Shown here piece by piece: positions 1-64,000 of a stretch of 64,000 bases of DNA. The notes beneath the pieces are model-generated. The model was not told the origin of the DNA. It did not search any database and worked only from the letters and a program-made list of their open reading frames with translations. The translations under genes and the position numbers were made by a program. Location of the stretch: the NCBI GenBank assembly GCA_009760885.1, contig CM019704.1, positions 14,510,929 to 14,574,928 on the forward strand. Reading direction: 5' to 3'. Position 1 is the first letter of the stretch. Every line of letters starts with the position of its first letter. Source of the DNA: Achatina immaculata (Eukaryota; Mollusca; Gastropoda; Stylommatophora; Achatinidae).

Positions 1-740
1 CGTTCTTACTAGGAGGCCCAAAAAAAATGTTAAATCTATATTTTTATCTACTTTTCGTGCTTTTATCTGTTACGTTCATTTTGTATGGCAGCCTTGAAAA
101 CAGCTGTTGCCGAAACATTGGATTGTTGTAAATGAAGAAGGACGTGTGCCTCCGTCTTTACAGTTTTATTGGGGCATTTGTTAAGCCGGCGTTGTGTCCT
201 GATGCGCACAATGATTCTGATTTGTACATTATCTTGAAGCTGTGTTTTCTGAGTGTTACTGGATTAGTTATTCACTGACTCCAGCCGTCAACTTCACGTT
301 TCTGGATTAGTTAATCACTGTCTCCAGTCAGTCTTCACTTCCAGGCGCTTTCAAACCTAAGGTTAGCAACACACTGATACGGAAGTCAAGTCAGTCCTGC
401 GTAACACCTGATATGAGGATTTACTGATGGAATGGATGAAAATGCAGATGGTGGATGACGATAATCTGACCGCCGGCAGGTTTGCCCTGCCACATGGCAA
501 GTCCATACATACTTGCAAAACTCTACAACAAATATAAACCTCCATTTTCTCGATAAGGACATCACGAAAACCATCCACTCTGGTACACATCCAAAACAAG
601 ACTAACTCACTCAGCTTTTTTCCCACTATCCTAGTCACGGGATTCACAAACCACGTGACCTTCTGGAGGGATATCGACCATTACCCAGACGTTCAAAATA
701 AAGACCTATAAGGCGAGAAATGCCCTTTCTGCGGAGAAAA
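1..740. other. Unassigned sequence
   Basis: I recognise no gene or mobile element here. A short direct duplication is visible around 260-345, where a phrase beginning ctggattagtta recurs. Short open frames on the minus strand near 386-647 have no recognisable domain and look like chance. Confidence 0.5.
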
Positions 741-744
741 AACC

Positions 745-842
745 CAATTATCTCCCATATTGCTACATAATATTTTCATTTGTATGTACTCATCTTGCTT
801 TCTGCAATTCTTGTTTCTGCCCGCTTTCCTCGCTCTTTCTAT
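745..842 (+). repeat. Dispersed repeat, copy 1 (partner at 11395-11492)
   Basis: About 95 bp match 11395-11492 in the same orientation with only a few substitutions. Both share atctcccatatt, then tgtatgtactcatcttgct and ttcctc. The second copy lies inside a putative terminal-inverted-repeat element, so this one may be a relic of the same family. It has no coding potential. Confidence 0.65.
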
Positions 843-1324
843 CGTTTTGTAAAACTGAACCACACACTCCATCTACTTTCAATACTAATACCAGTTTTAC
901 CACAGTCATTTCTCTTTTAGGGAGATACTGCATTATCTCTGGAAAAAAAAAACATTTGATTTTTTTTTGGTCAGAGTTTTTGTTTCAGTCAATATGGTGT
1001 TTATAGTTACAGTGACATCTTCGGGCTATGGTCTCCTCAGCGGATCCTTACTTGTTTCCATGTTCCAAACTTTCAATTATCGTTATCTCGATGCCGTGTG
1101 TCTCTACAGTAAACATAACTGCACCGTCGAAGCCCATCACTAGAGGTCAACATAAAACTGCCAAGATTTACCAACAGAAGCCAAGATACAACCACATTAT
1201 CCTAAATCCGTGCAACACAGACCGCAAGAAAAATAATCTAACGGTGTGTTTACATGAAAATGGAGAACAGAGGCAACTGAAATGACCTTGCAAGGACTTC
1301 GAAGAGGTCTGATCGTCAAGGATT
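843..1324. other. Unassigned sequence
   Basis: No domain, RNA or repeat family is recognised. The short open frame at 1028-1285 has no family resemblance that I can name. Confidence 0.4.
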
Positions 1325-1430
1325 TTCGGTACTGCAGGAATAAATCAAAATTGGCGAACTACTTTGCGAGCCCTATGTGACGTCTAACGGCACGGGAAGG
1401 ATATAAGATATAAGATATAAGATAAGGAAT
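1325..1430 (+). pseudogene. LINE 3' end with (ATAAGAT)n tail, copy 1
   Basis: The + strand reads NWRTTLRALCDV followed by a stop, which is the typical extreme C-terminus of a non-LTR retrotransposon polyprotein. It is followed by cggcacgggaaggatat and a short tandem tail of ataagat units. The same terminus and tail lie in the opposite orientation at 38035-38270. Everything upstream of this C-terminus is absent or unrecognisable, as expected for a 5'-truncated insertion. Confidence 0.65.
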
Positions 1431-2560
1431 AAATCAGTTCAGCAACTCCTACGACGAATCCCTACAGAAAAATGGCTGAACCAGCGGCAAGAAGGCATAC
1501 TGAACCAGGCCTGTATAAGCAAATCAGCAAACTTGAGCATATGATGACTGATACAACTGCAACAATTTGGAGCAAATCATACATTAAACACCTAAACAAA
1601 ATAAGGAATATGCACACACCAAAATCAGACACTGTCATTATGAGGATAAACCAGGTGAACATTTTCCACTGTCGCAAACTAGAAGAACTACGAATAAAAC
1701 CTCTTCCAAGGACACCCTACAATTCAAAACTTCTCATATTCCAGAGCTCAACAACTACAAAAAAACAAGAAAGTTCTGCACTTTGGCATCAGCTGCTAAC
1801 AGCTTTTATCTCACAGTCACGGACATCCACCATCATGAGCAGATGAAGGAAGACATTCCTGGGGTACACAGAAACCAGGCACGGAAAAGAACTTTCTCTG
1901 CCTTGGCCCAGTGTCCGTCCACTCACTATTAATCTCTACCTGCCACTGTCCGGCCTGTCAAAGGTTTCCCAAAGCACTATATGGAAAAACTTCTACGATC
2001 TTGCCTATCTACAACCTCCCGTCCTTGCCATTCTTTATCAAACTTTTCCGTTCCATCGCCTGACTGATCCGTATAATCTTTCTGCCCAGAAATCTCTTCT
2101 TTTTTGTTGTGGCTGATTACAAAGGTATTCCCTATCAACAATGAATTCTTATGGCATGTCAGCTACAGACAATATGTAAACTTTAGGTTGCTCTACCACA
2201 AGATAGCAGAATATAAGAGTCGCCAACCTTAACGGCATGAAATGCAGCCTCATCGTGCCACATACAGGCACTCGGGGACCACCTTTCCTTCACCAGCTCC
2301 AGACGGAGCCAGGTGCCAATTTCTACAGCTGGGTGGCTGGGTTGGCTCCAGCTGGACCTAAAACCTAGGACATCCGCGTGAGAAAAGAGAACATTAATCT
2401 CTACGCTTCTCATGTGCCCAAAATACGATAAACAGAAAAGCAAAAGTCAATGAATGTCTCATAAGAGACTTTGAAAAATGAAGCTCTAAACTGGATGTTC
2501 CTATAAGAAAAAGAAAGCAATTCACATTGTGACAAATATGTATGTTAGATATACCTTTGT
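1431..2560. other. Unassigned sequence with short open frames
   Basis: An uninterrupted frame at 1472-1846 (+, 124 codons) directly follows the LINE tail. It has no motif I recognise and its composition is ordinary. A minus-strand frame at 2183-2443 is likewise unrecognised. I would not call either a gene. Confidence 0.35.
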
Positions 2561-2564
2561 GTGT

Positions 2565-2760
2565 AAGAAAAATGGATTTATTATTATTATTAGTTCATCT
2601 GATGGGTCACATACAACAGGATAAAGCAAAAGTAAAAGAAGGCGGAGATCGACAGAAAACATCCCTGAGAAAAACCTTGGAGAAAGAGCTACTCGTATAA
2701 AGAAGAAACCCCTTTATAATAACCTGACCTAAGGCTGAGGAAAGTAAAGTGAACTGGCTT
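2565..2760 (-). repeat. Dispersed repeat R2, copy 1 (near-identical inverted copy at 21883-22070)
   Basis: About 190 bp match the reverse complement of 21883-22070 with only a few differences, for example gtagctctttctccaaggt in the partner. A shorter related piece (ccagttcactttattttcct) is at 13795-13830. No coding capacity is seen. High identity over 19 kb implies recent transposition or ongoing conversion. Strand is set arbitrarily relative to the partner. Confidence 0.75.
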
Positions 2761-2880
2761 TCTTGGTACTAGAAATATCAGATCCAGATATCGATGTGAC
2801 AGTTAGATTACTGAGGACTTTACTTAAGGATTACTTAAGAGCTCGACAAAATGGGCAATATAACACGAATATACACAGCA

Positions 2881-3168
2881 CTTCAACCACAGCTGTACTA
2901 TTGACTTCAACCACAGCTGTACTATTGACTTCAACCACAGCTGTACTATTGACTTCAACCACAGCTGTACTATTGACTTCAACCACAGCTGTACTATTGA
3001 CTTCAACCACAGCTGTACTATTGACTTCAACCACAGCTGTACTATTGACTTCAACCACAGCTGTACTATTGACTTCAACCACAGCTGTACTATTGACTTC
3101 AACCACAGCTGTACTATTGACTTCAACCACAGCTGTACTATTGACTTCAACCACAGCTGTACTATTGA
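2881..3168. repeat. 24-bp minisatellite, 12 perfect copies
   Basis: A 24-bp unit beginning cttcaaccacagctgtac repeats exactly 12 times with no substitutions. Because 24 is divisible by three, several frames on both strands stay open (for example an 8-residue STTAVLLT repeat on the + strand). The long frames across it are by-products of the repeat and not evidence of a protein. Confidence 0.95.
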
Positions 3169-3589
3169 CAGGAGCTGGTAAAATGGAGTATATCAACGGA
3201 GTTGTAGTATATCAAAGTCCCCTTGATGTCTGAAGATCTCAGACTGGATCTACTGGACGTGGCTGACATTACAACGGGTTGGATAGCGTGAGCAAAAGAA
3301 GGCGCGTCTGACTGGTCAGTCGGCCACATTGATTACCTTAATCTCTACCAGGTCAGAGTTACTATCCAAGCGAGTCACGCTAAGATGACCTGCTTCAACA
3401 CATACACAGCCATCAGAACCATATAACCAAAGCCGTTTCAGGTCCCATCCTATCCCCCCTCCCCTCGGATGACAATCCTACTATCAGGCTGATGTGATAC
3501 CACTGCTTATAGGAGTATGGTGATTTTATTGGTTGATAATCTCCCTGAATCTGTGAGCTGGAATTCTCTACAGCCGTCCCTTTCTGAAG
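3169..3589. other. Unassigned sequence
   Basis: Single-copy looking sequence between two minisatellites. No domain or mobile-element end was recognised. Confidence 0.4.
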
Positions 3590-3905
3590 ATCTGGAAGCA
3601 TATACGACGCCATGAACATCTTGAAGCATATACGACGTCTTGAAGATCTTGAAGCAATAATGACATCTTGAAGATCTTGAAGCGATAACGACGTCTCGAA
3701 GATCTTGAAGCATATAAGACGTCTCGAAGATCTTGAAGCATATACGACGGCTCGAAGATCTTGAAGCATATACGAAGTCTCGAAGATCATGAAGCAATAA
3801 AGACGTTTCGAAGCTATTGAAGCATAAATGACCCTTGGTACTAGCAGTTGGTATTTAAGCATATATGGTGTTCTAAAGATTTTGAAGCATATACAGTGCA
3901 TATGA
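3590..3905. repeat. Degenerate 28-bp minisatellite
   Basis: Roughly nine imperfect units of about 28 bp are built on cttgaagcatatacgacg plus tctcgaagat. Units at the edges diverge and the array fades out toward 3905. The minus-strand open frames here arise from the repeat. Confidence 0.85.
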
Positions 3906-4734
3906 AATGGTTTCACAAAATGAACTCCAGAAGGTGCATTTCTCAAAGTACGTCAATACAAAAGCAAGCACGACGATCACAATCGCCTTAGCCCACGATG
4001 AAACGGCTGAACAGCCTCTTTCCGCGATCTGTGGAGGAATATAAGAGATGGTCCACAATGTTTATCTTTCTCTGATAAAAAGCGCTAACCTACTTTCACA
4101 AACTCCACCAAGTTACAGAGATCCGTGTATTTTCTATTACCGTGGCAATACCTCTGCACGTCTGCAATGAAAAGCTTAAAAACAAAAAAACTAAAAAGCC
4201 CGAAGGAAGAAACAAATTCTCAACCGATGCTAGTCATGCACCTTCATCCATAGCCCCCGCCTGCCGACACCAAGTTCTAGATCGCAAGTTACAACAGTAC
4301 GTTACAACATCACAAAGACTAGTGTAACTATGCCTGGATGAATATCTGAAACAATAATCAATCTCTCCGGCTCAAACACTCTTAACGGGCTACCGTCGGG
4401 TCTCAAGACCGCGCGTGTACTGGGAGTAAAACGAATGCAAACCCCAGCCACTGACGCCCGATTACTGCGATCACCGACTGTCCGTGACCATGACAACAGC
4501 CGGGCTCTGCAAACATCAGCTTGTGCCAGCAAGAACGCGATTCTGATAATTAATACATGGACCGTTTGCTTCCTGCTGAAGGACTAATTTTGAAGAGATG
4601 TAACATCCAGTTGTAAAAAATGGAAAGTGATCACAGCTCACACTAACATCGCAACACAACAGATTCAATACTGTCTTCTTTCAGATAACAACAAAGACTG
4701 AACAATTTAACATAGCAAAGACTGGATAAATCTA
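3906..4734. other. Unassigned sequence
   Basis: No recognisable gene, RNA or repeat family. Short open frames (for example 4142-4327) carry no motif. Confidence 0.4.
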
Positions 4735-5092
4735 GGAAGGCATAGATTGGAGAAATCTAGCATGGCATAGATTGGAGAAATCTAGCATGGCATAGATTGG
4801 AGAAATCTAGCATGGCATAGATTGGAGAAATCTAGCATGGCATAGATTGGAGCAGTCTAGCATGGCAAAGACGAGAGAAATCTAGCATGAGAAACAATGG
4901 ACAAATCTAACATGGAGAATCTGACATAGAAGTATTGGAGAAATCTAACACAGCAAAGACTGGAGTAATCTAGCATGGCAAAGACTGGAGAAATCTAAAA
5001 AGCAAAGATTCGAGAAATCTAATATGGCAAAGACGGAGAAAGCTAGCATGGCAAAGACTGGAGAAATCTAGCATTGTAAAGACACTGAACAG
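4735..5092. repeat. Degenerate 25-bp minisatellite
   Basis: Units read approximately tctagcatggcatagattgg plus agaaa. The first four or five are nearly identical; later ones carry substitutions and indels (aagactggagaaatctagca). There is no coding signal. Confidence 0.9.
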
Positions 5093-5099
5093 CTGTATT

Positions 5100-5415
5100 T
5101 ATTTTATGGATCTTCTTCTTTTTCTGCGTTCAATTTCGTATGCTCAGCTTTCTTAACTGGGAGCCGGATCATCTCCATGAATCCTGTGGATGTCTTCGTA
5201 GGAGCCCTAAAGTTTTTCCTCCATGCTTTTCTCTCAAGGTTATACCGTATTAGTGCAGGTCTGTAACATATGTTCAGGAGTCTGGGGATGTCTTGTCACA
5301 TGCACTGGGGTGTTGACGCAACATTTATCTTGTGAGGTGGGCGTTTAGTCTGTAGTGTTCGATTCGCTGCCTGAAAATTGTGGTTTGTTGCTATTTGACA
5401 TGGGGTATCTGGTGT
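5100..5415 (-). pseudogene. LINE C-terminal remnant with GAA-rich 3' tail
   Basis: Read on the minus strand, this resembles the extreme C-terminus of a Jockey/I-type LINE polyprotein. A QTPEHMLQTC phrase resembles the end-of-protein zinc-binding segment, and GSYEDIHRIH resembles the W-G-x-x-E-D-L-R segment near the stop. Stops and frameshifts interrupt it. The 3' end reads aattgaacgcagaaaaagaagaag, a GAA-type tail. The same tail type ends the SINE-like family and the rRNA-headed retroposon in this window, which makes this family a candidate mobiliser. Clade assignment is tentative. Confidence 0.5.
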
Positions 5416-6114
5416 TTGTCCTCTTATTTTACGAGTCAAATATATCTATACCTTTGGAGAGGGTAAACAATTCTAAAACTGGTGCTTCATTATCAACATG
5501 CGCATGGTAGCGTGCCCTGAGAGAACACACTAATCCGCAGATCCCAAAACTCGACCCTACTCTCTATCTCATGTCAAACTTTTTCTCAATTTATCCTCCA
5601 TTTTTCCACTGTTGTTCTCATGCCCTCGCCACATGTCCACTGAATATTGATTGTTTTCTTATAGTTTTAATTAAATTTCATTTTTTCAGGGGCTTTTCCG
5701 GACTCTGCTTATTACTCGTCTCAGAGACGGCTAACATCCGTCGAGAAACCACATCTTGATTATTCCACGCCTCCTTTGTGTTCTTTTAATCATCCAGAGA
5801 TCACTTCTATAGAGCAAGGCATAATCAATATAGTACTTCAACACTAGTATTTCAGTACTGGTTTCTGAATATTCATATAGTTCAGGAGTTCTTAACCTGA
5901 GGTATCCATGGAACCAAATGGTAGAAAGTCGATCACGATTTTATTAAACACAAATTACGGCAGATCAAATTTTTCTTTCAGCTGTTCTGCTTCTAGCTAT
6001 CCACGTGTAAACCAGCATCAAGCTGTTGATATCTTTTGAATGTGTACCTAATATGACGATTTCTATAGTCTGGTAAAGAGGTTATGGGAACATAGTGGAC
6101 AATCAAATGGGGTC
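5416..6114. other. Unassigned sequence, possible hAT-like end near 5885
   Basis: Nothing coding is recognised; the 62-codon frame at 5571-5759 has no motif. Around 5885-5925 the phrase caggagttcttaacctgagg resembles the ends of hAT-type non-autonomous elements, but no partner end was found. Confidence 0.3.
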
Positions 6115-6690
6115 TCTCGCGACTTCCTGGTTCTCATGACTTCCTAGCTCTCACGATTCCCCCCCCCCCCCGGCTCTTGTGACTTTCTAACACACGACCT
6201 CCTGATTCTCGTGATTTCCCAGCTCTCACGACCTCCTGACTTTCGTGGCTTACTAGCACTCATGACCTGACTCTCGTGACCTTCTAACTCTCACGACCTC
6301 CTAACTCTCGCGACTTTCTAGCTCTAACGACCTTCTGACTCTCGTGACGTCCTAGCTCTCATGACTCCCCTGACTCTCGAGACTTTCTAGCTCTAACGAC
6401 CTCCTGACTCTCGTCTTCATATCTCTCAAGACTTCATGATTTCCTAGTTCTAACGACCTCCTGGCTCTCTGAATTCTTAGTTCTCACGACCTCCTGGCTC
6501 TATAAATTCTTAGTTCTCACTACCTCCTGGCTCTATAAATTCTTAGTTCTCACGACTTCCTGGCTCTCATGAGTTCCTAGTTCTCACGAATCCTGATGTC
6601 GTGAATTCTTAGTTCTCACGACTTCCTGGCTCTCATGAGTTCCTAGTTCTCACGAATCCTGATGTCGTGAATTCTTAGTTCTCACGACTG
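6115..6690. repeat. Degenerate ~33-36-bp satellite
   Basis: Many imperfect units combine ctctcacgacctcctgac and ctctcgtgacttcctag. A poly-C run of about 12 nt lies at 6160-6172. The 3' part (6540-6690) contains a nearly perfect ~72-bp duplication. The array ends just before the LINE fragment. Confidence 0.85.
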
Positions 6691-6821
6691 GATCACCTTC
6701 AGAGAAATTTTGAGCTATGTTGTACGACTGCAGATTTTGATACATCTGTACGAGCACATCATCGTTTCTTTCAGACAGACAACAGGTAGTATTCTTCAAC
6801 AATTCTCTATCAAATTCTGCT

Positions 6822-8100
6822 AAAGTTGACACTGGTGTTCCGCAAGGTTCTATTCTAGGCCCGTTGCTCTTTGCTATCTATATCAATGATCTTCCACTTC
6901 ATCTTAAACACTCTTCTTGTGACCTTTTTGCCGATGACTGCACAGTCTACACCAGTGACTACGATTGTGTTAATCTAGAATCAACTCTTCAGGTCGAGTT
7001 ATACAATTTAATTGGATGGAGCAAAAATAATGGCATGATTATAAACACCGATAAAACAAAATCAATGCTCATAACAACAAGACAGAAACTACAAAACGCA
7101 ACAAAAACAACACTTCGGCTCTGTACAGAAACATCACAGATAGAAAACGTTAGCGAGCACAAAACACTAGGTCTTATTATTGACCAACATCTGACCTGGA
7201 ACTATCATGTGCAATGTCTAACAAAACTCATCGAACAAAAAGTATACCAATTAGCTCAAATTAAGCACTTCATAGATCAAGACACTAGGAAGACATACTA
7301 CATAGCTCATATATAAACACATTTAGACTATTGCTCAACAGTTTGGGATGGTTGCTCAGTGTCAAATACAAAGAGGCTTTGCTCTCTCCAAAAGCGAGCA
7401 GTAAAGCTCATTAGTGACAAAGATCAAGCACAAACAACTAATCATCACAAACGTATCAAAATACTACCCCTTAAGAACAGGTTCCTCTTCAACAAAGCCA
7501 AGTTAGTACATCAGATTCTTTCACGGTATGCCCCGCCCTTATCTATGGAACCTGTTTAAATTTAGCCCAAAGTGCAGCCAACGCTTGAACAACATATGTC
7601 TTCCAAAACCTAGACTTGATCTTTACAAGAAAAGCTTTAGTTATTCTGCTGCTCATCTTTGGAATACCCTCCCATCCTATATAAAAAATATAAATTATAC
7701 TCCTTCCTACAACTACAAGCTTTCCCAGTATCTATTTGATGTCGACTACATGCCTCCGTGAATTATAAAACTTAAAAGTTATCTTAAGCTGCTCTTACAG
7801 ACACCGAATACAATTAATTGTTTTCTGTATAGTCCCGAAAATTTTGTTTAGTAGATAGTCATTTATAATGTATGTAGTTACTTCTATACTGAGTGAATGT
7901 TTAAGAGTGAAACGTAAATGTTATATTTTATTTTATATCTCTCAGCTTCAATGTTAGTTATGTTTGTTATATGAACAGCATATTTGTAGAATGTCTGGAA
8001 TAGAGTGAAAGATGTATGATAAAGGGCAGAATGTCAGACGGGCCTGAGTGCCCAATTCTTAACCCTTTTGAAATAAAGATCAATCAATCAATCAATCACC
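6822..8100 (+). pseudogene. CR1/Jockey-like LINE, RT domain to 3' tail (5'-truncated)
   Basis: The reading begins inside the reverse transcriptase with GVPQGSILGPLLFAIYINDL (RT motif 4) and continues to the catalytic FADD box about 30 residues later. LIGWSKNNGMIINTDKTKSM and the C-terminal thumb/linker (LDYCSTVWD, LQKRAVKLI) follow. In-frame stops or shifts at about 7316, 7558 and 7600 break the frame, so it is dead. The 3' UTR contains gggcagaatgtcagacggg and aataaagatcaatcaatca, ending in an (ATCA)n tail and an A-run. The endonuclease and RT N-terminus are missing. Four other 3' ends of this family lie at 37660, 40440, 41632(-) and 62335(-). Confidence 0.85.
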
Positions 8101-8605
8101 TAAAAAAAAAAATATAAGGAACCATGCAAACAGGACGACCTGGAAAGAGTTAGATGAAGACAGCACGAGACATTTTGAAGAGGGACGATGTGACAATACA
8201 TCAGGGCCACATCATGAGCTTCAGATCGGGGGTCATTTAATAAACAACGTTGCACGGGTAACAGTTATACAGCACAGACAAATACTACAACAACAACAAC
8301 AAAAGAGTATGAGTGATGCAGCTTATTCAGTGCTGTCCCACTTCACTAACCAACCAGTCAGGAGACGTTAAATTTGCCTAGAACTATCTTACGTAATTAT
8401 CTTTTATTAATATCAGAGAACAGGCGCCTTCTGGAAGTTAAAAATATTTCTAATTATAGATGGAAAGGGCCAGGTAAGCGTTACAGTTCGTTCGTAACTC
8501 TGATTTCGGGGGGGGGGGGGGGGGGGAGAAGATAAATTTTGCTTCTGGAGACAACTTGAGATCACGTGACGTAGAAATGAATGAATGTATATGCTCTTTC
8601 TTCCT
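8101..8605. other. Unassigned sequence with poly-G run
   Basis: No gene seen. It includes an 18-20 nt poly-G run at about 8507-8526 and a short (caa)n. The (TTC)n stretch that begins near 8605 belongs to the following SINE-like copy. Confidence 0.4.
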
Positions 8606-8820
8606 CTTCTTCTTCTTCTATTACTACTACTTCTTCTTCTTCTATCTCACTGCAACCGAGAGTCCGCTGTTCTTTGCAGCCGGTGATGTGCAGATGTTGA
8701 GTCACAGAATCGTGTCGGATTAGGAGCGGGTTATGGCAGCTATTTTTTTCAGCCCCTGAGGGAAGCTAAAAAAGCAGGGGGTGTGCAATCCTTCTTTAGT
8801 AGACTCCATCATTAGGGGGA
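8606..8820 (-). mobile_element. SINE-like family S1, 5'-truncated copy with (GAA)n tail
   Basis: On the minus strand the copy runs from AGTCTACTAAAGAAGG through a CTGAAAAAAATAGCTGCC core to a gcaaagaaca segment. It ends in (GAA)n, seen on + as ttcttcttc. The related copies in this window are at 10435, 17205, 22475, 27558, 48420 and 49320. No clear Pol III box was visible, so the origin of the head is unknown. Confidence 0.7.
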
Positions 8821-9085
8821 CTATTATAACAATGTAAATGTGTGAATTATCTATCACTGATGGCACCATTATAATATTGAAGACTGTGCATCATATATTT
8901 CTGACTAAATAAGATGTTCTTGATTAATATCGACTTTATCTTCACACACATCCAGACTTCTGTTGTTTAGATTAGGCTTCACAAACATTGTCACTTCACT
9001 AAATCAAGTCTGATGAAATGTTTCTCCATTATTTAATTCTTACAAATAAGTTCAAGATGTATAGTTGATAACATCACTTGAATCG
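8821..9085. other. Unassigned AT-rich sequence
   Basis: AT-rich sequence with no recognised feature. Confidence 0.4.
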
Positions 9086-9411
9086 AATCACTTAATAATT
9101 TGTTCACAATATCCAACTCTATCATTTTCTACCATATTCTACATACAGCATTTCGGCAAAGTCCTCAACCTCACAATATTCTACACTTGATACGAGGACA
9201 ATTCTAAATTCTGTGATATATTCGATCTGAAACACGTGGTCAATCAGTAAATCACTTAATCATTTGTTCATAATATCAAACTCTATCAGATTCTACATAC
9301 AGCATTTCTCAATGTTCTCAACTTCAGAATACTCTACACTTGATACGAGAACATTTCCTAACTCCGTATTATATAGGGTGTGCAACACGTGGTCAGCTAG
9401 TTTCTTGTTTA
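9086..9411. repeat. Tandem duplication, ~163-bp unit
   Basis: Two diverged copies begin at 9086 and 9249. Each contains aatcacttaat, tctacatacagcattt and ctacacttgatacgag, and ends near acacgtggtca. There is no coding content. Confidence 0.8.
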
Positions 9412-10434
9412 AAATCACTGTACTCGAAGTTTCAAAAGTGTCAGTTCTTCACAATCCCTTGAATTACTTGAAACACATCTTCAGTCTGTCCTAGAACTAC
9501 TTCTGCAAGACTGCTTTTCCTGAGTATCTATTGCTCTAAGTGTCCATCTATTTCAACTGTCGTTACCTACGTCTTGCTTCTCTCTCGTGTATTCTCTGGT
9601 GTGTGTACTCCTTCTGCTGTTCTTCTCTGATTGTCTGTCCTTCTCTTCTTCTCTTGTCTGGACCGGTTTCAGTTCAATGACCGTCCTTGTTCCTCCGTCC
9701 TCGGAGCTCCGTCCTCTGTCTCCTCTCCTCTACTACTTCTTTCTTATTCCTCCTCCCCTGTCTCTCCGCTCGCCTTTTTATCTTCAACTCCAGCTTGATG
9801 GATTAACCAATAAGTATTTTGGCTCCACCCTTCAGATGTCCACTGGTACCCATGAGCGTTCTGATTGTCCGTCATTCAAACTGTGATTTATCTCTCGTAA
9901 TTCGATTGTCCAATAGGCCACGCCTCTAAATATTTAACTGGTCAGCTGGCCCAGCTCCTTTATTTAAAAACCGTGTGCAATCGCGTCCTAACGTGCATCA
10001 TCTAACAGGTGTCAAGTGTCAACTCCGTCTATACAATTGTTATTTACCTAAGTCATTATCTTGCTATTTCATGTCGGAGGTTTTATTGTGTCCTCGCTTT
10101 TCATTGTGTCTGCGTTTTCTATTCGTCTTTCTATTGTTTACACGTGTCAACGTCCAGTCACGGCTTTCTTATCACTGGACCATCCTACTTTCTGGCGTCC
10201 TTCCTTTGTATTACCTAAAAATCAGAGTCACTGAGTCTCGTCTTTTTCTATTCAGTGTTTCCACTGTTTACTTTTGTCCGCGCCTTGTTCTAGTGTCATG
10301 GAAGTTCTATACCTTTCTCTTCCTTTCCTCTCCATTTTTCTCTGTCGCTATTAGGTGTTACCATTTTCTTTATAGTATATTTTCATAATCATATTCATTA
10401 ATAATATTAACAATCATAATCATTACTTACAAGG
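9412..10434. other. Pyrimidine-rich unassigned sequence
   Basis: The strand is rich in T and C, giving long but motif-free frames (9587-9886, 9975-10388). Translations are dominated by F, L and S, as expected from composition. No gene or element is recognised. Confidence 0.4.
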
Positions 10435-10625
10435 CCATGCTACACTATGGCGATCCCTGACCCGTTAGCCAGGCTAGGCCTGTTGCTGGAGGTACCAATG
10501 GAAACACATCTTCAGAATGTCTTGATGTGGTCTTGATCGGCTTTGGCTCGCCAACCCTGACGCCAGCATATCAGATATGGGTCGCTGATTGGCAAATCGG
10601 ATGATGATGATGATGATGATGATGA
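10435..10625 (-). mobile_element. SINE-like family S1, 5' half, with (CAT)n at its head
   Basis: Minus strand: (CAT)n then ccgatttgccaatcagcgac, gcgtcagggttggcg and aggcctagcctggctaac, matching the 5' half of copies at 17205 and 27558. The 3' half and (GAA)n tail are missing. Confidence 0.65.
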
Positions 10626-10706
10626 CTGTTACTAAAGATAACTAATCTTACTAAATCAAAAAACGACTTCTTAAAATGATACAAGTTTGCGCAACATCTT
10701 GCAATA

Positions 10707-10709
<3 letters not shown>

Positions 10710-10743
<34 letters not shown>
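10710..10743. repeat. (TC)n(AC)n compound microsatellite
   Basis: A run of TC followed directly by CA dinucleotides. Confidence 0.95.
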
Positions 10744-10745
10744 AA

Positions 10746-11294
10746 TAGACGCACAAAATAACAAGAGTCGAACTCTCACTAGACTTTCACAGGACAACAG
10801 AGGAGCCAGCAACAACACAATTCATTCGACCACCCGGGACCGAAAACGAATGCCGGGCTTTGCAAAGAAGTAACAAAACGGGCGGCTGGTTACTTTGTGC
10901 CCTAATTACCCGGATGTAGTCTTGTGCACGCAGGTAATTGATCCGAACACACAAAGTGGTATGATTAGTTACTATTACCTCACGGCATGCATTCTAGGAG
11001 ACACGGCTGCTATTAAACTAATGGAGGAGTAGGCGGGGGTGTGACAGGTTAAGGCTGCCATTCAACTGATGAGGGAGGAGAACGGGGATGTGACACGTTA
11101 CTCTCATTTTACTCCTTATTTCCGTCCACTTAGAGGAGAACAAGCACAAAATATTCTTCCTCTGGTTTTGAAAGCGACAGGGATCGAACTCTTTGCTCTT
11201 CAGCACCGTGGTGATAGTGACAACGTAAGATGGCAACAGATTGTTCTTCTTCTGCGTTTGTCCACAGAATTCTCCAAACTTCCACTATATAAAG
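10746..11294. other. Unassigned sequence
   Basis: A motif-free frame at 11069-11341 is present. The phrase atggaggagtaggcgggggt is echoed ~60 bp later as gatgagggaggagaacgggg, a weak local duplication. Nothing else is recognised. Confidence 0.35.
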
Positions 11295-11297
11295 GCA

Positions 11298-11702
11298 ATC
11301 CCCAAGTTACGAACGTCCGACTTACGAAAACCCGTTGTTAGGAACGACAACACTTCCCCCAACCCCGTAAATCCTATTATATTTCGGTTACATCCGGTTA
11401 TCTCCCATATTACTACATAATATCTTCATTTGTATGTACTCATCTTGCTTCCTGCCATTCTTGTTTCTGCCAACTTTCCTCACTCTTTGTAGAAGTGAAA
11501 AATACACCCATTTATTTGCGTCAAAACACTGCGGGTCTACATCGGTTGGTTCGTTTCTTTAATGTTTTTATACATAAAAAGGTACACAGTATACTACATA
11601 ACTGAAGTCACATACAAACTGTATCTAACTGTTCCGACTTATGTACACATTCGACTTACAAACAGACTTAAGAGCGGAACTGGTTCGTAACTCGAGGACT
11701 GT
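11298..11702. mobile_element. Putative non-autonomous DNA transposon (MITE-like)
   Basis: The left end reads caatccccaagttacgaacg. The reverse complement of the right end reads cagtcctcgagttacgaacc, giving imperfect terminal inverted repeats. Secondary inverted matches (cgacttacgaa / ttcgacttacaa) lie just inside. The interior includes the dispersed repeat shared with 745-842. No transposase is encoded and no target duplication was certain, so the superfamily is left open. Confidence 0.5.
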
Positions 11703-11807
11703 GCACATATCAAGGCCCTCGGTTATTCTTTATTAACTTCTCATTCACTGACCACGTTTCTTCATGAATGGGGAATATGGCGTATAGGTAACACGACAGT
11801 TCTCTAA

Positions 11808-12641
11808 CTCAGCGTTTTCCAGTCTGTGGTCTGCGGATCACATGCAATCCTGGAAACATTATCAGGTGGCCCGTATCTGCGTTAAACAGTCTCAAAGTAA
11901 ACGTGGTTTGTGCCTTCCCAGAAGACGCGTGTTTGACCCATTTTTTGCTGTGGACAGTGTCACAGGAACGGTGCACCTGGACATGCTGGTGAAATGGTTA
12001 ATGACAACTCACGAATAAGGAGGAATAGGAGTTCATTTACCAACAAGACGAGTCCTATCACATTAGCATTTGCAGGTCCGAGAGTACTTAAATGAACGCC
12101 CGCCAGGTGGATGGATTGGTCATGCGGTGGCCTCGGACAACATCCGTACATGGCCATCTCGGTCACAGGATTTGACAATGTGCGATTACTTCCTGCGGAG
12201 TTTTGTCAAGAACAATGTTTACGTCTCCTTACTTCCAAAGACAATGCTCGAATTGCAAATGCGCATAAACACCACCATTGTTAACATCACACAAGACATG
12301 CTCGAGTTGGTCTGGAGACACTGGGATTACCTCCTGGACATCTGTCGTGCCACACATGGAGCGTACATCGAATGCATTTAGGGTCAGTATGAAACTTCAA
12401 ATGTTCCTCTTTCAAACAGTGGTAATATCATGTATTTCTGTTCATTGTTGGTGGGAATATGATCTTACAAAATCGACCAATAATTTGTGTGCACCCTATA
12501 ATATTAAGTCCAATCTACTGAATAAAAACAACTACGGGATTTACGGCATTGTGACATCGCATTTAAGACAGTGACCCCACAACTTACAAGTAAGTAGGAA
12601 AAAAGGTCCTTAGATGTAAAATGGTTGGGAGCCACTGCTTC
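11808..12641. mobile_element. Possible hAT-like element containing a transposase remnant
   Basis: The left boundary cagcgttttccagtctgtgg and the inverted right boundary (reverse complement cagtggctcccaaccat) resemble hAT-type termini. The candidate 8-bp duplications do not match well (ctctaact versus cttccaac), so the ends may belong to different insertions. Confidence 0.35.
11935..12381 (+). pseudogene. IS630/Tc1-mariner-type transposase C-terminal remnant
   Basis: The first part reads FFAVDSVTGTVHLDML, resembling the F-F-E-x-x-V-T-G-x-x-Y-L-x-M-L segment of IS630/Tc1-type transposases common in arthropods and molluscs. The frame then breaks around 12020-12070. It resumes as VREYLNERPPGGWIGH, WPSRSQDLTMCDYFLRSFVK (holding the D that would be the second or third catalytic aspartate) and ends RATHGAYIECI plus stop. 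The N-terminus is missing. The element is dead. Alternative names within the superfamily cannot be separated by eye. Confidence 0.65.
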
Positions 12642-13335
12642 CAACTTGTCCGCTGCTTTCAATGGTATAAATATGGAGTTATACTCCACCACGCTCGAGA
12701 ATAGCAACTGCTAATTATCACCCAGAACAACAAAATAAGTCGAGTCCATGGGGGAGGTCGATGTATTGGACATCGTAGAAACAGACGAGTCGTTCACAGG
12801 ATCAAATTTCTCTCATCAAAAACAAAAGGTTCGTCCATAAGCGCTCTGTGATTCCCAAATCCCTAAAAAAAACAGTAAAGAAAGAACAGATCCCATTATG
12901 GCTGTCTTTTTCTGACCAAAGCAGTGTCAAGTTTTCTGTCATTTGCCAATGCCCGATCCTGAGCCTAGAAGAGAAGAGAGATAATATGTGCTGAAAGAGT
13001 AAGAGCAAGTTTCAGGCTACAGATTCTACCGCCCCGTAATAGTTGTTTTAAAGAAAAAAAATTCGCTATGCAATCTTTCACCCTGCTACAAGTGAATAAA
13101 TATGTACATTACGTGGACACAGACATATATCCCATGAGCCTCAGTGATAGGAGGGTCTAGCAAATCAGGGGCCCCAATGCCTTTCTCTGTTATAGGAGAA
13201 CCATGAAGCCTTTCTTTAACTGGGAGGGGGGTGTGTGTTAGTGCCACACAGTGGATCTAAATACAATATCTAATCAACTGGGTTCAAAGAAATTTTACAC
13301 AACTGCAATCGGAGGCACTGAATCTGATATAGTAC

Positions 13336-13336
<1 letters not shown>
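12642..13336. other. Unassigned sequence
   Basis: No gene recognised. The minus-strand frame at 12802-13008 has no motif. Confidence 0.4.
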
Positions 13337-13399
<63 letters not shown>

Positions 13400-13466
13400 C
13401 ATATATTATATTATATTATATTATATATATAATGTACTATATTATATATATTATATATATATATTA
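13337..13466. repeat. (TA)n microsatellite and AT-rich palindrome
   Basis: About 58 nt of alternating TA are followed by irregular tatat/atatta sequence containing tatataatgtactatattat, which can fold on itself. The frame translated across it (YIYIYI) is a composition artefact. Confidence 0.95.
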
Positions 13467-14224
13467 TTATACACTTTCTGACCGCCCATCGTACATATAT
13501 ACATATAGACATACATAAACATATATTCCTGTACACAAATGTGCATATATAACCACACACAAATATGCATTTACATTTGGAAACATATATACTTTAACAC
13601 AAATACATACCTACAGTTACATACATACATGCAGGCCCAATGATGGGGAGTGGAGGTCCAGCCGGTACATCCTTCCTGCATACAAAGGTCTTGGGGTGGG
13701 GGGAGCCCGTGGAAACAGTTCTGCACCTCCTTACAAAACTCCTCTATGAGACAAGTGCATATATAAATATACATACATATTGCTTTTGTGAGGCAGCCAG
13801 TTCACTTTATTTTCCTCGGTTCCTAGCCATATATGTAAACAAATCGCTCTGATAACACACGATTCCCTCTTTTTTTTCATGTACGTGGCTTGCACCAGTA
13901 TTACATTACACACTTCTCGCAAAGAAGAAACATCTACTAGAGTCTCCTCATTTCTTGCCTATCTCAGTCTCTCCGCTCACTGGTTTAAGCACTTGAAAGC
14001 ATCTTCTAAACTACCGCTTCAGAAAATACCGTTTTCCAATAAATTACCATCGGGCATAATGTAATAGCAGCGACGTGATAGTGCACTAGTCTCTCACAGA
14101 GAAAGTCAGAGACACCTTTCTTCCCCCCTCCCATGAACTGGATTGGGTAATGAAAAGGCGGTCAGGCGAGATACTGCCCACATCATCCTCTAATGAGCAG
14201 ACAGGTCAAGGTAAAATAAGGACG
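13467..14224. other. Unassigned sequence with a short R2-like piece
   Basis: Many ata/cata-rich stretches. At 13795-13830 a fragment related to repeat R2 (cagccagttcactttatttt) is present. Open frames at 13571-14064 on either strand carry no motif. Confidence 0.4.
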
Positions 14225-15315
14225 CTAACATCGTATGCCTTCAATTGTACCCATCATCCTTCCTTGTGGAAAATATTGTTGACCTATGGACTCCCTGAAA
14301 AAATCATAAATATTATGAATGAAAGATGTATATTTGCGAACAACCAGAGCTCCCTGAAACATTGCAGACAACACATCAAAACGGGAGTAAGACAAGGACC
14401 CATACTGTCCACACTCATTTTCCACACTCTTTACGGACAAAATAATGAAAACTACCACCAAAGACAGACCTATAAGATTAACCTGGGGGCTCATTAATCA
14501 CATAGAGGATTGCTAATTTGCAAAACGACATAGGTCTATTTTCACATTTCTGTACATAGAGGTGACGACAACTAGGATTTACGAAACAGCCAGATTAGTA
14601 GGTATGAACATACGTCCAGACAAGTAGGTCTAAATATATATCCAAATAAGACTATGAGCTTGAGAATCAATGCAAAAATAAGGAAGGAATTTTAATTGGG
14701 ACAACAGATGTTGAAGAAGTACAACACTTTAAGTATGTATCTTGGAAGCCTCATTTAAGCAAACAGCAATATCGAGAATGAAATATCCATAAGAACTGGA
14801 CAAGCATCTCAGACCTTTAACAAATTAGCAAACATATAGAAATTTCCCATTCTTCATGCGAGCCTTAAGCTCAGAATGTATCAATCCAATGTTCGCTCCA
14901 TTTTAATATACGGCGCTGAGACATGGAGAGTCAATGAGAGAACTGAAAGTAGACTGAAGGGATTTGAAGGAATGCCTCAGAAAAATTGTAAGAATACAAT
15001 GGGAAGAACACGTGACAAACAAGGAAACAACCAGACGAACAGGTACTGAGAATGAGGTCAAAAGACGAAAAGGGCTGGAACACATACTACGAACGGAAAG
15101 AACAAGACACCCCTATACGTATTGACTTGGACACTTAAAGGGAAAAGAAAGAAGGGCAGGCCACTGGAGACATGAAGATGCACAATACAAGAAAAACAAA
15201 AGGAAGCCGGAAAGACATGGTTTGAGGTATCCCGACTTGCTCAAGACAGGACTGGCTGGAGAACCTTTGTTGATGCCTTATGCTCCAGTGGGAGTACAGA
15301 GGACTGATGATAACA
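14225..15315 (+). pseudogene. Decayed LINE, RT to C-terminus
   Basis: Around 14367 the frame reads IKTGVRQGPILSTLIF, a match to RT motif 4 (V-R-Q-G-x-I-L-S-P). Downstream pieces correspond to the palm and thumb in shifting frames. At 15200-15310 KEAGKTWFEVSRLAQDRTGW and the ending VDALCSSGSTED plus stop match the usual C-terminus of a LINE polyprotein. The expected YADD box is degraded beyond recognition. Many stops show long inactivity. It differs from the other LINE families here at the C-terminus. Confidence 0.7.
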
Positions 15316-15320
15316 TCGTA

Positions 15321-15624
15321 AACCTTCGGTGCCTCTATGACATGAAAAGTCTCTATCATCTATCTTTTCAACAATCCCATGCTCTTAAATATCTACGGCT
15401 ATTTGTAAACTCAGGCACATCCCCATCCTCTCCTTCGGCGCTATCAGAATACAGCCACTTTGTGATCACAGTGTGACAGCAATGTAATCTAAACGAACTT
15501 CTCAAACGTGGCGACCAACAGATAGTAACACAGTAACACAACATAAATGAACTTGCCATTTCGGGCAGCGACAATCAGCAATATGACATAAACGAACCAC
15601 ATGGTCGAAAAATATGTAGTAGCG
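15321..15624. other. Unassigned sequence
   Basis: No feature recognised; flanks the foldback element. Confidence 0.35.
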
Positions 15625-15634
15625 ATTTTACCTG

Positions 15635-15830
15635 GAAGTAACAAAGCACAGTATTGTATAGTTATACCTTGGAAAAAATTGTAAACAAAACTCTTTTAGA
15701 CATGACAAAAAGAAAACTGACACGAGTAATCCTTGTATCCATTTTTACTGTCCCTCATGTCTAAAAGTGCTTTGCTTATGAATTGTTCAAGCTATAACCA
15801 ACCATACAATACTGTGCTCTGTTTACTTTA
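15635..15830. mobile_element. Foldback / MITE-like element with ~70-bp inverted arms
   Basis: The left arm begins gtaacaaagcacagtattgt and includes cttttagacatgac. The right arm's reverse complement begins gtaaacagagcacagtattg and includes cacttttagacatgag. A ~40-nt loop separates the arms. The 12-mer ttttacctggaa occurs on both sides (about 15623 and 15886). There is no coding capacity. Confidence 0.7.
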
Positions 15831-15960
15831 CTGTCCGAAAGCCTAGTTGTTTCCTACAACTGAAATTTTGTATCAGAAATCTTTTACCTGGAACTGACGC
15901 AATGATTATAGTGGGTTAAATCTTAGTTATAACATCTGAATCATCATAAACCAGAATGGT

Positions 15961-16225
15961 GCCCCCGGTGGTGCAATGAGTTAGTATACTCGCCTGCCGA
16001 TCAGGGGGGTCTCTGATTCCATTTCCCACTCCAGCAGAATTTTTTTGGACCGACCGGCACCGGGTTCAACCCAATCTAAACAAAAAATGGGAACCTGGGG
16101 TTTCCCTAGGAAAATAGAAGCAGTGAGGACATCCATACCTCAAATGCCTATAAATGTGAAGGCACTAACATTTCATACCCATACGGGCATGCAAGTGCTA
16201 CAAGACACAGATAAATCAGAATAGA
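15961..16225 (+). mobile_element. tRNA-like SINE family S2, copy 1
   Basis: The head gcccccggtggtgcaatgag ... actcgcctgccgatcagg ... tctgattccatttcccactc looks like a decayed tRNA with A- and B-box positions. The body contains ggaccgaccggcaccgggtt and aatgtgaaggcactaacatt. Both body motifs recur on the minus strand at 18134-18415. The normal B box (GGTTCGATTCC) is damaged here, so transcription by Pol III is unlikely. Confidence 0.7.
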
Positions 16226-16798
16226 AGACGACTGAAGTAGCTGTTTTACTTGCAAAATGTTTTCTTTTACCGAAGCCACCTAAGAGGTTCACAGTAGGAA
16301 CAGAATTAACAAAACAGAATTACAGTGTGTCCTTTCTCAGAGTACGGTTCTTATCATGAAGTCCGACAGACAGGTCTACAAAATACACAGCGGGTCATAA
16401 TCTGGAGCTGATGATATTAAAAATACAGAATCTCTCCAGACGTTCATTCCTAATATTGGATATGAGAACGAAAGCGCAGTAATGAAACTGAAAGAGATAG
16501 CTCTCAGTGACCCACAGTTAACTGCTACAGTCAGGGCTGGCGAACGATAGCCGGACAAGACCCTAATCCACTTTCCCTGTGATGCCCATGGAAACAGTTT
16601 GGCCAAGTGGGATTACAGTGGGAAAGCGAACCCACTCCAAAAAATGCCCCCGGCCGAAGTCAGTTGTGATTCAGAAAATATGTGGAGGTTTTGAAAGATA
16701 CTGTGAATAACGTGGTAAATATAGTTTTTTTTCTGTAGCAATCAATGTCGAGTGAATGTCAAAAAACGAACAACTATAACACAGCGCACCTAACGTAA
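16226..16798. other. Unassigned sequence
   Basis: No recognised features; the minus-strand frames at 16376-16606 and 16671-16898 have no motif. Confidence 0.4.
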
Positions 16799-16842
16799 GA
16801 AGAAGAAGAAGAAGAGGAGGAGGAAGATAAAAGGAGGAGGAT
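16799..16842. repeat. (GAA)n/(GGA)n purine repeat
   Basis: A trinucleotide run of aag, then gag and agg units. Confidence 0.9.
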
Positions 16843-16845
16843 GAG

Positions 16846-17200
16846 GCTGTATATCTTAGAGAGCACAGTATGTATTCCAAGTCTTGAAAATATTTCACTC
16901 AATCATTCACACAATATAGCCGTATATGTAAAAAAAAAAGTAAAGGTAACCCTGTCATGCCTTAGAGGCACATGGGGACCGTATATGAGAGGGAGTATAT
17001 GTGCTGTAAGTTGTATCTATAAGCTTCATCCATTAATCTCGCCGTTTTGTCGTTCATTCCAGTATGTTCTTTTTACTATTCTTATTGTTAACTCACCAGG
17101 AACCACAAAACCCCCTAGATGCATTCTTAATTATCCCTTGGCACTGGTTGCTAAAGAGAAGTATTTCAATCACTGCAAGCCTCACTGTCTTGTTTTGTCT
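16846..17200. other. Unassigned sequence
   Basis: Open frame 16841-17251 (+) shows no domain. It runs into the SINE-like copy that follows, so part of it is repeat. Confidence 0.35.
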
Positions 17201-17204
17201 TTTC

Positions 17205-17515
17205 TATCTCTCTGGAACTGCGAGCTGTGTTCTTTGCAGTCGATGCTGTGAAGCTGTTGAGGCACAACATCGTGTCGGATTGGGAGCGAGTTACGGCGTT
17301 TATTTTTTTCGGTCCCTATGTGCAGCTAAAAAGCAGGGGGTGTGCAATGCTTCTTTAGCAGGCTTCATCGCCATGGTGACTATGGCGATCACTGCCCCGT
17401 TAGCCAGACTAAGCCTGTTACCGGGGGTACCAAAGTAGAGGTGGAACAGGGTCTTGGTCAGCTGTGGTTCACCAACCCTGACGCATTTCGCTAATTGCCA
17501 AAATGGATAGCGTAT
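17205..17515 (-). mobile_element. SINE-like family S1, near full-length copy
   Basis: Minus strand: gcgaatacgctatccatttt, gcgtcagggttggtgaacca, ggtacccccggtaacaggct, tagtctggctaacggggcag, a gcacaccccctgctttttag segment, cgacacgatgttgtgcctca and finally gcagttccagagagatag. It aligns along its length with copies at 22475 and 27558. Its tail is purine-rich rather than clean (GAA)n. Confidence 0.75.
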
Positions 17516-18133
17516 TCGCCCACCCCTCCCCTTTACTGGCTACAATCAAAGAACAATATTTCCCACGTTATCTTCAGTAACATTCACAACGCTCCTCTCT
17601 TCAAAACCTTTAAATGCTTTCCTTATGTTTTTCGTCAAGTTCTGATCCACACAAACTAGCTATCCTGGCTCATTCTATTTAGATTTTAGCTTAATTTTAA
17701 GGAAACAAATTTTTCGAAGGAGATTCTCATGTGTAATGTAGTTTTGTCATTGCAAGATTTGTTTTCCCGATTTTTTTGGGGGGTTAGATTTCCGCTTATA
17801 AATTGCAGTTTGTTGACGGTGTTCTTCGCAGATAATTGAATTCTTTTGAATTCTTTAACAGATTCATGGGTTTCTTCTATTTTTTTATTTCTTTTTATAT
17901 ATGGATCTCCCTTTGGGTTTTGTTTATTCCGACGTCTATTGATTTCATTTTGTTAATTTCTTGGCATTTCACGAGTACTTACGGCCATTTTGTTGTACTG
18001 TGCTGTTCTGCTTTGTCTATAAGAAACAAACGTGCTAGCAGATCAAATATTCCAAATATTTTTCGTATAGTTCCACTGCGAGGTCACTCCGACATCATTC
18101 TTGTCTATCTACACCCCGTGACATTTGAGTACC
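17516..18133. other. Unassigned T-rich sequence
   Basis: T-rich sequence with a motif-free 105-codon frame (17836-18153, rich in F and I). No gene is recognised. Confidence 0.35.
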
Positions 18134-18415
18134 ACAAGGGTGTGAAGTATTAGTGCCTTCACATTTCTAGGCAACACTGCAGCATCTGTGGTAGCGATGC
18201 CAGCACCTGTCCTCGTTGCCTTTGTTTTCCTTGGGAATCCTCAGGTACCTTTTTTTTAGGAGGGGTGGGGGAGGTCTGGGTTGACCCTGGTGCCGGTCGG
18301 TCCGAAAAAAAATTCGTCTCGAGAGCGAAATCGAACCAGTGACTCGATTGGTAAGTGCATGCATCTTTCTTCTGCTGTTGAGAAAATAAAACAGCAAGCA
18401 GCCAGAAAGTAAATG
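18134..18415 (-). mobile_element. tRNA-like SINE family S2, copy 2
   Basis: Minus strand: cactggttcgatttcgctc preserves a good B box (GGTTCGATTTC). Then follow cggaccgaccggcaccaggg and aatgtgaaggcactaatact, in the same order as the copy at 15961. The interior differs by indels. Confidence 0.75.
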
Positions 18416-18429
18416 CGTGACTGCCGAAT

Positions 18430-18500
18430 GCGTATTACCTTGTCCTCTCGTAGCTGGGCGGTTTCTCGTCTTACTGAGGCCGTTCGAGCCACGGTCATTT
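18430..18500 (+). mobile_element. tRNA-like SINE head, family S5 (second copy ~51535)
   Basis: The sequence tgtcctctcgtagctgggcg ... gaggccgttcgagccacggt carries an A-box-like TAGCTGGGCGG and a B-box-like CGTTCGAGCC about 35 nt apart, the spacing found in tRNAs. It lies head to head with the S2 copy. A diverged copy at 51535-51605 shares tgctgggcggtta and actgaaggccga. I would call it SINE-derived and not a tRNA gene, because the arms do not pair well by eye. Confidence 0.5.
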
Positions 18501-19102
18501 TCTTCCTGTTTTGTTTTCTCTCACTGTGGTGTACAAATAACATTAGTACTGTATAAAGAACAATGGCACAAACTTTATCATGAAATATCGAACATTTTTC
18601 AACTTTTAAATTCAACAGAACTTTTCTCGTGATGTACACTTTTATATAGCCTGTCAAGTTTACTGCCTAAAGTACTTTGCACTGACATTCACAATACATT
18701 TCTCACTACGTTTAGATAGCCTCTGATGTAGTCCATAAAAAGGAAGCGTCCATTAACATCCTCATGGAGGCCAGCAGGAGAAACCTCGTCACATGCTGAG
18801 GTACGGCAACTCGAAGAATATTTGCCACGAGAAGTATGTGGTATTAAAAACTTGGCGACCAAGGTGTGTCCCACGCTGGTACAATGCCGCAAGCTAGACG
18901 TACCTCGACTGGATGAGCTTGGATTTTATGCTGACCCCCTAAATCACAATCATTCAAATACTCTCTATATTTCATAGTTCTACGCAGGAATCAAAATATT
19001 TAAAGGTAAGATTATGTTTATTTTTCTTTATCTTTCACGCGCATTTGCAAATGATATATTGTGTTTTGTTCACGTTTCTCGGCAGCCATGCTGGATTCTA
19101 CT

Positions 19103-19105
<3 letters not shown>
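18501..19105. other. Unassigned sequence
   Basis: No feature recognised. Confidence 0.4.
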
Positions 19106-19137
<32 letters not shown>

Positions 19138-19205
19138 TACACATACACACATACTCACTCAGTCACTCTCACTCACTCTGTTTCACTCACTCACTGACTC
19201 TCTCT
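19106..19205. repeat. (TC)n(AC)n and (CTCA)n compound microsatellite
   Basis: Pure (CT)n passes into (CA)n and then cactcact units. Translated frames across it are compositional. Confidence 0.9.
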
Positions 19206-20990
19206 TACAGACATATATACATATATAAACACACGCACTCATATATCCTCCATCACATCACAATTAACACAAAAGGTAAACAAAAACAAATATTCAAGTA
19301 TCATAATTATTTACCAGACATAAACTGAGAGTCTGTGTAACAGAATAGCCATTCTGTTCAGAGAGTTTTTGTGTATTGCTAATAATTGTGTTGCGTAGAC
19401 TACGTCATTAGGAAAGTACGTGTGCAAAGAAGTCGTTAGAAAGGTCCGTGTGAAAAAGCCGGTCGTTAGGCAGTTTTTGTGTGAACGTTGAACTGGATGG
19501 ACGTGTTTGGGCGAACGAGAATGGGGTAGAGCGAGTCTTGTCGTTGTTAGAATTAGTTTAGTTTGTTTTTTCTGTGTGGCTGCAGTCCTTGGTAAGCTTG
19601 TAAGTATGGTTTTTGGTATGAATAAATCATTGTAAGGTTTTCCTTGCCCATGTGGCGTAGACATCTCACGCCGGGCATTTGTTACTGTGAATTTCTGTTC
19701 AGCCTGATGGCTACATTCCCATCATCATGATTTCACCCCTCATTTTGGTCCATTAATAAATGTGTGTTGTCTGATGATAAACTACACCAATTGGCTTTGT
19801 GGAAATTCTCATTGTTGACCAGTTTGTTTTGGTCGGAAGACTGCCAAGTTATGTTTAAGTTGTTGTATTTGTACTATCTTTTGTGGAGTTGAAAGCCTGG
19901 GTGTCGTGTTGTATTTTCTTAGTGTATAATACAGAAAATTAGGTGATGGTTAGAACACCAGCAACAAGAAGAAACTTATAAGTTGAAACTGTACTCCACA
20001 AGAAGAATCAATCAAACCAGTAGTCTCCTTGTAAGGAGAATTCTGTTTCATCTGCTGAATTAAAAGTATAAGTTTAATATTCATGACGAATAAATCTATT
20101 TAAGAATTTAAATACTAATGTTAATGCTAGACTTGAGTCCGGTATTGAAGAAAGTTCGAAACAGCAAGGAGTACAGAATAACTGCTGGAGATTCTAAAGT
20201 AATCACACAAGTCTGTTCTGACATTGAACACATGCAGTTGTTAATAGTTCTATAAAATGTTCGTAATAAAATGCGCAGGTAATACATAAAAACGTCTGTG
20301 TAATATCTGTTCTGGCGTTAGAAGTTTATCTAAGTCTGGCCATCCCTTTCATGAAGGCATCTATGGGATATGAATATGGTGTTGAGTGCTCATATTTTCC
20401 TTGACCTGTCGATACACCAGACCATGATATGGTGAGGGTCATGCTTTGTTTCTCATTGTTTCTCAGCGTTGGTTAGTCAAGAGTTTCATGTTTATGATAA
20501 AATGTGAAACATGGTTTGACAAGGGAATGGCGGTATGGCGGTGGTTTGCCTTCCGCTCGATTTGTATACGGTTTTCTCCGCTAGCCTTATCTAAAACCAT
20601 ATATAGGAAACCCTTGGCCCGTGAGTCACATCTAGCCCACGGCAACATTTTTTGAAGCCCCACAGTTAGTTTCTCTAAAAAAAAAAAAAACTATAATTTC
20701 TGACAAAAGTTAACAATAATGACTTTGCATTACAGAATTACAATACTCTAGCTTGATAACTTAATAATATAATGCATTAAATTAAATTACGTGTTCTGCA
20801 ACTATGAGGTTCGTAAATTACATTGTTTTTAAGTGTGTGGGCGCGTTAAGATTGAAAGAATTCTTTTTCTTGGCCTGCTGAATTAAAAACGACTGCCCAT
20901 GCCTGAACTAAAGGGGCTAACCCGCAGGGCAGCAGGGTGCCTGTATTGGCCTGCCTCGTTTAATGAGATAACCACGGCTGACCTCTACAA
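19206..20990. other. Unassigned sequence
   Basis: A run of internally echoed phrases lies at 19350-19480 (gtcattaggaaagtacgtgt, gtcgttagaaaggtccgtgt, gtcgttaggcagtttttgtg), which looks like a degenerate short tandem repeat. An aataaatc signal is at 19620. I considered an LTR but could not find a paired copy. A poly-A run is at 20678-20690. Confidence 0.35.
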
Positions 20991-20996
20991 CCAGAG

Positions 20997-21222
20997 CAGT
21001 GGTTCTCAAACTTCTACATTCTGTGGCACACCTGACAACGCAAATTTCAATCAAGTTACACCTGTGTTCATATTTAACGTAAATTTATGGCATTTTTCTG
21101 TTTACATTACACTGAGCGAGGTGCAATTTGATAGAAAATACTTTTACAACCAAAATGTGATGCGACATTTCTGACCGTCTTGCGGCACACCATCGTGCCG
21201 GCGCACAGTTTTAAAAACACTG
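20997..21222. mobile_element. hAT-like non-autonomous element
   Basis: It begins cagtggttctcaaacttcta and its reverse complement begins cagtgtttttaaaactgtgc, matching the CAGTGGTTCTCAAACT-type termini of hAT MITEs. Internal gtggcacacc and gcggcacacc phrases are typical as well. Expected 8-bp target duplications are not convincing (aaccagag / agagcctg). No coding capacity. Confidence 0.6.
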
Positions 21223-21284
21223 AGAGCCTGTTCCTGCATCTGCCACCTGGTGGGCGCAACTGACAGAAATACAGGCTCCTCCCA

Positions 21285-21832
21285 CAGGTGGGTGGGTGGG
21301 TGGGTTTGTGGGTGGGTGGGTGGGTGGGTGGGTGGGTGAGTGAGTGAGTGAGTGAGTGAGTGAGTGAGTGAGTGAGTGAGTGAGTGAGTGAGTGAGTGAG
21401 TGAGTGAGTGAGTGAGTGAGTGAGTGAGTGAGTGAGTGAGTGAGTGAGTGAGTGAGTGAGTGAGTGAGTGAGTGAGTGAGTGAGTGAGTGAGTGAGTGAG
21501 TGAGTGAGTGAGTGAGTGAGTGAGTGAGTGAGTGAGTGAGTGATGAGTGAGTGAGTGAGGAGTGAGTGAGTGAGTGAGTGAGTGATGGTGAGTGAGTGAG
21601 TGAGTGAGTGAGTGAGTGAGTGTGAGTGAGTGAGTGGAGTGAGTGAGTGAGTGAGTGAGTGAGTGAGTGAGTGAGTGATGAGTGAGTGAGTGAGTGAGTG
21701 AGTGAGTGAGTGAGTGAGTGAGTGAGTGAGTGAGTGAGTGAGTGAGTGAGTGAGTGAGTGAGTGAGTGAGTGAGTGAGTGAGTGAGTGAGTGAGTGAGTG
21801 AGTGAGTGAGTGAGTGAGTGAGTGAGTGAGTT
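21285..21832. repeat. (GTGG)n then (GTGA)n tetranucleotide array, ~550 bp
   Basis: The first ~55 nt are gtgg units and the rest are gtga units, with a handful of one-base slips around 21541-21680. On the minus strand this yields long LTHS-repeat frames that are artefacts of the repeat. This is the longest simple repeat in the window. Confidence 0.98.
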
Positions 21833-21882
21833 TTTAATGTCCAAAACGTTTTGCACTGCATTTTGCAAGGCAGCAGCCAGTT

Positions 21883-22070
21883 CACTTTACTTTCCTCAGC
21901 CCTAGGTCAGGTTATTATAAAGGGGTTTCTTCTTTATAAGAGTAGCTCTTTCTCCAAGGTTTTTCTCAGGGCTGTTTTCTATCGATCTCCGCCTTCTTTT
22001 ACTTTTGCTTTATCCTGTTGTACATGACCCATCAGATGAACTAAAAATAATAAATCCGTTTTTCTTACTG
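21883..22070 (+). repeat. Dispersed repeat R2, copy 2
   Basis: Nearly identical to the reverse complement of 2565-2760, from ccagttcactttactttcct through gtacatgacccatcagatg to the taataaatccgtttttctta end. It immediately follows the tetranucleotide array. Confidence 0.75.
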
Positions 22071-22474
22071 GTAGTGGTTTTGAAGCACAAACATGCTGTT
22101 TATGGGATATCGTGAAGGATCATTTTGCTGAATAAACTTCCTCTCTGCAAAATGGCTGATTCTTCTAATGTTGGATTTGCATATTAATCACACGCAGTAA
22201 GCAGCATTTGTCTTGCAAGGGGGCAATCTCTTTGCATTTGCTTTGTTCTGTCTTCAGATTCTGCCCTGCTGTCCTACTCAAACAACGGTGCACATTAACG
22301 TAGCGTCGTTCTTCACATAAATCGATCTTTCATTCGTTCTTCCCAGTCTTTGCTGCTGACTGAAAAATCTTTGCCCTGAAATTCTGGTATTCTTACCTCA
22401 GTCAAGTCCGCCATACAAAGCCTGCTTCGAAAGACGAGTGCCATCCATTCTTGCTACATGCCATCATCTTCTGC
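22071..22474. other. Unassigned sequence
   Basis: No feature recognised. Confidence 0.4.
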
Positions 22475-22822
22475 CGCTTTAGCGTTTGCTATAATGGACA
22501 GAGGTGAGCAAACACGCTGTCCGTTCTGACATGCTAGCGTCATGGTTGCCGAACCATACTAACATATACCTTGTCTTACTTTTTCACTGGTACACCAAGT
22601 AACAAGCCTAGTCTAGCTAACAGTCCTGGGAACCCCGTAGTCCCCATGGTGGTTACGTCTGCTTCACACTCCCTGTTTTTAGCTGCACTCAGGGACTGAA
22701 AAAAAAATAGCTGCTACAACCCGCTCCAAGTCGACACGATACTGTGCATCAATATCTCCACCGCCTCGGCTGCAAAGAACATCACCTCACACTTCCAAGA
22801 AGAAGAAGAAGAAGAAGAAACG
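22475..22822 (+). mobile_element. SINE-like family S1, copy with clean (GAA)n tail
   Basis: Running 5' to 3': acgctgtccgttctgacatg, catggttgccgaaccatact, ccaagtaacaagcctagtct, ctgtttttagctgcactcag, ggactgaaaaaaaaatagct, cgctccaagtcgacacgata, gctgcaaagaacatcacctc, then (aag)n at 22797-22820. This copy defines the orientation and tail of the family. Confidence 0.75.
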
Positions 22823-23539
22823 CCTGCTTTAGAACCTTATCATTGGTTACCCTGTGTATTAACGTTCCAAAGAGGTAACCTTTTTACACATTGTATGTCT
22901 CAACCAATTGATACGGTTTATATATCAATATCATCTACCTGCGCAGTAAAGAAGCAATATCAAGAAAGGATTTTTCCCGCCGCTAGATTGTAAAGGGAAA
23001 AAAACAAACTTTGAGATACTTAAAATATGTACATCTGACTTTACAGAACTCCACAGAGATCTGTATCGGGTACTAAAACTATCTTTCTTCTTCTAAGCTG
23101 CTGTTTCTGCTTCAACTAATTTGATAGGTCGTGTATCAGTTTCAAAAGGTTTCCTGCCTTCTCTCATCTCCTCGTTTGTAGGCTGCGAGTCTGCGTTGGT
23201 TAGATATTTGTTTTTCAAGTGTTCATTTCCTTTTTCATCTACCGTCATTTTTTTGCGATAAATAACGTGTTTGCCTCAGACTGCCACTGGAAGAGTAACT
23301 GACTACGTTCTAAAATACGTTCATTGTGCATAGTGTCTTCTTATTTCTAGTACTTGCAAGCTCTTATGTCGTTGATATTTCAGTACAAGGTGATCTCTTT
23401 TATAAATTATACGTATATTGTTCACATGTATTCTTCTTGCTAGTTCGAAATTCCATTTCCTTTTGATTGTACTTTTCTCAATTTTTTTTCTTTTTTTTTT
23501 TTGGGTCTTAGGGCTAGGATAGATCATAACATAAGAATA
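22823..23539. other. Unassigned sequence
   Basis: No gene recognised. A T-rich tract is at 23480-23505. Confidence 0.4.
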
Positions 23540-23795
23540 GTTTCCCAGTAATTCAATCTGTTAAAAAACGTAACAATAGTTCCGTTTCCTATAGTTTCAA
23601 AAAGTATTAATATAACAACTGTCCTCGCATTTCAACAAGTAATAATATGACAACAGTTTCCCACTCTTTCAACACACAACAATATGTCAAAATTGCCACT
23701 GGCAACAACAACCGCTTTCTCGTGTTTCAGCACGTATTATCATATCAAGTTTCCAAGTGTTTCAACAGGTAATAACGTAGCATCAGTTTCCCAGT
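23540..23795. repeat. Degenerate satellite, left part (continues 24577-24725)
   Basis: Imperfect units of about 40 bp are built on gtttcccagtgtttcaacag plus taataacgtaacaa. The array is split by an RTE-like LINE copy and resumes after it. Confidence 0.75.
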
Positions 23796-24538
23796 TAAGA
23801 TAAAAGATAAAAAATAAACAAGCTAACTCAGAATACAAACAACATCGGACTAAAGATCAACGTAGGAAGAGGACAAATTTAATGAAGCAAAATGTGAACA
23901 ACAGAAATGTACTCAGAACAGATAGCAAGTTAGTAGAGGAAGTCAACGAATTTGTATACATTGGCAGTAGAGTAGTTGAAAATGGAGACAGCACAGAGGA
24001 CATCAACAGCAGACTTACTAGAGCAAACCAGGCTTTTGCATTTCTGCAGACTATACGGAAATCTAAAAAACTAAGCATGAATACGAAAATCAGGATATTT
24101 AAGAGTAATGTTCTAAGCGTACTACAATATGGAAGTGAATGCTGGAAAATCACAAAAACCATAGAAAACAAGCTGAATTCTTTCCAGACTAAATGTTTAC
24201 GAAGAATTAGAAAAATATTTTGGCCAAACACTATACGAAATAACATCTTGTTGGCAGAAATGCAGATGAAGCCACTGACAGCAACTACTGAGGAAAAATG
24301 CTGGCGATGGTTGGGACATGTGCTCCGAATGACTGACAACTCACTACCAAAAATAGCACTAAGATGGACACTAGAGGGGAACAGAAGTAAAGGTAGACCA
24401 AAAGAGTCATGGAGAAGAACAACAGAAGGGATGTTGAGCAATAGAGGGGTCACCTGAGCAAGAGCAGAAAAAAAGGAAAAGGACAGGCATTTGTGGGAAA
24501 CCCCTTGCGGAAGCCCCATGTGCCTTTGGCACTTAAGG

Positions 24539-24576
<38 letters not shown>
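23796..24576 (+). pseudogene. RTE-like LINE, 5'-truncated copy with (GA)n tail and TSD
   Basis: It starts within the segment after the RT FADD box (INKLTQNTNNIGLKIN) and reads through NEFVYIGSRVVENGDSTEDI, VLQYGSECWKITKTI and WLGHVLRMTDNSLPKIALRW to a C-terminal SNRGVT plus stop. It ends at cacttaaggttcagagagag, a (GA)n tail. The 191-codon frame from 23882 is uninterrupted until a stop at the position where longer copies continue. An 8-bp duplication ttcccagt flanks it (23788-23795 and 24577-24584). This copy served as the reference to locate a 1-nt deletion in the 57-60 kb copy. Confidence 0.85.
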
Positions 24577-24578
<2 letters not shown>

Positions 24579-24725
24579 CCCAGTCTTTCAAAAAGCAAAT
24601 AATATTTTCCCAGTGTTTTAAAAAGCAAATAACAAGTTTCCCAGTGTTTCAACAGAGAATAACATAACAATAGTTTGCCAGTGTTTCATCAGCAGGTAAT
24701 AACGTAACACGTTTCCCAGTGTTGC
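24577..24725. repeat. Degenerate satellite, right part
   Basis: Continuation of the ~40-bp units (tttcccagtgtttcaacaga, cccagtgttttaaaaagc) after the LINE insertion. Confidence 0.75.
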
Positions 24726-25869
24726 CACATATTACTCCATTTTTCCGCCATGAGAGAAGTATGGGCATTGGGCATAAAGGGGGAGGGGTGTGGCACCGAG
24801 GCGGCGGCGATAAAAAGATGAATCATGTTTACAATTTTGGGGGAGGGGCGGTAAAAAACGGAAATTATACATTTGTACACACAGATAAAGCAGAAGAATT
24901 GCAAGACTGTTGCAGAAAAGCCCAGCTTGTAAACCCATCATAGAAAACCCACATGGCGGCTTCAAATTCCTTCTCTAGGATATGCCGACGGAGATAACTA
25001 AGATCTAAAGGAGACTGCTTTTTTTGCCGGGGGGGAGGTGGGGGAATACGCTGATTTCTGAAAGAACAGACGAGATGGGCGAGGAAGGAACTCCTAGCCA
25101 GGAAAGCTAATATTAACAGAATGACAAGAAATATCCTTCTTCAAAGGTGTATCTTCGAAAAAATAAATATATTTAACTACAGTTTAAAAAAAACATGCTT
25201 GGAATCATTATGGTGAAGACAAATAAGGGCAGCCTGATTACTATCAGGCGACAGATAGTTTCGTGTAGACAGGTAATCAAATATTCGAGTCATGAAGACA
25301 AACTTTCAACCCGCTGGATCGATGGGGGGAGGGAATTAGTCGTCAGAGTCAAGAGTGGGTGGGAGCAGTCACGATTTTAGCCCAAGTGCAAATAGAGAAA
25401 GTAAATTGTAATGATGAACTATCTGCGCAAGACATGAAAGTTTGTGTAACTCGTCTTGACGGTCGTTTTTTTTTTTTAAGACAGGCTTTGTACTAGACTG
25501 CAGGAGCAAGGGTTTTTGGCTTCCAACATGACCGGCGAAATTACGAGCATAAGCAAAAATGAGGAAGACTTCTTTCGCATTTTTTTTTGGTGAAGTTTTA
25601 CAGGTTGTTCTGCATATTCTTCTCAGCTTATTGTCCTGACCCTAATCATCGAGTATACCTAGAAGCCAGCTCTCTTCGATCCACCCATCGACTCGACGCA
25701 AGAATTCTCGTGGTCAACTATACTTTTCAAAAAAGCAACAAATACGATGTTGTGATTTTGACTGAAGTTTTGCTGATCAGACATGGGCAGACTGGCTGAA
25801 GCGTTCACTTGGACATCACCTTCACGAGCTGACCTGAACTGTACTTAGCAGATGATTCATGAGCACATA
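24726..25869. other. Unassigned sequence
   Basis: Contains several G-rich stretches (gggggaggggtg near 24780; ggggggaggtggggg near 25031). No gene recognised. Confidence 0.4.
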
Positions 25870-26507
25870 AAAACGACACTAGTCAAAACAGCAAACATCA
25901 ATACAGGACCAATAACAATAAGTGATGTAAAGGAGGCAATAAAGAAGCTAAAATTAGACAGGGCACCAGGTGAAGATGAAGTGACTGCTGAGATGTTGAA
26001 AGCAGAAGAAACAGAAACACCAAAACAACTCTCCCGTTTACTACAACAAATTTGGGATCTAGAAAAAAGCTCCAGAGGAGTGGAAAACTGGCCTTATAAT
26101 AGAATTGCCAAAGAAGGGTGATCTCAGAGATTGCGGGAAATGGAAGGGCATTACCCTACTGCCACTCACCAGTAAAGTATTTTTGCAGAATAATCATCAA
26201 CAGAATTGTACCAGCACTTGAGAGAAAACTTCGGAAAGAGCAAGCAGAATTTAGGGAAGGAAGATCATGTATAGACCATGCATTTGTACTTAGACAAATA
26301 TTAGAACAGGCAAATGAGAGGCATAGCACAACATATGCATTGTTTATAGATTCTGAGAAAGCCTTTGACAGTGTCAACAGATATGCACTGTGGAAAATCC
26401 TAAGATGGCATGACCTCCCCCATAACATAGTGAATGTAATCAAAGCACTATACGAGGGTTTTCAGTGCAAAGTGATCTGTGGAGAACAATGCCTCAAGCA
26501 GCTTTAG
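25870..26507 (+). pseudogene. RTE-like LINE internal fragment (linker to mid-RT)
   Basis: The frame from ~25885 reads NINTGPITISDVKEAIKKLK and APGEDEVTAEMLKAEETETP, matching the same family's 57-60 kb copy. A frameshift near 26070 (in the stretch corresponding to LEKAPEEWKTGLI) moves the reading into the next frame. That frame continues with RSCIDHAFVLRQILEQANER, DSEKAFDSVNRYALWKILRW (RT motif 3) and VICGEQCLKQL, then a stop. Both the endonuclease and the catalytic YADD/FADD half are absent. The right edge at 26507 abuts Tc1 transposase sequence directly. Confidence 0.85.
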
Positions 26508-26690
26508 TATGAACTCAACAGACAAGTCCGCCGCCGAGACGTGGCGCCAACCAATCTCTGACAGTTGTCTCTTGCACTGCGGGTAGAGTGGGCAGCCATC
26601 CCACAACAACAGATCCATCGCTAATCGGATCCATGTCAAGGAGATGTCGTTCTCTGATACTGGCCAGAGGATGCCATACACCTTACTGCA
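26508..26690 (+). pseudogene. Tc1-like transposase C-terminal remnant
   Basis: Reads YELNRQVRRRDVAPTNL, a stop, then QLSLALRVEWAAIPQQQIHR. After a one-base shift it continues as LIGSMSRRCRSLILARGCHT. This follows the canonical Tc1 C-terminus (E-L-x-R-x-V-R, E-E-W-x-x-I-P-Q, I-x-S-M-x-R-R-C-x-A-V-I-x-A-R-G-G-H-T). The catalytic D-D-E domain is missing. It is fused on its left to the RTE fragment with no visible spacer. Confidence 0.75.
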
Positions 26691-26912
26691 ACAGAGGCCT
26701 CAGTCGCAAAGAATAAAAGTTCAAACCAAATTTAATGAACATCATTTCATTGTTAAAGTCTTAAAGTTTCTTCATGCTAAGATTGAAATATTAATTCCGT
26801 AAAATAAAATTTTGTTACAAGTTTGAAATTTGGTGTTCATTACGACTACGGTACTGTTGTTTCTTTTTTTTAAACAGTATATAACGAACATAAGCTCGCA
26901 GTTACAGATTAC

Positions 26913-26956
<44 letters not shown>

Positions 26957-27557
26957 ATACACTGATGGCACAGAAACTATACTAGACAATGATTCCACAC
27001 AGCGGACACAGCAAGTGTGGTTCATGAAATTCTAGCTTGAAAATTGCTGTGCCGTTTCTGTTTCATTTCACTGTTACAGAACAGGTAAAGTTTATGTGGC
27101 CTGGGGTCCTGCTAACAGTCTGCCCCCAAAGGGCCCAGTTATAGAAACTGGTTATCTGATGTCTCGATAAAACTACGTTTACACACAAAAACAGGCAAGA
27201 AGGAATACCAGAGAAAATAAAATATACAGGTCCAAATGCATGAAAAGAGAACGATACATCACAATAAATTCAGTTTTTGTTTAAAATATAGGATTCAGTT
27301 ATCGTTGAAATAAAAACAGTTTCTCACGGTTAAATTCCCATTCCAAGAGATCAGCGTAGTCTTGTGTAACCGAACTTTAAATGAGTGCACAGAGCCTGAC
27401 CTTATAATTAGGATCTCACGCGAAATGACCATCTCCTAGTAATTTCCGTTGGCCGTTATCACAGGACGAAGTACTCTCTCTGGACTCATTATCCAAATTA
27501 CCTGATCGCGGGCCGCTCAATCATGAAACACCCGCCATATCACAGCGTTGTCATTTC
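26691..27557. other. Unassigned sequence with (TA)n
   Basis: A ~35-nt (AT)n run occupies 26918-26952. Nothing else is recognised. Confidence 0.4.
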
Positions 27558-27885
27558 CTACTTCTTCTTCTTCTTCTTCTACTTCACTGGAACTGGGACC
27601 CGGACGTTCTTTAAAGCCGATTAGGACTAAGGTGTTGAAGCGGCGCAGCGTTGTGTCGGATTGGGCGTGGGTAATAGTGGCCATTTTTTTTTAGTCCCTG
27701 AATAGAGCTTATAGCAGTCATTCGGGGATTGGCGATCCTTGCTCTGTTAGTCAGGTTATGCCTGTTACTGGGGGTACCTACGAAGAGATGGGAGAGGGTC
27801 TTGAACGGTTATTGTTTGCCAACCCTGCCGCTAGCATGTTAGTTATGGGTCGCTGACTACCAAATCGGACAGCGTCTTCATCATC
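27558..27885 (-). mobile_element. SINE-like family S1, near full-length copy with (GAA)n tail
   Basis: Minus strand from gacgctgtccgatttggtag through gcagggttggcaaacaataa, ggtacccccagtaacaggca, tcagggactaaaaaaaaatg, caatccgacacaacgctgcg and cccagttccagtgaagtaga to (GAA)n (ttcttcttc at 27563-27578 on +). It contains all parts seen in the family. Confidence 0.75.
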
Positions 27886-28499
27886 TCAAACCCCCCCCCC
27901 CAACCCCTCCCCTCTCTTCCTCTAAACCTTTACCCGCTAAACGGCTATTTCCAATCAGATGCCTAACAAATGTCACTGCATCATTTCCGAGTTCACGAGT
28001 CTGCCTGGAGGCATCTGTTGCAGCCGTGAGAAGCACACAACAAATAACACAATCTTTCAGGGGCAATTAACTACATGCGAGGATCACGATAGCTTCCCCC
28101 TTGGGGACTGTGGTCAGACGGAAAAGGCTTAGAGAAAGTCGCGCACGATTATGCGCTCCTTCAGCCTGCCACGCTATAGTGTGAAATCTTATTCCAGTCA
28201 TAACGCTTCCCAATAGACTACACACTCGCCACTGATCAAGTTCATGAAACGGACTGACATAATCAAATGACGACGGTTAACCATTACCAGACACTGGGTA
28301 ACAGTTTGTTACCCGAATTGTTTTTATCCAAAATTTGGCTGTATGATTATGACCAGAGAGTAGCTATACTGCCTTGAGCAACTGCACGCACCGACAGACG
28401 TAGACAAACTTTCAAAAACAAGAGAAAGCAACTGCTGGGGTAAGAGAAATATTGGACACAGGGCCATGCACAGACTAAACATGTGAGGAGCGAAGACTG
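27886..28499. other. Unassigned sequence with poly-C
   Basis: A C-rich run at 27891-27902. No gene recognised. Confidence 0.4.
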
Positions 28500-28558
28500 A
28501 ACTATGTGCACTGATGAGGAGAGGTGTCTGTGTCTGTGTCTTTGAGACAGAGAGAGAC

Positions 28559-28595
<37 letters not shown>

Positions 28596-28984
28596 ATGAA
28601 AGAACTGTGGGAAAATGAAATGCTTAAAAAAGGGGGGTGCCGGCAGAAAGAACGCTGAGAGATAGACAGATGGAGGGAGACAGGCAGAGACAGAGAGAGT
28701 GAAAGTGAGTCGAGCAATATGGACAGCAACAGAGAGAACGAACACAGAGAGACAGAGACAGACAGACAGACAGAGAAGAGCAGAAATGAATGAAAGATAA
28801 GTGAAACTCTGTGGATGAGAATAAGGGAATGAGGGGAACTTTGAAAGAATGAAACAGAAACAACGACCACAAAGACTGAAGAGCCAGTGAGAGGGAAAGA
28901 AAACAGAAGACAGAAAGTGACAGAAATAGAGAAAAAAATAAAGATAAAAGGGATGGCGACTGCAGTAAAACTGGTTTAAATAAT
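28500..28984. repeat. Purine-rich low-complexity DNA
   Basis: The + strand is strongly purine-rich with a pure (GA)n at about 28563-28588 and gacagaca units. Long minus-strand frames rich in S, L and F are composition artefacts. Confidence 0.9.
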
Positions 28985-29372
28985 AAAGGTGTAGTTTTAC
29001 AAAGTGATAGAGGGAGTGAGGAAAGTGAGAAAAAAACGAATAGGAAGTATGAGAATGTATAAATGAAAAACATACAACGTCCGATATTTCGGCGTGAGTC
29101 TTTTTCGAGGATTACATGCACAAACGAGACACAACAAAAAAAAAAAAATAACTAAACGAAAAACTATCTTAATATGGCCTCCTCCAGAAGCAGGAAACAC
29201 AAAAATGCGTGTCCACTAGAAGATGCATAGAGATCACGCGGGCCACACAAAGGATAAGCCGATAGACCCAATCGTTAAGAAGAGGTGGAGAGAGAGAGGA
29301 GGAAAACAGGTGGTTGAAGGGGGAGGGCAATAGAAACATGATAGCCGCTAGAGGAGAAGGTTCGGGGGCAGG
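28985..29372. repeat. Left inverted arm flanking the Penelope-like fragment
   Basis: Its reverse complement matches 30085-30198 plus 31199-31420. Shared phrases are gtgtagttttacaaagtg, acatacaacgtccgatat, ggcctcctccagaag, catagagatcac, gataagccgatagaccc and gatagccgctagaggagaag. It carries the uninterrupted version (29261-29269) of the site where the retroposon is inserted in the right arm. The arms may be Penelope-like terminal repeats in inverted order. Confidence 0.75.
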
Positions 29373-29442
29373 GGAAAGGGGAGCAGAAGCGGAGAGATAA
29401 TGAATGAAGAACATAAACAACTGCAATTAACAGGAAAAATGA

Positions 29443-29507
29443 CCTCCTGGACAAAAACTCTGTCCTGGTCACAACTAGGAAGGGTAGCGGCCACGACCAC
29501 AAAATGC
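29443..29507 (+). repeat. 65-bp block shared with the composite retroposon
   Basis: Identical to 30596-30660, and 61 of 65 match the reverse complement of 33823-33888. It starts cctcctggacaaaaactctg and ends ccacgaccacaaaatgc. It lies outside the retroposon here, next to the Penelope-like fragment. Confidence 0.85.
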
Positions 29508-29699
29508 AAGGAGAAAATGTGATAGTGAATAGGACAAGACCCTATAAACATCAATATGTTGCCAGAGAAGAAAAGAGGGTGAAGGTAGGGAGAGGTAGCT
29601 AGGAGAAAGAAAGTAGAGTAAAAAAAAAAGGGGTGGGAAACTAAAGAAGTTACAGAAAGCTGAAGACATTGTTAATTCCAGCTGGATGGAGACAGCCAG

Positions 29700-30070
29700 G
29701 CTGGAAAATAAGGCGCTATTCTAGGACTCTCCGAGATCGTACATCAGCACAACAAGAGCGGATCGCACTAACAGAAATGTCATGTTTTCCCCTGTGGTTA
29801 CTACGGCACAATCTTTCGGCTACAGGTGTCTAGGCCCTCTTAGAAATATCATTAAGATGTTGGCGAAAACGATCTCCTTAGCGTAAACCGGTCTCCCCTA
29901 TGTAATTCATACCACAACGTTTGCACATAATAGCATAAATAACATTGCGTGAAGTGCAGGTGAAACCCTCATGAATTCATAATGTGGACCTGGGTAAGGA
30001 GATCTGGCTAGCCTCGACAACAAACGGACAAATGTTGCATATACGGTGTCCGCAATGTCTGGTACCATAA
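29700..30070 (-). pseudogene. Penelope-like element, GIY-YIG endonuclease fragment
   Basis: The minus strand translates as GTRHCGHRICNICPFV (a paired-Cys segment), then FTCTSRNVIYAIMCKRCGM, NYIGETGLR, a stop, GDRFRQHLNDI, PVAERL and KHDISVSAI. This is the C-terminal GIY-YIG endonuclease of Penelope-like retroelements: C-x-x-C, F-x-C-x-S-x-N-V-I-Y, C-x-x-C, Y-I-G-E-T-G, R-F-x-x-H. Internal stops mark it as inactive. The RT domain is absent. It sits between two inverted ~390-bp arms. Confidence 0.8.
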
Positions 30071-30084
30071 AAAGTGTCATCTGC

Positions 30085-31420
30085 CACCTTCTCCTCTAGC
30101 GGCTATCATGTTTCTGTTGCCCTATTTCCTCCCCCCCCCTTTTTTTCAAGCACCTGTTTTCCTCCTCTCTCCACCTCTTCTTTACGATTGGCTCTATCAG
30201 GACACTGCTGGCGAGATTCTTCGGATGCAGCGCGTGGAGTGAAACTCCTCCGGCCAAAGAAAAAAATGAGAAAAAACAATCAGGGTTGCCGTGCGGCGCG
30301 AATATGAAAAAGTTATTGAAAGGATAAAGTGAAGCTTACTCGGTATGTCCAGTAGTATCGCGGGGAGAGCTACTCATACCACGGCACCTCTGCTCTAGAG
30401 GCCGGCCACGTCTGATATACACCCATACTGGTGAAATATGCCTAAACCGGCTTAAACCAGGAATGAAACGATGGCTATCCATATTACAGTACCTCCGCTC
30501 TAGAGGTCAGTCACGTCCTAAACACGCCCATACTGGGATAATATGCCTAAACTGGCTCAACCCAGGGGTGAAACTTACTAGTGGGGAGGATTCGTCCTCC
30601 TGGACAAAAACTCTGTCCTGGTCACAACTAGGAAGGGTAGCGGCCACGACCACAAAATGCTGAAGTCGGAGACCCTGGACCAGTGCAATCTAGATAGGCA
30701 ACCACCTCTCACCTGGCGGGGATGTATGCGTTTACTAATCACGCTGAGGTTTTCAGATGAGAAAGTCCAACTCTGGACTGGATGAGCAACCACCTCTCAC
30801 CCGGTGGGGATACAAGGGTATTCTAAAACATGTCGAGGTTTTCGGTGAGAAAGTCCAGCTCTACGCTGGATTGGCAACCACCTCTCATCTGGTAGGGATA
30901 TACTGATATCCAAAAACACGTCGAGGTTTTCTGGTGAGAAAGCTCAACTCTAGATTAAACTGGTGCAACGAAAACCATAGTGTCACGCAATCACGCTTCT
31001 GAGACCCATCGAGAATACAGGCTAAAGCCCTGCGATACTTTGAACCTCTTGTAGTCCTCTCGGGGATCTCATGTGGTCCTTTCGGGGACCACAGGGGACC
31101 ACGGGACCTATCGAGGACCACAGGAGTAAATTCAGTAGGATCACGGGTCGGTCTTAGTGGCAGAAGCGAACAAAGAAGAAGAAGAAGAAGGCTCTATCGG
31201 ATTATCCTGTGTGTGGCCCGAGTGGTCTCTATGCATCTTCTAGTGGACAAGCATTTCTTTGTTTCCTACTTCTGGAGGAGGCCATACTAAGATAAGTTCT
31301 TCCTTTAGTTATATATATCGGACGTTGTATGTTTTTCATTTATACATTCTCACACTTTCTATTCGTTTTTTCTCACTTTACTCACTCCCTCTGCCACTTT
31401 GTAAAACTACACCATACACC
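30085..31420. repeat. Right inverted arm, split by a retroposon
   Basis: Two segments, 30085-30198 and 31199-31420, together match the left arm in reverse. The composite retroposon lies between them and is flanked by duplicated ggctctatc. Confidence 0.75.
30199..31189 (+). mobile_element. Composite retroposon with (GAA)n tail, 5'-truncated copy
   Basis: This 991-bp insertion is flanked by the 9-bp direct repeat ggctctatc (30190-30198 and 31190-31198). The related left arm at 29261-29269 shows the empty site. The element begins inside module M (ctgctggcgagattcttcgg), followed by two B units (cctctgctctagaggccgg), the 65-bp block, three A units (accacctctcacctggcgg / gagaaagtccaactctgg) and a 3' segment rich in gtcctttcggggaccacag. 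It ends caaagaagaagaagaag. It lacks the rRNA-like head present in the longer copy, as expected of incomplete reverse transcription. No protein is encoded. Confidence 0.8.
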
Positions 31421-32170
31421 TCTATCTAATGTTATTATGAGAGAAAAGAAAGAACGTTACAGCAAGAAAGACGGAAAGAATGTGGCAGCAAGAAAGATGG
31501 AAAGAACGTGACAGTGAGAGAGAGAGAGAGAGAGAAAAGAAAGAACATGACAGTAAGAGAGAGGGACAGAATGTGACAGAGAGAGAGGGGGAGAGAAAGT
31601 GAGGAGGCAATAAAGAGAAAACAATGAACAAGAGCGGGAAAAAATATGAGAGTGAGAGGCAGAGACAGAGAAAGTACAGTTTTAGAGAGAGAGAGAGAGA
31701 GAGAAAGAAAGTGACAGCAAGAGAGTTGGGCTGAAAGTGATAGAGAGAAAGGGAGAGAGAAAGTGACAACAGAGAAAGTAAAAGAAAGAGAGAAAATGAG
31801 AAAGAGAGAGAAAAGAAAGAACATGACAGTAAGAGAGAGGGACAGAATGTGACAGAGAGAGAGGGGGAGAGAAAGTGAGGAGGCAATAAAGAGAAAACAA
31901 TGAACAAGAGCGGGAAAAAATATGAGAGTGAGAGGCAGAGACAGAGAAAGTACAGTTTTAGAGAGAGAGAGAAAGAGAAAGTAAGGGCGTAAGAGAAAGT
32001 GAGAGGGTGAAACGTTGGCAGCAAATGAGAAAGTGACAGAGTGAGAATGTAAGAGGCTTGGATAGAACGAACAAACTTTTTTCAGAGAGAGAGAGAGAGA
32101 GAGAATGACAGGAAAAATGAGAGACAAAAAGTATTATTGATAGTACACGTGAAAGAGAGAGAGAGGAAGG
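31421..32170. repeat. Purine-rich DNA with a 276-bp tandem duplication
   Basis: A ~160-bp block starting gaaaagaaagaacatgacag at 31534 recurs almost without change at 31810. Both runs contain gggacagaatgtgacagaga, gaggcaataaagagaaaac and aagtacagttttagagag. Several pure (GA)n runs lie between. Minus-strand frames rich in S, L and F reflect composition. Confidence 0.85.
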
Positions 32171-32764
32171 AGACAGAGAGAGGAAGGAGACAGACAGAGA
32201 TGAAGCGTTATTATAAGACACCAACAAAAAGATAGAAACAGTGGGAAAATCAAAGAGACAGCGATGAACAACAAAAAGAATATGAATAAAAGAAACAACA
32301 GCAACATCAAAGAGAAAAACAAAACGACAAAGCATAACTAGATCAAACAGCCATGTAACTTCTTCTCCCGTCACCAGAAACCAGAGAGGCCTCTGAGATA
32401 TCCTAGATTTGTTCAAATTTCTTATCTCCAGAAAAAGAAAAAAAATCACAGAAGCAGGAAGTGTGAGAATACTGCAATAGGCGATATCAAATTCATGAAA
32501 CAAATTTTGCAGCTTTTTTTCGTTCTTATTCGCTAGCCCAAGGGGCATTTCTCTGTAAATATTGTATAAGCAAACAGAAAGGGTTAACATAACTGAGTCC
32601 ATGTTACGTCGCCCTCTTTGCCAATGTAGAGGACATGTCCTCACGTGTGCACAATATCAATTTCCCAGATCTGTAATCAGCGCTTCCAAACAAAAGTGGA
32701 CACTATTTTTTTTCTTCTTTAGGTTTCTCAGCTTTCATATTCGTGTACTTTTCACGAATTGTAT

Positions 32765-32769
<5 letters not shown>
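32171..32769. other. Unassigned sequence
   Basis: No gene recognised. The minus-strand frame 31958-32644 is mostly compositional and has no domain. Confidence 0.4.

Positions 32770-32827
<58 letters not shown>
32770..32827. repeat. (CT)n microsatellite
   Basis: About 58 nt of uninterrupted CT. Confidence 0.98.
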
Positions 32828-32833
<6 letters not shown>

Positions 32834-33092
32834 GTTTAAATCAATCGTCTTCATGACCAATCATTATGACATGACGTCTTCTGTATGTCCTGCACATACA
32901 AGGTGTGTCCAGTAAGTAATGAGACATTTTATTCAGCTAATCAGCAGAGCCGGAGGGTGGATTCTCCGGACCTGTAGGTTAGTGCGGGATTTTAGGTAAA
33001 GGGTCAATATCTCGTCATCTGGGTCTGAGCTTTTACAGAGTGCGGATCGCTTGCGAAGTGGACAGCTGTTTAATCGTCACGTAACGGTCAAA

Positions 33093-33281
33093 ATGCAGGA
33101 GTGTCCAGCAGCGATAAGGTTTTGTGTTAAACTTGAAAAATTCGCGACCCAGACGCTTGCTATGGTACATAAAGCCTACGGGAAGGATGCTTTATCGAAA
33201 GTACAAGTGTTTCGGTGCCACAAGACGTTCAACGAAGGAAGAGAGAGCGTCGAGGATGAACAACGCACAGGGCGCCCATTA
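33093..33281 (+). pseudogene. Mariner transposase, N-terminal part
   Basis: From the ATG at 33093 the protein reads MQECPAAIRFCVKLEKFATQ, TLAMVHKAYGKDALSK and HKTFNEGRESVEDEQRTGRP, the paired helix-turn-helix DNA-binding region of mariner transposases. The reading ends at GRPLTS, where the retroposon's target duplication begins. The interruption makes it non-functional. Confidence 0.88.
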
Positions 33282-33289
33282 ACGTCTCA

Positions 33290-34992
33290 TTTCTTCTTCT
33301 TCTTCTTTTCTTCTTCTTCTTCTTCTTTGTTCGCTTCTACCACCATGACCGCACTGTGATCCTACTGAATTTACTCCTGTGGTCCTCGTTAGGTCCCGTG
33401 GTCTCTTGTGTGGTCCCCGAAAGGACCACACGAGATCCCTGAGAGGACCATAAGGGGTTCAGAGTATCGCAGGGCTTTAGCCTGTATTCTTGGTAGGTCT
33501 CTGAAGCGGATTGCGTGACAAAGTGGTTTTCGTTGCACAAGTTTGGTCTAGAGTTGGACTTTCTCACCGGAAGACCTCGACGTATTTAGGATATCAGTGC
33601 ATCCCCGGTAGGTGAGAGGTGGTAGCCCACCTAGGCCAGAGTTGGACCTTCTCACCGGGAAACCTCGACGTGTTTTGAGATACCCGTGTATCACCACCCA
33701 TCCAGTCCAGAGTTGGGCTTTCTCACCGGAAAACCTCAGCGTGATTAGGATATGCAAATATCCCCGCCAGGTGAGAGGTGGTTGCCTATCTAGACTGCCC
33801 TGGTCCAGTGTCTCCGACTTCAGCATTTTGTGGTCGTGGCCGCTACCCTTTCTAGTTGTGACCAGGATGGAGCTTTTGTCCAGGAGGACGAATCCTCGCC
33901 ACTAGTGTCTTTCACCCCTGGGTTGAGCCAGTTTAGGCATATTATCCCAGTATGGGCGTGTTTGGGACGTGATCGACCTCTAGAGCAGAGGTACTGTGAC
34001 ATGCGTAGCCTTCAAGATTCACCCCTGGTGTGAGCCGGTTTAAGCATAATTCACCAGTATGGGTGTATATCAGGCGTGACCGACCTCTAGAGCGGAGGTG
34101 GTATGCCATGTCTAGCCATCAAGTTCCACCCCTTGTGTGTGCTGGTTTAGGCATATTTCACCAGTGTAGGTGTATTTAGGACGTGGGCGGCCTCTAGAGC
34201 AGAGGCGCCGTGGTATGTGTAGCTCTCGCAGCGATACTACTGGACAGACCGATTAAATTTCACTTTATCCTTTCCTTCACCTTTTCATATCGGCGCCGCA
34301 CAGCAACCTTTATTTCTTTTCCGCATTTTCTTCCTTGAGCGAGAGGAGCTTCACTCCACGCGCGGCATCCGAAGAGTCTCGCCAGCAGTGTCTTAACCTC
34401 TGGGACAAGCTGGTTCATGCATTTCACCTGATATGACTGCACTCAGGACGTGGCCGACATCCAGACCAGAGGTGCCGTGATTTGACTGTTTGCTTCGCTT
34501 TATCCTTTCTACCACCTTTTCCGCAGTGGTGCTGCGCGGCAACCCCATTTGCACCTTTCTTCATTAGCCGGGAGGAGCACCGCTCCACGCACGGCAGTTG
34601 AAGAATCTCGCCAGCGGCGGGGTTTTGAACTAATAAAAGCGCTCTTTCCACGAGGGTCGGAGCTTGGTAAGCACGTATTAGCTCTAGAATTGCCACAGTT
34701 ATCCAAGTAGGATCGTGTCATCTAAGGAACCTCGACTGATTTAATGAGCCATTCACGGTTTCACCGTGAGACAGTGTGAACTTAGACATGCATGGCTTAA
34801 TCTTTGAGACAAGCATATGACTACTGGCAGCATCAACCAGATAGCTTTCTTCACCGAACCTGAGTCGGATATCTACCGACAGACCGACGCGGGGCAAGGG
34901 AGACAGCGCTCTGCTCAGAGCGGATCCCTTTCGACCCCGGCGGCGTTTCACTTCCTTTAATTGGCGGGCGCGGCCGGCGGCTCTCTCTGCTC
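33290..34992 (-). mobile_element. rRNA-headed composite retroposon, long copy
   Basis: This ~1.7-kb insertion in the mariner is bounded by the direct repeat ttaacgtctca (33279-33289 and 34993-35003). On the minus strand the order is: GC-rich leader (34992-34843); 18S rRNA-like 5' end (34842-34621); module M (34620-34495); a B unit; a second M (34395-34250); three B units spaced 107 bp (cctctagagcagagg at about 34189, 34082 and 33975); the 65-bp block; three A units (agagttggactttctcaccg at 33550, 33639 and 33709 on +); a 3' segment; and a (GAA)n tail (33290-33335). No long protein is encoded. Target duplications, a simple-repeat tail and a 5'-truncated sibling at 30199 indicate LINE-type retrotransposition. 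Whether the rRNA head is a Pol I-transcribed leader is inference. Confidence 0.82.
34621..34842 (-). rRNA. 18S rRNA 5' end, ~220 nt (partial, inside retroposon)
   Basis: The minus strand reads ctggttgatgctgccagtag, catatgcttgtctcaaagat, taagccatgcatgtctaagt, gtgaatggctcattaaatca, gataactgtggcaattctag, agctaatacgtgcttaccaa and aagagcgcttttattagttc, the highly conserved first ~200 nt of animal 18S rRNA. One change is visible in a near-universal stretch (gatGctgcc for gatCctgcc). After ttcaaaacc the conserved sequence stops and module M begins, so most of the 18S gene is absent. The ~150 nt upstream are GC-rich and probably represent 5' external transcribed spacer. Confidence 0.92.
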
Positions 34993-35003
34993 TTAACGTC
35001 TCA

Positions 35004-35412
35004 CACTTCCAACAATGCGATAAGATGAAAGCGGTTTTGTACTCTGACCGACGTCTGAGTCTTAGATTGATAGCAGATCAAGTGGGACTTCCAAAATCCA
35101 TTGTGCATGAAATCGTCACGAAAGAACTGCACATGCCCGGAGATCGCCAACAACTGGGTTCTTCACCACGACAATGCGCCGAGCCATGCGTCGCTGCTAG
35201 TGAGAGAGTTTCTGCCGAAACAAACAATGGCAACGCTGTGCCAACCTCCCTATAGCTCGGACTTGGCCCCGACTGACTTCTTTTTGTTTCGTCGGCTCAA
35301 ATCAAGCTTGAAAGACCACCATTTTGGGACTGTTATTGATGTGCAAGCTGCCGTGACGAGTGCTTTGAAGAAGATCCCTGTTCAAGACTTCCAGGCGAGC
35401 TACGACGCGTAG
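35004..35412 (+). pseudogene. Mariner transposase, C-terminal parts
   Basis: After a one-base shift the frame resumes as MKAVLYSDRRLSLRLIADQV and GLPKSIVHEIVTKELHM. The segment that should hold the first catalytic Asp is deleted. The next frame continues with WVLHHDNAPSHASLLVREFL (second Asp in HDNAPSH), YSSDLAPTDFFLF (third Asp) and QDFQASYDA plus stop. Loss of the first catalytic residue shows the copy was defective independently of the retroposon insertion. Confidence 0.88.
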
Positions 35413-35542
35413 CAGAACTGCTGGCAACGGTGTACTGACGATCAGTGATATTATTTCGATGAATTTTAAGTATATGTAAGTATATCTTAAACAAATGGAA
35501 TTTTATGGAATCAGTTTCATTACTTACCAGGCACACCTTGTA

Positions 35543-36032
35543 ACTCTGACACTTCTGACACTGATAACTTATCTGATATGCTGCACTGTGCCACTACCGT
35601 TATCTGGCCTATTGATCTCTGTCACGCTAACTATATGATCCGTTATAGAATGTCATAAATATTATCTGATCTGGTACATTATATCATTAATATTATCTGA
35701 TCTGATACACTATGTCATTAATATTATCTTTTGTACTGTGCTGTTATTATTATCTGTTAATTTACAATGCGCTATTAACACTATAGCATCAACTACGCTG
35801 TGAAACTGGAACATAGTGACCTACATGTGGGCAAAATGGCATTCTCTTTCTTGTCGACGATCTTATATAAGAAAAACACTCTTTTTCTATCAATGCCTTT
35901 CTTTAACTTTACCTCCCAAAGCCAAGGCGCCATTAAAATGTCATTTAATATAGCAAACACTGGCATTTATAAAATCAGTCTGACAGTTATCAAAGCGTCT
36001 TTCATTTCCTTTGCCTGTGTCAAAACTGAAAA
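35543..36032. other. Unassigned sequence
   Basis: A short degenerate tandem pattern (atcattaatattatctgatc) lies at 35650-35735. No gene recognised. Confidence 0.4.
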
Positions 36033-36075
36033 CGCGCGCGCGCACACACACACAGACACACACACTCACAAAAAC
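36033..36075. repeat. (CG)n(CA)n microsatellite
   Basis: cgcgcgcg passes into cacacaca with a few interruptions. Confidence 0.9.
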
Positions 36076-36944
36076 TACCGTCAACGTCACAACAGAGCTG
36101 CTTCCGCCGACTTGTGGGATATCACGTGACTGATGCTTTTCTAAAGTGAGCACAAAGTATTGCCCTGATTTCAAATATTTATAACACAAAAACTATGTTG
36201 TGTACAGACACGTTTTTTTTTCCATACTAGATTTTACCTCAACTCAAAAAGTCTCAACCACTTATGGTTTCAACAAAAAAAAAATTAGTCAATTCTTGAA
36301 TACAACTTTCCACACAGATGGACTGAGAGATATGGTCCAACACCACGGCCACCATTTTCACTAGACATTACTTCTCTTGTCTTTTTTTTTTAAATCAAGG
36401 ACAAAGACCTCAGTTCACCAATTCCTGGTACTGAAAATGTGAAGGCAAGGATAAAAACAGATGCTTTAGCGATGGCGACTAATACAGCTGTTGGAGAAAA
36501 CATGGCAAGAAATCGAGTATCGCTTAGACGTTCTCCGGGCAGCAAACAGAGCACATGTTGAAATGCATGAATAAACCAAATAATAATAAATATAATAAAC
36601 ATAATAATAATAATACATATCTGTATCTAGCATAGTTTCAGTTGGCCGACTCAGTTGTCATGGAGGAAAAGCAGACTATGGATGGAGCAGACATCATCAG
36701 TGCTATAAGAGAAGATGGTCGAACAAAAGACTTCAATGACAGCCGTTAATCGGCGTCGTTGTCCAGAATGAAGAAGTTGAGGACTGACGAAAAACGAACG
36801 GTCCATTAATAGCTTCTGGCGGATGATGAATCAACAAAGAACGGGTGTCATCAGTTACTGTACGCCGAAGGATATACTGAGGAAGAGATCAGAACACCTA
36901 TAGATGTGTCCGAGTGTATGGACGATGGTTCTTCCTAACTAACT
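36076..36944. other. Unassigned sequence
   Basis: No gene recognised. Short A- and T-runs, (aat)n at 36580-36615 and (taac)n at 36937-36949. Confidence 0.4.
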
Positions 36945-37205
36945 AACTAATCATCATCATCATCGCCTTTCATTCTCTTGAGAGCATAGGCCACGGATAA
37001 AGGCTCTCCCGTCATCCCTGTTCTTGGAATTATTCTCTACTTCCTTCCATGTGTATCTCTTGTCTCTGACACTGTCATAATTTCTCTTCTCCAAGTAAGT
37101 CTAGGTCTTCCTCGTTTTCTATTTGCTTGAGGATTCCATGTCAGTGCCTGTCTTGCTATGCCGGTGTCGGGTTTTCTCAGAGTGTAGTCACTAACAGTTT
37201 TTAAA
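36945..37205 (-). pseudogene. LINE C-terminal remnant with (GAT)n tail
   Basis: Minus strand: TLRKPDTGIARQALTWNPQA, NRKRGRPRLTWRREIMT, a decayed stretch, then EPLSVAYALKRMKGDDDD. It matches the R-x-A-L-x-W-N-P-Q-G-K-R-x-R-G-R-P-x-x-T-W-R-R end of LINE polyproteins, and the 3' end runs into gatgatgatgat and then (gtta)n. Stops interrupt it. Confidence 0.7.
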
Positions 37206-37324
37206 AACTAATAGTTTATGTAATAAATATTTGAAACCAGGGCAAGAATTTATGCTTGCCCTCTATTTGTATGTGAAAATAAGAGTATGACAACATCAAG
37301 CTATCTCTTTCTCCCTCCAAATAA

Positions 37325-37590
37325 CACAATTGCTCGGGGTTCAAATCCGTCACGAGGCGCACCAGTCGTTCAGCTGTAGAAATGGGTACATATGCGACCT
37401 CGACATAGAGAGAGGGAGAGAGAAAAGAACAAGTGTCGAGAGAGTTTTGGAGTCTAAGGAGGGACCGCTGTTGATATGAACCAGTAAGTTCATCATCATC
37501 CTTCTGGAACTATGGAAGGAAAGGAGGCTAGGCGTGATGATGATCATGTCACCCTTTAGCGTCATGGGAACTATGGACACGTAATACCAT
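37325..37590 (+). mobile_element. tRNA-like SINE family S4, copy 1
   Basis: The phrase ggggttcaaatccgtcacga is a good Pol III B box (GGTTCAAATCC). It is followed by cagctgtagaaatgggtac, which recurs at ~40715 in the second copy. The body contains gatgatgatcatgtcaccct. The A-box region is decayed. Confidence 0.55.
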
Positions 37591-37659
37591 GAACCGTAAG
37601 AGGCTACATGGCTTTCAATAGGAAACCTTTGCCTCTTTTTTCAGTGATGTTTAATGATA

Positions 37660-37785
37660 AAATGAAAGTTTGTGAGATAAAGGGCAGAATGTCAGACGGG
37701 GCTTCCGCGTGCCCAATTCTTTACTCTTTGAAAACAGAATCCATCCGTCCGTCCGTCCGTCTGTCTATCTGTCTATATTATCTAT
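37660..37785 (+). pseudogene. CR1/Jockey-like LINE 3' end, (CCGT)n/(CTAT)n tail
   Basis: aaagggcagaatgtcagacg and tgcccaattctt match the 3' UTR at 8020-8060. The tail here is ccgtccgtccgt then ctatctgtctat rather than atca. Only the 3' UTR is present. Confidence 0.75.
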
Positions 37786-38034
37786 CTCCGTTAATTTATG
37801 CTTGACATCAAGCACCAACGTTACAATTGTAACATAGTGCCTTGTAAATTATGACCGTACTATTATTATACCCTTGTAAATTAGGATATTATTATTACTA
37901 CTTTATTATTATTATTATTATTATTAATACTGTTAGCATTTTACTATCGTTATGATTAATACTGATAAATAGAATGTAGGTAAGAAACAATGGAAAATCT
38001 GAGAACCAGTGTGAGTGCATTAGTAGTATTCTTA
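37786..38034. other. Unassigned sequence with (TTA)n
   Basis: Includes an ~35-nt (tta)n/(att)n run at 37892-37926. Confidence 0.5.
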
Positions 38035-38270
38035 TCTTATATATATCTTATATCCTTCCCGTGCCGTTAGACGTCACATAGGGCTCGCAAAGTAGTTCGC
38101 CAATTTTTCCTGTCTTCGGCGAGTCTTTCAACCTCATCAAAGGATTTTATGCCTGTTAACTTGGCCTCTCTTAATAATGTTCTCTTCAGAGTTTCACGCG
38201 GTCTGCCCCTTTTTCTTCGGCGTGGCGTGCAAGATGGCGGTCGTTTTTAAAACGCTCTCGCCGGCATGCA
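38035..38270 (-). pseudogene. LINE C-terminus with (ATAAGAT)-type tail, copy 2
   Basis: Minus strand: GQTA/ETLKRT region in two frames, IKSFDEVERLAEDRK and NWRTTLRALCDV plus stop. The 3' end cggcacgggaaggatataag is the same as at 1325-1430. A frameshift near 38200 breaks the reading. Confidence 0.72.
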
Positions 38271-39281
38271 GAAATCAGCGGAATTCCGCTTGATCTGTTA
38301 CATATCATGTACCGGGAGTTGGGCATAAGGCTAACAACCTTATCCTGAGACCTATCTAGAGGCAACTCCAGATAGGAAAAAAAGATATCGTTATGGAAAC
38401 TCGCAGAGAAACCAATTAGTAGTATTACGATAGAATTAAGTAGACACTTAGAAACACTAGACATAATGAAGCTGAGGGAAATGCAGATTAAAGAGATGCA
38501 CCCAGATTATAATAGTCCTGACACGACTACGCTAAATGGTTAAATCAACAATATGGAGAAGTGTTTACCCACGCCAGGAAACAGAATAGACAGAATTGAC
38601 GCAACAGCTTTACTGATGAGTGAGGCATATTTGCTAATCTTAGGATGCAGTTCGCACACATGAATAGTCCAGCGAACCAATAAGATGACCAAAGGGAGCG
38701 GACCGACTTATCCCGAAGTCCAATCAGTATGTAGTCAACCAGCTGACCAACAGAAAAATCTAGAGGTGTATCCTACTGAACAAGTAACATACGATATATA
38801 AGCCAGGCAATGAAGTTTTGAAAAGAAGACTGAGGACAGAGAAAAAAAGAATAGGATGATAAATAAGACGGCAACGACAGTTAGAACAGATGGACAAGTA
38901 CAGTAAATAGATAGGGAAGCACTTTAGAAACATAAGTAGTTTAGGACCGACAGGAGATATGTTTCAAGTTAAAAAGTGATTATTAGTACTGCGTGAGAAA
39001 TGCAGAATATTTAATATTTTTGAAACTTTGTGTAAAATGCTTTTGGATATGCTTGAATTTGATAATTGTGAGTTTCATGTGGTGAATATTAAAGGTGAAC
39101 TATAATCTGATTCTGGAACGAACCATCTGAATTTTATAATGACTAAGTATGTTAGGATTTCTGTCTTATGGTGAAACATATGGTATCACGTGTACTGACA
39201 TCCTGAAATGTCGAAGTGAACAAAACAAAGACGTAGTAATGTATTCACAAATAAAAAGCGACCAAGAAGAGAGCCAATGTC
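38271..39281. other. Unassigned sequence
   Basis: No gene, RNA or known element end seen. Confidence 0.4.
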
Positions 39282-39572
39282 GTCGCGGTCACAACGTGTT
39301 AACAATGCTGTATGAAGGGCATTAATTGTCGCGGTCACAACATGTTAACAATGCTGTATGAAGGGCATTAATTGTCGCGGTCACAACGTGTTAACAATGC
39401 TGTATGAAGGCCATTAATTGTCGCGGTCACAACATGTTAACAATGCTGTATGAAGGGCATTAATTGTCGCGGTCACAACGTGTTAACAATGCTGTATGAA
39501 GGGCATTAATTGTCGCGGTCACAAAGTGTTAACAATGCTGTATGAAGGGCATTAATTGTCGCGGCCACAACC
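39282..39572. repeat. 46-bp minisatellite, six copies plus a partial
   Basis: Copies start at 39282, 39328, 39374, 39420, 39466 and 39512; a 15-nt partial starts at 39558. The unit begins gtcgcggtcacaacgtgtta. The variable position alternates cg/ca in the first five copies, suggesting a 92-bp two-unit period. Confidence 0.97.
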
Positions 39573-40321
39573 TAAAACAGAAGTCAGAGAAAGGCAACCT
39601 AACGATCATATAAAAGAACTATAAAGACTATAGTAAATTCAACAGAGAACACTTCGTCATCAATACCATATTCTGTCAGAACTATTCTGTGTTATACAAC
39701 CATCTTTAAACACAAGCATAGAATCGGATGGGTTTTGACTACAATGCCTTTTTTAAAGAATATATCCGAGCCTAACTCAGCCCAATAACGGACTTAAGAA
39801 CAGACAGAACCACAAGCACAAGAACAAACTCAAGAGTGTGATACCTGCTAGACCTCACCAAAAGGAGATATAACTGATGCAACCTACTGTCCACTTTCCA
39901 CACCCGCGGCAAGGAGCAGAACTAGATAGGTCTGGCTCCCTGGACCTGCCACCTTCGATCGTCCCTCTGGCACATTTCTCTTCGCCGACAAGCAACAACT
40001 CGATAAGATAAAGGAAATCTTTCTTTGGTTTCAGAATCTGGCCCTCATAAGAAACAAGATCAGCTTGCAGGATTAATTGACACACCGGTCGAGGAATCAA
40101 CTGACCAGAATCCTGGATTTGAAGCGCTTTACGTGTCACGAACGCTCCTGGGACTTTAAAGTGAAAATGAATGAACACGTGCCGGGTTTGTTTAAAAAGA
40201 CACAAAACAATAATGAGATATCTGTGGATATTAATATTTAGCTCTCTATAAAATCTTTTTTCCCTGTTTTTTTTTCCTTTTATTCTTGCTTCTAACCTCC
40301 ATGAGAAGAAAGTCGGATCGT

Positions 40322-40325
<4 letters not shown>
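39573..40325. other. Unassigned sequence
   Basis: A 116-codon minus-strand frame at 39855-40205 is the longest non-repetitive frame nearby. It shows no motif, signal peptide or membrane segment I can name. It may be chance or a fragment of an unrecognised element. Confidence 0.35.

Positions 40326-40355
<30 letters not shown>
40326..40355. repeat. (CT)n microsatellite
   Basis: Uninterrupted CT run of about 30 nt. Confidence 0.95.
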
Positions 40356-40439
40356 AGTGAAGAATACTTATATTTCACATAGCTTCATCTTGCATCCTAA
40401 TATATATATATTATTCGTGTAATTTTGTATTCCTTATTA

Positions 40440-40552
40440 AACTGAGAATGTGGGAAGCATTAAAGATGGAGTGATAACGGGCAGAATGTAAGACGGGCCT
40501 GTGCGACCAATTTTTCACCCTTTTAAAATAAAGATCATTCATTCTCTCTCCA
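40440..40552 (+). pseudogene. CR1/Jockey-like LINE 3' end, (ATTC)n tail
   Basis: gggcagaatgtaagacgggc and ttttaaaataaagatcattc match the family 3' UTR; the tail is cattcattc. Only the 3' UTR remains. Confidence 0.75.
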
Positions 40553-40649
40553 TTTTAGTTTAATGAAGCTGTATGTACCAATTTTAATTTTTATCTTTTG
40601 GCTACTAAAGTGTTACTGTAATAACCCTGCATATATATGATCTCTTGAG

Positions 40650-40805
40650 TAATGCACTGGTTAGTGTACTGACATCTCGTGGCTTGAGTCGATATTTAGA
40701 CTCCACTTGAGTCGCCTACAGAAATGGGTAACAGGCACCTCTTGAGCTGCAGAAAGGAAATGTGGACAAGCGTGAGGCTGACCACGTCGCCTTTAAGCAG
40801 GTCAA
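40650..40805 (+). mobile_element. tRNA-like SINE family S4, copy 2
   Basis: gcactggttagtgtactgac is an A-box-like segment, followed after ~60 nt by cctacagaaatgggtaacag, shared with the copy at 37325. The B box is decayed. Confidence 0.5.
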
Positions 40806-41631
40806 GGAAAATAAGAGCAATAACTCTATATTCTTTATATCCCTCAAAGGTATGGCACTGAGTCATCTTTTTTTGTTCTACGTACTTGTATATATGTAGG
40901 TATGTAAATAATAATGATTAGATAACTTACAGAAACATAATGAAACGAGAGAAGGAGACAGATGGGGGGGGGAAGAGAGGAGAGAGAGAGAGATGTGCGT
41001 CTCATATACCATATTTGTTGCCTAAAGTTAATTTTTTTAACTAATTACAGAGAAGCATTTACAAACGAAATCTTACACGACAGAAAACAAACAAAAACGC
41101 TCGAAGGCACGGCGACTGTATGAGTGAGAGAACTAACAACAACAAAAACTACTAGCTGAAACTATATAAGACTGAAAAAAAAGACGGAAGGAAGTCATGT
41201 AAAAGCGTAAAAGAGATTCATTCTGTATAAACCAGGAAACAGATCGCTATATCCAAGTGCTTATTTTTTAGTAAGCGTTCAAAGTCTATTACAAAGCTTC
41301 TTAAACGTTGCGCAACGAGATAATTATGTGCTCAGGTGTGCCCGTCGAATTCTGACAGTAAAGAAACACTTCATTCAAACTGCAATGCACGTCTATTGTT
41401 TGCCATGTAACTACATCTATACAAAAACTTCTGGCAGCTTACAATCTTTATGTACGCGTATAACACGAATGAAGACCGCGCATGTCCAACAGTTATCCAC
41501 GAGAGAAGATCTGTGACTTCATACAGATTCATATTTAAAACAACTATGGATGACATGTAAACACTGAATAAGCAGATATGTGAAAAAAAAAACACAAAAA
41601 AGAATATTTAAGCTAAAGCTGCATAAGAGAA
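40806..41631. other. Unassigned sequence
   Basis: Includes a short (GA)n at 40978-40994. No gene recognised. Confidence 0.4.
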
Positions 41632-41690
41632 AGAAAGAATAAACTTTATTTTCCCATACTGGGCACACAGCCCTGCCTAATCAAATTTTC
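41632..41690 (-). pseudogene. CR1/Jockey-like LINE 3' end, (TTTC)n tail
   Basis: Minus strand: gtgtgcccagtatgggaaaa followed by taaagtttattctttcttt, matching the family 3' end. Very short fragment. Confidence 0.55.
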
Positions 41691-41694
41691 ATTC

Positions 41695-41825
41695 TAATGC
41701 ATAATTCAACAACGATTTGGTACTAGTATTACATAAGTGTCATCACTGAATTAGGACTTGTTCATATAAGTGTCAACATTGATTTGACACTGATATTACA
41801 TAAATGTCATCATCGATTCAAACTG
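41695..41825. repeat. Degenerate ~43-bp array, left part (continues 43360-43450)
   Basis: Units resemble ataagtgtcaacattgattt plus gacactgatattac. The same units reappear 1.5 kb downstream, so the array has been split. Confidence 0.65.
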
Positions 41826-42160
41826 GTGTGCTTGTGTGTGTGTATGTATGTATGTATGTATGTATGTATGTTCCAACATCACTCTGGAACGCCTGGAGCA
41901 TTTTCAGCCAAACTTGGTACACATATGACTTACAATCTTGAAATGTATAATGTGGGAGTAAGACACCCCTATCTCCCCTAGGGGTCGGGGATGACATGTA
42001 CAAATAATCGAAAACGACCGATAGTACAACTAGCCCTGTGAAGGAAAGGATGCAACTCCCGTTATATTTATGCGCAATGCCTGCATCGGGTTGCGGGCCG
42101 TACCTGCCGGATAGCGTTGAGATGAATAGACTCTGTAGAACCTTCTAGAAGGTTGTGGAT
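41826..42160 (+). repeat. Dispersed repeat with (TGTA)n head, copy 1
   Basis: (tgta)n at 41840-41870 is followed by ttccaacatcactctggaac, gccaaacttggtacacatat, gtaagacacccctatctccc and aataatcgaaaacgaccga. Many animals carry a similar repeat; the superfamily (possibly Helitron-related) is uncertain. A second piece is at 42541-42665. Confidence 0.6.
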
Positions 42161-42540
42161 ATGAATATAACTCTGTAGAACACTCTGGAAATTTTCAGAA
42201 ATCATTATGCCCCGATCTCTGACTCATGATGTTCGAGAAAATCCCAGCACCCATCTGAATCTTAGATGGTCGTATATAAGGTAAGCTAACTCGGCAAATC
42301 TTCCAATTTATCATCTTTCAGGGAATGTGACAGTTTCATTTCGCTCTTTTAGTAGAATGTATAAGTGTTTCCTACAGTTATTGTGTGCATTCTGGATTCA
42401 AGTTCATTAATACTTTTTTTTATTTATGTGAAGAGTTTTATATTTCTACATGATGTAAGTACTTCATAATTTGTCATTTTAAATTTGTTTTTCCTTATGT
42501 GTATATTAGCTTTTTATTATATTCTATACTTCATAATTTT

Positions 42541-42740
42541 ACACACATGACTTACAATCCGGAAAAATACTGGTGGGGGTGTGGGGGGTAAGACACCCCT
42601 AGCACCTCTTGGGTGGGGGTTGGATGAGGGTGACATGTAAAAATAATCGAAAACGACCGACAGTAGTGTCGAATTCATAGTTTTCGGATCGCTAAGATGA
42701 ATAGTTTAAGTCCAAGTTCAGCCCTCCATCGGCATGGGGG
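42541..42740 (+). repeat. Dispersed repeat, copy 2 (3' portion)
   Basis: Shares acacatgacttacaatc, gtaagacacccctag and aaaataatcgaaaacgaccg with the copy at 41826, in the same orientation. The phrase gggggtgacatgta recurs at 42738. Confidence 0.65.
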
Positions 42741-42886
42741 TGACATGTACAAAGACAGGGAGAGAGAGTGGGGGAGAGAGACAGAGAGAAGAGAGAAGGA
42801 AAGAGGGAGAGAAAGAGGGAGAGTGAGAGGCAGAGAGAGATGTGGAGAGATAGAGAGGGAGATAGGGACAGAGAGAGAGAGATTTG
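42741..42886. repeat. Purine-rich (GA)n low-complexity DNA
   Basis: gagagagg-type sequence with many slips; frames across it are compositional. Confidence 0.9.
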
Positions 42887-43114
42887 AGATCGCCATGTTT
42901 CTCCCACCGACAACTCTGTTGCTTGCTCACGGTTGGGTTCATTCAAGAATTTATTTATTCTTGCACCTGGAGGTGAAACTAAAAATGTTTATAATGAAGT
43001 TTTAAATTAAATTAATATTATAGTGAATTTGTAAAATTATACTTTTAAATACTGTAAATAAAATTACTTCGATAGTATACTACACATAGAATTCATTCCT
43101 TTTCTTGTTTAATA

Positions 43115-43277
43115 GACGATTGGAAGCAGAAGGGTAGACCAAAAGAGACATGGAGAAGAACAACAGAAAGGATGTTAAGAAACTGAGGGCTTACCTGGGC
43201 AAGAGCAGAAAAAAGACAAAAGACAGGCATTTGTGGAAAACCCTTGCGGAAGCCCCATCTGCCCTGGGCACTTAAGG

Positions 43278-43322
<45 letters not shown>
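43115..43322 (+). pseudogene. RTE-like LINE 3' end with (GA)n tail
   Basis: GRPKETWRRTTERMLRN, a stop, then AWARAEKRQKTGIC in mixed frames. The 3' end gcacttaaggttcagagaga is the same as at 24530 and, inverted, at 56940-56960. A (GA)n tail of about 43 nt follows. Target duplications were not clear. Confidence 0.8.
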
Positions 43323-43327
<5 letters not shown>

Positions 43328-43359
43328 GGATAAATAATAATACGCGCGGTAATCAGCTA

Positions 43360-43450
43360 GTTATTATATAAGTGTCAACGTCGATTTGGTACTGATATTA
43401 TTACATGTGCCAACATCGATTTGGCACCGATATTATATAAGTGTAAAGAA
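43360..43450. repeat. Degenerate ~43-bp array, right part
   Basis: ataagtgtcaacgtcgattt, ggtactgatattatt and gccaacatcgatttggcacc match units at 41695-41825. Confidence 0.65.
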
Positions 43451-43714
43451 CAATAATACAGAGAAAGAAAGCTCACTGATATAAGTGTAAAGAACAATAA
43501 TGCAGAGAAAGAAAGCTGGTGAAGCTATCTTTGAAAGGATGCAGAAGTAGGCACTGTAACTCGTTTAACATTTTCCAAAGAACGGATATAAACCTTTAGT
43601 AGTACCAAATGCTAGCACCAAGGCTCAGTGACGCCAGTAAGTAGATTGCGTCACTGTCATTAAGTAGCAAGCCGAGAATATGTCATACCAGATGGAGACT
43701 ATAACGCCGTCATA

Positions 43715-43965
43715 CTGCAGGGAATAAGTGCTTTCTGTCATTCGATTCTTGTCCACCACTGGTCTGAACCCCTCTCAAATCGTGAAATATCTGTGGTGTG
43801 CTGCAATGAATGTATGTGCATGGCTCAAGTACACAAACTGGGTTAGTAAGCTCAAGACAGATATAACAAGCTTACATGACGCCGACCATACTGGGCAGGC
43901 AAATAAGATGGCGACAGCTACCAACATTCAGGTGGACCAGTGGCTGAGAAGTCGGGACAAAGGGT
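43715..43965 (+). pseudogene. Mariner-like transposase N-terminal remnant
   Basis: The frame reads SVIRFLSTTGLNPSQIVKYL, then DITSLHDADHTGQAN and ATATNIQVDQWLRSRDKGFS. This follows the mariner pattern V-I-x-F-L-x-x-x-G-x-x-x-x-E-I, V-x-D-x-x-R-x-G-R-P and N-I-x-x-V-D-x-x-I-x-x-D-R-R, with key residues eroded. No catalytic domain or terminal repeats were found. Confidence 0.5.
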
Positions 43966-45112
43966 TTTCTTTTACGGAATTCTGGCACTGGTCCACAAGT
44001 AGTGCAAATGCATTGCAAAGCAAGGGAACCATATTGAAAAACGCGTGTGTTATTTTTCTGTACTAAATAATTTTGTACGATTCGTATTTTCTAACTTTTA
44101 TTTGATTCAATCTTGTATTTCAGACTTCACACTAACACATGCAGTCTAAGTCATGTTAATATATTTACCCTAAATATATTAAGAGCGTGTGAGAGAGACT
44201 ACGGCTAGCTTCATAAGATCTGGTGGCTCTATACTATTTCTGGACGTGCTGGTGACATGTCAGTTCATCATCATCATCATCAAGCAGCTCCTTTTAAGGT
44301 GGGGCCCATAAGTAAGCCAAACTCTGCAGGACCCCCCCCCCTCAAGGACAGCCACTAACATTAACCCTTTAACAGGTTCTACGATATTGGCGTTTGATCT
44401 TTTATTGGTCATGGACTCCCTTTAAGGCCTGGGAACAACTGTGGACCCTCTCATTAAAAAAAAATAATAATAATATGACCAACATGCTGCTAAGATCAAT
44501 CCATCTGCTGGTCCATGGACCCCCAAAAATCTTTCCAGCGACCTAACGTTAAGAAAAAGGACAAAGGGAGAAAAACTGCAGCAACCACCAGTTATCACGG
44601 CACTGGGCGAAACATTTTGATTCTAATAATTCACAGACATGAGAGCACAGGCGACAGAATCTTCGCTGGGCTAAAGGGCAACTGAAACAAGATATGTCAT
44701 AACAAGACAAGATCATCATCATTATCATCAGGATGAAAATTACTCATTATGAGTCTCACATATATGTTCCCAAGTTTAGAAATAAACTGTGCAACAGGAC
44801 TGACACGTCCTTCTGACATATACGTACAATGTTCGACACTAAAGAATATCTACTGGGTTCATCTCACATGGGAAAGTTTCTTCTCAAATAAAAGTCTCCT
44901 TTTTTTTTAAACTGCATTTGTTATTTGATTTTTTTAAACACTGAGCCAGACGGCTATTCCACATTCGATTACCGCCCTCTCTGGATCTTCCAAATGATCC
45001 CAGTGGAGTCAGTATCGCCCACTTCAAAAACAGGGGCATGAAATGTAAACAGAAATCACTGACAGTGAATTTCGGTGGTGCAAATAAATAATAAATTATC
45101 AGCTCTCCATTC
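43966..45112. other. Unassigned sequence, possible hAT-like pieces
   Basis: Around 44395-44530 phrases such as ggtcatggactccc and ggtccatggacccccaaaaa form a loose inverted pair, as in hAT-like MITEs. A (cat)n lies at 44265-44282 and a poly-C run at 44330-44341. No gene recognised. Confidence 0.35.
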
Positions 45113-46050
45113 AGGTATCCTTGTGAGACAGAATCAAAACCCTGAGACAGACTCCAAAACCCTCAAGCAGAATCAAAACCCTGAGACAGAATCAAAACCT
45201 GAGATATAATCAAAACCCAGAGAAACAATCTCACCCTGAGACAGAATCAAAACCCTGAAATACAATCAAAACCCTCGGACACAATCTCACCCTGAGACAG
45301 AATCAAAACCTTGAAATCTATTTCAACACCCCTGACACACAATTATGCTCTGGGATAGAATCAAAACCCATATATAGACTCAAAACCCTCAGACAGAATC
45401 AAAATCTGAGACACAATTACACCCTGTGATAGAATCAAAACCGTGAGAGAATAAAAACCCTGAGACAGACGGAAAACCCTCAGACAGAATCAAAACCCCG
45501 AGACGCAGTTACACCCTGAGACAAAATTAAAACCTTGAAACAGAATAAAAACCCTTAGATATAATTTTAAAAACCATCAGACAGAATAAAAATTCTGAAA
45601 TAGAATCAAAACCCTGAGATAATTTTTTTTTTAAACTGAGATAAACTCAAAACCCTCAGATGGAATCAAGAGAGACTCAAAACCCTCAGACACAATCATA
45701 CCCTGAGACAGAATCAAAACCCTGAGATAGAATTTAACCCTAAGATAGAATAAAAACCCTAAGAAAGAATGAAAACCCTGACACACATTCAAACCATGAG
45801 GCAGAATCAAAACGCAGAGATAAAAACCCTGAGACAGAATCAAAATCTGTTACAGAATCAAAACCTTGAGATACATCCCTGAGTCAGAATCAAAATCTGT
45901 TACAGAATCAAAACCTTGAGATACATCCCTGAGTCAGAATCAAAATCTGTTACAGAATCAAAACCTTGAGATACATCCCTGAGACAGAATCAAAATCTGT
46001 TACAGAATCAAAACCTTGAGATACATCCCTGAGTCAGAATCAAAATCATT
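45113..46050. repeat. Degenerate ~19-bp satellite with a 50-bp higher-order unit
   Basis: The basic unit is aaccctgagacagaatcaa with frequent variants (acacaatctcac, gatagaatc). From about 45830 to 46045 a 50-bp compound unit (catccctgagtcagaatcaa ... aatctgttacagaatc) repeats about four times nearly unchanged, which looks like a recent local amplification. Confidence 0.9.
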
Positions 46051-47179
46051 TCATGCATCAGAAACCGACAATCAGTGCTTAAAATTCAGTTGTCAGGATT
46101 CTGTTTTCAAAATGGCAAGTGCGGTCGATTAAATAAACTGTTATATTCAAGGACATGAATGGGTCTGGATAAGTTCGCAAATCGAAGAATTCAGTACATT
46201 TCTTACAAAAGTAAGCTGCTGTGACGGGCACAGGTTTCGAACTGAGACAGGAATCGATGGAAGCAATTCAAGCACTGGTATAACTGCCTACTGAAATAAC
46301 AGATATCTGTGGAAAGCTTGCACGAGCACAACAAAAGCAGCAGCAGTCAAGTTTTAAAAGCAAGCTTCCTTTCTGCTGTCATTTGACTTTTAGTTTTAAC
46401 TCCCTCACAAAAGGATGATTTCAGAAAAGTCCAGCTCAAATGGTTACGGTTTGAAGATTATTTAGACTGGAAGTCAAGATTACTTTGCTGGAAGGACCGT
46501 GCAGTTATTGAAGGGCGAATATATTAGATCTCATCCGCATCCTATCCTTTCTTCTCCTGGTGTTCTTGGAAACATGCTGTTACCTATCTTCGACCTAGCT
46601 ATCTGTGCAGGGCCGATGTCTTCTCACGAAGGTTCAGTCTCCCGAAATATCTTCCTCTTTAGTTCTGAAATGTGAAACAAACTATTCCTGACCAGTCACT
46701 ATCCTACTCGATCACTCTGTTTTCAGATCTTCGCAGTGGCCGTTGTTTGCAGTGAACTAAAGCTTTAGTTACAAGGAGGCCAAGAACTACCCAGTCACCA
46801 GTCACCAACTATGTATATGAACTTTATAAACATGCTTATCTTTATCAATCTACATTAGCATAACTACAAACAACAGCACTTATAACTGAACTTTAATGTA
46901 TCATGGGAGGAAAAAAATAAAACAGCAAAAAAGTATAGACCATACTAAGGACGTCCAGACAGCAGCAGATTCTCCAGACACCATGAAAAGATTCTCTTTA
47001 CATCAACACCAGACTGTCTGGAGAGACGAAAAGACCCTCTATACACAATCAGAAAACCCACAGCGTAACCCCAGAACACTCTTCATACAACTTCAGCACT
47101 TTTAGGGAACTATCAGAAAACTCTTCGAGTGCCAAGATATGACCTTCAAGAACACCTTCCGGTACATCCTGAGGATCTT
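46051..47179. other. Unassigned sequence
   Basis: No gene recognised. Confidence 0.4.
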
Positions 47180-47235
47180 TTACATGATGTGATATATGAT
47201 ATGATATGGTATGATATGATATGATATGATATGGT
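47180..47235. repeat. (GATAT)n pentanucleotide repeat
   Basis: gatatgatat units with one or two variants. Confidence 0.9.
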
Positions 47236-47339
47236 GTTCCACCAGCAGAAAGCTTCCTTCTACAACAGAAGTGATAATATTTATATCCCTACCAGCACAT
47301 GAACCTCTTTATATGATCAACAGTGCGTCTGCAATAGTT

Positions 47340-47830
47340 GAAAAGTCTTCTGTAGAAAAACATGTTAAGGGCATGCATCTTTCCCAACGCGACATATGCC
47401 CGTAAGACCTGGACACTTAACAAAACAGCTAAGAAACACATAAATGCCTTTCAATGTAAATGCTACATAAGTTCTTCAAATATTATGGACACAAAAAAGA
47501 ACAAATATATCTATACTACAAAAACTTAATACTGAAGAAGGCTGGCTAGTAAAGAGGATAAAAGAGAGATAACTTAAACATTTTGGACACATTAAACGTC
47601 ATGACAATCTAGAGAAGACGGTCTTGGAAGGGTACACAATGGGAAAAAGGAAGAGAGGAAGACCAAGGCGAAGATGGCTGCAGGACATCGTTGAGGATCT
47701 GCAAATGGATGCATCAGCAGCAGGCCATCTTTCTCACAACTGAGAGGCCTATAGGAGTGCTGTTAGGGAGGCAAAGTTCCACAAGGGACGTGCAAATGAA
47801 TGAATGAAATGAAAGAAAAACCTAACAGGA
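47340..47830 (+). pseudogene. Decayed LINE C-terminus with (AATG)n tail
   Basis: AYARKTWTLNKTAKKHINAF resembles the post-RT Y-G-x-E-x-W segment. After frameshifts it reads GHIKRHDNLEKTVLEGYTMG, KRKRGRPRRRWLQDIVEDLQ and REAKFHKGRANE, the usual G-H-x-x-R ... G-R-P-R-x-x-W ending. It terminates in aaatgaatgaatgaaatg. The RT catalytic core is missing. Confidence 0.7.
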
Positions 47831-48419
47831 AGTGTGGAGATCTCATACGATTTTAACTTTATTTTTATATTTGTCTGTTAAAACTAGTTGTTTTTTTCCT
47901 TGTAGGACAATCCTGATACAACAGATATTCTAGTTCTCTGAAAGCAGTATTCTAGCTTCGATCAACTCAAATAATTATAGAAGTTGTCAACTAATGCCGC
48001 AGGCAAAGAGAAGATAAATAATCATAGTCAAATAAAACCAGTCCAATGATTGGTTCCTGCGTCTTCCGGGTGGACACCAAATCTCGGTCATACAGCCGGA
48101 AGGCTACCGTGTTAAGAGGAACCAAAGACCAATCACATTTGGTAATCTATATTACGCTATCCGATTTGTTACGCACTGCTTAATTGGATGCCGGCAGCAG
48201 AGGCTTGTCTAAGTGACCAGACCGGTTCTAGCTAGAAAGATTGTTCAGGGATCATCTACCAGATACCAAGGGTGGCTTTCCCTCTTTGAACTGACGGAGA
48301 AAACAAATGTCGCAATAATTCTACAGCTTCTTCTTCTTCTTCTACTTCTTCTTCAATCTCTTCAACAAAATACACTATATAACGAAGTAAGACGTAGTTC
48401 GATGCAGCTGTTAACGACT
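47831..48419. other. Unassigned sequence with (TTC)n
   Basis: A (ttc)n stretch at 48328-48353 may be the tail of a lost minus-strand S1-type copy. The region 48150-48180 (tacgctatccgatttgttac) resembles an S1 head. Confidence 0.35.
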
Positions 48420-48722
48420 CACAGCTGACTGTCTGCTTGCGTCATGACTGACGAACCAACGTCAACCAAGACCCTGCACCACCTCTTCATCGGTACTCCC
48501 AATAACACGCTAAAACTGGCTAATGGGACATGGATCGTTCCACTCTTTTAGCTGTGAATTCTTCTAAAGAAGCACTGAATCTCAATGCTTTTTAGCTCCA
48601 TTCCGGATCTGCACAAAAATAACCACCGTGACTCACACTCTATTCGGCACAATAGTGTATGCCTCAACACCTTCATAGCATCAGCTGCAAGGAACATCCT
48701 ACTTGAAGTTCCAGAAGACAAA
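48420..48722 (+). mobile_element. SINE-like family S1, diverged copy
   Basis: acgaaccaacgtcaaccaag, ggtactcccaataacacgct, aaaactggctaatggg, cttctaaagaagcactgaat, tcaacaccttcatagcatca and gctgcaaggaacatcctact occur in the family order. The tail is short (ccagaagacaaaac). Confidence 0.65.
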
Positions 48723-48732
48723 ACAATAATAA

Positions 48733-48737
<5 letters not shown>

Positions 48738-48769
<32 letters not shown>
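48738..48769. repeat. (TA)n microsatellite
   Basis: About 32 nt of TA. Confidence 0.95.
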
Positions 48770-48771
<2 letters not shown>

Positions 48772-49248
48772 CGAAAGACAGTAGACGCATGAACATATTT
48801 ATCCACTGACTGCACATCAAAGGGCCGATCCTAAGCTTCCTTCAAATAAACAGGTGTTTGAATGTTAAAATATATGTCTGCTGTACTATACTGAATCCTT
48901 CACCTGAACCGTTACCCAAGTATACGAGCCGTAAACATGTCTACCTTAGTGCCTTCAAATCTTCACATAGCCTTTCTAACTTTAGACTCCCTTTCATCTG
49001 ATCTGGACAAACGAGAGTCAAGTCCTTCCACCCGAATTAAGCTGTACCAAAGATAGAATCTTGACAATATAAAGAGAGCTGCCGTTTTACCGGTTCTTCA
49101 TACAAAATATTTTAATGGGAGCAAGCGGGATTGTGCGCGTCAAATGATTTGCGTTTGTTTGGATAAAGGCAGTGGCTGTTTCTTATCAACCGGAATGTGC
49201 ATGACTTTGGATTTTTAAAAATAGTTTTCTTTCTGAACATCTCTCACT
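48770..49248. other. Unassigned sequence
   Basis: No gene recognised. Confidence 0.4.
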
Positions 49249-49249
49249 T

Positions 49250-49345
49250 TTGCTCTCTCTCTTACTCTCTCCCTCTCCCTCTCTCTCTCTTTCTCTCTCT
49301 CTCTTTCTCTCCCCTCGTCGTCGTCCTCCTTCTCCTCCTCCCTGG
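49250..49345. repeat. (CT)n and (TCC)n pyrimidine tract
   Basis: ctctctct runs, then cgtcgtcgtcc and ctcctcctcc, directly at the tail end of the following minus-strand S1 copy. Confidence 0.85.
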
Positions 49346-49525
49346 AACTGCGAACATGATTTCATGATCTTCTCTGAACTGGATGTGGTGAGGATGTTGA
49401 GACACAGCAGTGTTAGATTGGAGGTGGTTTACGGCGGATATTTTTGTCAGTCCCTGTGTGGAGTTTGTGTTCAATGCTTCCTTAGCAGATTCCGTCGCCG
49501 TGGCGGTCCCCGCTAAGCCTGTAAC
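49346..49525 (-). mobile_element. SINE-like family S1, 3' half
   Basis: Minus strand: aggcttagcggggac, ctgctaaggaagcattgaac, ggactgacaaaaatatccgc, ctgtgtctcaacatcctcac and gttcgcagttccaggga. Ends against the (GGA)n/(GA)n tract. Confidence 0.65.
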
Positions 49526-49633
49526 TTCTCCACCATTTACACACAATTTGTTCACTACCTACCAACCCATCCACGCACCCAAACCCACCCGTTCGTCCGT
49601 CCATCTACCTTCCCAATCACCCATCTACCCGCC

Positions 49634-49672
49634 CATCCATCCATCCATCCATCCATCCATCCATCCATCCAT
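49634..49672. repeat. (CATC)n microsatellite
   Basis: catccatccatc units within a proline-rich looking, non-coding stretch. Confidence 0.95.
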
Positions 49673-50004
49673 CTATACTACTGCAGAAAATTTAAAGGCC
49701 ACTTGCTAGAACCCTTGCCCAAAAAAATCATATGCAGCCAAATTAAGAACATTTAACATCAGAATCAACCGCATTTGAAATGCAACAAATTCAAACAACT
49801 CTTATGCAAACGTGATAATTCACACGAAAGTTGTAAACTTTAGAAATCATTCAACCATCATCATAAGAGTCACAAGATAAGTACTGTCGAATCTAATCAG
49901 TCAAAATCTGGTATAACCAAAGTCTGGTATAACCACCATTTACGGCTGTTTACCACGTGATTCAATATATCTCTGACGCGTGGAATCCACAAGGGTTCTA
50001 AGAA
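49673..50004. other. Unassigned sequence
   Basis: A short duplication gtctggtataaccaaag / gtctggtataaccacca lies at 49908-49945 near the transposase 3' side and could be part of an element end. Confidence 0.35.
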
Positions 50005-50936
50005 CATTTCTACGGTACAGGCTGCCACTCTTGATGAAGAAAGAGAGTCAGCTGTGAAACATCAGCTGGCGGAGGATGATTAGTTGATACTCTCCGCCCA
50101 AAGACGTCCCATGGATGTTCAATATAAGCAAAATCAACGAGGTGAACGAGCGAGCCACTCCATCCTGACGACTGACTGGTGTTGAATGAAGTCATTAATG
50201 ATACGAGCTGGATGAGAACGACCTTTGTCATCCTGCAAGACTGCATCATTACCCATATGGCCTCCAGTGCAGGCTGAATAAGAGATCGCAATATCACATC
50301 TTGTTACCTTACGTCGGCCAGTGTGCCATTGACGACATGAGAGGGGTCTTGCCTTGACGACTGAAGCCACCCGAGACCGTGACAGAAAATCCTCCATAGC
50401 GATCCATTTTTCGAACTGTGTCATCAGTAAAACGCTCTCTTTCCTCCAAACACGAACCCTGCCATCATTACATGGAAGAATGAAGCGGGACTCCTCTGCA
50501 AAGAGGACTTGTGACTTGTCCACCTGATGTGCTCACAACACCAGATAACACTGGCTCTGCTTTTAGCTGGCGTGAGAGGGATTCTGACTGCTGGTCTTCG
50601 TGAAGAAAGTCTGAATAAGCGTCAGAAAAATTGTCATCTTGCTAACGTTACTGTTTGCAGTATTCATCTGCTGATGTCGTAGAGTGGTACAGATAACTGT
50701 CCGGTGGCGAAGAGCAGACAACAAGAGATATCTGTCATCCTGCCAGCTCGTACAACATGGATGTCTTGAAGGTTTTGGTCTTCTACTCCTCCGGTGGCTC
50801 TAAATCTCTCTAAAAGCCTTTGGATTGTAAAATGCGACACTTCCCAACGTCTTACAACTTGACAAGTGGATTCGCCATTCTCAGCCCATGCAACAGCCAG
50901 AAGGCGTTCTAGGGTGCTAAGACTCCTCTGGGGCAT
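50005..50936 (-). pseudogene. Tc1-like transposase, frameshifted
   Basis: From about 50936 on the minus strand: SLSTLERLLAVAWAENGEST, CQVVRRWEVSHFTIQRLLER and FRATGGVEDQ, an N-terminal helix-turn-helix. After a gap in frame come WVLFAEESRF-like sequence (FAEESRFILPCNDGRVRVWR, first catalytic position changed D to E), LQDDKGRSHPARIINDFIQH (second Asp region) and MEWLARSP. A frameshift near 50140 then gives YIEHPWDVFGRRV (E-H-x-W-D, the third-residue region). The order matches Tc1 family transposases (~340 aa). Frameshifts make it a pseudogene; terminal repeats were not located with confidence. Confidence 0.78.
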
Positions 50937-50940
50937 GGTT

Positions 50941-51534
50941 TTGCAACTGGCAAAAGTGTATTTTTATCACCATTTTTTAAATGAATGAAAAGTGGCACCT
51001 GTTCAGTAGGAGTCCCTATTGCACCTCCATCAGGAATCAGCACGATTTTTTAAAAACTTGCATGGGTTGGCGAAGCGCGTGAATCATACTCCAAATTTAC
51101 GCTTAATATGTTATTGCAATGATTTTAAACATACCATGGTAATCAGTGAGTACTTTTCATACCTCACATGCATATAAAAATGACTGTTTGTGGATGGTAT
51201 TGAAACAAATTTCAGCGAAATTATTCTTTACCGTATCAATATACCAGCTGATATATAAACGTGTTGAAGATAATGGGGTGGTCCTTAACTTTCGTGCTAT
51301 AGGATATATCTCTATCTCTCTCACACAGACACATATGCACAAAACATCTCATTCCGTTAATTCTATTATAAAATAAGGCTGTCGTTAGTTTTATTATGCA
51401 GAAAACAACGATAAAACAGTTGTAATGTCAAGTATGTACACTCTCTGATCCTTGATTACTTTTAGGACTTACACTGACTTTATGAAGATTTTTCAGTTAT
51501 AGACTAATTGAGAAATTAGACTGGCCGAGCTGAA
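50941..51534. other. Unassigned sequence
   Basis: No gene recognised. Confidence 0.4.
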
Positions 51535-51605
51535 AATGCGATGTGCTCTCGTTGCTGGGCGGTTATCAGCCCTACTGAAGGCCGATTGTTAGATTCACAG
51601 TCACA
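51535..51605 (+). mobile_element. tRNA-like SINE head, family S5, copy 2
   Basis: gtgctctcgttgctgggcgg, then actgaaggccgattgttaga, aligns with 18440-18500. The B box is decayed to ttgttagattcac. Confidence 0.4.
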
Positions 51606-52683
51606 TCTCTATTTTTCTTTCTGTGGCGTCGGACGTGTTATGTCTAAAATAGCTCCGGGGTACTCATACCTGCCTGCTTTAACACTTTTCTGAAATATGA
51701 GAACATCTTGAACGATGAGACACCCCAGATAACACAGACGACGATACATGAAGAATGAACATCATATTGACAAAAAATCAGACTCATAAACAGAGAATTT
51801 TGTCCGGGTGAAGAAAAGCGTAAAACGAATTTAAACAAAAAAATATAAGTTTTCAATATTCAAAACATGAAGCATTAAAAAACAGCACAAAAGCCTTAAA
51901 TGAGTGTCTTAAATATGCATTTACACCCGGGCACAGATGAAGCATCCTAACAGAAAATGTAAGCAATGTTTGGCATGTGAGAAAAAAAAGACCACTTTTG
52001 AATACGACTCGCCACTGGAAGGAATCATTACAGAAACTCAATCAGAATATTATCACATCTGATTACAGGTTATCCAGAGGCCGAAATATTGTCTGACATT
52101 CTAAAGAAACCAAAAAAATTGTTTTCATTTATAATTTCCAAATCTTTTTGTGACCGACCCCTTTCTCGTTTAGCCAGGATATAAGATCATCGGACAAAGC
52201 GTTTGTAAAGATCCTGTAGCAAAGATCTCTTGCCAGTTTTCTGAAAAGCAAGGGGCAGTAAGTACTGATAAAAGCAGGACACGGAGAATAAATGATCCGC
52301 CGAGAAGAGTATAACTTCAGAAACACTCCATAACACAAATCAATCGGATATGAATTAAATTAGAAATGCTGAGGTTAGGCAAGCGAAGGAGAGTGCATGA
52401 GAGAGAGAGAGAGAATGATTAATCAGCGCCATGATCGTCCCTCTTTATCTGTGGGCTCCCACACCCCAGGGCAACAACCCCTTTTTTCTGGCAGTGCGAG
52501 AGGATCAAATGTTCGACCTTTATGTAGCAATGAAGGTCTTGCTCTATGGACGAGGAAATTTATGTTGCGTTTACATAGCTGTGTAAGAAATCATACACCG
52601 GGATAATGTTGCTATTTTTATTATTTCAGATGCCACAGTTTGTATATTAATAGAATAATCTAGTATACTTTAATATACAAGGT
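51606..52683. other. Unassigned sequence
   Basis: No gene recognised. (GA)n at 52400-52414. Confidence 0.4.
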
Positions 52684-52715
52684 CTGACAATTAAGTAATG
52701 AGACTGATTTTATCA
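52684..52715 (+). mobile_element. Solo mariner-like terminal repeat
   Basis: caaggtctgacaattaagta followed by atgagactgatttt, preceded by TA, resembles the left end of a mariner and is similar to the terminus at 32899. No right end or transposase was found with it. Confidence 0.5.
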
Positions 52716-52799
52716 TGACCAAGACAAAAATATATACACAGCATACACAGAATATATACACAGAATACACAGCATGGTTGTAGGAAACACCTGGTTTAA

Positions 52800-54530
52800 A
52801 CAACATTCTCGAAGACTGGCAACGTGGTGCAGCCCAGACAAAAAGACTTTTAACCAGACAGACTACATATTAATCAACAAACGATTCCGCAATGCTTACT
52901 GATAACAAAAACCATGCCAGGAGCTGACTGCAATAGTGACCATGACCCACTCTGTGGAAAAATTAGAATAAAGCTAAAGAAAGCATGCAGAAAAGTGAGA
53001 AACATCAAACTGAATACAGAACTCCTTAGAAATGACCAATAACTGCGAGAACAATACAAAGTTATTATAACAAATAGATACAATGCAATAGCAAAGATAA
53101 ATAGTATAGATGAACAATGGGCAATGTTAAGAGATTTTATCCACCAAACTGTTAAGGAGATAATACCACCAAAAAAAGAAGCCTCTAAAAATAATTCGAT
53201 GACAGACGACATATCCCAGTGACCTGATTAAATCCACGTTTCTACCAAAGAAACCAGGTGCAAAGGAATGTGATGACCACCGGACTATCAGCCTCTCATG
53301 CCACATAACGAAGCTACTTCTGAGAATCATTATGAGAAGAACAAGGGAAAAGATAAAAATTGAAATAGCAGATGAACAGTTTGGATTTGTTGAAGGAAAG
53401 GGAACACACAATGCCATTTATGCTTTACGAACACTAACAGAAAGAGTTTTAGAAGTACAGATCTCTACTTATGCTTCATTGATTACACCAAGGCATTCGA
53501 CAAGGTGAAACATAATGAAATTATTAAAATGCTTGAAGACATCAATATAGATGGCAAAGACCTGATGATTGTAAAACATTTATACTGGCAGCAAGAAACA
53601 GCAATTCAAGTTGAAAATAGAACTGGAAAATATCAGCCTATAAAACAAGGGGTGCGACAAGGATGTGTACTATCTCCAGACCTTTTTTCTCTGTATAGCG
53701 AGAATATTCTAAGAACAATCATCACAGAACTAGGCATAAAAATTGGAGGATACAATATTAACAACCTTCGGTATGCTGACGACACAGTACGGATAGATGA
53801 GAACCAACAAGACCTGCAAAATCTCTTAGATAAAGTGGCCAAAGAAAGTGAACAGAAAGACCTTACTTTGAACATCAAAAAGACAGAGACTATGGTTATA
53901 TCTAAGAAACAGAATCCACCAGCATGCAGTATAAGTAAAAAGTTAAAAGGTGCAGAAATTCAAATACCTTGGAACAGTAATAACTTCTGATGGGAAATGC
54001 AGAACAGAATAGGCCAAACAAAGACTGCATTTCAGAGAATGAGAAACATATTATGCAACACATCCTTATCAATGAATGTTAGAAAACCAGTCCTAAAATG
54101 CTAAATTGAACCTATCTTGTTATATGGAAGTGAATCATGGACAATAGGCAGGTCTGCACAAAAATCATTGGAAGCAACAGAAATGTGGTTTATTAGAAGA
54201 ATGTTGCGAATCTCCTTGACAGCAAAAATAACTAATGAATAATGTATGAGAAGAGCTGGAGAGATAAAAAAAACCTTGTCAAAAAGATAAGAAAGAGACA
54301 ATGTACTTTCATAGGTCATGCAATGAGAAGAGGGGGCATTGAAAATATTATAACAACAGGAAAAATAGAAGGAAGAAGATCAAGAGGAAGACCAAGAGAA
54401 ATGATACTGGACAGTCTGACAGGATGGTGTGAGAGGAAATCACCAACAGAACTGATGGCCTGCATGAAGGATCGTGTACTGTGGAGAAGCATAATAGCCA
54501 ACGCCAGTCGGCACGGCACATGATGATGTC
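52800..54530 (+). pseudogene. LINE, endonuclease C-terminus to 3' end, frameshifted
   Basis: Starts in the endonuclease with TDYILINKRFRNA and a CNSDHDPL catalytic SDH box. Linker sequence follows, then RT: CDDHRTISLSCHITKLLLRI (motif 2), [39 protein letters not shown] (motif 3), [20 protein letters not shown] (motif 4) and [17 protein letters not shown] (motif 5 with intact YADD). Later pieces are LLYGSESWTIG and KRQCTFIGHAMRRGG, and it ends WRSIIANASRHGT plus stop and a short (ATG)n. At least five frame changes are needed, so it is dead. The clade is unassigned. The fragment at 63627 belongs to a similar family. Confidence 0.85.
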
Positions 54531-54732
54531 ATCTATAAAGCAAAGCATGGAATCCAAAGACGCAACCTTCATCTACAATCTGGCAACTTTTCATCGCCGC
54601 CCGATATGCAGATGACAAACAAGCCGCCATTTATTGACCTAGTTAGAAGTGCATTGTCACGTGATCAGCAGTAATTGGCTACAGTCACTTGTCGTCCGTG
54701 CGTGTAACAGTATTATCCAGTTTAGGCTACTC

Positions 54733-54888
54733 ATACTTACCTGGCACGGAAGGCACCATGATCAACAAGATGGTCCTTCCACAACAGGCTAAGTAGATTT
54801 TAATCTACAAACCCTCACCACCGTTAGGTGGTAAACTTATCTAGCCAGCCCTTGCGGGTTTTAAAAAAAATAAATACATTTTAAAAAA
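54733..54888 (+). pseudogene. U1-snRNA-like retrocopy with target duplications
   Basis: Begins atacttacctggcacggaag, gcaccatgatcaacaagatg and gtccttcc...aggctaag, which corresponds to the U1 5' end (the ACUUACCUG 5'-splice-site recognition sequence) and stem-loop I. After ~60 nt the match to U1 is lost. The remainder includes a taaggtggt hairpin and ends gggttttaaaaaaaataaa, an A-rich tail. A 14-bp repeat tttaggYtactcat flanks it (54721-54734 and 54889-54902, one mismatch). The structure is that of a retrotransposed small RNA, possibly a chimera; it is not a normal U1 gene. Confidence 0.6.
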
Positions 54889-54902
54889 TTTAGGTTACTC
54901 AT

Positions 54903-55825
54903 ATTATCCTGTTAAATACCGTGGGATCCTGTCAACTTCTCATACACACAAAAAGAAACTCGGCTGTTCTCAAATATTTTCTCGCCTATATTTTCAGCAT
55001 ACGATACAAAGGAGATTCTCAGTCAAAACCTTCAACAAAGAAAGTCGTAAAGTTTTCTCTGAAAATATATGGATTTCAGAGCCCTCCCAGGTTCCTGACT
55101 CCTCTATCTTCCGGCTCCACGGCTGTCAAGCTGTACTTCTGCTGTAAACGAGATCTGACACTTCTCTGTCTCGGGGCTTTTAGACTACAGATACTACAGG
55201 CTGAAATTATCCTCTACAAATACTCAGATGCCGAAAACCAAAGACAGCGTTACTTAGCTACAAGTTCTACCCTAACTTCCACGTTTCCTGCCTGGTTTTG
55301 TATATCCTACCCACGTATTTCCCTTGTCTGAACTGTTTTTATTTCTCCGTCCCGTGAAGAATTCCCACGGTGCCTATCACTGCTACATTTCTTCTTTCGT
55401 TCTTGTATTACAATTTTCGTTGAAATATGTGGCAAATGAAAAATAACAGACACAGCTTACAGAGCACGAGGTCAGCCTTTATTCTGTTACATATTTTTAT
55501 GTTATATGAAACGCAGATTAATATAAAATAAAGTTAGTCTGACCCCTGAATGACTTCCTCTTTCCAAAATAAAATTGCTAGAAGAAATCTGTACTGGCCG
55601 CCCTCGTAACCTGACGCCCATCTTTCAATCACTTAGATATACGAGTACTGCCAGCATAATATGCTACAGCTAAGTGTTCAAAGAGAAGAAAGGAGATTTG
55701 TGTTTGATTCGAGAGTAAAGAAAATAAACTGCGCGTCCAGAAATGCTGCTATTTTCTCTCATCTCCTGCATGTCGGTATTATGATCCTATGAACTCTTCC
55801 CAGAGAAGGTTGGCACCAATAGTCC
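54903..55825. other. Unassigned sequence
   Basis: The 136-codon frame at 54921-55331 starts near the retrocopy and has no motif. No gene recognised. Confidence 0.35.
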
Positions 55826-56548
55826 GCCAACCACAGCTGGGCAAGACTCGGAACTGAATCTTTCGTGCACCCATTACGTAAGTACTCATGGAACCGGTTG
55901 TTCCTGGAACCGATTCCTCGAGTTATTGCCCTTTGTAAATGTGATTGATTTGAATGTAAGACAAATGAGAGTTCCCCCCCAAGCTTTTCCATGTCTTCAC
56001 ACAGGACTGCTATTAGATCTCTGACCCATTATTTACACATAAAGTTCATAATAAAACACACCGAACGGCAGTGAATGAAGTAAATCTAGAAACAGTAACT
56101 GAAGGAAACAAATTTACAAAGTTTTATAAAGGGATGCTAATATATTCAGCACCGTTAACACAAAGAATCGGTACATTTTACCGACAGCACAGTACAAAAA
56201 TGTATTGTTACTGTCATTATAATGGTTCAGCCTTATTGACTGAACGAAAAAAATCTAATGTTTGTTGTAAAGGAGGGGGGGGGGGGGACGTGAAGAAGGG
56301 GCAGCTCCGGAAGGACACAGAGTGATGAAGGTACTGTTTTAATGTCATGACTTTCAAAAAAAAATCTTCCGTCTTTTTACGACACTACTGCTCGCCGGCA
56401 AACGGTTCTACTCGTAATGGTCTGGGTTCTGCTTTCTGAAGCGGTTCGAGTTTGATACTATTAGGTATCAAGAATCGGTTTGTAGGAATCGGGTACCTGC
56501 TTTTATCGGAAGAACCGGTTCTTGATTTTGTTTCTGCCCAGCTCTACC
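55826..56548. mobile_element. Possible non-autonomous hAT-like element
   Basis: Left end agctgggcaagactcggaac and inverted right end (reverse complement agctgggcagaaacaaaatc) resemble the AGCTGGGCAAAACT termini of known hAT-like elements. Interior blocks ggaaccgattcctcgag and aagaatcggtttgtaggaat form further loose inverted pairs. A poly-G run (~12 nt) is at 56274-56287. No transposase. Confidence 0.45.
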
Positions 56549-56924
56549 ACCAGTTTGCTTTGCCATTTGGTGTTACATCGCAACCAATCAGAATGAATCT
56601 TTTTATTTTGTCCACCAACCTATAGTACTGTCGTCCTACGTTTCTCTCTAGTATGGTTTTCATTATCATAATAAGCTTCTTGTTATGGCTGAAATATTTT
56701 AACTACCTTGTCGTTATTTTTCCATCCCCCCTCCTAAGTTTAGTTGTCGCGTTATCAGAAGAAAAAAAGCACTTTTCAGGTAAAAAGCGCCTATAATAAA
56801 GTTTTAACATGAAGAAAGGGAAAACAAAGAACTAGCATAAAATAAACTTCATCTGAATTGTTTCTAATCCATGAGTATATCATTGTGTGTGCCAATTCTG
56901 GTACGTCACCGCTGTTTGAGATAT
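56549..56924. other. Unassigned sequence
   Basis: No feature recognised. Confidence 0.4.
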
Positions 56925-56955
56925 ACCATTTACTCTCTCTCTCTCTCTCTGAACT

Positions 56956-57240
56956 TTAAGTGCCCAGGGCACATGGGGCTTCCGCAAGGATTTTCCACAA
57001 ATGCCTGTCTTTCGCCTTTTTTTCTGCTCTTGCCCAGGTGAGCCCTCTATTGCTCAACATCCTTTCTGTTGTTCTTCTCCATGTCTCTTTTGGTCTACCC
57101 TTACTTCTGCTCCCCTGTGGTGTCCATCTTAGTGCTATTTTTGGTAGTGAGTTGTCAGTCATTCGGAGCACATGTCCCAACCATTGCCAGCGTCTTTCCT
57201 CAATAATTGTTGTCAGTGGTTTCATCTGCATTTCTGCCAA
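56956..57240 (-). pseudogene. RTE-like LINE, C-terminal domain in a third frame
   Basis: AEMQMKPLTTIIEERRWQWL, GHVLRMTDNSLPKIALRWTP, RSKGRPKETWRRTTERMLSN and LWKILAEAPCALGT plus stop: the conserved tail of the family. It follows the RT part after the one-base deletion and ends 20 nt before the (GA)n tail. Confidence 0.88.
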
Positions 57241-57254
57241 TAAGATGTTATTTC

Positions 57255-58925
57255 TTATGGTGTTTGGCCAAAATATTTTTTAATTCTACGTAAACATTTA
57301 GTCTGGAAAGAATTCAACTTGTTTTCTATGGTTTTGGTGATTTTCCAGCATTCACTTCCATAGAGTAGTACACTTAGAACATTACTCTTAAATATCCTGA
57401 TTTTCATATTTATGCTTAGTTTATTTGATTTCCATATATTCTGTAGCATTGCAAAAGCCTGGTTTGCTCTAGTAAGTCTGCTGTTGATGTCCTCTGTGCT
57501 GTCTCCATTTTCTACTACTCTGCTGCCAAGGTATACAAATTCGTTGACCTCCTCCACTAACTTGTTATCTACTCTGAGTACATTTCTGTTGTTCACATTT
57601 TGCTTCATTAACTTTGTCTTTCCGACGTTGATCTTTAGTCCTATGTTGTTTGCATTCTGGGTTAACTTGTTTATTTTATCTTGCATATCTTTGTGACTGC
57701 TTGATAATAGACAAATGTCGTCCGCAAAGTCAAGGTCCTCCAGCACTGTGTCAAGGGTCCATTGTAATCCTCTGCGTTTGTCTGATGTTGCCTCCTTCAT
57801 TAACCAGTCTACTGCCAAGATAAATAATGTTGGTGATAGTACACATCCCTGTTTCACTCCTGTTTGTACCCTAAAGCTGCTGGAGGTATGTTCTCCACAG
57901 ATAACTTTGCACTGAAAACCCTCGTATAGGGCTTTGATTACATTAACTATTTTATGGGGGAGGCCATGCCATCTTAGGATTTTCCACAGTGCATCTCTGT
58001 TGACACTGTCAAAGGCTTTCTCAAAATCTATGAATAATGCATATGTTGTGCTATGCCACTCATTTGCCTGTTCTAATATTTGTCTAAGTACAAATATATG
58101 GTCTATGCATGATCTTCCTTTCCTAAATCCTGCCTGCTCTTTCCGAAGTTTTTCCTCAAGTGTTGGTACAATTCTGTTGATGATTATTCTGCAAAATACT
58201 TTACTAGTGAGTGGCAGTAGGGTAATGCCTCTCCAGTTCCCGCAATCTCTGAGGTCACCCTTCTTTGGTAGTTTTACTATAAGACCAGTTTTCCACTCCT
58301 CTGGGGCTTTTTCTAAATCCCAAATTTGTTGTAATATCCGGCAAAGTTGTTTTGGTGTTTCTGTTTCTTCTGCTTTCAACATCTCAGCAGTCACTTCATC
58401 TTCACCTGGTGCCCTGTCTGATTTTAGCATCTTTATCGCCTCTTTTACTTCATTTATTGTTATTGGTCCTGTATTGATGTTTAGTTCCGCTTTTGCTTCA
58501 GGTATATCTATTGCTTGTGCTGCTTGTGTTCTGTTTAGTAGGGTGTTAAAGTGTTCCCTCCATCTTTCAATTTTTTCTCTTTCTCCACTGACCAGTTGTC
58601 CATTTTGTGTTCTTACTGCACTTTCACATCTTGTATTGAAGTTACCTGTCATCTGCTTTGTGATTTTATATATGGTTTTCATATCATTTGTATATGCTGC
58701 TTTCTCTGCTGTTTCTGCTAAGTTGTCATAATATTGACGTTTATCTTGACGGCATGATTCCTTCACTTCTTTGTCTTTTTGTGCATAATTACTTAAAACT
58801 CGTTCTTTAAGCCGTTGTGATTTGGTGTTCAGTAATTTTTTCTTGATTTCTTTTCTTTGCTCTATCTTTTCCCATGTGGTCTCACTTATCCATTCCTCTT
58901 TTCTCCTTTTCCGATATCCCAGCAC
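57255..58925 (-). pseudogene. RTE-like LINE, reverse transcriptase part
   Basis: Continuous from about 58925 for 556 codons. Order: linker (WISETTWEKIEQRKEIKKKL), RT motif 1-2 (KGDLRDCGNWRGITLLPLTS), RKGRSCIDHIFVLRQILEQA, motif 3 (LFIDFEKAFDSVNRDALWKI), motif 4 (GVKQGCVLSPTLFILAVDWL), motif 5 with intact FADD (LDFADDICLLSSSHKDMQD) and thumb (NEFVYLGSRVVENGDSTEDI, LLYGSECWKITKTIENKL). A one-base deletion in the A-run at about 57279-57284, judged against the copy at 23796, ends the frame early. Confidence 0.92.
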
Positions 58926-59932
58926 CTCTTTTGCTGTTTCCTGTAGTGTTTATTGAACTCTAATATGGACATTTCTGCTTCGTCTTGTAGGACACTGAAG
59001 CGGTTCTTAAGTATTATTGAGAATTCATTTCTTGTTTGCTGGTCTATCAGTTTTCTTGTATCAAAATGTATCTTTCTGTGTTCTCCGATTCTGGCTTTCC
59101 TTAATTTTAGTTTTATTTTTGCTACCAGAAGGTTGTGATCACTTCCTATATCTGCTCCTTTCCTTGCTCGCACATCTTGTAGTGACCGTTTCCACTTGTT
59201 GTTTATTAGTATGTGATCGATTTGGTTTTCTGTGGTTTTATCTGGTGACCTCCAAGTCACCTTATGGATGTTTTTGTGTTGGAAAATTGTCCCTCCGATG
59301 GTCATCATGTTTTCTTCACAGAAACTGCACAGTCTTTCTCCATTTTCATTTATTTCTCCGATTCCTTCTCTTCCCATGATTCTTCTTCTATCTTCATTTC
59401 CTTCACCTACTTTTGCATTGAAGTCACCCAAGATGAGTAGCATATCATGCTTGGGTATTGTTTCTACTGTGGCTTGGAGGCTGTTGTAAAAATCTTCTTT
59501 TAATTCCTCTTCAGCTGCTTCTGTTGGTGCATAACAAACTATAATAGACAGCTTCGTGAATCTTGAGTTGAACCGTGCATATAATAATCTCTCATTTATT
59601 GGGGTCCATTTCAGCAATGCTCTTGATGCTTCTTTTGTTATAATCAATGCTACTCCTCCTTCATGAAGATCTTCTTTACCTGACCATATTATTGTATCTT
59701 CTGTGTGCTGTGTTGTTAATTTCCTTCTGCCTTGTCCTGTCCATCTTGCTTCTTGTATTCCTAGTATGTCTAGTTTGTATCTGTGCATTTCCTTGATGGT
59801 TTGTGCTAGTTTTCCAGTCTGGTTTAGTGTTCTTACATTCCAGCTGCCTATTTGCATCTTTTGTTTAGGTTCCAGGAGGTCTGCAGTCGGGCTGGGGACT
59901 TCCAGTGGATGGCTTTCATCCACAACCTTCAT
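58886..59932 (-). pseudogene. RTE-like LINE, apurinic-type endonuclease part
   Basis: Starts at the ATG at 59932 and runs 348 codons. QIGSWNVRTLNQTGKLAQTI and LDILGIQEARWTGQG are endonuclease motifs (N and E residues), GGVALIITKE follows, LLILGDFNAKVGEGNEDRRR carries the GDFN box, and ADIGSDHNLLVAKIKLKLRK holds the catalytic SDH. The enzyme would nick target DNA for target-primed reverse transcription. The frame ends prematurely near 58886; the RT frame overlaps it and is offset by a one-base deletion (or two-base insertion) around 58940. Confidence 0.9.
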
Positions 59933-60143
59933 GGGCTCAGTTTCCTGATACGCATTTCTCCTTCCACCTGCATTTGCTTTTTCCCTTGCTTCTGTTTCTG
60001 TAGCAGTCTGATAGTTTTTTACCAGATAGGGTTGCTGGCCCTATGCTGAACCCTCCTTAGTCGCCTTTTACGATCATGCATGGTAGGGTACAGTGGTCCT
60101 ATTCTTGCAGATCCCGGGTACCACACGGGGGACCATTTACTCT

Positions 60144-60738
60144 ATAGTAACTAAAAGCTTCTTCATCAATGGTTCTTAACCGACCTTCCACATAAACCCA
60201 AGGTGTATGTGGGGGGGGGGGGGGGAAATCCACGGATCACCGAATGATCGGCTCGATTTTAAAAATCTTAGTACAACCTGGGTTTATTTTTCTTATTGCT
60301 GTATTTTTAATGCAGGGTCCACGGCTGCTCTCAGGTGGGGAAACAGGGTCCACAGCTTTAAAAAAAGAAAAAGAGAGAGAGAGATTACGAGCCACTGTAT
60401 GTATCACACGGCTCGTTCAAACAAAACAAGAATGCTTCAGTTAAAGCATTTACAGTTCAAAGCAAGACTCGTTCAAGCGGGCAACGAATGATTCATCCGA
60501 TCATTACTCCTACAGTCAGGCGACATCAGTCGCATGCACAACTCGAACAATAAAGGCGTACGTGTACAAAGTTCAAAGTTTGTAGCTCTGCTCCATGTGT
60601 ATGTGTCCAGGCATCTCCAGTTGGGTGAGTAAGGCGGAAAAAAAAGGGGGGGGGGGGGCGACAGATAACGAATAACGTCACGAATACAGTTTCTTCAGGC
60701 AGGAAGAATGTTGAGCTGTGCTCCATGTTAAGCATGTC
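60144..60738. other. Unassigned sequence with poly-G runs
   Basis: Poly-G runs at about 60211-60224 and 60647-60658. A hAT-like end (caatggttcttaaccgacct) is at 60167. No gene recognised. Confidence 0.4.
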
Positions 60739-60761
60739 TTTCTACTTCCGGTCTGGCGAAA

Positions 60762-61061
60762 ATGACCAAGGGTACATCAAGCTTTGGTAAATGGCTTAAC
60801 AAGTCCTACACCTTCTGCCGTAGGTGTGGCCACAGAGCCTTCCAAATTCAGAAGAAAACATGTGCTAGATGTGAGTATCCAAGTCCTCGCCTAAGCCACT
60901 ATAACTGGTCCAAGAAAGCCCAGACGAGGACAACAGGTACTGCCAGGCTGAGACATCTTAAGATTGTCTTCAGACGTTTCACGTATGGATTTCATGCCCA
61001 ACCTAGAAAAAAATCTGCTGCCCCGGCCTCATCAGTGGTTGCACTAAAAAAAAAAAATTAA
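60762..61061 (+). pseudogene. RPL37: Ribosomal protein L37 (eL37) intronless retrocopy
   Basis: A 99-codon uninterrupted frame starts [20 protein letters not shown] and keeps the four zinc-binding cysteines (CRRC...CARC), [26 protein letters not shown] and [11 protein letters not shown]. eL37 is normally ~97 residues, so the length is right. Several residues that are nearly invariant and basic are changed (for example R to W after FGK, R-x-R-H to L-S-H, G to A in TTGTA), and the end is an A-rich LKKKN. A pyrimidine-rich leader (ctttctacttccggtctggc) just upstream resembles a ribosomal-protein 5' UTR. No introns are present. I infer a processed retrocopy, but an active gene is not excluded. 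Confidence 0.8.
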
Positions 61062-61070
61062 CTGTTTTCT

Positions 61071-61785
61071 GTTTTTAAAAAACTTGTCTTTTGTTACACT
61101 CTAGGTGAATGTCACATTTGCCATTTTCATGACAGTGTTTTAAACACATTAACGGTCTCAGCAGCAAACTGATGTGTTTAGTGGATAGATTAGTTACTTC
61201 AGAGATAGCCCACTGTATGTGATTCGTCCATATTTGAGTTCGAAGCTTGGCAGCATGTCAGTTTAACATCCTTATCGTTTAAACTGTGTATTAGTAGGAA
61301 TTCGGTGACCCTTTTATGGTTTGACCTGAGCCTTGGCTGTCTGAACTGTATATTTATGTAGATACGAGAGATTTTGGACTTGAATGAGTCTACACCTGAT
61401 ATCGTCTATCAATTCAGTGACACCCCGCTAAGGCCTAACGAATGATACTGATCATGACACTCAGGGTGACAGCGCAGTCAATGTACACGGTGTGGTTTAC
61501 AAGTGAGGGACAATGCACGTGTCAGGAGTCCATTCCTTTTACTGGAGAGTATTCATATATGTCAAGATTTGGGCGATAGTGTGAACGAGAGTGTGAAATA
61601 AACAATTGTGACCATGTTGCCAAGGGTTTGTTTCACTGAACTTCCTGTAGTAGCCGGTCGAGTGTGATCGGCCATAGGTCAGTCTGGGGAGGCCAGTAGG
61701 TTGTCTCCAGGGAGGCTGATTCATCAACGAACCTGTGACGAAGCCTCTCAATATTCCCCCGGACAAAACCCCACCAGAGGTGCCA
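61071..61785. other. Unassigned sequence
   Basis: No feature recognised. Confidence 0.4.
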
Positions 61786-61855
61786 TAATAATAATAATAA
61801 TAATTATATATATATATATATGTGTGTGTGTGTATACATACATACACACACACAC
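61786..61855. repeat. (AAT)n(TA)n(TG)n(CA)n compound microsatellite
   Basis: Four simple repeats follow in direct succession; long frames across it are artefacts. Confidence 0.95.
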
Positions 61856-61989
61856 AACTTTCAACAGCCTCAGCATAGCAAGCGAGGAAAATACAAAAGC
61901 AGAGTATAAAAAACAAAAAAGGTAAAATTCCCTTCTCCATGCCATTAAAGAATATTGGGGATACGATGCTGGGCCCATAGTTTCACAAC

Positions 61990-62200
61990 TTTCGACAAAT
62001 GAACGTGTGATGTAATCAGTATCGCGCTCGGCTGTATTTACCTTCCCAAATTTCTCTGCTACCCATTTTTAGAAGTTGGGTGGACCCCGGGGCCCTTTTG
62101 GTGTGTACTAGGAAAAAATCCCATTGCTAGGACTTGAACCCGTTATCACCGGATTAGTAAATCGAGCGCCTTACCACCAGCTAACCAGCCCGAGTACAGA
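61990..62200 (-). mobile_element. tRNA-like SINE family S3
   Basis: Minus strand: gtactcgggctggttagctg, gtggtaaggcgctcgattta, then aacgggttcaagtcctagca. An A-box-like segment (TTAGCTGGTGG) and a good B box (GGGTTCAAGTCC) are about 40 nt apart. The body reads gggatttttt, then ggtccacccaacttc. It is the best Pol III promoter in the window; I found only one copy. Confidence 0.6.
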
Positions 62201-62334
62201 TAGGAAATAAAATATACTTTGCTTTACACCACAATACCTGTTAAAATAAAAAAAATCATGTCCCAAAACACCAAGATAAGAATCTGCACAACTATAATAA
62301 GATCAGCCGTCACATATGGATCAGAAAGGTGGAG

Positions 62335-63625
62335 CACAACGAACGAACATTAATTTATTTTCAAAGAGTTAAGAACTGGGCACGCAGGCCCGCCTGACAT
62401 TCTGTCCTTCATCATACAGCTTTCACTCAGTCATAGTCATCCAGCATTTCTTAATGAGCATAATAATCATGAAGACACATTAAAAGATTACATAAATAAA
62501 TAATAAACGTATCTCATGTCCATACACTCTACACTCTATTTACGCAACAACATGAAATAAACTTGCATTCTTACATTCATTCAAAACTAACAAATTTATA
62601 GAAAAGTAGTTTTTAAAAAATTACAACACTCAATGCTATACTTTAAACTACTTTAAACTATATCTAGGGAGGCATATGATCCATATCAAACAGACGTTGA
62701 CAAAGTTTAAAGTTATAAGAACGAATATTTCTTATAAGTTTTACGTGAATTAGTAGGGCATGCCAAAGGTGGGCAGCTGAGTAAGAGAAGCTTTTTTAAA
62801 ACATGTCAAGCCTTGGCTTTGGGAGAATACAATTGCGTACGCGTTGACTGTATTTTGGGTTGGACTTGAACAACGACCACAGATAGGGTGGAGCATTGTG
62901 CATAGAATTTTATAAATTAACTTGACCTTTTTCAAAATAGTTCTCTTCTTGAGGGGTAAAATATCAATATATTTGTCCTTATTTGTAATAAGTGTGCATG
63001 TTTGTCATTTACAAGCTTTTACTGCTCGTTTTTTTAAGTGAGTAAAGTCTTTTCATGTTTGACATGGAATAACCATCCCAGACTGTGGAGCAGTAGTCCA
63101 AGTGTGTTTGTATCTATGATATGTAGTATATTTTTCTGGTGTCTATGTCAAGAAAATGTTTAATTTTAGTAAATTTGTAAACTTTTTGTGCAATGAGTTT
63201 GGTTAGATTGTCTACATGATGATTCCACCTGAGGTGGTGGTCAGTCATGAGACCTAGAGTTTTATGTTCACTAACATTCTCTATCTGTGATGTTCCAGTA
63301 TGGAGCTGTAGTGTTGTTGGTGAATTTGTTAATTTCTGTTTTGTCATAATGAGCACTGATTTTGTTTTGCTGATGTTTATGAGCATTCCGTTATTGTTGC
63401 TCAGCTAATTAGACTGTTTATTTCAATTAGAAGAGTTGACTTAAGGTTAATACAGTCACTGTCACTAATTTAACCTGTGCAGTCATCAGCAAAAGGTGTC
63501 ACAAGAAGATTTTTTGAGATGAAGTGGAAGATGACTGATGTAGATGGTAAACAGGAGAGTACCAAGAATAGATCCCTGTGAAATGCCATTATCAACCACA
63601 GATGAACTTGACTTAAGAGTTTTTT
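62335..63625 (-). pseudogene. CR1/Jockey-like LINE, RT to (GTTC)n tail, copy on minus strand
   Basis: Minus strand: GISQGSILGTLLFTIYI (RT motif 4), a damaged FADDC box, INISKTKSVLIMTKQKL, ENVSEHKTLGLMTDHHLRWN, KIKHFLDIDTRKIYYIS, and a 3' UTR with ggacagaatgtcaggcggg and ttgaaaataaattaatg, ending gttcgttcgtt. It is the same family as 6822-8100, with corresponding residues such as IENVSEHKTLGL. Stops break the frame. Confidence 0.85.
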
Positions 63626-63626
63626 A

Positions 63627-64000
63627 GGCAAACTATTCGCAAACTAGACAGTGAAATGTTTAAAGAAATGAAGACACTGACGAGAAATGTCACACCTAAG
63701 CTAAATGTAATTTGTGACAAGATGGGGAATACCTTGACAGAGACAGGGGAGATTCTAGAAAGATGGAAGGAATATTGCAGAGGAATGTACGAAACCGACT
63801 GTGAAAGCAGAAATCAACAGTGTGGATTATTATTGGAGGAGAAAGAACCCGAACCAACAATAGAAAAAGTTTTATGGGGAAATAAAGAATGTGAAAAATG
63901 GTAAATCACCAGGATGTGATGAGATAACAGCTGAATTTATTAAAGCAGGAGGAAAGGAATGTGCAACAATCTATCATGCACTATGTAAAAAGATATGGCA
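63627..64000 (+). pseudogene. LINE linker/RT N-terminal fragment, runs off the window
   Basis: Reads TIRKLDSEMFKEM, PKLNVICDKMGNTLTETGEI and LERWKEYCRGMYE. After a frameshift near 63890 it continues as NGKSPGCDEITAEFIKAGGK and ECATIYHALCKKIW. This is the linker and first RT segment of a LINE like that at 52800. It continues past the window edge. Confidence 0.8.

What the first reader, a model, noticed from the sequence alone, without database searches (positions are those of the whole stretch)
33290..34992. A retroposon whose head is pre-rRNA leader plus the 5' end of 18S rRNA
Seen: a ~1.7-kb insertion inside a mariner transposase, with an 11-bp direct repeat (ttaacgtctca) at both ends and a (GAA)n tail at the end opposite the rRNA. 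Its 5' end (minus strand) is a GC-rich ~150-nt leader followed by ~220 nt of conserved 18S start, then non-rRNA modules. Known: SINE heads are usually tRNA, 7SL or 5S derived, and rRNA-headed ones are rarely reported. Inference: the element could begin at or near the pre-rRNA transcription start and so may use a Pol I-type promoter or be a template-switch chimera that became mobile.
Basis: partly seen in the sequence, partly recalled or inferred. Interest (0 to 1): 0.88.

Follow-up and report, generated by a model that had tools for sequence, protein, structure and literature searches.

The report
Ribosomal-RNA precursor fused to a retroposon
The stretch is one of hundreds of insertions in this animal genome in which a common non-coding retroposon was copied together with the front end of the ribosomal RNA precursor, apparently because the copying enzyme jumped from one RNA to the other, so the insertions may record where precursor molecules begin and break.

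Summary
The window copy (33290-34992, minus strand) has an 11-bp target-site duplication, a (GAA)n tail, a 1.33-kb non-rRNA body, 223 nt of 18S start and a 149-nt leader. It is a 5'-truncated member of a dispersed set. Fuller copies run about 340 nt further upstream and mostly start at one nucleotide (32 of 49) or near +59 (11 of 49), as if at the ends of an RNA: probably the pre-rRNA start and an ETS cut (inferred). It does not look like a mobile family with an rRNA head. The 18S breakpoint differs between copies (31 positions in 48 loci), while the body side is usually one point (58 of 72), the foot of a strong hairpin in the element's native form. A third of copies share the window's breakpoint (18S nt 218-224), but their bodies do not cluster on a tree, so it reads mainly as an acceptor hot spot. 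Best explanation: the LINE enzyme stalls at the hairpin and jumps onto (pre-)rRNA. Template-switch chimeras are known; the number, the spacer-containing Pol I precursor and the fixed points on both sides make this a new variant. True rDNA, the partner LINE and RNA data were not seen.

The parts
32899..35540 (+). mariner-like DNA transposon that was hit by the insertion
   Evidence: similar inverted ends and transposase-like reading frames in both flanks; Pfam weak
33279..33289 (.). target-site duplication, copy beside the tail
   Evidence: also found by the systematic search
33290..33328 (-). (GAA)n tail, 3' end of the element
   Evidence: sequence
33290..34620 (-). retroposon body, 1331 nt, with internal 107-nt and other repeats; no homology to rRNA
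   Evidence: its start pattern occurs 10,340 times in the genome
34609..34620 (-). body start, the point that joins rRNA, native hairpin head or target DNA in other copies
34621..34843 (-). 18S rRNA nt 1-223
   Evidence: (Rfam)
34844..34992 (-). 3' part of the 5' external transcribed spacer; truncated here, 488 nt from the fixed 5' end in fuller copies
   Evidence: contiguous with complete 18S and ITS1 in L089+L079
34993..35003 (.). target-site duplication, copy beside the rRNA head

Best explanation
The insertion is one of many chimeric retrocopies made by template jumping of a LINE-type reverse transcriptase. SHOWN: bipartite copies (5' part of pre-rRNA, then retroposon body, then GAA tail) lie at dispersed sites within one target-site duplication; 5' ends are mostly at two fixed points; the rRNA breakpoint is variable; the body breakpoint is mostly fixed. 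INFERRED: (1) the enzyme starts at the (GAA)n tail of the body RNA by target-primed reverse transcription; (2) it often stalls at the foot of a stable hairpin that separates the body from the element's native 5' head, or reaches the 5' end of that head; (3) there it either stops (headless copies) or jumps, with 0-3 shared or a few extra nucleotides, onto pre-rRNA or a fragment of it; (4) it runs to that RNA's 5' end (pre-rRNA start, or an ETS cut near +59), and the product is integrated. The window's breakpoint (18S nt 218-224) is a preferred landing site, perhaps a frequent RNA 3' end.
For: TSDs enclose the whole chimera in 26 of 38 copies with both ends readable, 0.5 expected from shuffled pairs. 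5' ends: 32 of 49 at one nucleotide, 11 of 49 at positions 55-61. 31 junction positions in 48 loci. Body side: 58 of 72 unique loci at the body start (56 by script plus L021 and L024 by reading), 2 at the second repeat module, 3 in the native head, 9 inside the body. The body start is the foot of a hairpin in native-headed copies, -17.5 kcal/mol against -7.5 for shuffles. In 29 body starts read without regard to rRNA, 12 had the native head, 14 unrelated DNA, 3 had 18S. Serial jumps: L078 is rRNA 6-708, rRNA 1-266, native head, body, with 708 joined directly to rRNA position 1. Hot-spot copies do not cluster on the body tree. Non-LTR enzymes are reported to jump between templates (PMC8857657; PMC3414825).
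Against: Shared microhomology is not clearly above a rough expectation, and 18 of 49 parsed junctions carry 1-8 unexplained nucleotides. The hot-spot group clusters somewhat on the head tree (6 of 500 shuffles as low), so some copies may share an origin. The body tree is poorly resolved and holds three long rows (L069, L017, L032). Head and body divergence are similar in median (4.3 and 4.2%) but hardly correlated (rho 0.20, p 0.14, 55 copies). 12 of 38 copies gave no TSD by the rule used. The partner LINE was not identified, no rDNA unit or RNA data was seen, and TSS and +59 are not mapped.
Confidence: 0.66

Rival explanations
1. Body copies sit inside rDNA units at many positions. Pol I reads through them and makes one RNA (ETS, part of 18S, body), which is then retroposed from the body's GAA tail. 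No jump is needed.
For: Explains why the rRNA part is sense, spacer-containing and 5'-complete, and why the body start is fixed, since headless bodies often begin there. No rDNA array was seen, so resident insertions cannot be excluded.
Against: Needs separate rDNA insertions at dozens of positions. A single amplified resident copy at the hot spot predicts clustered bodies, which were not seen. It does not explain rRNA position 708 joined to position 1 in L078, or the rRNA-rRNA joins of L065 and the C17 group. Hot-spot joins vary in the extra bases and in what is joined (L048, L055, L016).
Confidence: 0.16
2. An RNA ligase joins rRNA fragments to the body RNA before reverse transcription; the enzyme copies a ready-made chimera.
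For: Mostly blunt joins (0-1 nt overlap in 26 of 49 parsed) and fixed ends fit; RtcB ligation is listed among proposed routes for LINE-1 chimeras (PMC13174262, section 17).
Against: The join of rRNA position 1 in L078 would need a ligatable end on what is probably a triphosphate 5' end (general knowledge, not tested). Extra nucleotides in 18 of 49 joins fit polymerase additions better.
Confidence: 0.12
3. One reading: one rRNA-headed chimera became a source and copied itself.
For: 16 of 48 loci share the breakpoint 706-712; mild clustering on the head tree; loci L069 and L051/L052 repeat one junction, though these look like local duplications.
Against: Many breakpoints; no clustering on the body tree; hot-spot copies split 13 T to 13 C at a body site; the copies read begin at or after the presumed start and so lack an upstream promoter.
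Confidence: 0.05

Closest known systems
LINE-1 chimeric retrocopies with U6, U3, 5S, 28S rRNA, tRNA and others in human (Buzdin and colleagues, recalled, paper not held; Law and Burns 2026, PMC13174262, outline, passages and section 17 seen)
   Same: A foreign RNA fused in sense to the 5' side of a retroelement within one TSD; recurrent breakpoints; template switching proposed. Their list includes 18 28S/LINE-1 insertions.
   Different: Here the acceptor is the Pol I precursor with its 5' spacer, copied to a fixed 5' end; the donor is a GAA-tailed non-coding element with a hairpin at the jump point; the motifs occur hundreds of times in one genome. 18S had no mention in that paper's main text.
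R2 template jumps in Drosophila onto U12 snRNA and tRNA, and R2/R1 SIDEs (PMC3414825, passages)
   Same: Jumps in vivo from a non-LTR template to another cellular RNA.
   Different: Those sit in 28S genes and depend on co-transcription there; these are dispersed.
5S rRNA-headed SINE HaSE3 sharing body and tail with tRNA-headed HaSE1 (PMC3272025, passages)
   Same: An rRNA joined to an existing SINE body; template switching proposed as origin.
   Different: Described as a family with one head; here the head differs in length from copy to copy and no self-copying is shown.
28S rRNA-derived SINEs (mentioned in passages of PMC13174262, and a listing; details recalled)
   Same: An rRNA as SINE head.
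   Different: Different rRNA, no variable breakpoint recalled; not compared here.

Membership tests
chimeric retrocopy made by template switching | two RNAs joined in sense inside one target-site duplication | tested here: met
   26 of 38, shuffled mean 0.5
chimeric retrocopy made by template switching | 5' part runs to an RNA 5' end | tested here: met
   32 of 49 at one nucleotide and 11 of 49 near +59; that these are RNA ends is inferred
chimeric retrocopy made by template switching | breakpoints differ between events | tested here: met
   31 positions in 48 loci
chimeric retrocopy made by template switching | made by an identified LINE | not tested
   partner LINE not searched for by protein; GAA tail only
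SINE family with an rRNA head | copies share one head-body junction by descent | tested here: not met
   31 junctions in 48 loci; shared-junction copies unclustered on the body tree, somewhat clustered on the head tree
SINE family with an rRNA head | internal Pol III promoter in the head | not testable with these tools
   no promoter assay; the rRNA head is a Pol I transcript by origin
R2/R1-type element or SIDE | inserted at a fixed site in rRNA genes | tested here: not met
   dispersed sites with different TSDs

The most novel reading that the evidence does not exclude
Nascent or processing pre-rRNA is a regular second template for this retroposon, which implies that its reverse transcription takes place where ribosome precursors are. 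The genome then holds hundreds of single-nucleotide records of germline pre-rRNA ends: its start, an ETS cut near +59, the 18S 3' end plus a few nucleotides, and a frequent break near 18S nt 218-224.
Probability: 0.4. Interest if true: 0.85.

Novelty: new variant of a known kind. Interest (0 to 1): 0.7.

Why it matters
It shows a Pol I precursor, spacer included, captured by retroposition again and again in one genome, with both breakpoints open to interpretation: a hairpin in the donor and a hot spot in the acceptor. That gives a natural experiment on template jumping by LINE enzymes, a possible way to read pre-rRNA start and processing sites from an assembly alone, and a warning that rRNA-like sequence with ETS need not be rDNA. 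It also shows a step by which new SINE heads could arise.

Tried and rejected
Ribozyme at the body start (it too would fix the body's 5' end): Rfam at a relaxed threshold over window 34200-34700 gave only a snoRNA match at E 3.9, and the native-headed loci L027 and L028 gave none at gathering threshold. Not excluded; the hairpin explains the point as well.

tRNA-like native head: ARAGORN found none in L027 nor in the native head alone.

Microhomology as the driver: overlaps of 0, 1, 2, 3 nt in 12, 14, 1, 4 of 49 parsed junctions, and 1-8 extra nt in 18; 49 of 72 loci could be parsed, and hot-spot copies weigh on the count. No clear excess.

Real rDNA in the assembly: an 18S 3'-end pattern gave 11 places, of which 10 were read: the two perfect ones (L079, L080) are themselves chimeras, L081 and L086 are divergent, the C17 ones are rearranged. 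A 5.8S pattern gave 11 places, none read. So I saw no intact unit, and do not claim there is none. The Rfam search of the genome did not complete.

Protein coding: ORFs over the element are 60-102 aa and overlap in many frames; none followed up.

Host: I suspect a land snail from the 18S and the genome size. This is recall; one search did not settle it.

Literature: eight answered searches listed no paper that I recognised as reporting 18S/ETS-retroposon chimeras; the library is open-access only. PMC2718515 was seen in passages.

Full report
WHAT IS THERE. The window copy is as described: TSD at 33279-33289 and 34993-35003, (GAA)n tail, body to 34620, 18S 34621-34843, leader 34844-34992, inside a mariner-like element (weak by Pfam). 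A search of the window's own assembly (1.65 Gb, 145 contigs, unnamed) scored 40 of 14,069 candidates and listed 50 matches, the best at 87-100% and many full-length. A head-only query listed 40 places for 40 scored of 1,862 candidates, on many contigs. Module M is therefore not part of 18S, and the junction is shared by other loci.

THE HEAD VARIES IN LENGTH. In nine loci examined, the sequence after the window's junction point continues as ordinary 18S for 126 to 968 nt and only then joins the body. I built an rRNA reference from L002, L013 and L079: position 1 is the recurrent 5' end, 18S runs 489-2336 and ITS1 to 2690. The window copy spans about 339-711. L089+L079 is one copy with complete ETS, complete 18S and 354 nt of ITS1 before the body; I saw no clear TSD there.

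FIXED 5' ENDS. A 37-nt ETS pattern (reference 319-355) found 284 places, reversed control 0. I read 50 loci, covering 51 of its 67 perfect matches (L029-L058 given by the tool, L059-L078 fetched); pieces without ETS 319-355 are missed by design. L052 repeats L051. Of the other 49, 32 start at GTCAGCC, 11 at positions 55-61 and 6 elsewhere. The start motif occurs 805 times, control 0; the 100 places listed show no array, one close pair. What most of the 805 join was not read. TSDs were found in 26 of 38 copies with both ends readable, mean 0.5 when ends were shuffled between loci. I read position 1 as the pre-rRNA start and +59 as an ETS processing site. Neither is mapped.

VARIABLE rRNA BREAKPOINT, MOSTLY FIXED BODY BREAKPOINT. 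In 48 of the 50 loci (L043, without a simple junction, and L052 dropped) there are 31 junction positions; 16 loci lie at 706-712, that is 18S nt 218-224. All 72 unique loci span 112 to 2690 (this larger set was partly found with the window's own junction and is biased to it). On the body side 58 of 72 begin at (C)CGCTGYTGGCGAGA (56 by script, L021 and L024 by reading), 2 at the second repeat module, 3 in the native head, 9 inside the body.

WHY THAT POINT. Copies without rRNA can carry a native head that ends in a hairpin (GGTAGATGAG...CTCATCTACC) whose foot is the body start; its energy is -17.5 kcal/mol against -7.5 (s.d. 2.3) for 300 shuffles. The body-start pattern occurs 10,340 times, control 0. 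I read upstream of 29 places on contig C1, hand-picked from the 100 perfect matches listed (30 asked, L106 misplaced): 12 native head (L108 with a deletion), 14 unrelated DNA, 3 18S. For 9 of the 14 I fetched a 231-nt stretch where the tail should be: 3 gave a repeat touching the body start (L105, 12 nt; L097, 9 nt, tail not in view; L094, A/G-rich), 6 gave none, mostly because the tail was missed. So insertions often end at the hairpin foot, and chimeras start from the same point. Some of the 14 could be chimeras with other RNAs; this was not tested.

ONE FOUNDER OR MANY? On a tree of bodies (61 chimeras and 4 others; 11 of 72 loci left out for lack of a comparable body) the 26 hot-spot copies need 22 changes, shuffled mean 20.6, 418 of 500 shuffles as low: no clustering. 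The tree is poorly resolved and has three long rows. Hot-spot copies split 13 T to 13 C at a body site, others 22 to 13. A short ETS variant occurs in 2 of 22 parsed hot-spot copies (L003, L008) and 0 of 22 parsed others; L089, outside that table, has it too by reading. Against this, the head tree (53 of 66 rows) shows some clustering, 13 changes against 17.7, 6 of 500 as low; rows that end before 711 have missing columns, which may contribute. I conclude many events, perhaps with small lineages. Head and body differ from their references by medians of 4.3 and 4.2%, with weak correlation (rho 0.20, p 0.14, 55 copies).

SERIAL JUMPS. L078 reads rRNA 6-708, rRNA 1-266, native head, body, with 708 joined directly to GTCAGCC. 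A different donor, ending at the rRNA start, thus landed beside the hot spot, which suggests that the hot spot belongs to the acceptor. In the C17 group the 18S 3' end plus a few ITS1 nt is joined to ETS position 61; these loci are near-copies and may be one event.

MECHANISM. Best: TPRT from the GAA tail, stall at the hairpin, jump to (pre-)rRNA, run-off at its 5' end. B. mori R2 enzyme jumps between templates and needs non-templated addition for it (PMC8857657, passages); jumps in vivo are reported for R2 (PMC3414825, passages) and template switching is a proposed route for LINE-1 chimeras (PMC13174262, section 17). Of 49 parsed junctions 31 have 0-3 shared nt and 18 have 1-8 extra nt. Read-through from rDNA, RNA ligation and self-copying are weighed in their sections.

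NOVELTY. Kind known, variant new: a Pol I precursor with its spacer, hundreds of places, fixed points on both sides. I recognised no earlier report in eight answered searches of an open-access library, which cannot exclude one.

Noticed in passing
window 30201-31189 (+): A second copy of the body, without a head and starting near its second repeat module, lies about 2 kb away, with GGCTCTATC on both sides.
   Followed up: partly
L082-L085, L087, L088 (contig C17, about 10.19-10.75 Mb): A cluster of near-copies on both strands in which the 18S 3' end is joined to ETS position 61 and then 18S start plus body.
   Followed up: partly
contig C4, 23502355-23514505: Four head matches spaced 4.04 kb apart, so a local tandem array of one chimera.
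   Followed up: no
L064, L065, L043: L064 repeats rRNA 1188-1231; L065 holds several rRNA pieces and a ~140-nt insert with inverted ends; L043 has body in the opposite direction between rRNA pieces.
   Followed up: no
L108: The native head is joined to the body start with the hairpin region missing, as if the enzyme had skipped it.
   Followed up: no
11 places of the 5.8S pattern: Eight of 11 dispersed 5.8S-like matches share one substitution (GAGCGC for GAACGC); origin unknown.
   Followed up: no
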